Origin: Bacteroidota bacterium
GTDB taxonomy: Bacteria; Bacteroidota; Bacteroidia; UKL13-3
DNA length: 39,944 nucleotides
Assembly: GCA_947459075.1 (NCBI GenBank)
Contig: CANHBJ010000006.1
Span: forward strand, 1-39,944
Direction of reading: 5' to 3'
Shown here: one piece after another, positions 1 to 39,944 of the stretch
Numbering within the stretch: the stretch's first letter is position 1
Layout of the letters: every line of letters starts with the position of its first letter
Notes under the pieces: model-generated
Seen by the model: only the letters and a program-made list of their open reading frames with translations
The model's database searches: none
Told to the model about the DNA's origin: nothing
Made by a program: the position numbers and the translations under genes

Positions 1-3000
1 ACGCCAAGTGACGAATCTTTTGAAACGATGGTTCTCCATGTAGCAGTTGTTGTTCTATTTATCCAAGCTTCAATAGTAATGGCATTTGTTGGATTTAGGT
101 TTGGTGCATTTTTAACCTTTAGTGATGAGCTTCCACCAAACTGCACTGCGTTAACTGATGCAATACCTAAATTTAAGTTGGTTACATTAAAAGTATACAC
201 CAATGTATCGTTTGATCTGTCGCCATCTGTAGCTAAGGTTGTCCAAGCCCTTAGTGTGTATGTACCTGCAACACTTGGGTTAAATGTACTTAAAAAAGAA
301 ACAACACCACTGCTGTTAGACCCAACGGTGCCAGATGTAGATGTACTGTTGTAGGTTGATGGTCCAGTAATTGAAATACCAACAGGTATATTATTTTGCG
401 AACCACTACCAAAGTTACGAATAGTTACCACCGGGTTAATTGCAGCACTGCCAGCTATTATTGAGCGACAAGGATTGCTAACTAAACTTACACCCACATC
501 GTTTTGTCCATCAACTATACGTATGTTATCCATATCTACAATTACATCATTGGTAGTTCCAAACCAGTCGTAAACAATTTTAACAATAATATCATTACCA
601 GTAAAGCTACCTAAAGATACATTGTAACGTTCTAGATTGGCAGAGCTAACATGATTGCTACCATTAATTAGAGCCACTTGGGTAAATGTATTTCCGCAAT
701 TTGTAGATACCATTATTTTAATACTATCTAAATTAATTAATGTTGCTGGAGTACCTCCAATATCATTTAGTATGCGGTAATCGAATCTTAATACGCTATT
801 AGCAGTAATACCACCAACACGTGGAGATTGAACAAACGCGTTTGCTGCAAAAGGGCTCGAGTTATCAATACCTACTCTAATTGAATTGGTATTATTTATA
901 CCGTTTGTAGGACTAATAAAAAAGCGGTTGGTACTCCATGTTGTTGGGAATGTAGGGGCATTAAAGTCTTGCACAATAGGTGCATTGCTTATGGCAAAAA
1001 CATTACGCACTAATGGTGGTAAGGTGTCGTTTATTGCATTTCCATCAGGCCCAAAACGTGTCCATGCAGTAAAGGTATATGCTCCGGCCGAGTCAAAATT
1101 AAATGAAGGAATAACAGTAACGTTTAATGTATTACCTGCAGTTAATGATCCACTAGTAACCAATATTGGTCCGAATGAAATGGTATTGCCCGAAGGTTTA
1201 ATTACTCTTCCAAAAATACGCAGCGTATCAGTAGTAAAAGATTGGTTTAATAATCCTAAATTTTGTACTTGAACTGATACTGGTTGATTGCCAAGGTTAA
1301 CACATCCTGTTCCGGGTGCAAATAAATCAACTACACCTAAATCATCATTAATAGTTAATCGAGGTTCAATCATAAACCTAAATTGGTTATTAGGGTTTAC
1401 GGCAAAATCATTCCAAGCTAAACTTTGGAAACCCACACCTTGGCGGAAATAAAATGTTTGGTTACGGATAGGGTTTTCGTTTTGAAATGCAAAACCAATA
1501 TTGTTTGCTGTGGTTTGACGAACTCCTATGTAAAAAGAACCGCTAACCGGCACAGAAGGTATAGATAAATTAAATATACCATTCACTGTATTTTGTGTAG
1601 CAGATACCCAAAATGGAACTCTCTTTGGTCCAAGTGTAGCTCCCGAATCTTCGTAAATTACAACTTGGAAAGGAAATGGTCCGTTAAAGAATGCATTGGT
1701 GAAATTAACATTTACCTGATTTACAAAATTTGGAACAGGTGTATAGAATTTAGCAACCATTTCTCCTTCGGGGTTAGTACCTAGGTTACCTGTTTGTGCC
1801 ACAAATGGGCGGCTGTAACTTAAGGCATTTAATGTATTTTCTCTAACCCATAACGAGGTATCGTTGCTTGGTTTTTGATCTGGATTTGGATAGGCTCTTA
1901 ATGTATCAAAACCTAAAAGAAATGGGGTATATGGCACCATGTTAATGATGGCTTCACCAGCTGGAGGTAAGCTCACATTTACTGCACCTAAATAACCATT
2001 TTTTGTACTGGTTAAGTTTATTGGTTGATTTGTTACAGCAGCAGTACCTTGGTTTCTTACTAAAACCCTAATTGTATCATCTGTTCCAATTGGTATTTTA
2101 CCATAGGTATACAATATAACCGTTTGTATATCAAATGTGTCAATTTGGGTTAATGATTCAAATGCACCTCTATATGGTCTAACTGTACTTCTTGCTGTTC
2201 CATACATATCATTTGGTACAGAAACTATTGGTGTTCCCGATAGTTTTACACCTGATGTATTTGGTCCGTTTAGATTAACAATTGGATCAAAATTATTGTT
2301 AAAGTCGATTAAGCCAAAAGATGAGTTTTGTTCGTTGGGTAGGGAAGCAGCTCGGTATGCACCAATTGTTCCTTGGTAAAATCCATTGGCAATAGCGCTA
2401 AAAACAGGTCCATGAATGGTGTTGTAATCAGTTGTATTGATACCAGCGGTTGGTGAGCTGTTCCAATATCCAATGTGTGGGTTTGCAGCTCCAATTCTGG
2501 TATTAATACAAATGTTATTTGTAAACACAAAAGTAGTGGCTGTAGATGAATTACTTTTTGCAACAGCTATTGATGCAGGGTTTCCTGTTGTACCTGCACC
2601 ACTTCCACCTAGGCGGAAAGTATTGTGGTAACAATTTACAACAGCAGGATTTGCTCCTTGAAATTGGAATGCACGAGCAAAGGTTAGACCCGCATTGGTG
2701 GCTAACAACGAAACATTGTTGTTAATTAAATTTACAACTGGAGCAACAGTTAAGCCTGCCGTTCCCGGACTAACAAGTATACCAGCCATTTGCGCTGCAC
2801 TTCCAGTTTGTAAGTTATTAATGTTGTTTCTTGAAATTATATAATTGGCCCCACTTACATTTGGGTTGATGTTTAAACCAAATACATTCCAACCTGTAAA
2901 TACAGCATTATGTGTTATAATATTTGAATCTATCGCTAATGTTTTAACAGCATTTACAATAACACTTGAGCCCTGGGCATTTAAAATGGTATTTTTTATA

Positions 3001-3692
3001 ATGTAAATACTATCCATGAAATTGGCTAGTGTGCCTGTCATGTTAATGGCTTGAACACCTCCTGTTATGAGGCAATTATCAATAGCAATATTTCTGTTAC
3101 CAGTTGTAGCTGCAGAGGTTGATAAACTGATGTTAATACTTGCTGTTGTGGCAGCGGTAGTTAAACAACTAGAATTTAAGTGTGAGATTTGAACAAATGA
3201 TGCGCCATTAATCATTCTAATTACACCAGAAGTTGCACTGGCATTTGGGTTTGAATGACGGAATGTTAACAATTTGGCTGAGCCTTGGCTTAATGGCCTT
3301 CCGTCAATAAATACATTGTCGGCTCCGTTTAACTCTAGTAATACTGAACCCGATAAACCCAAGTCAATTGTTTTATTTACGGTTGCCGTATCAGCTGGAC
3401 GGATTACCACCAATGAATAGGATGAACCCCCATTTCCGCTTTCAAATAAAACGCTACCTGCTGTTTCTGTGGTATTACCATGCACGGTAATTAAAATAAC
3501 GCCAGTGTGCGTTCCATTATTAATGTTATCGATGGCAGCTTTAAGTGTAGTGTAGTTGCCTGATGTTGTTCCAGTAGTGGAATTCAATACTATTTGAGCC
3601 TGCACTGGCAATAGCCAAGAGAGCAGGGTAAAAAGCAGTAGTAGCGAACGTGCACTGCCTTTAAAAATGGGTGTAGTGTAATTGTGTTTCAT
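1..3692 (-). CDS. Large secreted adhesin-like protein (beta-helix, CARDB-like, LamG-like), C-terminus outside the window
   Basis: I translated the minus strand from the ATG at 3692; it stays open to base 1, giving about 1230 residues with no stop, so the gene is cut by the window edge. It starts with a signal peptide (MKHNYTTPIF..., then a Leu-rich core ending PVQAQ). Residues from about 35 to 480 are rich in Asn, Ile and Thr and repeat phrases such as NNI/NIxN, as in right-handed parallel beta-helix surface proteins. Later parts (around residues 517, 780 and 1060) read like CARDB/Ig-type modules (VRNQGTAAVTNQPINL; VTIRNFGSGSQNNIPV). The last visible residues (VQFGGSSSLKVKN...ITIEAWI) match the start of a LamG/concanavalin-like domain. 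The role is probably adhesion or glycan binding at the surface. A T9SS sorting domain is expected beyond the left edge but cannot be seen. Open frames on the other strand here are shadows. Confidence 0.85.
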   Translation of the reverse strand, partial: MKHNYTTPIFKGSARSLLLLFTLLSWLLPVQAQIVLNSTTGTTSGNYTTLKAAIDNINNGTHTGVILITVHGNTTETAGSVLFESGNGGSSYSLVVIRPADTATVNKTIDLGLSGSVLLELNGADNVFIDGRPLSQGSAKLLTFRHSNPNASATSGVIRMINGASFVQISHLNSSCLTTAATTASINISLSTSAATTGNRNIAIDNCLITGGVQAINMTGTLANFMDSIYIIKNTILNAQGSSVIVNAVKTLAIDSNIITHNAVFTGWNVFGLNINPNVSGANYIISRNNINNLQTGSAAQMAGILVSPGTAGLTVAPVVNLINNNVSLLATNAGLTFARAFQFQGANPAVVNCYHNTFRLGGSGAGTTGNPASIAVAKSNSSTATTFVFTNNICINTRIGAANPHIGYWNSSPTAGINTTDYNTIHGPVFSAIANGFYQGTIGAYRAASLPNEQNSSFGLIDFNNNFDPIVNLNGPNTSGVKLSGTPIVSVPNDMYGTARSTVRPYRGAFESLTQIDTFDIQTVILYTYGKIPIGTDDTIRVLVRNQGTAAVTNQPINLTSTKNGYLGAVNVSLPPAGEAIINMVPYTPFLLGFDTLRAYPNPDQKPSNDTSLWVRENTLNALSYSRPFVAQTGNLGTNPEGEMVAKFYTPVPNFVNQVNVNFTNAFFNGPFPFQVVIYEDSGATLGPKRVPFWVSATQNTVNGIFNLSIPSVPVSGSFYIGVRQTTANNIGFAFQNENPIRNQTFYFRQGVGFQSLAWNDFAVNPNNQFRFMIEPRLTINDDLGVVDLFAPGTGCVNLGNQPVSVQVQNLGLLNQSFTTDTLRIFGRVIKPSGNTISFGPILVTSGSLTAGNTLNVTVIPSFNFDSAGAYTFTAWTRFGPDGNAINDTLPPLVRNVFAISNAPIVQDFNAPTFPTTWSTNRFFISPTNGINNTNSIRVGIDNSSPFAANAFVQSPRVGGITANSVLRFDYRILNDIGGTPATLINLDSIKIMVSTNCGNTFTQVALINGSNHVSSANLERYNVSLGSFTGNDIIVKIVYDWFGTTNDVIVDMDNIRIVDGQNDVGVSLVSNPCRSIIAGSAAINPVVTIRNFGSGSQNNIPVGISITGPSTYNSTSTSGTVGSNSSGVVSFLSTFNPSVAGTYTLRAWTTLATDGDRSNDTLVYTFNVTNLNLGIASVNAVQFGGSSSLKVKNAPNLNPTNAITIEAWINRTTTATWRTIVSKDSSLG

Positions 3693-4013
3693 CTTATGTA
3701 ATTGTTTAAATTATGGTTCAAGATATAAAATATCTAATTATAAAAAATATTTTTTTTTGAATGTTAATACAATAATTTTATGTGGTAATTGTGTGTATAA
3801 AGAATAATTGATTGTTTATTGGCCTTTAACATGCTAACAAGATCCTCCACTTATAGGGGTTTAACTCATATTTTATTCCCTTGAGCCCCTATTATACTAT
3901 TTAATTATACCGATAGATTGTTATGAAGTTACCAGGTTTTATATGCATTCAAAAAAAATACCTACACAACATGAATAGTTGTATAGGTATTTTGTAAAAA
4001 GTTGTAATAAATA
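3693..4013. other. AT-rich spacer between two minus-strand transcription units
   Basis: This 321-base stretch has no credible coding frame. It is very AT-rich, with a T-run near 3750-3760. It holds the terminator of the lipoprotein gene at its right end and presumably the promoter of the large adhesin gene. I could not find a clean TAnnTTTG box for that promoter. Confidence 0.6.
3951..3994 (-). terminator. Intrinsic terminator of the SDR-lipoprotein operon
   Basis: Arms 3955-3970 and 3978-3993 pair over 16 bp with one mismatch around a 7-base loop. On the minus strand the stem is followed by a run of eight T (complement of 3951-3958). It lies 20 bases after the stop of the lipoprotein gene. 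The stem is flanked by A on one side and T on the other, so it could work in both directions. Confidence 0.8.
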
Positions 4014-4718
4014 TTAGCGTTGCTGTTGTGCACCTTGTATTAATTGTTGTAGGTTTCTGCGTGCCATTACAAAATCAGGGAATATTTGAATGGCTTTTTG
4101 GTATGCCTCACCTGCTTGTTGATACTTTTGTGTTTGTATATACAGGTAGCCCTTCATGTTCCAGCAGGCAGCAATAATTGGCACCCTTTGGCTTTGGCCT
4201 TGGTCAATAAAAATATCCACACTGTCTTTCGTGTTTTTGTATTTTTCCATCATGTTACTAATGGTTTTATTGGCAGCGTCAAACTCTCCAGTAACCAATT
4301 GTACCGATGCAATTTTATATACATATTCCGCTTTGCCTGTTTTGTTGTATAGATTATTTGCTAGGGTAAATAATTCATCGGCTTTACCAACTTGTTCTAA
4401 ACACAACATTTTATATTTGGCATATTCTTCACTTTCTGGGTAACGTTTTAAAGCATCTTCAGTTGTGGTTAAACATGCATCAATATTTTGTACAGCCAAG
4501 TACATGCTTGGCAACGAATCCCGCAAAGTGTTTGTACTATCGTTTATTAAAATTAATTGTACAGCAGTAATCGCTGTAGGTATGTCTTTTAAATTGTAGC
4601 TGGTTTTGTACAATTTTTCTAGATTTTTAATGGAATCATTGCTAGCCGAATTGTTGCTATTGTTGCAAGCTGTTAGTGTTAAAGTTGCCGCAGCAACTGT
4701 GGTTAAAAATAATCTCAT
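4014..4718 (-). CDS. TPR-repeat lipoprotein
   Basis: This 234-residue protein begins with a lipoprotein signal: MRLFLTTVAAATLTLTACNN, with lipobox LTAC, so Cys18 would be lipidated. The rest is helical with tetratricopeptide-like units. The clearest is near the C-terminus (GYLYIQTQKYQQAGEAYQKAIQIFPD), and weaker units lie between residues 60 and 170. TPR lipoproteins of this kind act as protein-protein scaffolds in the periplasm or on the outer membrane; the specific partner is unknown. Its start codon overlaps the stop of the upstream reductase gene by 4 bases (4715-4718), so the two are very likely co-transcribed and translationally coupled. A strong terminator follows. Confidence 0.85.
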   Translation of the reverse strand: MRLFLTTVAAATLTLTACNNSNNSASNDSIKNLEKLYKTSYNLKDIPTAITAVQLILINDSTNTLRDSLPSMYLAVQNIDACLTTTEDALKRYPESEEYAKYKMLCLEQVGKADELFTLANNLYNKTGKAEYVYKIASVQLVTGEFDAANKTISNMMEKYKNTKDSVDIFIDQGQSQRVPIIAACWNMKGYLYIQTQKYQQAGEAYQKAIQIFPDFVMARRNLQQLIQGAQQQR

Positions 4719-5728
4719 GATGTTTTTTTTTGTTGTAATAAATGATTGCAGGTTTGTGCTATAGTTTGCTTAATTGGTATAAATTCAAACCCTATTTTAT
4801 CTTTAATTTTTTGGTTGCTGTAATAATATTTATTAAGCGATGCGCGAGAGGTTTCTTTTGTTAAATTTGGCTTTTTCCCTGTTAAAAAAGCTGCAATTGC
4901 TGAACCTATCAACGCCATTTCTGCTAAGATTTTATTTACCTCAATACTTGGTTTCTTTTTGTTTAATTGGGTTGCTGTTTCATCCAAAAAATATTTAATA
5001 CTGGTGTTTTCGCTCACTAAAATAAAACGCTCAGCAAAAATATTATTATCCATTAATTGAATGGTTGCATCTGCTACATCCAATACATCTACATAACCAT
5101 TTACGCCATGGGTATAAAACGGCATTCCTTTGTAAGCCATATTAAACAATGCGCAAGAGCCTTTTTGCCAATTACCACTACCTAAAATAACCCCAGGATT
5201 GACAATAACCACGTTTAAACCTTCCATGGATGCTCGCCAAACTTCCATCTCAGCTTTGTATTTACTAACGGCATAGTTGCTGTTTAGTTTAGATTCAACC
5301 CATTTAGATTTTTCTGTAACATGCACACCACTTTTTTCTCGTCCAAGAGCTGCAATTGAACTGATGTGAGCAAACTTTTTAACCCCATGGATTAAACTTA
5401 AATTTACCATATTAGCAGTTCCCTGAACGTTAGCTTGCATCATTATATCCTTGTCTTTTTGGCTAAAAGATACCATGGCTGCGCAGTGGTAAACTTCATC
5501 AACACCATGAAGCGCAATTTCAAGAGCTGGGATGTCCAACACATCAGCTTCAAACCAAGTTAGGTTTTGCTTGGCATCATTATTTATAAATAATAATGAG
5601 TATATGTATTCAAACTCGGCCATATTACTGTCCGACCGTTTTAATGCCCTTACTTGCAAGCCCTTTTTCAAAAGCCTGCAAACCAGGTGTGCACCTAAAA
5701 ATCCTGTTGCTCCGCTAACTGCTATCAA
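4715..5728 (-). CDS. NAD(P)-dependent epimerase/reductase, extended SDR family
   Basis: This 337-residue extended short-chain dehydrogenase/reductase resembles dihydroflavonol reductase or nucleoside-sugar epimerases. Residues 6-12 (GATGFLG) form the Rossmann GxxGxxG motif right after beta-1, ADVLD at 61-65 contacts the cofactor, HISS at about 121-124 supplies the catalytic Ser, and YAVSK at 152-156 is the YxxxK pair. The substrate cannot be told from sequence. The start is a TTG at 5728: the next in-frame stop upstream lies about 60 bases away with no ATG between, and beta-1 begins at residue 2, so no later start can be right. A divergent promoter region separates it from the arginase-like gene. 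It overlaps the TPR lipoprotein gene by 4 bases. Confidence 0.88.
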   Translation of the reverse strand: MIAVSGATGFLGAHLVCRLLKKGLQVRALKRSDSNMAEFEYIYSLLFINNDAKQNLTWFEADVLDIPALEIALHGVDEVYHCAAMVSFSQKDKDIMMQANVQGTANMVNLSLIHGVKKFAHISSIAALGREKSGVHVTEKSKWVESKLNSNYAVSKYKAEMEVWRASMEGLNVVIVNPGVILGSGNWQKGSCALFNMAYKGMPFYTHGVNGYVDVLDVADATIQLMDNNIFAERFILVSENTSIKYFLDETATQLNKKKPSIEVNKILAEMALIGSAIAAFLTGKKPNLTKETSRASLNKYYYSNQKIKDKIGFEFIPIKQTIAQTCNHLLQQKKTS

Positions 5729-5755
5729 AGTGTGGAAATGTTTATTACCTGCGGA

Positions 5756-5763
5756 CGAAAATA
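5756..5763 (-). promoter_or_regulatory. Possible -7 box for the SDR-lipoprotein operon
   Basis: On the minus strand this reads TATTTTCG, one mismatch from the Bacteroidota -7 consensus TAnnTTTG, 27 bases before the TTG start. No clear -33 TTTG was seen. The stretch is only 64 bases long and shared with the divergent plus-strand gene. Confidence 0.35.
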
Positions 5764-5792
5764 AGGTATTTTGCGACCATTAAATATACATC

Positions 5793-6959
5793 ATGCAATT
5801 AAGCGACTTCTTACGTCCGATTCCGCAATCGGTATTTGCCAATATAACTGAAACTTCTCCTAAAAGTTTGGTTAATGTAATTGATATCTACACTAAAAAA
5901 TTTCCTGATTTGGACGATGTTCGAATAGCCATAATTGGTGTAAAAGAAGAACGATTAAGGTCTTCACATGCTGGTTTAAGTTTAACTCCTGATGAGGTGA
6001 GGAAACAATTATATAAGTTGGTTCAACCTAAATATGAAATAAAAATTGCCGACTTAGGTAATATTGAACCAGGAAGTAGTGTAAGTGATACCATGTTTGC
6101 ACTAAATGAGTGTTTAAAAGAGCTACACGAACGCAAAATTGTAACCATTATTTTAGGTGGCCCTAGCGATTTGGCTTATGCACAGTTTACCTCATACCAA
6201 GGGTTTAATCCTAATTTAAATGTTTTGGTTGCCGATGCTACAATAGATTTGAAGCAGAATGAATCTAATCCTGAATATGCTAATTATTTATATAAAACCA
6301 TTACGCATCAACCTAACTTTTTATTCAACATCATTCACATAGGTAACCAAGCTTATTTTGTAGAGCAAGAAAGTTTAGATGCATTTGATAAAATGAATTT
6401 TGATGTGTTTAGGCTAGGCCAGGTGCGGGCCAAAATGCAAGACACAGAACCATTGGCACGTAATGCAGATATGATGATATTTAGTTTAAACAGTGTTAAG
6501 GCTGCTGATGTTGCTTCAAGTATTGATATGAATCCTAATGGATTTTATGGGGAAGAGGCTTGCCAGATTTCACGTTATGCAGGTATGGGTAACGATTTAA
6601 CCAGCATTGGTTTCTATGATTTAAACGCATTTCACGATACCAATGCTTGTGGTAGTAAATTGGTTTCGCAAATGTTATGGTATTTTATTGATGGTTTTTA
6701 TAACCGTAAGTATGATTACCCAACAATTGAGAGTAAAGATTACATGATTTACCGTACAACATTTAAAGCAGGTGATTACGAGATTGTATTCTATAAAAAC
6801 ATATACAACGAGCGTTGGTGGATGGAAGTGCCTTACCCGAAAGAACGCTCAAATCAAAAAGGAATATTTATGGTGCCATGCAGTTACAGCGATTATCAAG
6901 CTGCATTAAACGATGAAATACCTGATAGATGGATGCGCGCATACCAAAAGTTATTATAA
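5793..6959 (+). CDS. Arginase/formimidoylglutamase-fold protein, metal site degenerate
   Basis: This 388-residue protein follows the ureohydrolase (arginase, agmatinase, formimidoylglutamase) order of motifs, but the catalytic residues are changed. The first motif, normally GGGHD or GGDHS, is GGPSD (122-126). The second, normally DAHxD, is DATID (148-152). The third, normally SxDxD, is SLNSV (231-235). By the family pattern four of the six Mn ligands are gone; the two Asp of motif 2 remain. About 80 residues after position 310 extend past the usual fold. Such proteins are often labelled formimidoylglutamase in this phylum, but catalysis by the standard two-Mn mechanism seems unlikely here. 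A structural or regulatory role is an inference. It starts 64 bases from the divergent SDR gene. hutH lies 18 kb away, not beside it. Confidence 0.8.
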   Translation: MQLSDFLRPIPQSVFANITETSPKSLVNVIDIYTKKFPDLDDVRIAIIGVKEERLRSSHAGLSLTPDEVRKQLYKLVQPKYEIKIADLGNIEPGSSVSDTMFALNECLKELHERKIVTIILGGPSDLAYAQFTSYQGFNPNLNVLVADATIDLKQNESNPEYANYLYKTITHQPNFLFNIIHIGNQAYFVEQESLDAFDKMNFDVFRLGQVRAKMQDTEPLARNADMMIFSLNSVKAADVASSIDMNPNGFYGEEACQISRYAGMGNDLTSIGFYDLNAFHDTNACGSKLVSQMLWYFIDGFYNRKYDYPTIESKDYMIYRTTFKAGDYEIVFYKNIYNERWWMEVPYPKERSNQKGIFMVPCSYSDYQAALNDEIPDRWMRAYQKLL

Positions 6960-7015
6960 CTAATGTAGAAAAAGGAATTTAGCCGCTCTTTGCAAAACGG
7001 GCCTTTTTATAGCTA

Positions 7016-7034
7016 TACTTTTTGTGCATATTTG
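7016..7034 (+). promoter_or_regulatory. Possible promoter before prmA
   Basis: Two overlapping near-matches to TAnnTTTG lie here: TACTTTTT at 7016-7023 and CATATTTG at 7027-7034. A perfect 10-base palindrome TATAGCTATA (7008-7017) overlaps the left edge. The second box ends only 4 bases before the preferred ATG, which would leave almost no leader. Confidence 0.35.
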
Positions 7035-7038
7035 CCCC

Positions 7039-7875
7039 ATGGAAGCCTATTTTGAATTTGCTATAATTTGTGATGAAGATACAAGAGAATTGCTTGTTGC
7101 AGAATTGGCTGAATTGGAGTACGAAGGATTTATTGAAACTGACGAAGGTTTTTCAGCTTATATTCCTCAATCACTGCATAATCCTTTAATGTATAATGAT
7201 TTGCTTTTAAAGTATGGCATCAACCCTAATGATGTTCCGCACAGCATAATCGAACCACAAAATTGGAATGCACAGTGGGAAGCTTCTTACGAGCCAATTG
7301 TTGTTGCCGATAAGATTTTAGTTCGTGCACCGTTTCACGATATAAAAATGGATTATGATCATACCATAACCATACAACCCAAAAATACTTTTGGTACTGG
7401 CCACCATGAAACCACTCAATTGGTTTTAGAGTTAATGCTTGAACAAGATTTTACCAATAAACAAATATTTGATTACGGCTGTGGTACAGGAGTGCTTGGT
7501 TTAATGGCATTAAAACTAGGTGCTGCCCAAATAGTTGGTAATGATATTGATGAATGGTGTATTGATAACATTACCGAGAACAAAAACTTAAACAACTTAA
7601 TTAATTTTGAATTCAGACTAGGAACTTTATCGGTAATAAAAGAAACGGAAACCTTTGATGGTGTTTTAGCGAATATCAATAAAAACATATTGCTAAGTAG
7701 TTTTACTACCATCATAAAACACATGAAACCCGGAGCGTTTTTATTAATTAGTGGTTTTTATGAATCTGATTTAATTGATTTGAAAAATGCTACCGAACCA
7801 CTTGGTTTACATTTTAAAAACCACTTGGTGAAAAATAATTGGTGTGCAGCTCAATTTGCCTATCAACCCAAATAA
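7039..7875 (+). CDS. prmA: Ribosomal protein L11 methyltransferase
   Basis: It trimethylates ribosomal protein L11 using S-adenosylmethionine. The PrmA hallmarks are all present: NWNAQWE before the catalytic domain, FGTGHHETTQL, the SAM-binding DYGCGTG (about residues 145-151) followed by an acidic NDID, and ANINKNIL as the Asn-rich substrate motif. The length from this start is 278 residues, usual for Bacteroidota PrmA. I chose the ATG at 7039 over an in-frame GTG at 7024, because the protein then begins MEAYFEF at the first beta strand and the GTG falls inside the likely promoter. kbl follows 30 bases downstream on the same strand, suggesting joint transcription. Confidence 0.93.
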   Translation: MEAYFEFAIICDEDTRELLVAELAELEYEGFIETDEGFSAYIPQSLHNPLMYNDLLLKYGINPNDVPHSIIEPQNWNAQWEASYEPIVVADKILVRAPFHDIKMDYDHTITIQPKNTFGTGHHETTQLVLELMLEQDFTNKQIFDYGCGTGVLGLMALKLGAAQIVGNDIDEWCIDNITENKNLNNLINFEFRLGTLSVIKETETFDGVLANINKNILLSSFTTIIKHMKPGAFLLISGFYESDLIDLKNATEPLGLHFKNHLVKNNWCAAQFAYQPK

Positions 7876-7905
7876 ATATTACAATTAAAATAAAGAATAA
7901 AACCT

Positions 7906-9102
7906 ATGTACGGTAAATTACAACAACACTTACAACAAGAATTAGCTGATATTAAAGCTGCTGGATTATACAAAAGCGAGCGCATTATTGTTTCGGAGCA
8001 AGGGGCAGAAATTACTTTAAATACGGGTCAAAGTGTATTAAATTTTTGCGCCAATAATTACTTGGGTTTATCATCGCATCCACGCGTTAAAGAAGCCGCA
8101 AAAAAAGCATTAGAAACACATGGTTTTGGTATGAGTAGCGTGCGTTTTATTTGTGGTACACAAGATATTCATAAAGAGTTAGAACATACCATTGCCGATT
8201 TTTATGGTACTGAAGATACCATTTTATATGCCGCAGCTTTTGATGCAAATGGTGGTGTTTTTGAACCATTGTTTCAGGAAGCTGATGCCATTATTAGTGA
8301 TGAGTTAAACCATGCCAGTATTATAGATGGGGTTCGTTTGTGTAAAGCACAACGTTATCGCTACAAAAATAACGACATGGCTGATTTGGAAGCGCAATTA
8401 ATTGCTGCTAACGAAAAAGGTGCAAGGTTTAAAATTATAGTTACCGATGGGGTATTTAGTATGGATGGTTACGTGGCACAAATGGATAAAATTTGTGATT
8501 TGGCCGACAAATACGATTCATTGGTAATGACAGATGAGTGCCACAGTGCAGGATTTATTGGTAAAACGGGAAGAGGCGTACCTGAGTTGTGCAATGTAAT
8601 GGGTCGTGTTGATATTATAACTGGAACATTAGGTAAAGCTTTAGGTGGCGCTATGGGTGGTTATACAACAGGTAAAAAAGAAATTATTGAATTGTTACGT
8701 CAGCGCTCTCGCCCTTATTTATTTAGTAACTCATTAGCTCCCGCAATTGTTGGTGCAAGTATTGAGGTGTTTAAATTATTAAATGAAAGCACTGCATTGC
8801 GCGATAAGTTAGAGGCGAATGTTAATCAGTTTAAAACTGGCATGCAAGCTGCTGGATTTGATTTACGTGGTGGTGCAAGTGCTATTGTTCCTGTTATGTT
8901 ATATGATGCAAAATTAGCTCAGGAAATGGCTACTAAATTATTAGATGAAGGTATTTATGTAACGGGTTTCTTTTACCCGGTTGTGCCAAAAAACTTAGCA
9001 CGTATTCGTGTACAACTTTCTGCAGCACATGAGCCACTTCATATTGAAAAGGCAATAGCTGCATTTATCAAAGTGGGTAAAGAGTTAGGCGTTGTAAAAT
9101 AA
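7906..9102 (+). CDS. kbl: Glycine C-acetyltransferase (2-amino-3-ketobutyrate CoA ligase)
   Basis: This PLP enzyme of threonine breakdown converts 2-amino-3-oxobutyrate plus CoA to glycine and acetyl-CoA. It is 398 residues long, the same size as E. coli Kbl. It shares long blocks with that protein as I recall it: NFCANNYLGL, HGFGMSSVRFICGTQD, LNHASIIDGVRLCKA, TDGVFSMDG, RSRPYLFSNSLAPAIV and GFFYPVVPK. The PLP-binding lysine is K244 in GTLGKALGG; D210 and H213 (DECH) lie in the cofactor site. The usual partner, threonine dehydrogenase (tdh), is not next to it. The gene ends in a clear terminator and is probably in one unit with prmA. Confidence 0.96.
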   Translation: MYGKLQQHLQQELADIKAAGLYKSERIIVSEQGAEITLNTGQSVLNFCANNYLGLSSHPRVKEAAKKALETHGFGMSSVRFICGTQDIHKELEHTIADFYGTEDTILYAAAFDANGGVFEPLFQEADAIISDELNHASIIDGVRLCKAQRYRYKNNDMADLEAQLIAANEKGARFKIIVTDGVFSMDGYVAQMDKICDLADKYDSLVMTDECHSAGFIGKTGRGVPELCNVMGRVDIITGTLGKALGGAMGGYTTGKKEIIELLRQRSRPYLFSNSLAPAIVGASIEVFKLLNESTALRDKLEANVNQFKTGMQAAGFDLRGGASAIVPVMLYDAKLAQEMATKLLDEGIYVTGFFYPVVPKNLARIRVQLSAAHEPLHIEKAIAAFIKVGKELGVVK

Positions 9103-9130
9103 TAACCTAACAAAAATTAGTTTTTACAGT

Positions 9131-9155
9131 AAACCCGCCAAGTGCGGGTTTTTCT
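9131..9155 (+). terminator. Intrinsic terminator after kbl
   Basis: A perfect 8-bp stem, AAACCCGC (9131-9138) with GCGGGTTT (9144-9151), has a 5-base loop and runs into a T-rich tail. It lies 29 bases after the kbl stop. Confidence 0.9.
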
Positions 9156-9241
9156 GTATGTTAACGTTTACTTAACATACAATTGATACTACATTAACTC
9201 AAGGATAACTTTTGTTTAACGGGTTGAAACGAAACGTAGGG

Positions 9242-9250
9242 TACATTTGC
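9242..9250 (+). promoter_or_regulatory. -7 promoter box of the TonB-dependent receptor gene
   Basis: TACATTTGC is a perfect TAnnTTTG match, 24 bases before the preferred ATG at 9275. No TTTG at the standard 19-21 base spacing was found; the nearest TTG (9224-9226) is 15 bases away. The box lies inside the longer open frame that starts at a TTG at 9212, which argues against that start. Confidence 0.65.
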
Positions 9251-9274
9251 TCACGATTTCACACACCTAAACAA

Positions 9275-12220
9275 ATGAAAATCACTTTACAGAAATTAAT
9301 TACAACTGTTTTAGCCTTAACTATCGGACTAACAGTTTTTGCGCAGACAGGAAAAATTACAGGAAAAGTAATCGATAAGAAAAATGGAGAAGAACTAATA
9401 GGCGTTTCAGTTAGTGTTGAAGGTACTTCTTTTGGTGCATCAACTGATCTCGAAGGGAAGTTTACCATTAATAATCTTAAACCTGGTACTTACAATATAA
9501 ATGTAAGTTATGTAGGTTACATCAAAAAACAATTGGTTGGCATTGTGGTTAAAGGGAGCGAAACATCAACTATCAATGTAGGGTTAGATGGATCGTCTAA
9601 AGAATTGGGCGAGGTAGTAGTTCAAGCCGAATTGAAAAAAGAAAGTGCCAATGCATTATTAATTCAGCAAAAAAATTCGGTATCTGTATCAGATGGTATT
9701 TCTGCTGATGTAATTAAGAAATCACCAGACAACTCAACCAGCGATGTAATGAAACGTGTGAGTGGTGCAACGGTACAAGATAATAAGTTTGCTGTTATTC
9801 GTGGATTAAACGACAGATACAACTCAGCCTACATTAACGGTGCACCATTACCAAGTACAGAGGCCGATAAAAAAGCATTCTCTTTTGATATTTTTCCATC
9901 AAACATGTTGGCTAACATGACCATCACCAAAACTGCAACTCCTGATTTACCAGGTGATTTTGCAGGTGGTTTAATTACAATTAATACACGTGATATTCCT
10001 GATGAGAAGTTTATATCATTTGGTAGCAGTTTAGGCATACACTCGTTAACTACATTTAAAAATGGTTATACTTACCAAGGTGGTAAAACAGATTGGTTAG
10101 GTATTGATGATGGAACACGTGCTGTACCTTCAGGATTACCCGGACGCACGCAATACGAAGCTTCAAGCCCTGATGCTAAATTTGAAAACAGCCAAAAGTT
10201 TAACGATAACTGGAGTTTAAATAAAATTAATTCATTTGCACCTAACACCAATTTTCAATTGTCAGGTGGTAACAAATACAAGTTTGGTAAGAAAAACGAG
10301 TTTGGTTTTATTACTTCATTGTCTCATAGCAACAGTTTTCGTTTTACCCCTGCCGAAAGAAATTTTTATGATGTAAAAGCAGGAAACGATCAGTTGTATC
10401 ATTACAATGACTCAACATACAAGCGCGAAGTAATGGTTGGATTAATGGTTAATTTAGCCATGAAAATCGGAACGCATAATAAGTTCTTCTTTAAAAATGC
10501 TTATAACATTAATTCAGAAGATCAGACGATACAGCGTTGGGGTCAAAACAACATGAATGATGCAGTAAACTATGAAAATAAAACTGCTTATCTTTTTCAA
10601 CAAAATTTATTTTTAACCAACCAATTGGGTGGCGAGCATTTTATCACTGCATCAAAACTTAAAATAAAGTGGGTTTTAAATTACAACAACATAAAACGCG
10701 ATATTCCTGATTTTAGACGTTTTACCCGCTCAACAACTATTAACGATAATACAGGAGAATTAAATCCTTATACTGCTCAATTACAATCAACCATTGATTT
10801 AACACAAAACGGAAGGTTATATACCAAATTAGGTGAGCAATTATATTCGGCAGGTGCCGATGTGCAAATGCCATTGGAATTTGCTAGTAGCAAAAAGATT
10901 AAAACAGAAGTAAAAGCAGGTGGATTTTACCAGTTGCGTGAGCGTAACTTTGAAGCCAATGTATACGGACACAAATTAAATTACAGCAATCCAGCCGCAG
11001 GCGATATTGCCTTACAAGACATTAATACCATTTTTAATAAAGAGAACTTAATCAAAAACGCATTCTATATTGACGAACGCGTTAATCCACAAGATAAGTA
11101 TAATGCAAGTTCTAAGTTGGGTGCTGCATACTTTATGTTTACCAATAGAATTATGGCGCGCACTAGAGCAGTATATGGAGTGCGTATGGAAAGTTACAAT
11201 CAAAAATTAGAAGCGTTGGGTGCTGCAGGTGATACCATTAACATGAATAATACGGTTGTTGATTTCTTGCCATCTATTAACTTAAGTTATGAGTTAACAG
11301 AAAAGACAAACATCCGTTTGGCTTACTTTAAATCGTTAGCACGTCCTGAGTTTAGAGAGTTAGCACCGTTTATTTTCTATGATTTTAATTTAAATGTAGA
11401 CGTAACTGGTACGCCATCTTTACAACGTACAACAATTAATAACTACGATTTTAGAATTGAACATTTTCAGGGTGAAGGCCAATTGTTATCATTCTCGTTG
11501 TTTTATAAAACATTTGCCAATGCACTTGAACCAGTTTTTGAAATTACAGGTGGAGGAAGTTATCGTTTAGGATATACCAGTAATACCAATGCTGTTAATG
11601 CAGGTGCAGAGGTTGAAGTTAGAAAGAATTTATCTGTATTAGATAAATGGTTAGGAACCAAAAGCATGAAAAACTTTTTGTTTACCACCAACTTTGCATA
11701 CATACACAGTGAAGTTGATTTAGGAAATATAGCTGCAGCAAAAAATAATATTGATGCAATGAAACGTCCGCTTCAAGGTCAATCCAACTACTTATTAAAT
11801 ATGGGCTTAAGCTACACCGATTTGAATACTAACTTAACAGCAAGTTTATTGTACAATAAAATTGGTCGTAGAATATTTGCAGTACAAGAAATTAGTGGTG
11901 CTATTCCAAATGTATGGGAAAATCCAAGAGATGTAATTGATTTTAGTTTATCGAAACGTTTCTTTAAAAAATTAGATGCTAAGTTAACCTTTGGTGATTT
12001 ATTGGCACAAGACTTAGTGTTTTATCATGATAATAATAATAATGCTAAGTTTGAAGATGTGAGTGTTGAAAAACGTGCTGATGTAGTAAGCCGTAAAAGA
12101 AACGGAACTACTGCAGCAGAGGTTGATGCAGCCGCAAAAGAATTAACTACTTTAGATAATGTTATCTATCGTTTCAAAATGGGTAGAACCATTTCAGTAG
12201 GATTGAGTTATAAGTTTTAA
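9275..12220 (+). CDS. TonB-dependent receptor with carboxypeptidase-like regulatory domain
   Basis: This outer membrane active-transport receptor has 981 residues. Residues 1-24 are a signal peptide ending VFAQ. Residues from about 26 to 110 (GKITGKVIDKKNGEELIGV...) are the CarboxypepD_reg-like beta sandwich common in Bacteroidota receptors. The plug follows at roughly 130-250, with VIRGLNDRYNSAYINGAPLP and a conserved TATPDLPGDFAGG block. The 22-strand barrel runs to the end, which closes on Phe (GLSYKF) as outer membrane proteins do. The ATG at 9275 is chosen because it begins the signal peptide and follows a good promoter box. No SusD-like partner is present. The next gene encodes a duplicated T9SS cargo protein, which may supply ligand. 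The substrate is unknown. Confidence 0.93.
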   Translation: MKITLQKLITTVLALTIGLTVFAQTGKITGKVIDKKNGEELIGVSVSVEGTSFGASTDLEGKFTINNLKPGTYNINVSYVGYIKKQLVGIVVKGSETSTINVGLDGSSKELGEVVVQAELKKESANALLIQQKNSVSVSDGISADVIKKSPDNSTSDVMKRVSGATVQDNKFAVIRGLNDRYNSAYINGAPLPSTEADKKAFSFDIFPSNMLANMTITKTATPDLPGDFAGGLITINTRDIPDEKFISFGSSLGIHSLTTFKNGYTYQGGKTDWLGIDDGTRAVPSGLPGRTQYEASSPDAKFENSQKFNDNWSLNKINSFAPNTNFQLSGGNKYKFGKKNEFGFITSLSHSNSFRFTPAERNFYDVKAGNDQLYHYNDSTYKREVMVGLMVNLAMKIGTHNKFFFKNAYNINSEDQTIQRWGQNNMNDAVNYENKTAYLFQQNLFLTNQLGGEHFITASKLKIKWVLNYNNIKRDIPDFRRFTRSTTINDNTGELNPYTAQLQSTIDLTQNGRLYTKLGEQLYSAGADVQMPLEFASSKKIKTEVKAGGFYQLRERNFEANVYGHKLNYSNPAAGDIALQDINTIFNKENLIKNAFYIDERVNPQDKYNASSKLGAAYFMFTNRIMARTRAVYGVRMESYNQKLEALGAAGDTINMNNTVVDFLPSINLSYELTEKTNIRLAYFKSLARPEFRELAPFIFYDFNLNVDVTGTPSLQRTTINNYDFRIEHFQGEGQLLSFSLFYKTFANALEPVFEITGGGSYRLGYTSNTNAVNAGAEVEVRKNLSVLDKWLGTKSMKNFLFTTNFAYIHSEVDLGNIAAAKNNIDAMKRPLQGQSNYLLNMGLSYTDLNTNLTASLLYNKIGRRIFAVQEISGAIPNVWENPRDVIDFSLSKRFFKKLDAKLTFGDLLAQDLVFYHDNNNNAKFEDVSVEKRADVVSRKRNGTTAAEVDAAAKELTTLDNVIYRFKMGRTISVGLSYKF

Positions 12221-12240
12221 ACTATATTAAAATATAAATA

Positions 12241-12272
12241 GAAGGCTGTCATAAAAATGGCAGCCTTTTTTG
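12241..12272 (+). terminator. Intrinsic terminator after the TonB-dependent receptor gene
   Basis: Arms 12242-12250 and 12259-12267 form a 9-bp stem (one G-U pair) with an A-rich loop, followed by TTTT. It is 21 bases after the stop. The receptor and the downstream T9SS cargo gene are therefore probably separate transcripts. Confidence 0.88.
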
Positions 12273-12317
12273 TTTGCTTGCCCAAAGCGGGTTTCACCGC
12301 AAATACTTGAACGAGTT

Positions 12318-12422
12318 GAACCACAAAGTACACAAGGTTATTCACAAAGTGCACAAGGCATAGTCGCATACATATTTTAAAACTTAGTGAACCTTGTGGT
12401 TTCTTAGTGTGCCTTGTGGTTA
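12318..12422. repeat. Degenerate inverted repeat of ACCACAA/CACAAGG units
   Basis: The left arm (12318-12360) repeats ACCACAAAGTACACAAGG and CACAAAGTGCACAAGG. The right arm (12384-12422) carries the reverse complement twice (CCTTGTGGT at 12392-12400 and 12412-12420). The arms would fold into a long imperfect hairpin around about 23 bases. I recall similar strings in other Bacteroidota intergenic regions. An open frame across it on the minus strand is a by-product of the repeat. Confidence 0.6.
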
Positions 12423-12515
12423 ATTCTAAAATTAGTTGGCTCACAGAAAACAGGGAAGAGCTCAGGAGTTTTAAACGCGGAATAAATCAAAACATCAACA
12501 TTAGCTACGCGAACA

Positions 12516-12585
12516 ACGTTTCTAATTTCCTCCCAAGACATCCATCTCTTATCTTCCTTCAAAGGAAGACGATAGATTTTCGTTC
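12516..12585 (+). repeat. REP-like hairpin repeat, copy 1
   Basis: This 70-base unit closely matches 12761-12830 in the same orientation, and part of it matches 17193-17240 inverted. Its core is a perfect palindrome: TCTTCCTT (12552-12559), CA, AAGGAAGA (12562-12569). The stem continues outward imperfectly to CTCTTA / GATAG. It sits in the noncoding spacer before the T9SS cargo gene. Confidence 0.85.
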
Positions 12586-12760
12586 AATTGATGATTGATT
12601 TTCATATTCTAACTTCCTCTGTTACTTACCAAGTTAAAGTGAGGCTAATTGTTGAAATGCATCAAAACTTCGAAATTCATAATTCAACGTTCAATATTCA
12701 TCATTCGTTATACTAAGTTATGTTTCGTGCTTCAAATTTCGGATTTATCTTCGATGAACT

Positions 12761-12830
12761 ACGTTTCGAATTTCCTCCCAAGACATGCATCTCTTATCTT
12801 CCTTCAAAGGAAGACGCTAGATTCTAGTTC
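12761..12830 (+). repeat. REP-like hairpin repeat, copy 2
   Basis: It is nearly identical to copy 1, 245 bases downstream, differing at only a few positions (for example GCATC for CCATC and GCTAG for GATAG). Both copies happen to encode the same short peptide (SNFLPRH) inside small open frames; the repeat explains this, so they are not genes. Confidence 0.85.
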
Positions 12831-12970
12831 ATGTGGTCATTAACCTTCAAATTCAAATTTTCTAACCTCTAATATTTAGCCTTTGAACCAATAAACTAAT
12901 AACTAATCAACTATTCTCGTTCTTTACAATTTCACAACATTGCAGTAACAATACCGCAAAGTGGTAGGGT
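12831..12970. other. AT-rich spacer upstream of the T9SS cargo gene
   Basis: After the second repeat copy the sequence is simple and AT-rich (strings of TTCAAATTC and AACTAATAACTAAT type) with no open frame of note. It leads into the promoter box of the T9SS gene. Together with 12273-12760 it makes the 783-base spacer between the receptor and cargo genes. Confidence 0.5.
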
Positions 12971-12978
12971 TAGTTTTG
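12971..12978 (+). promoter_or_regulatory. -7 promoter box of the T9SS cargo gene
   Basis: TAGTTTTG fits TAnnTTTG exactly and lies 25 bases before the ATG at 13004. No TTTG was found at the standard -33 spacing. Confidence 0.55.
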
Positions 12979-13003
12979 AATAAAATTATAGAATATAATA
13001 ATC

Positions 13004-16000
13004 ATGAAAAAATCAGCTTTACTCGCAGTAGTAGCAATTTTAACAGGAGCAATTGCATTTGCTCAAAAGGCAAGAACAATTTCTGCCGGTGAAATTACAT
13101 CAAACACCACTTGGTTTAGCGACACGGTGTACACCTTAGATGGTTATGTGTATGTGAAAAATAACGCAACATTAACCATTCAACCAGGTACTTTAATTAA
13201 AGGAAATGCTGCCAACAAAGCGTCATTAATTATTACCCGTAATGGTATGATTAATGCAGCAGGTACTGCATCTGCCCCAATTGTATTCACATCCTCGAAA
13301 CCAAAGGGCCAGCGTGCAACAGGCGATTGGGGTGGTATTGTTATTTTAGGTAAAGCTCCTATTAACCGCCCAGATTTAACTACTGGTCCTTCTGTTGCTA
13401 TTGCAGCTGCTGAGCCAGGTGGACAAGTTGCTATTGAAGGTGATTTGGATAATGCAAACGGTGATGGTTTATATGGCGGTACTGATGTTAACCATAACTC
13501 AGGTATATTTAGATATGTACGTTTGGAGTATGGTGGTGTGGTAATTACGCCAGGCAACGAAATTAATGGTATTACCATGGGCGCTGTTGGTAAAGGAACA
13601 CAAATGGACCACATACAAGTAACACAAGCCAACGATGATGGATTTGAGTGGTTTGGCGGTAATGTAAACGCTAAATACATCATCTCACACCGTAATATTG
13701 ATGATGATTTGGACGTTGATTTTGGTTACCAAGGTAAAGTACAATTTGCATTAGTCATTCGCGATTCTGCTTTTTATGATAGAGGTTCAGGACCAACTAC
13801 AAATGGTTTTGAATCAGATAACGATGGTGCAGGTTCAAACAACACACCCTTAACATGGCCAGTATTTTCTAACGTAACTGTTATGGGGCCTTTAGCTAAT
13901 GGCACACCACTAACCGGATCATTAGCAGGCAACTCTTTTAATAATGGTGCACGTATCCGTAGAAATTCTGCCACATCAATATTTAACTCGGTATTTATGG
14001 GTTGGCCAAATGCATTATTTATTGATGGTTCAGGAACAGGAAATAAATTTGCAACCGATTCTATGGGCTATAAAAATAATGTATTAGCAGGTAACTTAAA
14101 TGCAATAAATAATTCGTCATCAAATGCTGCAACTGTACGTCAAACCATTGTAACAAATGGAACAGATACAAGTGCTGCAATTAATAGTGTATACAATAAT
14201 CCATTTAATTACACCAACCCTGATTTTGGTTTTAAAGCAGGTTCGGTTGCTGCAAGTGGTGCCTCATTTAGCGATAGTAAATTAAATGATGCGTTCTTTA
14301 CTCAAACATCTTACAAAGGTGCTTTTGGTAACAACAACAATTGGACCAACGGTTGGGCAAATTTTAACCCTGATGCTGCCGATTATACTTCACCAATTGG
14401 TATAGTAACTTGGGCAGGTGCAGGTAACGATGCCACAATATGCTCAGGTGCTACATCTACCATTGGTACATTAGCTACAGGTGGTTCAGGTCGTTTTTCT
14501 TATACTTGGTTTCCAACAACTGGATTAAACAACGCAGGTGTTGCTCGTCCTGTTGCATCACCAATTACAACAACAACATATTTTGTTACTTTATTAGATA
14601 GTAATTCAGGTAATACTTGGGTTGATACCATTACAGTTAATGTAAATCCTACTCCTTCTGCTAACTTTACTTTTGTTGCTAATGCAGCTACTGTTAGTTT
14701 CACCAATGCATCAACAAACGCTACATCATACTTATGGAATTTTGGTGATGGCGATACTTCAATAGTTCAAAATCCAAGCCATACTTTCCGTGCAAACGGT
14801 GTATTTAATGTTCGTTTAAGAGCTATTAATGGTGCTTGTAACAATACGGCTACTAAATTGGTTCAAATCACAGGCATTAACTCACCAATTAAAAATATTG
14901 CAGCGGGTGATATCACTACAAACACAACTTGGTTCAGTGATACCATTTATGAATTAGGTGGATATGTGTATGTAAAAAATAATGCAACATTAACCATACA
15001 ACCTGGTACTATTATTAAAGGTGGTGTATCAGCTAATAAAGGTTGTTTAATAATTACCCGTAATGGTATGATTAATGCAGCTGGTACAAAAAATCGTCCA
15101 ATCATATTTACTTCATCAAAACCTAAAGGCCAGCGTGCAACAGGCGATTGGGGTGGTATTATCTTGTTAGGTAAAGCTCCAATTAATCGTCCTGATTTAA
15201 CTACTGGTGCTTCTGTAGCTATAGCTGCAGCTGAGCCAGGTGGACAAGTTGCTATTGAAGGCGATTTGGATAACGCAAATGGTGATGGTTTATATGGTGG
15301 TACTGATGCCAACCACAACTCGGGTGTATTAAGTTATGTACGTTTAGAGTTTGGCGGTGTGGTAATTACACCTGGTAACGAAATTAATGGTATTACCATG
15401 GGTGGTGTGGGTAAAGCAACACAAATGGACCATATACAAGTAACACAAGCAAACGATGACGGATTTGAGTGGTTTGGCGGGAATGTAAATGCTAAATACA
15501 TCATCTCTCACCGTAACATTGATGATGATTTAGATGTTGATTTTGGTTACCAAGGTAAAGTACAATTTGCATTAGTTATTCGCGATTCTGCTTTTTATGA
15601 TAGAGGCGCAGGACCAACTACAAATGGTTTCGAATCAGATAACGATGGCGCAGGTTCAAACAATACCCCATTAACATGGCCAGTATTTTCTAACGTAACT
15701 GTTATGGGTCCTTTAGCAAATGGTAAACCATTAACAGGATCATTAGCAGGTAACTCATTTAACAACGGTGCACGTATCCGCAGAAACTCTGCCACATCAA
15801 TTTTTAACTCGGTATTTATGGGTTGGCCAAATGCATTGTTTATTGATGGTTCAGGAACTGGAAATAAATTTGCAACCGATTCTATGGGCTTTAAAAATAA
15901 TGTAATAGCAGGCAACTTAAATGCAGTAAATAATTCATCATCTAATGCAGCAATTGTACGTCAAACCATTGTTGCTAATGGTACAGATACTTCTGCAACA

Positions 16001-16756
16001 ACAGATGCCGTTTACAACAATCCATTTAACTATACCAATCCTGATTTTGGTTTTAAAGCGGGTTCAGTAGCATCAAGCGGTGCTTCTTTCTCTGATTCCA
16101 AATTAAGTGATGCGTTCTTTACACAAACAACATACAAAGGTGCATTTGGTAACAACAACAAATGGGCTGATTGCTGGGCAAACTTCGATCCTGCAGCAGA
16201 AGATTACAACGCAGGTCCATATGTGCAAAATGCAGCAGTAGCAGCATTTAACTCTAGCGAGAACAACTTGGCTGTAACATTCAGTAACGGATCAATTGGT
16301 AAACAAATGCGTTTCGAATGGGATTTTGGTGTGGCTTCATCAACTGCCGATACATCAACTCAACAAAACCCAACTTATACTTATGCAGCAAAAGGCGATT
16401 ATTTAGTTACTTTAAAAGTAATTTCTCCTTGCGGTGATAGCACCATTGCTAAAACAGTAAATGTTATAGGTAATGTAGGTGTTAATGAAGTTGAAAATGT
16501 AAACAACGTAACATTGTATCCAAATCCAACTTCAAACATTACTAACGTTTCGTTTGATTTAACTGAAAATACAAATGTTGCCATTAATTTATATGATATC
16601 AGCGGAAGACTTGTAAAAGCAATTCCAACTCAATACTTAATTAGCGGTAACAACAGTATAACTATTGAAACATCGGAAGTACATGCAGGTGTATACTTTG
16701 CAAACATTACCACCGATAAATTTAGCAAGACTTATCGTTTAGTGATTATTAAATAA
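13004..16756 (+). CDS. T9SS-sorted surface protein with a tandem duplicated beta-helix-like module
   Basis: This is a 1250-residue secreted protein. Residues 1-21 are a signal peptide (AIAFAQ). Residues 26-461 and 632-1068 are two nearly identical modules that share WFSDT, GYVYVKNNATLTIQPGT, GQRATGDWGGI and FEWFGGNVNAKYIISHRN. Their turn-rich pattern suggests a beta-solenoid. Between them lie an Ig-like stretch and a PKD domain (about 550-626; YLWNFGDGDTS). A second PKD-like domain follows at about 1079-1156. Residues from about 1167 to the end are a type A T9SS sorting domain (LYPNPTSN ... YDISGRLV ... GVYFANI), so the protein crosses the outer membrane by type IX secretion and is anchored or released. 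It lies after a TonB-dependent receptor gene but has its own promoter box. The ligand is unknown. Confidence 0.92.
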   Translation: MKKSALLAVVAILTGAIAFAQKARTISAGEITSNTTWFSDTVYTLDGYVYVKNNATLTIQPGTLIKGNAANKASLIITRNGMINAAGTASAPIVFTSSKPKGQRATGDWGGIVILGKAPINRPDLTTGPSVAIAAAEPGGQVAIEGDLDNANGDGLYGGTDVNHNSGIFRYVRLEYGGVVITPGNEINGITMGAVGKGTQMDHIQVTQANDDGFEWFGGNVNAKYIISHRNIDDDLDVDFGYQGKVQFALVIRDSAFYDRGSGPTTNGFESDNDGAGSNNTPLTWPVFSNVTVMGPLANGTPLTGSLAGNSFNNGARIRRNSATSIFNSVFMGWPNALFIDGSGTGNKFATDSMGYKNNVLAGNLNAINNSSSNAATVRQTIVTNGTDTSAAINSVYNNPFNYTNPDFGFKAGSVAASGASFSDSKLNDAFFTQTSYKGAFGNNNNWTNGWANFNPDAADYTSPIGIVTWAGAGNDATICSGATSTIGTLATGGSGRFSYTWFPTTGLNNAGVARPVASPITTTTYFVTLLDSNSGNTWVDTITVNVNPTPSANFTFVANAATVSFTNASTNATSYLWNFGDGDTSIVQNPSHTFRANGVFNVRLRAINGACNNTATKLVQITGINSPIKNIAAGDITTNTTWFSDTIYELGGYVYVKNNATLTIQPGTIIKGGVSANKGCLIITRNGMINAAGTKNRPIIFTSSKPKGQRATGDWGGIILLGKAPINRPDLTTGASVAIAAAEPGGQVAIEGDLDNANGDGLYGGTDANHNSGVLSYVRLEFGGVVITPGNEINGITMGGVGKATQMDHIQVTQANDDGFEWFGGNVNAKYIISHRNIDDDLDVDFGYQGKVQFALVIRDSAFYDRGAGPTTNGFESDNDGAGSNNTPLTWPVFSNVTVMGPLANGKPLTGSLAGNSFNNGARIRRNSATSIFNSVFMGWPNALFIDGSGTGNKFATDSMGFKNNVIAGNLNAVNNSSSNAAIVRQTIVANGTDTSATTDAVYNNPFNYTNPDFGFKAGSVASSGASFSDSKLSDAFFTQTTYKGAFGNNNKWADCWANFDPAAEDYNAGPYVQNAAVAAFNSSENNLAVTFSNGSIGKQMRFEWDFGVASSTADTSTQQNPTYTYAAKGDYLVTLKVISPCGDSTIAKTVNVIGNVGVNEVENVNNVTLYPNPTSNITNVSFDLTENTNVAINLYDISGRLVKAIPTQYLISGNNSITIETSEVHAGVYFANITTDKFSKTYRLVIIK
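13079..14386 (+). repeat. Internal duplication in the T9SS gene, copy 1
   Basis: It encodes residues 26-461. It aligns with 14897-16207 at an offset of 1818 bases, then 1821 after a one-codon insertion in copy 2. Protein identity is very high, while many differences in the DNA are synonymous. Confidence 0.9.
14897..16207 (+). repeat. Internal duplication in the T9SS gene, copy 2
   Basis: It encodes residues 632-1068 and is the partner of 13079-14386. Synonymous drift (for example GATGTTAACCAT versus GATGCCAACCAC) shows the duplication is not recent, yet the protein is conserved. This points to purifying selection on both copies. Confidence 0.9.
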
Positions 16757-16780
16757 TAAGGTTTAGGTAAAACATAAATG

Positions 16781-16808
16781 AGCCTCGCAGCAATGCGGGG
16801 CTTTTTTA
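16781..16808 (+). terminator. Intrinsic terminator after the T9SS cargo gene
   Basis: GCCTCGCA (16782-16789) pairs with TGCGGGGC (16794-16801) with one G-U pair and a 4-base loop, then TTTTTT. It lies 25 bases after the stop. Confidence 0.92.
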
Positions 16809-16821
16809 TTTTTGGAATTTC

Positions 16822-16917
16822 TGGGGCGTTCCCCCGAGGTTACGCTGCGCTTCACTCGGGGTCGGGTGTTTCGCTTTACTACGCTGCGCTTCTGTGCCGC
16901 TGCACCCCCTAACGCGT
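16822..16917. repeat. GC-rich structured element that can fold as a three-way junction
   Basis: In a roughly 37% GC region this block is strikingly GC-rich. Three nested pairings are visible: outer GCGTT (16826-16830) with AACGC (16911-16915); helix A CCCCGAG (16832-16838) with CTCGGGG (16855-16861); helix B GGGTG (16864-16868) with CACCC (16903-16907). The segment TACGCTGCGCTT also occurs twice (16841 and 16880). From memory, elements beginning GGGCGTT-CCCC and ending CCCTAACGC are scattered through Bacteroidota genomes. No protein is encoded. Confidence 0.65.
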
Positions 16918-16999
16918 GTTTATCGTGAAATCCAAAACGTAGTTCAGCGGAGCTAAATATTAAATTCGAAAATTGAAAATCGAAAACGAAATGAGATGC

Positions 17000-17070
17000 G
17001 CTGAACTTTGTTTTGAAACTTGGAGACCGAGGTCAGCACACTTAAAAGCGTCAGACCTTTGGGAGTTTTA
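17000..17070 (+). repeat. 71-base direct repeat, copy 1
   Basis: It begins GCTGAACTTTGTTTTGAAAC and ends GGGAGTTTTA. The second copy is exactly 260 bases downstream. The last 46 bases (from GACCGAGGTC) differ at only two or three positions. Inside, AGGTC and GACCT could pair as a short stem. Confidence 0.85.
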
Positions 17071-17192
17071 ACGCAGAGGTTCTTGAATAGACTTGCGAGG
17101 ATTAGAGCACTGTCGCACACAAAATTGAGAGCACGCTGAGCAACGCCTTCGGCATTGAGGAGGGTTTAACTTATGGAGCGTAATCAACGTTT

Positions 17193-17240
17193 GAACGAAA
17201 AACTATCGTCTTCCTTTTAAGGAAGATAAGAGATGGATGT
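17193..17240 (-). repeat. REP-like hairpin repeat, copy 3, inverted
   Basis: The reverse complement of this stretch matches the 12538-12585 part of copy 1, including ACATCCATCTCTTATC, the TCTTCCTT/AAGGAAGA hairpin core and CGTTC at the end. It lies between the two 71-base repeats, on the other side of the T9SS gene from copies 1 and 2. Confidence 0.82.
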
Positions 17241-17259
17241 TTTGATAGAAATGATCTAT

Positions 17260-17330
17260 GCTGAACTTTATTTCAAAATTTGAAGACCGAGGTCAGCACG
17301 CTTAAAAGCGTCAGACCTTTCGGAGTTTTA
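17260..17330 (+). repeat. 71-base direct repeat, copy 2
   Basis: It matches 17000-17070. The first 25 bases are more diverged than the remaining 46, where CACGCTT replaces CACACTT and TTCGGAG replaces TTGGGAG. Confidence 0.85.
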
Positions 17331-17345
17331 GTAAAATTATAATCA

Positions 17346-17378
17346 ACCGTACTGACGCGAATTGCGTCTGACGGTTTT
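17346..17378. other. Imperfect hairpin following the 71-base repeat
   Basis: ACCGT (17346-17350) pairs with ACGGT (17371-17375), and GACGC (17354-17358) with GCGTC (17364-17368), followed by TTTT overlapping the stem end. The GCGTC(T/A)GAC word also occurs in both neighbouring 71-base repeats, so this is likely part of the same repeat family rather than a dedicated terminator. Confidence 0.5.
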
Positions 17379-17529
17379 AAATTCAAACTCCATTCAAAAA
17401 CCAACTTAGTAAAAAGCGTTTAATTGTTTTAATTAGTTGAACCAAATTTTAATCATTAACCATATAAAAACAACATCACCTTACGCTTACATTTTCTTCT
17501 ATAAACTAGTTTTCCATTTCTTAAACAAA

Positions 17530-17563
17530 CAGAAAAGCCCCACAATCATGTGAGGCTTTTCTG
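17530..17563 (-). terminator. Bidirectional-looking terminator after the M1 aminopeptidase gene
   Basis: CAGAAAAGCC (17530-17539) pairs with GGCTTTTCTG (17554-17563), and CAC with GTG inside. The arms are A-rich and T-rich. It lies 31 bases past the end of the minus-strand peptidase gene. Confidence 0.82.
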
Positions 17564-17593
17564 TTTTATGTATGTGCTAGTACTATGCGTTAA

Positions 17594-20026
17594 CTATTTT
17601 AACCCTGGCACATATTTCATTAAAATATCTTTTTGTGCTTTGGTGTAATTCATGGTATTAAAGTAGCTCTGCATATCATTTAAGTTGGTGGTTTTGGTTG
17701 CCAAAAAATTAGTTAACTCAGCTGCCGGTCCGGCAAGGCGGCTGTTGGTATTTAACATGGCATCAAACAAATGTGTTATCAATGTTGCACTATAAACACC
17801 ACTTGTTTTGATGGCTGCAAAAGCATTGTTACGTGTTCTAAATTCCCATTGGTTACTTGCATAATTAATTAGTGAATTCATGTGCTCATTAGCATCAATA
17901 TTATTGATAATGCATAACTCATGGTATTTAATATTTACGCTGTTATTCATGCCATAAACATCTTTTACTATGGGTAAATATATTTTAATATTTACTGCAT
18001 CAAGCTTGCAAATTTTTTCCATGGCAGCTTGCACTACATCGTAGCTGTTATCTGTTAATGCTTTGGTAATAGCGCTCAAACAAAAAGTATTGTTACCATT
18101 ATAAGCCTTTATAAAGGTTAACTTAGCTTGAGGTTCTTTTTCATTAAACACACTTAATAATTGATAGTTGGTTACTTCATCATTTATTAATTGTGTAATC
18201 ACTTCGCTTTTCATGGCATGGAATTTTTCGTTTCTGAAAACTTCCATCAATAGTTCACGTTTTTTCTCTACATCATACTCCTTTAAAGCTACTAATGCAT
18301 CATATCTATCTAACATGTTTGGTGCACTAATTACTTGTGCTTTTAACTCGTTGTAGCTCTTTTTAAAGTTAGTCGTTTTCATCACCATGCTGTTTGGATC
18401 GAACAACACAAAAGCAATTTCTTTTTTGTTAGGATTCGGAACTTTTACTACTTCAAATTGTTCCTGAATCATCTCTACCACACGTTCGAAACTTCCATCA
18501 GCATAATGTACTTCAAAAGCAATTGGCATTTTAAATAAACCAACAACTTCATCTCGTTGGTGTGTTTGTTCTATTGCAATTTCGGTATGACGGCTACCAT
18601 TTTTAGCTATTAAATCTTCAAAATGAACAGTGTATTGTGGTTCGCCACCACGCAACACCCATTGGTCGAAAAACCAACTCATATCTATACCCAATTTATC
18701 TTGAATAGCTTGCTGTAAATCGTTGGTTTCTACATTGCCGTATGCATGTGTTTTTAAATAATGATTTAATGCACGTTTCCACTGTTCATCGCCCAAAACA
18801 TAGCTTAACATACTAATAACATTAGAACCTTTAGGGTAAACCCTTGCGGTGCCCGCCCCGGTGTAACGAATTGGGTATTTATCTTTTTTAGTAGCTTCAA
18901 TTGCTGAGTTTTGCTCGCCCCTACGTTGCCAATTGTATGCATCATCACCAAATAGTTTTTTAGTTAACATTTTTGGATAATAGGTAGCCCAGCTTTCTTG
19001 CAACCAGGTATCACGCACATCACGGGCTGTTATATAATCGCCAAACCACTGGTGGGTTAATTCATGACAATTTACACCTACATAATTTCTATCTAGGTAA
19101 GCACGTTCATCCACATTAAAAAAATCGCCAAATATGGTTGCTGTGGTATTTTCCATAGCACCATATAAAAAGTCTTGCACCATAATTTGCGAGTAACTTT
19201 CCCATGGATAATTTACACCCGTTTCTTGCTCTAAAAAGTCAACCATCATTTCGCTATAACGGTATGTAGGTTCAGCTCTATCGGCATATTCAGGATAGTA
19301 ATATAAATTCATAGGAACACCGCGTGCACTTTTGGTTTTTTTAATATTGTATTTACCAATACCAAGCATTAACAAATAACCTGCGTGTGGTTTAGTCATG
19401 CTATAATGCCAAGTAGTAGTATTATTTTTATTTGCAGTTTTTTTAAGTAGAGTACCATTTGATAATACCTCATAACCATTTTCAAATGTTACTACTGTTT
19501 CTGTAATAAATTTATCATTCATGTCATCATACATGGGTATCCAATAGCGGTTATCAATACCTTGTCCTTGGGTCCATATTTGTTTACGAATAGCAAAAGG
19601 GTTTTTTATTGGATTTTCCTGAATATTCCATCCTATAAAATATAAACCCTTACGAGGTGTTGCTTCGTATTCAAATGTAATGGTATTGGTTTGATCCCAT
19701 TGTAATGGTTTGGTTGGTTTAACCCAAACACCTTTATCGGTTGTATTAAATGGTAGGTTTTGTATTCCCATTAAAGCCGATTTGATATTTATCCCAGGCG
19801 CATCAAAAAAAACTGAATCAACCTGTTTTTGTAACACAATAAAACTATGGGTAACTTTTCCTTTAACTAAGCTTTTTTGGGTATCAAAACTCACTTCCAC
19901 TTTCATGCGAGTAATGTCAAGGGAATGCTCGCGGTAGGTTGTTTGGTCTTTAAAGTAGCTTCGGTAAGTATTTTGTGCCGAAGCCATTGTACTTAATGAT
20001 AGAAAGGCAATAAGTAGTTTTTTCAT
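17594..20026 (-). CDS. M1 family zinc metallopeptidase (aminopeptidase N-like)
   Basis: This 810-residue exported peptidase probably trims N-terminal residues from peptides in the periplasm or at the surface. It has a signal peptide (MKKLLIAFLSLSTMASAQ). The substrate-anchoring GAMEN motif is at 289-293. The zinc site HELTH is at 321-325 with the third ligand Glu344, giving the exact HExxH-x18-E spacing of gluzincins. Domains in order are an N-terminal beta saddle, the catalytic domain, and a C-terminal helical part from about 560. The length fits Bacteroidota M1 enzymes. The start ATG begins the signal peptide. A gap of 65 bases separates it from the antiporter gene upstream; it may be a separate unit. 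Confidence 0.95.
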   Translation of the reverse strand: MKKLLIAFLSLSTMASAQNTYRSYFKDQTTYREHSLDITRMKVEVSFDTQKSLVKGKVTHSFIVLQKQVDSVFFDAPGINIKSALMGIQNLPFNTTDKGVWVKPTKPLQWDQTNTITFEYEATPRKGLYFIGWNIQENPIKNPFAIRKQIWTQGQGIDNRYWIPMYDDMNDKFITETVVTFENGYEVLSNGTLLKKTANKNNTTTWHYSMTKPHAGYLLMLGIGKYNIKKTKSARGVPMNLYYYPEYADRAEPTYRYSEMMVDFLEQETGVNYPWESYSQIMVQDFLYGAMENTTATIFGDFFNVDERAYLDRNYVGVNCHELTHQWFGDYITARDVRDTWLQESWATYYPKMLTKKLFGDDAYNWQRRGEQNSAIEATKKDKYPIRYTGAGTARVYPKGSNVISMLSYVLGDEQWKRALNHYLKTHAYGNVETNDLQQAIQDKLGIDMSWFFDQWVLRGGEPQYTVHFEDLIAKNGSRHTEIAIEQTHQRDEVVGLFKMPIAFEVHYADGSFERVVEMIQEQFEVVKVPNPNKKEIAFVLFDPNSMVMKTTNFKKSYNELKAQVISAPNMLDRYDALVALKEYDVEKKRELLMEVFRNEKFHAMKSEVITQLINDEVTNYQLLSVFNEKEPQAKLTFIKAYNGNNTFCLSAITKALTDNSYDVVQAAMEKICKLDAVNIKIYLPIVKDVYGMNNSVNIKYHELCIINNIDANEHMNSLINYASNQWEFRTRNNAFAAIKTSGVYSATLITHLFDAMLNTNSRLAGPAAELTNFLATKTTNLNDMQSYFNTMNYTKAQKDILMKYVPGLK

Positions 20027-20091
20027 CCTGTTTTATTAATAATGCTTTATTGCAATATAATAATTATGATGAAACAAGATAGTTGAATTAA

Positions 20092-21381
20092 TTATTCTGA
20101 AGCTTTTTCTTCGTCAATAAAAGGAATGATTTCCTTTAAACCTGTGGCTACTTTTATTTCGCCTGTTAAGAAATATTGTAACATTGGCCCTGCCATTATA
20201 CTTGTAACAACAGCCATAATAACTAAGGCAACAAATAGCGGTGCTGTAATTACACCTGCTTGTAAAGCCAATAATCCTAATACAATTTCCATAGCTCCTC
20301 GTGCATTCATACCAAAGCCAACTGCCATACTTTCTTTTGCAGTTAAACCGCCCCAATAAGCACCCAATCCGGCACCCAAAAGTTTGCAAACAATTGCAAG
20401 AATCAATACAATACTTACTAGTTGTAAATCAAAATTTTGTATAAAATCTATTTTAAAACCAATAGCAACAAAAAATAATGGCGCAAAAATATTGGTAACA
20501 AATTGGTGTATAATATCTCTTGCTTTCTCTGTGAAATGAACAGAATCACCTACTGCTATGCCAGCAATAAAAGCTCCGAAAATAGCGTGAATTCCTATTT
20601 TCTCTGTAAATGCAGCTCCCAAAAATGCCAAACCAAGTGAGAAAGCCAATACACCACCTGGCCAACTTAAATTGCGTTGAGCCCAAGGCAAAGTTTTGTT
20701 AATAATAATTCTTCCACCTGTTAACATCAATATTGCATATAGCAAAGTATATCCAAGGGTGTATAAAAAATGGAAAGGATCGGAACCTGTATTAATCATA
20801 CCAAGAACAACACTAAATAAAATCCATCCAATTAAATCATCAAACATTGCCGCAGCTATAATAATCATACCTACTTTAGTTTTAAATAAATTTAAATCCA
20901 TTAGTGTACGAGCTATAATTGGTAATGCTGAAATGGCCATTGCTGTGCCCATAAATAATGCAAATACTACAACGTCTTTTCCGGCTGTACCTCCCAATAA
21001 ATCATGATAAAAGTACGCTGTTCCAAATCCTAAAATTAACGGTATAATTAACCCAACAAAGCTTGCTTTAAAAGCAGTTTTACCTTGCTGTCTGATAACA
21101 GATAACTCTACTTCCATACCGGCAACAAACAAAAGCATAACAACAGAAATAGATCCTATTCCATTGATAACCATACCTAGGTTACCATTGGTGGTAAAAA
21201 CCAATTGGTTGGCTACTGGCAAAAATTTACCGAGAAGGCTTGGTCCAAGAATTATACCTGCAACTAATTCACCAACTACCAGAGGCATTTTTAATTTTCT
21301 AAAAAACTCACCAATAATCCTCCCCAAAAGCAACATGATGCCTAAAGCGAGAAATAAATTTATGATTTCAGAGTGTGTCAT
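20092..21381 (-). CDS. Cation/proton antiporter, CPA2 family
   Basis: This 429-residue integral membrane protein has about 12-13 hydrophobic segments and exchanges Na+ or K+ for H+ across the inner membrane. It shows the CPA2 features: an early GELVAGIILGPSLLG (about 37-51), GTAMAISALPIIARTL (about 145-160), and FDDLIGW with adjacent Asp181-Asp182. A double aspartate is typical of electrogenic NapA-like members. The protein ends after the transporter domain, with no TrkA-N nucleotide-binding domain as in KefB or KefC. The gene starts 20 bases after the stop of a universal stress protein gene, so the two probably form one operon. The cation cannot be decided from sequence. Confidence 0.9.
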   Translation of the reverse strand: MTHSEIINLFLALGIMLLLGRIIGEFFRKLKMPLVVGELVAGIILGPSLLGKFLPVANQLVFTTNGNLGMVINGIGSISVVMLLFVAGMEVELSVIRQQGKTAFKASFVGLIIPLILGFGTAYFYHDLLGGTAGKDVVVFALFMGTAMAISALPIIARTLMDLNLFKTKVGMIIIAAAMFDDLIGWILFSVVLGMINTGSDPFHFLYTLGYTLLYAILMLTGGRIIINKTLPWAQRNLSWPGGVLAFSLGLAFLGAAFTEKIGIHAIFGAFIAGIAVGDSVHFTEKARDIIHQFVTNIFAPLFFVAIGFKIDFIQNFDLQLVSIVLILAIVCKLLGAGLGAYWGGLTAKESMAVGFGMNARGAMEIVLGLLALQAGVITAPLFVALVIMAVVTSIMAGPMLQYFLTGEIKVATGLKEIIPFIDEEKASE

Positions 21382-21401
21382 TTATTTTGGCTAGCAGGTT
21401 T

Positions 21402-22280
21402 TTATTCTATTTCAGGTTTTGTAGAATGTACAATTAATAAATCGCATGGTAAATCAGCAAGCGCAAATTCTATATCATGAGGAAATACACGATCAATTAT
21501 ATTCAATTTTGTATCTGGTGAATTTAGTACCAACAAATCGGCATGGTGTTCTCGAGCAAATTTGGTTATCACATATCCAGGTTTTCCCTCTAGGCGTTCG
21601 GTGGTAACTTGTAAAGTACCACAATCTGTAAATGCTAATATTTCATTTAGTCGGGTTACCTCTTCACTCACAACTTGTTCTTTGCGCGTCTCACTCTCAT
21701 TGCTGTTAATTGATTCGCTCCTGATTAATGCCATTTTACCTGCATCTTCTTCTTGTATCACATACACATGTTCGGCATGGGTTGCTTTGGCAACATTTAT
21801 AGCTGTTTCTATGGTGGTTTCAGTTTTGGGGTGATCGCTACCTTCAACCACTATGTGTTTAATAGGTTTAGATATAATATCAGGTTCACGCAACATCAGT
21901 ACGCTACATTTGGCCTTACGACAAAGGTTACGTGCTATTCCACCTAATATATATTTTAATACGCTTTCTTTTACCAACGCACCTGCAACTAACAAATCAA
22001 CTTGTTCAATTTCGCAGATACTAATTATTTGGTCAACCGGATCGCCTTGTTCCCAAATTAATTTATTGTTGGGCCCGTCTAATTCAAACCTATGTAATAA
22101 GTGTTTTAGGTATTGTTCTTGTTGTAAGCTTTTTTCTCCTATATGAATGAATATTAAATCGCCTCCAAATAGTTGTTGTAATCTGTACGATTCGGCTAAA
22201 ACCGCTTCAATCCTAGGCGTAAAACCAATTGCTACTGCAATTTTTTTAAATGGAAATGGGGATTTTTTTTCCTGTATCAT
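21402..22280 (-). CDS. Universal stress protein with two tandem Usp domains
   Basis: This 292-residue cytoplasmic protein is two UspA folds in a row. The first covers about residues 8-138 (IAVAIGFTPRIEAVLAES ... KYILGGIARNLCRKAKCSVLML), whose GG-x-A-x-N-L segment resembles the ATP-binding loop. The second covers about 145-290 (IVVEGSDHPKTETTIETAI ... CDLLIVHS) and lacks a clear nucleotide loop. Usp proteins bind ATP or other small molecules and tune stress responses. It is the first gene of a pair with a CPA2 antiporter 20 bases downstream. In other bacteria Usp domains are fused to such antiporters, so regulation of the antiporter is a reasonable inference. A near-match -7 box (TATATTCG) lies at 22286-22293 on the minus strand. 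Confidence 0.9.
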   Translation of the reverse strand: MIQEKKSPFPFKKIAVAIGFTPRIEAVLAESYRLQQLFGGDLIFIHIGEKSLQQEQYLKHLLHRFELDGPNNKLIWEQGDPVDQIISICEIEQVDLLVAGALVKESVLKYILGGIARNLCRKAKCSVLMLREPDIISKPIKHIVVEGSDHPKTETTIETAINVAKATHAEHVYVIQEEDAGKMALIRSESINSNESETRKEQVVSEEVTRLNEILAFTDCGTLQVTTERLEGKPGYVITKFAREHHADLLVLNSPDTKLNIIDRVFPHDIEFALADLPCDLLIVHSTKPEIE

Positions 22281-22496
22281 GTTAGCGAATATAGTTAAAG
22301 TGTAACATTACCCTTATAAATGTAGACGATTACCATTTTTAAAATAGTATAAATTGGTGATTGGCTTTTAAATGGGATTTATTTTTTAATTAACATGCAC
22401 TATAATAGTAAGTTATCTTTTTTAATATATTTTTTGGTTGTTTTCTCACACTTTTTTATCACCCCAAATCAATTAGTATTTTTATGCCTTAATGTG

Positions 22497-22505
22497 TAAA
22501 CTTGC
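22497..22505 (+). promoter_or_regulatory. Likely -7 box of the fused E1 gene
   Basis: TAAACTTGC differs from TAnnTTTG at one base and ends 9 bases before the ATG at 22515. This would give a very short leader. No -33 TTTG was found at standard spacing. The 234-base gap to the divergent Usp gene is otherwise AT-rich with nothing else recognised. Confidence 0.45.
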
Positions 22506-22514
22506 GATTCAATC

Positions 22515-24566
22515 ATGGTAAAAAAAGACATACTTTTAGAAGCCTACATGCACATGTGCGAAGCACGTGCTATGGCCGATATATATGACGTTAACAGGCC
22601 TATTTGCAAATATGTACACTCTACCTCACGCGGTCATGAAGCCATTCAGTTAGCGGTGGGTATGCAATTACAACCTTACGATTACTGCTCTCCATACTAC
22701 CGTGACGAATCAATGCTTTTGGGCATGGGTTTAAGTCCGTACGAGTTGATGTTGCAATTATTGGGTAAGGCCGAAGATCCTTTTTCGGGAGGAAGAACCT
22801 ATTACGCACATCCAAGTTTAAATCGTGATGACTTTCCGAAAATACCACATCAAAGTAGTGCTACCGGTATGCAAGCTATTCCTGCTACAGGTATGGCGCA
22901 TGGTATTGCTTACAAAGAAAGTCAGCGACTAAATAAAAAAGGCGAATACCCAGTGGTGGTGTGCAGTTTTGGAGATGGTTCTATTACCGAAGGTGAAGTT
23001 GCAGAGGCATTTCAAATGGCTGTGCTTAAACAATTACCTATTATTTATTTGGTACAGGATAACGATTGGGGAATTAGTGCCAGTGGTGATGAGATGCGTG
23101 CCATGGATGCTTATGAATATGCTGCAGGTTTTAAAGGTCTGAAACGTATGCGTGTAAATGGCAGCGATTTTGTTGAAAGTTACAAAGGTTTTGCCGAGGC
23201 AATAGATTATGTGCGCAATAACCGTAAGCCAATATTAGTGCATGCAAAAGTGCCATTGTTGGGTCATCATACCAGTGGTGTGCGTAAAGAATGGTACAGA
23301 ACGGATGATGATTTGGCCACACATAGTAAAGACGATCCTCAACCTAAATTAAAGCAGTTATTGCTCGAAATTGGGGTGCCGGAAGCAGAATTAACCGAGA
23401 TAGAAAAAGACGCTACGTATAAAGTTGAACAACAATTTAAGCAAGCAGTAGAAAGTGAAGACCCGGATCCTGCAACTGTTGAAGACCATATTTACGCTCC
23501 AAGTGGAGCTAACGAAGAAGTGGGTAACCGCTCGCCTGAAGGTAAAGAACCAAGTGTTATGGTTGATGCTGCTTTACATGCAGTAGATGAGTTAATGACC
23601 AAACATCCTGAATGTATGTTTTACGGACAAGATGTGGGTGCAAGATTAGGTGGTGTGTTTAGAGAGGCTGCAACTTTAGCAGGTAAATATGGTAACGATC
23701 GTGTGTTTAATACACCCATTCAAGAAGCCTATATTGTAGGTTCAACAGTTGGTATGAGTGCAGTTGGTGTTAAACCTATTGTAGAAATTCAGTTTGCCGA
23801 TTATGTGTGGACGGGCGTTAATCAATTGGTTTGTGAAATCACCAAATCATCATACCTAACCATGGGTAAGTATCCAGTAAGTGCAATTATTCGTATTCCA
23901 ATTGGAGCATACGGTGGGGGAGGTCCATACCACAGTGGCAGCATTGAATCAACCTTACTTACCCTTAAAGGAATAAAAATTGCTTACCCAAGTAATGCTG
24001 CCGATATGAAAGGTTTGATGAAAGCGGCTTATTACGATGGCAACCCAGTAATTATGTTGGAGCATAAAGGTTTGTATTGGAGTAAAAATCCAGGTACAGA
24101 ATTAGCACGTTGCATAGAGCCTGATGAAGAATATATTTTACCATTAGGTAAAGCCAATACCGTTTTGCATGCAAGTGATGAAGCTATGGAAAATGGCGAA
24201 AGTTGCTGCATCATAACCTGGGGTATGGGGGTATATTGGAGTTTAGCTGCTGCAAAACGTTTTGAAGGAAGGGTAGAGGTAGTTGATTTGCGCACGCTTC
24301 AACCATTAGATGAAGAATACATACAAGCCGCAGTTAAACGTCATGGAAAATGTTTAATTGTTACCGAAGAAGCATTGTTAAACTCGTTTGCCGAAAGTTT
24401 GGCTGGACGAATTTCGCAAGTTTGTTTTAAATATTTAGATGCACCTGTGCATACCATTGGTGCTAAAAACATTCCGGCAGTGCCATTAAACATGGGACTT
24501 GAAGCAGAAATGTTACCTAATGCAGATAAGGTTGCTGTTAAACTAGAAGCTTTGTTGAACTATTAA
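22515..24566 (+). CDS. 2-oxoacid dehydrogenase E1, alpha and beta subunits fused (branched-chain type)
   Basis: This is the thiamine diphosphate-dependent decarboxylase of a 2-oxoacid dehydrogenase complex, most like the branched-chain (2-oxoisovalerate) type. Its 683 residues contain a complete alpha part (about 1-340) joined to a complete beta part (about 355-683). The alpha part has the ThDP motif GDG (153-155) ... N183 and an SPYYRDE substrate-side segment. The beta part begins EPSVMVDAALHAVDELM and contains FYGQDVGARLGGVFREA, QFADYVW and YGGGGPYHS. Separate alpha and beta genes are the usual arrangement in many bacteria; the fused form is common in Bacteroidota. The E2 and E3 genes are not nearby. 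Pyruvate or another oxoacid as substrate cannot be excluded. Confidence 0.9.
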   Translation: MVKKDILLEAYMHMCEARAMADIYDVNRPICKYVHSTSRGHEAIQLAVGMQLQPYDYCSPYYRDESMLLGMGLSPYELMLQLLGKAEDPFSGGRTYYAHPSLNRDDFPKIPHQSSATGMQAIPATGMAHGIAYKESQRLNKKGEYPVVVCSFGDGSITEGEVAEAFQMAVLKQLPIIYLVQDNDWGISASGDEMRAMDAYEYAAGFKGLKRMRVNGSDFVESYKGFAEAIDYVRNNRKPILVHAKVPLLGHHTSGVRKEWYRTDDDLATHSKDDPQPKLKQLLLEIGVPEAELTEIEKDATYKVEQQFKQAVESEDPDPATVEDHIYAPSGANEEVGNRSPEGKEPSVMVDAALHAVDELMTKHPECMFYGQDVGARLGGVFREAATLAGKYGNDRVFNTPIQEAYIVGSTVGMSAVGVKPIVEIQFADYVWTGVNQLVCEITKSSYLTMGKYPVSAIIRIPIGAYGGGGPYHSGSIESTLLTLKGIKIAYPSNAADMKGLMKAAYYDGNPVIMLEHKGLYWSKNPGTELARCIEPDEEYILPLGKANTVLHASDEAMENGESCCIITWGMGVYWSLAAAKRFEGRVEVVDLRTLQPLDEEYIQAAVKRHGKCLIVTEEALLNSFAESLAGRISQVCFKYLDAPVHTIGAKNIPAVPLNMGLEAEMLPNADKVAVKLEALLNY

Positions 24567-24586
24567 TTGAAATCACTAAATAAATG

Positions 24587-24623
24587 AAATCCCCGAATGA
24601 ATTTTTTCAGTCGGGGATTTTTT
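24587..24623. terminator. Bidirectional terminator between the convergent E1 and hutH genes
   Basis: AAATCCCCGA (24587-24596) pairs perfectly with TCGGGGATTT (24611-24620) across a 14-base loop, followed by T on the plus strand. It fills the 70-base gap between two genes that end facing each other and probably stops both. Confidence 0.9.
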
Positions 24624-24636
24624 ATGATTTGATAAG

Positions 24637-26124
24637 TTAATGCTGTTGGATGAATTGAACAGAAGCTTCAATATCCAAATACAAAGCCCTATCAACTGTA
24701 TTGTATGTTACTACTTTTCTGTAATCCGCTACAAGTTGTTCTACTGCATTTGATGATTTTAGAGGTCTGCGGAATTCTAGTGCTTGTGCTGCATTTAGTA
24801 ATTCAATGGCCAGCACACGTTGTGTATTCTCAATCACTTTAAAACACTTCGTTGCAGCGTTTGCTCCCATGCTTACGTGGTCTTCTTGTCCGTTACTACT
24901 TACAATGCTATCAACACTTGCAGGTGTACACAATTGTTTGCTTTGGCTTACAATACTTGCAGCGGTGTATTGCGGAATCATCATTCCTGAATTTAACCCC
25001 GGATTAGCGGTTAAAAAGGCTGGTAAATTACGCAAGCCCGAAATTAATTGATAAGTTCTTCGCTCGCTGATGCTACCTAGCTCTGCAACGGCTATGGCTA
25101 AAAAATCCAATACCAATGCTAAGGGTTGTCCATGGAAATTCCCACCCGATAAAATCAAATCATCATCAACAAAAATGTTTGGATTGTCTGTAACCGAATT
25201 CATTTCTGTTTCAACTACAGATGTCACGTATTGAAAGGTATCGAAACTGGCACCATGCACTTGTGGTATACAACGAAAAGCATAAGGATCTTGCACCTGT
25301 ACTTTTGGTTGTTTTATAATTTCACTTTCTGCTAACAGTTCTCTAATTTGTTTGGCTGTTTCAATCTGACCTTTGTGTGCACGTACATCATGCAATTGGT
25401 GCGAAAACGGTTCCAATTTAGCATCAAACGCATCAATAGAAATAGCGGCTATTTTATTGGCATTGGTGTAAAGTTGTTGGGCACTTATAATATTATGCAC
25501 TGCATAAGCCAACATAAATTGTGTACCATTAATAAGAGCCAAACCTTCTTTAGACTGTAATTCAATTGGCGTAATTTGGTGATGGTTTAACACATCAATA
25601 CTGGCAACCGCTTTCCAGTTTCCATCTGTATTTTTCCATACTTCACCTTTACCTAAAAGTGGTAAACATAAATGCGCTAATGGTGCTAAATCGCCACTTG
25701 CACCCAAAGAACCTTGTTGGTAAACTACCGGTAAAATATCATGGTTAAAAAATTCAATTAAGCGCTCAACAGTTTGCAGTTGCACACCACTGTGTCCGTA
25801 ACTTAACGATTGCACTTTTAACAACAACATTAACTTTACTATATCTCTTGGCACTACATCACCGGTTCCGCAGGCATGAGACAACAACAAGTTTTCTTGT
25901 AATTGTGTTAATTCATCATGCGAAATTTGTGTGTTGCACAAAGAGCCAAAACCAGTATTGATGCCATAAAAAACAGCATCTTTTTTACTCATTTTTTCAT
26001 CCAAATAAGCCCTGCATTTTTTTATGCGATTGGATGCTTCCTGAGATAATGCAAGCTTTTTATTTTCTTTAAGAATACTTTGTATATCGGCTAATGTAAG
26101 TTGCTCGGTAATGTAATGATGCAT
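24637..26124 (-). CDS. hutH: Histidine ammonia-lyase
   Basis: It deaminates L-histidine to urocanate, the first step of histidine breakdown toward glutamate. It has 495 residues, the usual size. The self-forming MIO cofactor comes from Ala142-Ser143-Gly144 in GSLGASGDLAPLAH. Other family blocks are YGINTGFG (53-60) near the N-terminus, GLALINGTQ and DNPNIF. These favour histidine over phenylalanine or tyrosine as substrate, though aromatic ammonia-lyases share the fold. The start lies 13 bases after the rocD stop, so rocD and hutH form an operon. The other hut genes (hutU, hutI) are not in the window, and the arginase-like protein at 5793-6959 seems unable to serve as hutG. Confidence 0.93.
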   Translation of the reverse strand: MHHYITEQLTLADIQSILKENKKLALSQEASNRIKKCRAYLDEKMSKKDAVFYGINTGFGSLCNTQISHDELTQLQENLLLSHACGTGDVVPRDIVKLMLLLKVQSLSYGHSGVQLQTVERLIEFFNHDILPVVYQQGSLGASGDLAPLAHLCLPLLGKGEVWKNTDGNWKAVASIDVLNHHQITPIELQSKEGLALINGTQFMLAYAVHNIISAQQLYTNANKIAAISIDAFDAKLEPFSHQLHDVRAHKGQIETAKQIRELLAESEIIKQPKVQVQDPYAFRCIPQVHGASFDTFQYVTSVVETEMNSVTDNPNIFVDDDLILSGGNFHGQPLALVLDFLAIAVAELGSISERRTYQLISGLRNLPAFLTANPGLNSGMMIPQYTAASIVSQSKQLCTPASVDSIVSSNGQEDHVSMGANAATKCFKVIENTQRVLAIELLNAAQALEFRRPLKSSNAVEQLVADYRKVVTYNTVDRALYLDIEASVQFIQQH

Positions 26125-26137
26125 GTTGCTGAGTTAA

Positions 26138-27385
26138 TTATGCTAAAGCTAAAATTGTTTTTTCAATAATATCACAAGCCTCGTTTAGTTGCTTTTCGTT
26201 AATGGTTAATGGTGGCGCAAATCTTATAATATCACCATGGGTTTGTTTGGCCAATAATCCATTTTCTTTCATGGCTAAGCATACATCATAAGCTGTTTTT
26301 CCATCACCAAAAGGTTTAATTACAATGGCATTCAACAATCCTTTTCCCCTTACCAATTCAACTAAGTTGGTTTTGGTTTGAAGTTGTTTCATGCGGTTAC
26401 GGAAAATTTCGCCCATGTTAAATGCATTCTCGGCTAGTTTTTCATCAACCAATACTTGTAAAGCTTCCGTGGCTACAGCACAAGCCAGTGGATTACCACC
26501 GTATGTACTTCCATGTTCTCCCGGTTTAATGGTAAGCATTACCTCGTTATTGGCCAATACTGCCGATACAGGCAATACACCTCCCGAAAGGGCTTTTCCT
26601 AAAATAACTAAATCGGGTTTAACACCTGCATAATCGCAAGCCAACATTTTACCTGTGCGGCATAACCCGGTTTGTACTTCATCGGCAATCATCAATACTT
26701 TGTATTTGTCGCACAGCGTTCTTACACCTTGTATGTAATTTTCATCAGGTACCACAACACCTGCTTCACCTTGTATGGGCTCAAACATAAATGCAGCAAT
26801 ATTGGGGTTTGCTTTAAATGCATTTTCTAAAGCAGTTAAATCATTATATGGAATCAAACTAAAGCCCGGCATAAACGGACCAAAATTTAGGTAGCTACTC
26901 GGGTCGTTGCTTGATGAAATGGCAGCCATGGTACGTCCCCAAAAGTTGCCTTCTACAAATAAAATATGTGCTTGATTTTCGGCAATACCTTTTACTGTAT
27001 AGCCCCATCGTCTGGCTAATTTTATAGCTGTTTCACCACCTTCAACACCGGTATTCATTGGCAATACTTTGTCGTAGCCAAAATAATTGGTGATGTATTT
27101 TTCGTACTCGCCTAATAAGTTGTTATGAAAAGCACGACTGGTTAAAGTGAGTTTTTGTGCTTGTTCTGTTAAAGCTTTGATAATGCGTGGATGGCAATGA
27201 CCTTGGTTTACTGCACTATATGCAGAAAGGAAGTCGAAGTATTGTTTACCATTTACATCATACATATATATTCCTTCACCACGTTCTATCACTACCGGAA
27301 GTGGGTGATAGTTGTGTGCTCCAAATTGATCTTCTAAATCAATATAATACTGTGCTTTATTAATCTTTTCATTAACCGTATTCAT
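26138..27385 (-). CDS. rocD: Ornithine--oxo-acid aminotransferase
   Basis: This class III PLP aminotransferase transfers the delta-amino group of ornithine to 2-oxoglutarate, giving glutamate semialdehyde and glutamate. It has 415 residues. Motifs are [15 protein letters not shown] at the N-terminus (typical of ornithine aminotransferase), [15 protein letters not shown] (111-125), ADEVQTG (234-240, with the cofactor Asp235) and the PLP lysine K264 in LGKALSGG. The start ATG follows shortly after a TATTTTTG box (27390-27397, minus strand), too close to be certain as a promoter. hutH follows 13 bases downstream. Pairing ornithine and histidine breakdown suggests co-control of amino acids that feed glutamate. 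Confidence 0.93.
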
Positions 27386-27460
27386 GCATCAAAAATAGGC
27401 CAATTAAGCCGCATTTAAAAACCTTGTATTGGGCTTACTTAATTGGTTATTGTAAGAAAT

Positions 27461-27502
27461 AAAAAAGACCTGATAAACCATGGTTCATCAAGTCTTTTTT
27501 GT
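27461..27502. terminator. Hairpin terminator after the OmpA-family gene
   Basis: AAAAAAGAC (27461-27469) pairs with GTCTTTTTT (27492-27500). Inside, TGAT/ATCA and AACCA/TGGTT extend the stem with mismatches to a very small loop. The A/T arms let it work in both directions; on the minus strand it ends the OmpA-family gene. Confidence 0.8.
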
Positions 27503-27525
27503 TGGGTTGAGAAAAGAGAAGTAAA

Positions 27526-28482
27526 TTATCTTCTGTTTTTCTCAATTAATTTATACAATTCATCCAATTTTGGAGAAAGGATAATTTCTGTTCTACGGTT
27601 TTTTGCACGGCCTTCAACTGTTTCGTTGCTTGCCTTAGGATAAAACTCTGCTCTTCCGGCTGCTTCTAATCGCTTAGGATTAACACCGTGTTCGTTGCTT
27701 AATAAACGTACAATACTTAAAGCCCTGTCGGCACTTAAAGCCCAATTGTCTTCGTATTTAGCTGTTTTAATTGGAATGTTATCGGTATGACCTTCAATCA
27801 ATACATCTATATCTGCATTTTTGTTCAATACATCAGCCAAGGTTTTAATCGCATCTAAACCTTTTTCTTCAATGGCGGCACTTCCCGATTTAAATAATAA
27901 TTTATCACTTAACGAAACATAAACTTTACCATTCTTCATTTCAACACTAATCTCATCAGATTTAAAGGCCAATAATGCACGCTTAACCGTGTTATTTAGC
28001 GCATTTAATAACGAATCTTGCTTATTTATAATCGCTTGTAATTCTGCTAAACGTTTTTCTCTAGCTTCTAGTTCTTCGGCTTTAATTTTAAGTGCGTTAT
28101 TAAAGCGTTCAGCATCATTCAGGCTCTTTTTCATTAAATCGTTGTACTTGGCATTAAGCTCTGCATACTGTGCTTTAAGGTCGTTGTTTTTTGCAGTACA
28201 ATCATTATACTTAGCTGTTAAAGCTTTGTATAATGAATCCAAGTAACGATACTCTATACCACGTTGTGTGGTGTCCTTATTAAATGCTACAGTTAAGTCG
28301 TTCAACGAATCGCGTTGGTTTAACGATTTTTTTAAGCGTTTAGATGTAAAGAAATTATATGATTTTTCTTTAAACGTTTTTGGCTCTTTGTAAATAGATT
28401 TAGGCTCATCTAATTGGCCGAAAACATTTTTGCTAAACAGGATAGCCGATAAGGCTAAGGTTATTATAATTATTTTTTTCAT
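27526..28482 (-). CDS. OmpA-family peptidoglycan-binding protein with coiled coil
   Basis: This 318-residue exported protein has a signal peptide (MKKIIIITLALSAILFSKNVFGQ). A long charged heptad region at about 80-165 (LTAKYNDCTAKNNDLKAQYAEL ... KAEELEAREKRLAELQ) is predicted coiled coil. The C-terminal OmpA domain spans about 185-305, with FKSGSAAIEEKG, the peptidoglycan-binding LIEGHTDNIPI, NWALSADRA and RAKNRRTEI. It resembles MotB/OmpA-like proteins that tether the envelope to the cell wall. The coiled coil replaces the beta barrel of classical OmpA, so it probably spans the periplasm rather than forming a pore. It sits 158 bases downstream of secDF, with a strong terminator between, and so has its own transcript. 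Confidence 0.9.
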   Translation of the reverse strand: MKKIIIITLALSAILFSKNVFGQLDEPKSIYKEPKTFKEKSYNFFTSKRLKKSLNQRDSLNDLTVAFNKDTTQRGIEYRYLDSLYKALTAKYNDCTAKNNDLKAQYAELNAKYNDLMKKSLNDAERFNNALKIKAEELEAREKRLAELQAIINKQDSLLNALNNTVKRALLAFKSDEISVEMKNGKVYVSLSDKLLFKSGSAAIEEKGLDAIKTLADVLNKNADIDVLIEGHTDNIPIKTAKYEDNWALSADRALSIVRLLSNEHGVNPKRLEAAGRAEFYPKASNETVEGRAKNRRTEIILSPKLDELYKLIEKNRR

Positions 28483-28587
28483 GCTTGCACTTTAAGTTTA
28501 AAATGCAAAACTCAACTAAATTTTGGGTTTAACATACGTGAGTTATTCGCAAATAAGTGCTGTTGTATAGCATAGTGAACAAAAACA

Positions 28588-28614
28588 AAAAGCCCCGCAA
28601 TTTGCGGGGCTTTT
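28588..28614 (-). terminator. Intrinsic terminator after secDF
   Basis: AAAAGCCCCGCA (28588-28599) pairs perfectly with TGCGGGGCTTTT (28603-28614) with a 3-base loop. On the minus strand it is followed by a T-rich tail. It lies 26 bases after the secDF stop. Confidence 0.93.
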
Positions 28615-28640
28615 AAATGAATTTATAATTGAGCTAAGTA

Positions 28641-31586
28641 TTATTCAGCCCTATTTTTTTTATCGAAATCGATTACAATAGGTGTAGCAATTGCAATAGA
28701 AGAGTATGTACCAAATACGATACCTACTAATAAAGCAAAGGTAAATCCTTTAATTACTTCACCACCAAATATAAATAACACAACCGCTACCATAAACACG
28801 GTTAATGATGTAATAATTGTACGGCTTAAAGTAATATTAAGCGCCTTATTAATTACAATACCTTGTTTTTCGGTTTTGTTTTCTGCCAAGTTTTCGCGAA
28901 TACGATCGAATACAACCACAGTATCATTAATAGAGAAACCAATAATGGTTAATATGGCTGCAATAAAGTTTTGATCTACTTCCATTGGGAAAGGCATAAT
29001 GCCATCAAAAATCGAGTATAAACCTAACATCATTAATACGTCATGTGTTAAAGCTATAATTGCTCCTAATGCATATTGCCATTTGCGGAAACGAATTAAA
29101 ATGTACAAACCAATTCCTAACAAGGCAATAATTGCTGCCCAGAATGAAGCTACCTTAATATCGTTTGCAATGGTTGGCCCAACTTTGGCAGAACTTAATA
29201 TTTTATTTGTTCCGCCTAATGCTGTCAACCCTTCGTTTAATTTTGATTCAACAAGTTCACTTGTGTTTGCACCTGTTTCGTTTATTAAGTAGGTAGTAGT
29301 AATTTTATATTTTGTATCGCTGCCATAAGTTTTAACTTCTGGTGCATTTCCAAAAGGAGCTGTTAACTTTTCACGAATTTCGTTTTGTCCAACAGATTTA
29401 TCAAACTCCACTACATAGGTCCAACCACCTTTAAAATCTACCCCAAGGGTAAATCCTTTGGTGAAAATAGAAATCAAACCTGCTAAAATTAATACACTAG
29501 ATAATAAGTAGAACTTAGAGCGGTTGCCAACAAAGTTGTAATTTAAGTTTTGGAATAAACCTTTTGAGAATCCAGTAACATAATTTATTATTTTACCTTT
29601 TTCTAATTGCCACTCTGTAATAACACGAGATAACAATACAGCGGTAAACATAGAAGATAAAATACCAATAATTAAAGTAATAGCAAATCCTTGAACAGGG
29701 CCAGTACCAAAACTATATAATACAAAACCTGCCAATAGGGTTGTTAAGTTAGCATCTATAATAGATGCGGCTGCATGAGCATACCCATCAGAAACTGCAT
29801 TTTTTAAACTACGTGAATTATGTGCTAATTCTTCTTTTATACGTTCGTTAATTAACACGTTAGCATCCACGGCCATACCAATGGTTAACACGATACCAGC
29901 AATACCAGGTAATGTTAATGCAGCACCTAAGCTTGCCAATACGCCTATGATAAAAAATACGTTGGCTAAAACTGCAATATCGGCAATGTATCCGCTATTG
30001 CCATAATATACCACCATGAATATTAATATTACAATGGTTGCTATTACCATACTCCACAAACCTTGGTTGATACTTTCAGCACCTAAAGTTGGGCCTACTA
30101 CTGCTTCTTCAACAATTCGAGTAGGGGCAGGTAATTTACCTGCTTTTAAAATATTTGCTAAGTCGCCTGCTTCTTCGCTGGTAAAGTTACCGTTTATAGA
30201 AGAACGGCCATTTGGAATTTCATTTTGTACGTTTGGCGATGAATAAACTAAATCGTCTAACACAATTGCAATAGAACGACCGATGTTTGCTTTGGTTAAG
30301 TTTTTCCAAATGCGCGCACCATCAGCGTTCATGCTCATGCTTACTTCTATTTCTCCGTTTTGTCCAATGTCTCTGCGAGCATCAATTACTTTATCCCCTT
30401 CTAATTGTGCGCCACCATTCATTGAAGTTTTCACTGCATGTAACATTACTACATCACCATTGTCGCCAATCGCTTTACTTTCCCATAAAAATTTAATGTT
30501 ATTAGGTAATGAATTACGAACTTCAGCACGCTCTAATAATGCATTTACTTTTGCAGTATCTCTAATTGAAGACATACCGCATATAGAACCGCGTTCAGCT
30601 AACATTCCTTTTTCGTCAGCGTTAGGACGAAGCACAGCAAATAATGGGTTTTCTTTAGTAAAGTTTTCAATTTTCTTTTGGGTTGAATCAGCACCTGCGC
30701 TTGCAGTGGTATCTGTTGCTTTCTTAGAGCTAGATAATCCAGCTAATGCACTGCTTTTTTGTGTTGTATCTGTACTATTGCTATCAACCTCTGTTGAAGA
30801 AGCGCCTGATCCATTTGCTTTTGCAAGAATGGTATTTGCATCAGATAAGTATTTAAATGCTTCAGGATTAGTAAACGTTTCGTAGAACTCTAATTTAGCA
30901 GATCCTTGTAATAATTTACGCACGCGAGCTGGATTATCAACACCAGGTAGCTCAACCAAAATACGGCCACTACCTTCTAATTTTTGAATATTAGGTTGCG
31001 TAACACCAAATTTATCGATACGTGCACGTAAAATTTGGAACGAACGATCTATTGCTTGATTTGCTTCCTCTCTGATATAAGAAATAACTTCAGCATTTGT
31101 TGATGAAGGTTTTACTTTTTCTTTGTTGGTTTGATTTGCAAATACAGCAGCTAATTTGCCCTCAGGAGCTAATTCAGCATATGTTTCACCAAATAAGGTA
31201 ACGTAATCTTTTTGACTGGTTTTGATTTTTTCGTTAGTTACTTCAATAGCTTTGTTAAATGTAGCATCAGTATTGTTGTTTGATAATGATTTAATCAAAT
31301 CTCCTATCGAAACCTCTAACGTTACGTTCATACCGCCTTGTAAGTCTAAGCCTAAGTTTAACTCACGCTCTTTACACTCTAAGTAGGTAAATTTTTTAAA
31401 GCCCAAGTTTACTAATGGCTCGCGAGCAATAGAATCTAAATATGCTCTTTCTTTAACAACATCGCCATTGGCAAACTCTTTTGCCGCTTGTTCTGCACGG
31501 TAGGTAAACCAGGTAAATGATAACTGGAATAAACATACCACTGTAAGTGCGATTGCGAATAACTTAATTGCGCCTTTACTTTTCAT
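28641..31586 (-). CDS. secDF: Protein translocase SecDF fusion
   Basis: This inner membrane protein uses the proton gradient to help Sec-exported proteins finish crossing. Its 981 residues contain SecD followed by SecF, each expected to have six membrane segments. SecD is marked by LGLDLQGGMN (about 78-87), a periplasmic P1 domain and DANVLINERIKEEL in the membrane domain. SecF is marked by GVDFKGG (from 715) and SINDTVVVFDRIRENL (about 885-900), which contains the conserved charged membrane residue. The P1 domain carries a Ser/Thr-rich, low-complexity insert of about 50 residues (near 255-305), absent from compact SecD proteins. The gene has a well-formed Bacteroidota promoter upstream and its own terminator, so it is a single-gene unit. 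Confidence 0.96.
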   Translation of the reverse strand: MKSKGAIKLFAIALTVVCLFQLSFTWFTYRAEQAAKEFANGDVVKERAYLDSIAREPLVNLGFKKFTYLECKERELNLGLDLQGGMNVTLEVSIGDLIKSLSNNNTDATFNKAIEVTNEKIKTSQKDYVTLFGETYAELAPEGKLAAVFANQTNKEKVKPSSTNAEVISYIREEANQAIDRSFQILRARIDKFGVTQPNIQKLEGSGRILVELPGVDNPARVRKLLQGSAKLEFYETFTNPEAFKYLSDANTILAKANGSGASSTEVDSNSTDTTQKSSALAGLSSSKKATDTTASAGADSTQKKIENFTKENPLFAVLRPNADEKGMLAERGSICGMSSIRDTAKVNALLERAEVRNSLPNNIKFLWESKAIGDNGDVVMLHAVKTSMNGGAQLEGDKVIDARRDIGQNGEIEVSMSMNADGARIWKNLTKANIGRSIAIVLDDLVYSSPNVQNEIPNGRSSINGNFTSEEAGDLANILKAGKLPAPTRIVEEAVVGPTLGAESINQGLWSMVIATIVILIFMVVYYGNSGYIADIAVLANVFFIIGVLASLGAALTLPGIAGIVLTIGMAVDANVLINERIKEELAHNSRSLKNAVSDGYAHAAASIIDANLTTLLAGFVLYSFGTGPVQGFAITLIIGILSSMFTAVLLSRVITEWQLEKGKIINYVTGFSKGLFQNLNYNFVGNRSKFYLLSSVLILAGLISIFTKGFTLGVDFKGGWTYVVEFDKSVGQNEIREKLTAPFGNAPEVKTYGSDTKYKITTTYLINETGANTSELVESKLNEGLTALGGTNKILSSAKVGPTIANDIKVASFWAAIIALLGIGLYILIRFRKWQYALGAIIALTHDVLMMLGLYSIFDGIMPFPMEVDQNFIAAILTIIGFSINDTVVVFDRIRENLAENKTEKQGIVINKALNITLSRTIITSLTVFMVAVVLFIFGGEVIKGFTFALLVGIVFGTYSSIAIATPIVIDFDKKNRAE

Positions 31587-31640
31587 CTTTCTATGTTAGT
31601 GTTATAATTTAATTTGCTCGTATTTGAAATATTGCGAAGT

Positions 31641-31674
31641 GGGCAAATATAACCGCTCAGTCATATTTTTACAA
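31641..31674 (-). promoter_or_regulatory. Promoter of secDF
   Basis: On the minus strand, TTG (complement of 31672-31674) is followed after 20 bases by TATATTTG (complement of 31644-31651), the standard -33/-7 spacing of Bacteroidota sigma-A promoters. Transcription would start near 31637, giving a leader of about 50 bases before the ATG at 31586. Confidence 0.75.
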
Positions 31675-31715
31675 CCTTTATTAAAAAACAATTTAAGTAT
31701 TGATTAACAGTTGGT

Positions 31716-32357
31716 TTAAGGGTTTATGATACTTGATTGGTTATTTAATTTCCACCTGAAATGGTCTTCAACAACTTTTAAACTGTTTTTAAAATGCGCA
31801 TTGTTGATAATGATAATATCTGCTTCCTCTTTATAAGGCTCAAGGTATTTCCTAAAAGCGGGCATAACATGGTTATTCCATTGGTATTGAACAAAATCAG
31901 CCGGAATATTCCTTTCTAAAGTATCTCGCTTTAGCCTTCGCTGCAATTGTAAATCCTCATTTGCTTCTATAAAAAGTTTTAGGTTAAAGTGAGACGATAT
32001 ATCCTCTCTATAAAATATAAATAACCCCTCTATTATTACTATTGGGGCTGATTCAAATTCAAGCCAATCGCCCATTTGCTCCTCGTGTTGAAAACGGTAT
32101 TCTCTTCTTCTAACGGTTTTACCTAGAGATAATTTAATAATATCATCTTTGAATGCGTCCAAATCAATACAATCTGGAAGATCATAGTTTATATGACCGT
32201 TCTCATCTTTTGCTTGCTCTTTAGCTGGCCTATAATAGTTGTCCTGTGAAAGAATACATACTTCATTTGGGCCAAATAAATTACCGATCTCACGCAAAAA
32301 ACTTGTTTTACCACTAGCGCTACCTCCTGTAATACCTACTAAATAAGGTTTGTTCAT
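31716..32357 (-). CDS. Uridine kinase-like P-loop kinase
   Basis: This 213-residue cytoplasmic kinase of the uridine kinase/phosphoribulokinase family would phosphorylate uridine or cytidine for pyrimidine salvage. It has a Walker A motif GGSASGKT (11-18), then SQDNYYRP where the Asp and Tyr contact the nucleoside, DLPDCIDLDAF, the family's FEx(x)PIVIIEGLFIF strand, and RRLKRDTLER as the Arg-rich lid. It is close in length to E. coli Udk (213), but many Bacteroidota carry more than one such paralogue, so substrate is not certain. It is transcribed toward secDF, with a 129-base gap and a separate secDF promoter between them. The 198 bases to the divergent TetR gene hold both promoters. Confidence 0.85.
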   Translation of the reverse strand: MNKPYLVGITGGSASGKTSFLREIGNLFGPNEVCILSQDNYYRPAKEQAKDENGHINYDLPDCIDLDAFKDDIIKLSLGKTVRRREYRFQHEEQMGDWLEFESAPIVIIEGLFIFYREDISSHFNLKLFIEANEDLQLQRRLKRDTLERNIPADFVQYQWNNHVMPAFRKYLEPYKEEADIIIINNAHFKNSLKVVEDHFRWKLNNQSSIINP

Positions 32358-32477
32358 GTTTTAAGTCTATTAACCTTTAAATACAGCTTGCAATTAGCCA
32401 CTTTGATTGAAATATAACAAGTATTATATATAATTATTGGTTTTTTATCAATAAAATTTATACCCCAGAAACATTTT

Positions 32478-32516
32478 AAGTTTTAGAAACTTTTAATGTA
32501 AAAATAGTTTCCTAAG
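32478..32516 (+). promoter_or_regulatory. Candidate operator of the efflux operon
   Basis: AAGTTT-TAG-AAACTT (32478-32492) is a perfect 6-3-6 palindrome. A related half-site AGTTTCCTAA (32506-32515) forms a second inverted repeat with TTTAGAAACT (32482-32491). These lie 15 to 50 bases upstream of the -7 box of the TetR-led operon. TetR proteins often bind such palindromes to repress their own promoter; binding here is inferred. Confidence 0.45.
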
Positions 32517-32529
32517 TAAGAAATTAAAT

Positions 32530-32537
32530 TATCTTCG
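32530..32537 (+). promoter_or_regulatory. Likely -7 box of the efflux operon
   Basis: TATCTTCG is one mismatch from TAnnTTTG. A TTTC at 32508-32511 lies 18 bases upstream in place of the -33 TTTG. The ATG follows at 32556. Confidence 0.5.
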
Positions 32538-32555
32538 CATCCGATTTTTTTTAAA

Positions 32556-33173
32556 ATGACTGAAATTAAAGATAAAATTTTAACAGAAGCTGAGCAGCTA
32601 TTTATGCGTTATGGTTTTAAAAGCATAACCATGGATGACGTTGCGCGAGAACTGGGTGTATCTAAGAAAACACTTTATCAGTTTTTTACAGATAAAAATG
32701 ATTTGGTTAACCAATGCGTGGCGCATTATTTGGCTAACATGAACAAGCTTTGTAGTAATGTGGTTGATAACAAGGAATTGGATGCGATAAGTGTATTGCT
32801 ACAAATTTCTGATCAAATTAATTCCGCCATCAGGTATATTAACCCCAGCAGCATGTTCGATTTAAAAAAGTATTTTAAAAGTGCTTGGGATAAACTGGAG
32901 GCCGACAGGATAAGCTTTATAAGAAAATTGATATATGATAACATTCTGTTTGGAATTAAAAAAGGACTATACCGAAAGGATTTGGATGCAGAGGTAGTGA
33001 GTAGGATTTATATTTATTTGGTTAGTTTTTTAATCAATCCAGATAATTATGATAAAGAGGAAATGGACATTAAGGTGATGCATTTAGAAATTGTAAAATA
33101 CCATTTACGCAGTATTTGTACTGCCCAAGGTATTGAGTTATTAGATGAAAAATTATCAGCTACAAAAAATTAA
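32556..33173 (+). CDS. TetR/AcrR-family transcriptional regulator
   Basis: This 205-residue DNA-binding repressor has its N-terminal helix-turn-helix at about residues 6-52: KDKILTEAEQLFMRYGFKSITMDDVARELGVSKKTLYQFFTDK, with the recognition helix around GVSKKTLYQFF. The C-terminal helical part would bind an inducer and dimerise. It is the first gene of a plus-strand operon, with the TolC-like gene starting 7 bases after its stop, followed by adaptor and pump. This order implies autoregulation together with the pump, and a palindrome lies just upstream of the promoter box. Such regulators usually release DNA when a pump substrate binds; the inducer here is unknown. Confidence 0.92.
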   Translation: MTEIKDKILTEAEQLFMRYGFKSITMDDVARELGVSKKTLYQFFTDKNDLVNQCVAHYLANMNKLCSNVVDNKELDAISVLLQISDQINSAIRYINPSSMFDLKKYFKSAWDKLEADRISFIRKLIYDNILFGIKKGLYRKDLDAEVVSRIYIYLVSFLINPDNYDKEEMDIKVMHLEIVKYHLRSICTAQGIELLDEKLSATKN

Positions 33174-33180
33174 TAAGACA

Positions 33181-34521
33181 ATGAACATATTTAAGACAAT
33201 GAAATACACTAATTTATTTATGCTGTTTTTTTGGACTGCATTTAACACAAGTGCACAACAACAAAGCGAGACTAAAAAGTTTTCTTTACAAGACGCAGTG
33301 GCACACGCTAAAAAGTATAACGGTACACTAAAAAATAGTGCACTTGATGTTATTGCAGCTGAGAAAAAAGTAAAAGAGGTTTTAGCATTGGGTTTACCAA
33401 ATGTGAATGCAAGTGGTGGTTTCAATAATTACATCGTAGTGCCATCTAGTGTAATAGAATTTGGTGGACAGCGTCAAATTATTCGTTTTGGAATTCCATT
33501 TTCGGCTACAGGAAGTATTGCAGCAACCCAGTTACTTTTCGATGGTGGATTTTTAATGGGAGTTAAAGCATCAAAGGAATATGTTCAATTGGCTAAAATT
33601 AACCTTAAACGCACTGAAGCAGAAACAGAAGTTGCAGTTAGTAAAACCTATTACGGAATCTTGCTTGCACAAACCTCATTAACCATGCTAAATGCCAACA
33701 TGGATGCTTTGGGTAAAACTAAGTTCGATTTAGAAAAGTTAGTTCAAAATGGTTTTTTAGATAGGGTTGATTTTGATAAGGTTAACTTACAATACTCTTC
33801 ACTAGAAATACAACGTGATAAATTAATCGATCAACAAAAATCATTGATGATGGTTCTTAAAATTCAATTGGGTTTAGATTTTAACGAAAATATAGAGTTA
33901 ACCGATGATTTGACTAAGATGTATGAATCATCAAAAACAACTGTTTTATCTTCAAAAGTAGATTACAATAACAGGTTAGAGTATCAACTAGTAAATCAAT
34001 CTATTGCTTTAAATACATTAGATAAAAGAAGATACCAATTTGGCTATGCACCAAGTTTAGTTGGTCTGTTTTCAACCCAACAAAACTCCTTCGGTCAAAA
34101 CTTTAACGAATTAGGTAAAGAATGGTTTGGAGGTACATTATGGGGTTTAAATCTTAATATTCCGATTTTTGATGGATTTAAGAAATCGGCTCAAATTCAA
34201 CAAGCATCCATAAGCATTAAAAAAGCCGAGAACGATAAAAAGTTACTGAGTAATTTAATAGAGCAGGAAGTATTTATTGCTAGAACTGCTTTCGACCGTT
34301 CTGCAAAACAATTAGTAGTGCAAAAAAAGAACCTAGATCTTGCTCAAGACATTTATAACAGAACTGAATTAAAGTTTAAAAACGGTTTAACATCAAGTTT
34401 AGAACTAACAAATGCTCAAAAAGATTTAGAAAATGCTCGTGCATCATACTTAAATACCTTGTACGATTATTTTGTTGCACAACTTGATTTACGTAAAGCC
34501 TTAGGAGATTTAAATAAATAA
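33181..34521 (+). CDS. TolC-family outer membrane efflux channel
   Basis: This outer membrane channel subunit of a tripartite efflux system has 446 residues from the start chosen here. It begins with a signal peptide ending NTSAQ. Two repeats of long helices and paired strands follow; family landmarks are FSLQDAVAHAKKYN near the N-terminus, GTLWGLNLNIPIFDG in the middle and LKFKNGLTSSLELTNAQKDLENARASYLNTLYDYFVAQLDLRKALG at the end. An in-frame ATG at 33145 lies inside the TetR gene and would add a hydrophilic tail before the signal peptide, so it is unlikely. The ATG at 33199 is an equally possible start. The adaptor gene follows after 11 bases. Confidence 0.92.
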   Translation: MNIFKTMKYTNLFMLFFWTAFNTSAQQQSETKKFSLQDAVAHAKKYNGTLKNSALDVIAAEKKVKEVLALGLPNVNASGGFNNYIVVPSSVIEFGGQRQIIRFGIPFSATGSIAATQLLFDGGFLMGVKASKEYVQLAKINLKRTEAETEVAVSKTYYGILLAQTSLTMLNANMDALGKTKFDLEKLVQNGFLDRVDFDKVNLQYSSLEIQRDKLIDQQKSLMMVLKIQLGLDFNENIELTDDLTKMYESSKTTVLSSKVDYNNRLEYQLVNQSIALNTLDKRRYQFGYAPSLVGLFSTQQNSFGQNFNELGKEWFGGTLWGLNLNIPIFDGFKKSAQIQQASISIKKAENDKKLLSNLIEQEVFIARTAFDRSAKQLVVQKKNLDLAQDIYNRTELKFKNGLTSSLELTNAQKDLENARASYLNTLYDYFVAQLDLRKALGDLNK

Positions 34522-34532
34522 TAACAACTGAT

Positions 34533-35672
34533 ATGAATAACATAAAAACAATTTTATTAGCAACTGGTGTTGTTGCTTTATTGGCATCTTGCGGTGGTGG
34601 AAATAGTCTTGAATCCAAGAAAGCAGAACTTGAAAAATTAAAAACGCAACAAACAGAAATTGCCGCCCAAATTGCTTCGTTACAAGAAGAAATAGCAACA
34701 ATGGGAGATACTACAAATGCAGAGAATAGCCGTATAAAAATTGTGGCAGTAGCTGCAGTAACCAAACAAGTATTTTTGCATGCAGTTGATGTGCAGGGCC
34801 GTGTTGATGGTGACGAAAATATTACTTATAGTGCCAAGCTACCAGCTGTAGTTAAACGTGTTAATGTAAAAGCTGGCGAAAGAGTTTCTGCTGGTCAAGT
34901 GTTGGTTGAGTTGGATGCAGATGTGGTAAAAGCTCAAATTGAAACATTAAGAAAAGGATTAGAATTGGCTAACACAGTTTACGAAAAACGTAAGGCATTG
35001 TGGGAGCAAAAAGTAGGTAGCGAAATTGAGTTTTTGCAAGCTAAAAATCAAAAAGAAAGTATCGAAAAACAAATTGCTTCTGCAAAAGAAAATTTGGTAA
35101 TGTATTTAATAAAGTCAGAATACAGTGGTACGGTTGATTTAGTGAGTATTAAAGTTGGCCAAGGTGTTGCCCCTGGATTACCTGCAGTTAGTGTGGTTAA
35201 TCCTGCTGCTTTAAAAATTAAAGCTGATTTATCTGAGTCGTATGCAAATATTGTGAAGCAAGGAAACCCAGTATTAATCAATTTCCCTGATATTAATAAA
35301 TCAGTTAAAGCAACTGTAACTTATTCATCAAAATCTATTAATGCATTAACACGTACATTTAATGTAGAAGTAGACTTACCAAATGATAATGATTTACATC
35401 CCAATATGGTTGCAGAATTAAAAATTGTTGACTATGAAAATAAAACCGCATTGGTTGTTCCAATTAATACGATTCAAGAAATTGATGGAGAGAAATTAGT
35501 TTACATATCAACCAAAAACCAGAAGAATGAAACCATTGCCAAAAAAGTTACAATAACAGTGGGTAAAACTTATGGTACAAGTGCCGAAATTTTAAGCGGA
35601 TTAAATGAAGGAGACCAGTTAATTACTACAGGTTTCCAAGATTTAACAGATGGACAAGCAATTAAATTTTAG
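34533..35672 (+). CDS. RND efflux periplasmic adaptor lipoprotein (HlyD/AcrA family)
   Basis: This 379-residue protein bridges the pump and the outer membrane channel. The signal ends in lipobox LASC, so Cys20 is lipid-anchored. An early coiled coil at 24-60 (ESKKAELEKLKTQQTEIAAQI) precedes the usual biotinyl-lipoyl-like domain (AKLPAVVKRVNVKAGERVSAGQVLVELD, about 95-125). An alpha-hairpin, the second lipoyl half (IKSEYSGTVDLVSIKVGQGV), a beta-barrel and a membrane-proximal domain follow. The first coiled coil lies outside the standard hairpin, a pattern seen in some Bacteroidota adaptors. It starts 11 bases after the channel gene and ends 38 bases before the pump gene. Confidence 0.92.
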   Translation: MNNIKTILLATGVVALLASCGGGNSLESKKAELEKLKTQQTEIAAQIASLQEEIATMGDTTNAENSRIKIVAVAAVTKQVFLHAVDVQGRVDGDENITYSAKLPAVVKRVNVKAGERVSAGQVLVELDADVVKAQIETLRKGLELANTVYEKRKALWEQKVGSEIEFLQAKNQKESIEKQIASAKENLVMYLIKSEYSGTVDLVSIKVGQGVAPGLPAVSVVNPAALKIKADLSESYANIVKQGNPVLINFPDINKSVKATVTYSSKSINALTRTFNVEVDLPNDNDLHPNMVAELKIVDYENKTALVVPINTIQEIDGEKLVYISTKNQKNETIAKKVTITVGKTYGTSAEILSGLNEGDQLITTGFQDLTDGQAIKF

Positions 35673-35710
35673 TGTTTTACCAAAGTAAATAAGCAATAAA
35701 AGTTAGTATT

Positions 35711-38700
35711 ATGCATGATACAAATAAAGAGTTTAAACCATCTAGCTGGAGTATTGATAATAAAACAAGTATTTATATTATTACTATTATCATCACACTT
35801 GCTGGATTGTTTTCCTATAATAAACTTCCTAAGGAACAGTTTCCTGAGGTTAAGTTTCCAAGTATTCTAATCACTACCATCTATCCTGGTACATCACCTA
35901 CGGATATGGAGCAGTTGGTAACCAAACAAATCGAAAAACAGATTAAAACCATTGTTGGTGTTAAGAAAGTTAAAAGTAATTCTGTTCAAGATTTTTCGGT
36001 AATTAATGTTGAATTTAATACCGATCAAAATGTTGATTTGGCTTTGCAGCGGGTAAAAGATGCGGTAGATAAAGCGAAGAATGATTTACCTAACAACTTA
36101 CCTGAAGATCCACAGGTGCGTGATATAGATGTATCACAAATGCCAATTATGCAAGTACACGTTAGTGGTGATTATCCGCTTGATAAATTAAAACGTTATG
36201 CAGAAGATTTACAAGATGAGATAGAAGGCTTAAAGGAAATTACTGAAGCCAAACTTGTTGGTGCACTAGAGCGTGAAATTCAAATTAATGTTGACATGTA
36301 CAAAGCGCAAGTTGCCAATATCACGTTTATGGATATTGAAAATGCGGTTAAATATGAAAACATGACCATTAGTAGCGGTTTGATTGACATGGATGGTTTG
36401 AAGCGGGCTATTAGTGTAAAAGGTGAATATAAAGATCCGAGTAAAATTGGTGATATTGTTGTGCGAGGCTCAACAGGTGCTGTGGTTTATTTAAAAGATA
36501 TTGCAGAGATTAAAGATGCTTACGAAGAAAAAGCAAGCTACGCGCGATTAGAAGGTAAAAACGTAATTAGTTTAAACGTAATTAAGCGTAGTGGTGAAAA
36601 CTTGATTTCTGCATCTGATAAAATTAGAGACATATCAGACAAACTGAGCAAAGAGAAATTTCCGCCCGATTTAAAAGTTACAATCACTGGTGATCAATCA
36701 GAAAAAACACGCGTTACCTTACACGATTTGATTAATACCATCATAATTGGTTTTATATTGGTAACGGTAATTCTAATGTTCTTTATGGGAACAACAAATG
36801 CCATTTTCGTAGCCATGTCGGTTCCATTATCATGTGCGGTTGCCTTTATGGTTTTTCCTGCTATAGGATTTAAGTTAAACTTTATCGTACTATTCTCTTT
36901 CTTATTAGCTTTAGGTATTGTTGTTGATGATGCTATTGTGGTAGTTGAAAATACACACCGTATTTTTGCAAATGGAAAAATGCCTATTAAAAAGGCTGCT
37001 AAACTTGCAGCAGGGGAAGTGTTTTTGCCAGTATTATCTGGAACAATGACAACCCTTGCACCATTTATACCGCTTGCATTTTGGCAAGGTGTAATAGGTA
37101 AATTTATGTTCTATTTACCTATTACTTTAATTGTTACTTTGTTGGCCTCTTTAGTTGTGGCTTATATCATCAATCCAGTTTTTGCAGTTGATTTTATGAA
37201 AACACATGAGGAAGAGCAAAAGAACCGCGAGAATAAAAAAGGTTATAAAATTACTGCGATAGTGTTTGGTGTTATTGTCTTGTTATCATACCTATCAGGT
37301 AATATTGGCTTAGGTAATTTTTCTATCATCATGTTTGGTTTATACTCTTTAAACCGATTTGTATTATGGAAATGGATTCAAAAATTCCAAGAAAATATTT
37401 GGCCTCGTTTCCAGGATTTTTACAAAGCATTTATTGATTGGTGTTTACAAAAACGCAGACCAATTTGGTTGTTGGTAGGTACTTTTGGGTTATTTATTTT
37501 TACATTTTTGTTGGTTGCTATCGTAAAACCTAAAGTCGTATTTTTTCCTAAAGCCGATCCAAACTTTATTTATACTTACATTACTTTACCTACAGGTACA
37601 TCTGCTGCATACACTGATTCTATCACACAAATCATAGAAGAGCGAGTTACTAAGGTTGTGGGTAACGATAATCAAATTGTAGAGTCTATCATATCAAACG
37701 TAGCTGTTGGTGCAAATGATCCTTCGCAGTTCGAATATAATTTTAGTCCTACACCACACTTAGGTAAAGTAACAGTAGCTTTTGTAGAGTTTGGTAAACG
37801 TAATGGAGAATCAACAGCTAAATATTTAGATTTAGTGCGTGAGGCAACCAAAGGTATTCCTGGTGCAGAGGTAATTGTTGACCAAGAAAGTAGTGGACCA
37901 CCAACAGGTAAACCTATTGCTATTGAAATTAAAGGCGATGATATTTACCAGCTAACGCAAGTTAGTGCCGACATAAAACGATATCTTGATTCGCTTGCTT
38001 TTCCGGGGGTAGAGGAGTTAAAATCAGATGTGCAAAGTAATAAGCCTGAATTAATGGTGGTAATTGACAGAGAGCGTGCAAATCGCGAGGGTATTAGCAC
38101 AGCGCAAATTGGAGGCGAATTACGTACGGCAATATTTGGTAAAGAGGTTAGTAAATTTAAAGATGCAAATGATGAGTACCCTATTCAGGTGCGATACAAA
38201 GACAATCAAAGAAATAGCATAGACGCCATCATGAATTTAAAGATTACTTATCGTGATATGAATATGGGCGGTCAAATTCGTCAAATACCATTATCTTCTG
38301 TAGCATCTGTAAAATATGGTAATACTTTTGGTGGTATTAAGCGTCTTGATGACCAACCTATAGTTACACTTTCATCAAATGTATTAAGCGGATATAATGC
38401 AAATGATATTGTTGGTAAGATGGCGAAGGCAATTAAAAGATACGACTTCCCAACAGGCGTTACTGCAAAAATGGGAGGCGAGCAAGAAGAGCAGGCAGAA
38501 ACAGGTGCTTTCTTAGGTGCCGCACTTTTAATTTCATTTGGTTTAATCTTCTTGATTTTGGTAACTCAGTTCAACTCAATATCAAAACCAATAATCATTT
38601 TAAGTGAAATCCTCCTAAGTTTGATTGGTGTGTTTTTAGGCTTTACCATTTTCAATATGGAAATTTCTGTAATGATGACCGGTGTAGGTATTATTGCATT

Positions 38701-39082
38701 GGCTGGTATTGTAGTGCGAAATGGTATTTTATTGGTTGAGTTTACTGAGATTTTGATAAAAGACGGTGTACCTTTAAGAGAGGCTATAATTGATGCTGGT
38801 CGCACACGTATGACTCCAGTTTTACTTACAGCAACTGCAACCATGTTAGGCTTGGTGCCTTTGGCGGTAGGTTTAAACATCGACTTTGCTTCATTAATTT
38901 CAACTGGTAATCCTAAAATATTTTTTGGTGGTGACAGTGTTGCATTTTGGGGTCCATTATCATGGACCATGATATTTGGATTGGCATTTGCAACATTCTT
39001 AACACTAATTTTAGTACCAGTTATGTTGTACTTATCAGAAGGTTTAAAGTTAAAGCTAAAAGCTAAACGAGATATGAAATAA
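35711..39082 (+). CDS. RND-family inner membrane efflux pump (HAE1/AcrB-like)
   Basis: This 1123-residue proton-driven exporter follows the RND layout: TM1 at about 20-36, a large periplasmic loop to about 335, TM2-6, then a second half with the same plan. The proton relay is visible as Asp406-Asp407 in GIVVDDAIVVVEN, and the Lys partner is expected in the second membrane half (near ALAGIVVRNGILLVEF). The sequence fits hydrophobic/multidrug exporters better than heavy-metal CzcA types, which carry a different TM4 motif. The cytoplasmic link between the halves is unusual: residues 513-530 and 534-552 look like two extra membrane segments, flanked by a charged EEEQKNRENKKGYK stretch. It is the last gene of the TetR-TolC-adaptor-pump operon. 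Confidence 0.93.
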   Translation: MHDTNKEFKPSSWSIDNKTSIYIITIIITLAGLFSYNKLPKEQFPEVKFPSILITTIYPGTSPTDMEQLVTKQIEKQIKTIVGVKKVKSNSVQDFSVINVEFNTDQNVDLALQRVKDAVDKAKNDLPNNLPEDPQVRDIDVSQMPIMQVHVSGDYPLDKLKRYAEDLQDEIEGLKEITEAKLVGALEREIQINVDMYKAQVANITFMDIENAVKYENMTISSGLIDMDGLKRAISVKGEYKDPSKIGDIVVRGSTGAVVYLKDIAEIKDAYEEKASYARLEGKNVISLNVIKRSGENLISASDKIRDISDKLSKEKFPPDLKVTITGDQSEKTRVTLHDLINTIIIGFILVTVILMFFMGTTNAIFVAMSVPLSCAVAFMVFPAIGFKLNFIVLFSFLLALGIVVDDAIVVVENTHRIFANGKMPIKKAAKLAAGEVFLPVLSGTMTTLAPFIPLAFWQGVIGKFMFYLPITLIVTLLASLVVAYIINPVFAVDFMKTHEEEQKNRENKKGYKITAIVFGVIVLLSYLSGNIGLGNFSIIMFGLYSLNRFVLWKWIQKFQENIWPRFQDFYKAFIDWCLQKRRPIWLLVGTFGLFIFTFLLVAIVKPKVVFFPKADPNFIYTYITLPTGTSAAYTDSITQIIEERVTKVVGNDNQIVESIISNVAVGANDPSQFEYNFSPTPHLGKVTVAFVEFGKRNGESTAKYLDLVREATKGIPGAEVIVDQESSGPPTGKPIAIEIKGDDIYQLTQVSADIKRYLDSLAFPGVEELKSDVQSNKPELMVVIDRERANREGISTAQIGGELRTAIFGKEVSKFKDANDEYPIQVRYKDNQRNSIDAIMNLKITYRDMNMGGQIRQIPLSSVASVKYGNTFGGIKRLDDQPIVTLSSNVLSGYNANDIVGKMAKAIKRYDFPTGVTAKMGGEQEEQAETGAFLGAALLISFGLIFLILVTQFNSISKPIIILSEILLSLIGVFLGFTIFNMEISVMMTGVGIIALAGIVVRNGILLVEFTEILIKDGVPLREAIIDAGRTRMTPVLLTATATMLGLVPLAVGLNIDFASLISTGNPKIFFGGDSVAFWGPLSWTMIFGLAFATFLTLILVPVMLYLSEGLKLKLKAKRDMK

Positions 39083-39163
39083 TGTTGTAAAATTTAATGA
39101 AGTATTGTTGAATTACAATTGTATTTTTCAGGTCAAAAAATCATTAATAATTATTAACGATTG

Positions 39164-39194
39164 TTTGAAAGACTGATTATTAATTATATCTTTG
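39164..39194 (+). promoter_or_regulatory. Consensus Bacteroidota promoter in the pump-arsC spacer
   Basis: TTTG (39164-39167), 19 bases, then TATCTTTG (39187-39194). Both boxes match the TTTG / TAnnTTTG consensus exactly, with standard spacing. It is the best promoter in the window. Transcription should begin near 39200-39203. Confidence 0.8.
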
Positions 39195-39200
39195 TTGACC

Positions 39201-39316
39201 GTTTTTATTCATATAAGCGCAAATAAATTGATTTAAAATATTGCATCTTTGAGTAGAGGTGCAATTTGTTTCATAGGCTAGGGTGAGCCCCGGAGAAATC
39301 CGGGGTTTCGCTTTTT
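39201..39316 (+). ncRNA. Candidate small RNA or leader RNA, about 115 bases
   Basis: A perfect promoter lies just upstream and an intrinsic terminator closes the region. Between them is a first hairpin, TTGCATCT (39241-39248) with AGGTGCAA (39257-39264), 8 bp with one G-U pair. The terminator hairpin has a GAAA tetraloop. No open frame of note fits inside. It could be an independent small RNA or an attenuator-like leader of the ArsC-family gene. I recognise no known RNA family. The ends are estimates. Confidence 0.5.
39283..39316 (+). terminator. Intrinsic terminator with GAAA tetraloop
   Basis: CCCCGGA (39288-39294), GAAA (39295-39298), TCCGGGG (39299-39305) form a perfect stem. It extends outward with G-U and bulged pairs from GTGAG to TTTCGC, then TTTTT (39312-39316). 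It closes the candidate small RNA, and may also stop read-through from the pump operon 200 bases upstream. Confidence 0.85.
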
Positions 39317-39372
39317 ATAAGGGGCAGTTTATTTCTTATATTTCTATTATGAACAGCTTAATTTTATACCAA

Positions 39373-39714
39373 ATGAAAACTGTAATATTTCATAACCCTA
39401 GATGTGGTAAAAGTAGAGAGGCTTTGATTTTGTTAAAAGAACAAAATCAAGATGTTAAAATAGTTGAATACCTTAAAGATATCCCAACAGAAAAAGACAT
39501 CAAAAATTTACTAACCATTCTTAAGCTAAAACCCATACAAATAATAAGGGTGAAGGAAGAAGTTTTTAAGGAATTTAAAAATAAAGAATTATCAGATGCA
39601 CAATGTATTAATTTAATGGTTAAGTATCCAATTCTTATCGAACGCCCAATTGTAGTTAAAGGTAATAAGGCAGTTATTGGTAGGCCGCCTCAACTTATTC
39701 TCGACATTTTATAA
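39373..39714 (+). CDS. arsC: ArsC-family (glutaredoxin-like) arsenate reductase
   Basis: This 113-residue thioredoxin-fold protein would reduce arsenate to arsenite using glutaredoxin. It follows E. coli plasmid ArsC closely in pattern: HNPRCGKSR with active Cys11, Arg59 (IIRVKEE), Arg91 in YPILIERPIVV and Arg104 in IGRPPQLILDIL. These match the three arginines that hold arsenate. It lacks the C-terminal tail of the E. coli protein (141 residues). No ars operon genes are adjacent, so a Spx/YffB-like role stays possible. The ATG at 39373 is chosen because it begins at beta-1. In-frame starts at 39349 (ATG, after a TATATTTC near-box at 39337) and 39283 (GTG, inside the terminator stem) are less likely. 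Confidence 0.82.
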   Translation: MKTVIFHNPRCGKSREALILLKEQNQDVKIVEYLKDIPTEKDIKNLLTILKLKPIQIIRVKEEVFKEFKNKELSDAQCINLMVKYPILIERPIVVKGNKAVIGRPPQLILDIL

Positions 39715-39744
39715 TGGAATTAAACCTTTTATGTAATCGTATTC

Positions 39745-39773
39745 TTGTTACATGAACCTTAAATTTATATTTG
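39745..39773 (+). promoter_or_regulatory. Promoter of the last, partial gene
   Basis: TTG (39745-39747), 18 bases, then TATATTTG (39766-39773), an exact TAnnTTTG. The ATG follows 32 bases later at 39806. Confidence 0.65.
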
Positions 39774-39805
39774 ATTAAATTATTATAATTGAAATTATTA
39801 AAGAT

Positions 39806-39944
39806 ATGAAAAAAATCATCATAATACTAACCCTTGCAGCCCAAACCATTTTGGTTTATGGACAAAATGCTGCCCCAGCAAATTGGTTTAATCTCGACCC
39901 TAAAACAAACAAAGTAAATGGCGTAAGTACCGAAAGAACTTACA
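39806..39944 (+). CDS. N-terminus of a secreted protein, probably an S8 (subtilisin-like) peptidase
   Basis: Only the first 46 codons are in the window; I translated them directly. MKKIIIILTLAAQTILVYGQ is a signal peptide, and the mature start NAAPANWFNLDPKTNKVNGVSTERTY follows. The block NWFNLD...GVSTERxY is, from memory, typical of the start of exported S8 serine peptidases in Bacteroidota, where the Asp of the catalytic triad comes about 30 residues further on. The catalytic residues are outside the window, so the family call is tentative. The gene has its own promoter. Confidence 0.55.
   Translation, partial: MKKIIIILTLAAQTILVYGQNAAPANWFNLDPKTNKVNGVSTERTY

Follow-up and report, generated by a model that had tools for sequence, protein, structure and literature searches.

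Comparative analysis indicates that the 290-nt gap between an RND pump gene (stop at 39082) and an arsC gene (start at 39373) probably encodes a member of a multicopy family of trans-acting small RNAs (sRNAs) of the FopS, LhrC and Qrr kind, which would be tied to stress operons and act independently of Hfq. The gap lies within a stretch of 39,944 nt of Bacteroidota DNA, the whole of which is termed the window. A promoter box, a conserved RNA structure, its conservation in relatives, its synteny and its paralogs were established by sequence comparison. To our knowledge, sRNAs of Bacteroidota beyond Bacteroides and Flavobacterium have been little studied.

The only TAnnTTTG sequence inside the 290-nt gap is TATCTTTG, and the TTTG-N19-TATCTTTG promoter described in an earlier note on this DNA is present (Table 1). 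As the -7 box of Bacteroidota is located at -12 to -5 (PMC9723704), the transcript start was predicted at 39199 instead of at 39201, the position given previously. The box is retained in seven of nine congeners although the flanking bases diverge. A promoter scan based on E. coli rules did not exceed chance and the case for a promoter is therefore built on the Bacteroidota consensus and on the conservation of the box. Among 59 copies of the RNA, 38 have a strict TAnnTTTG box within 120 nt upstream, compared to 8.2 +- 2.5 in Markov controls, a count that includes boxes inside the pump gene, which coding constraints may explain, and related copies that are not independent of each other. Of ten dispersed copies checked, nine have their own TAnnTTTG-like box directly before the stem, and the predicted +1 position coincides with the base of the stem or is a few bases off. 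As far as the sequence can tell, the RNA would thus be transcribed on its own. One congeneric copy (L006, G006:C4:38411-38573) has a box that is missing the last G and also carries an altered loop and tail, as if this copy were decaying.

The predicted transcript extends from 39199 to 39316 (approximately 118 nt) and its fold is better than that of 199 out of 200 shuffled sequences (z = -3.0). The terminator GAGCCCCGGAGAAATCCGGGG(TTT)CGCTTTTT begins at 39285, which is 86 nt past the predicted start, and a scan of a 1.5 kb region identified five terminator-like sites versus 0.8 expected. The additional hairpin that had been noticed between promoter and terminator was found as well. The 5' extension at 39199..39239 occurs in the genus of the window and is not part of the dispersed copies. 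In agreement with the reported lack of an open frame, no conserved reading frame was detected, as every frame is broken by indels between relatives; a coding peptide on either strand was ruled out by these indels.

Table 1. Coordinates of the sRNA locus and its neighbouring genes in the window.
Feature	Position	Strand	Basis or remark
TetR-family regulator, gene 1 of the pump operon	32556..33173	+	Pfam TetR_N
Outer-membrane efflux protein (TolC-like)	33145..34521	+	Pfam OEP
Membrane-fusion protein of the pump	34533..35672	+	Pfam HlyD_D23
RND permease (ACR_tran), conserved upstream neighbour	35711..39082	+	Pfam PF00873, E = 1.3e-189
TTTG upstream promoter element (-33 region)	39164..39167	+	Sequence; 19-nt spacer to the -7 box
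TATCTTTG, Bacteroidota -7 promoter box	39187..39194	+	Predicted start 39199; kept in 7/9 congeners
5' extension with a weak small hairpin	39199..39239	+	Fold; congener alignment
Conserved stem-loop ATTGCATCTTTGAGTAGAGGTGCAAT	39240..39265	+	Covariance model match 39233-39282; independent folds
Unpaired tail UUGUUUCAUAGGCUA, near-invariant	39266..39280	+	Alignments; proposed seed or protein site
Intrinsic terminator of the RNA	39281..39316	+	Terminator scan; changes on both sides of pairs between relatives
ArsC-family gene, downstream neighbour, outside the system	39373..39714	+	Pfam ArsC

Sequence comparison between copies argues that the stem-loop structure is real. An initial set of 35 sequences was of little use, as the stem is nearly invariant in it and the set was biased by having been collected partly via an exact core pattern. 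For the members found by a covariance model, 98% of the cells are paired and seven of nine base pairs have changes on both sides, a level of covariation that none of 500 shuffled or slid versions reached; the underlying alignment was fitted to the structure, and free folding of most sequences yields the same hairpins. A slightly larger alignment gave the same result. The terminator also covaries, with many base changes on both sides of its pairs between relatives, and both hairpins are conserved; a lack of this conservation would have counted against the proposal in the earlier note. The strongest structural evidence is provided by the dispersed paralogs. Their stems are wholly different (for example AUUAGUG/CACUAAU, CUUGGAAGG/CCUUUCAAG and GCACAUU/GGUGUGC) and unrelated to the usual UUGCA/UGCAA, and they retain two elements, GRGUAG (mostly CUAGGGGUAG) in the loop and UUUCAUAGGYUA in the tail. 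The tail UUUCAUAGG(C/U)UA is kept in most dispersed copies with differing stems. With the loop and the tail fixed and the stem free in sequence, the comparison itself reveals the bases that are important. The apical loop is GAGUAG in the window and GGGGUAG in sister genera. Five loci of genus g5 (L092-L096) have GGGGUAAA in place of the loop GGGGUAGA, and in the same genomes the tail CAUAGGCUA is changed to CAUAUACUA, a possible co-change of both elements.

A DNA search matched the RNA in all nine genomes of the same genus and in 25 of 58 genomes overall. The covariance search in relatives that had been suggested with the first description extended this to 50 of 64 genomes of the family, representing nine of 14 genera, and a second model built from diverse members left the count unchanged at 50/64. 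In a survey of 295 genomes of the class, only two weak matches were obtained outside the family of the window (L106 and L107), and both look like chance. A strict loop-tail pattern was present in seven of 395 class genomes, all of them from the same family, and its reversed control in none. The carriers are uncultured Bacteroidota, several of which come from lakes or ponds according to their isolate names, and include the complete genome UKL13-3 (CP012155), which was obtained by sequencing a cyanobacterial co-culture (PMC5248499). No Rfam family was matched at gathering score by the window and the loci of three relatives; weak matches to rnk_pseudo and a snoRNA stayed far under their cut-offs. 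The 6S-Flavo RNA model (RF01685) was unmatched in the window and in 0/35 genomes gave a hit, but it was also silent in all 14 controls. The RNA family appears to be undescribed in the sources searched and to be of a kind already known.

The most widespread copy of the RNA is located at the 3' end of an efflux operon of the TetR-TolC-AcrA-AcrB type. The RND gene is the last gene of this tetR-tolC-mfp-rnd operon and remains the constant upstream neighbour across genera. This arrangement allows for another explanation, in which the hairpin and the terminator form a 3'-UTR element that ends or protects the pump mRNA, or in which the RNA is a fragment cut from it, with an action mainly in cis or dependent on pump transcription. 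At nearly all loci read, the first copy is found downstream of the RND gene. In some genera it starts only 0-20 nt from the stop codon, which leaves no space for a separate intergenic promoter, and processing out of the pump mRNA is a possible origin of the RNA in these cases. In two genera, the 3' end of hsp20 is another conserved site (L161-L163, L196 and L203), where the copies abut the stop codon and are not preceded by a promoter box. In the genus of the window, however, a conserved promoter box separates gene and RNA. The existence of tandem copies, and of dispersed ones that have boxes of their own away from pump genes, likewise argues against a 3'-UTR element, which is considered a possible but unlikely explanation for the family. 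The tandem arrays consist of two or three copies with unlike upstream regions and near-identical cores. The highest number in any genome is five copies (G063, genus g2), four of which are away from the pump locus, and the predicted length of dispersed copies is 70-80 nt. Several copies per genome that share fixed single-stranded elements, together with predicted promoters and terminators of their own, are in line with a multicopy sRNA family. The genome of the window has one detectable copy by the covariance model; a second candidate (L084, contig C7) is placed inside a reading frame and looks like chance. Behind the best-matching pump gene of four genera (g14, g12, g4 and g3), no such RNA is present. 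In genus g13 (L167 and L168), a degenerate lookalike, GGGTAAA...TTGTTTCTCATATAATAGGTTTAG followed by a terminator, is present past the RND stop codon and may represent a diverged homolog.

From these features we infer transcription, action in trans, pairing, a link to stress and a cofactor. Both the start and the end of the sRNA would be set by signals of its own, a promoter and a terminator, and a stem of free sequence would present the fixed apical loop, followed by the fixed unpaired tail and then the terminator. When the envelope or proteins are under stress, the tail and possibly the loop would pair in trans with mRNAs, whose translation would be blocked or altered; Hfq would not be involved, and an RRM protein encoded in these genomes might take part. 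The position behind the efflux operon and hsp20 makes such a stress role testable. Potential targets were searched on a limited scale. The 12-nt antisense of the tail was not enriched in nine congener genomes and gave fewer matches than the reversed control. Pairing of the tail to start codons, as antisense to CCUAUGAAACAA, showed no enrichment either. In a sample of 236 genes, pairing at start regions was not in excess over mid-gene positions; as this sample was drawn from 20 stretches (approximately 343 kb) of the relative G004, the search was below genome-wide scale. The start regions of the pump operon yielded no convincing duplex among 12 tests, and the best one, at the membrane-fusion gene, was equalled by 10 of 200 shuffles, being one of these 12 tests. 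Given this outcome of a limited search, pairing in trans is put forward as the most likely reading, on inference.

Hfq was detected in none of 21 genomes with a control that worked, and an RRM_1 protein is encoded in 17 of the 21, including the genome of the window; its binding to the RNA is putative. The loop and the tail could instead be bound by a protein, for example this RRM_1 protein, and the RNA could serve as a titrating decoy. The two fixed single-stranded elements separated by a stem of free sequence, the several copies per genome, the encoded RRM_1 protein and the lack of target enrichment in the searches above would suit such a role, but a base-pairing seed would equally appear as an invariant tail ahead of a terminator, and the decoy is regarded as rather improbable. 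The RNA is present in complete form, from promoter box through stem, loop and tail to terminator, on the viral contig IMGVR_UViG_3300042330_000991 (L306, 10777-10807), where the gene of an amidase/endolysin precedes it by 0.6 kb. Out of 120 loose and four stricter viral matches, this is the only one with the full architecture. The phage copy suggests that phages may exploit the same RNA network. Together with the dispersed copies it could also be taken to indicate a mobile or repeat-type element, REP-like or spread by phages, with no regulatory role. This explanation is very unlikely, as repeats would share sequence throughout, whereas here the stem pairing persists through sequence turnover, loop and tail are fixed and the position of the box matches the base of the stem.

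The downstream neighbour of the RNA differs between genera and comprises arsC, ABC-F, ABC transporter and peptidase genes (named by eye). The idea in the earlier note of a cis-acting leader or riboswitch that senses a ligand and controls read-through into arsC is therefore unsupported and barely credible: even though arsC is often the next gene in the genus of the window and the interval between terminator and arsC has no strong promoter, dispersed copies exist without arsC, the RND gene upstream is the constant neighbour, and the freely varying stem sequence does not resemble a ligand pocket. The other proposal made at that time, an independent small RNA, is well supported by the conserved box, the covarying structure, the terminator and the tandem and dispersed copies with boxes of their own.

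Sets of sibling sRNAs that share fixed elements are known from LhrC of Listeria, Qrr of Vibrio and OmrA/B, and the likeness of the multicopy sRNA family to these is one of working principle, by description only. The closest functional analogue may be FopS, a family of RNAs in Bacteroides thetaiotaomicron. FopS (GibS) RNAs are multicopy and approximately 65-70 nt long, have house-keeping promoters and a terminal terminator, include one 3'-UTR-derived member and a phage copy, and associate with the RRM protein RbpB (PMC11697453). The shared features are the occurrence in Bacteroidota, many paralogs per genome, own promoters (predicted here), a similar length of about 70 nt, a member at a 3' UTR, an end formed by a terminator and a copy in a phage, and the RRM_1 protein encoded here, a putative binder, belongs to the protein class of RbpB. 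The architecture is different, as FopS consists of an unpaired 5' seed and a terminator only, whereas here a covarying stem that carries the fixed loop precedes the fixed tail, and the terminator follows. The FopS structure is stated to be deposited in Rfam (PMC11697453); the Rfam search gave no match to it here, with an Rfam copy that may lack the FopS entry. Rfp18 and the other Rfp sRNAs of Flavobacterium psychrophilum are independent RNAs with TAnnTTTG promoters and strong folds (PMC9723704). They resemble the present RNA in exactly these features of independent Bacteroidota sRNAs and come from a different bacterial family; they are set apart by description and not by sequence, and the covariance model had no credible match in the class sample beyond the family of the window. 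A bolder version of the sRNA interpretation, offered tentatively and judged unlikely as a whole, is a stress RNA network unique to this lineage, in which siblings carry the fixed loop and tail on interchangeable stems, are fired from efflux and heat-shock operons, have been borrowed by a phage and act via an as yet undescribed protein or rule of pairing.
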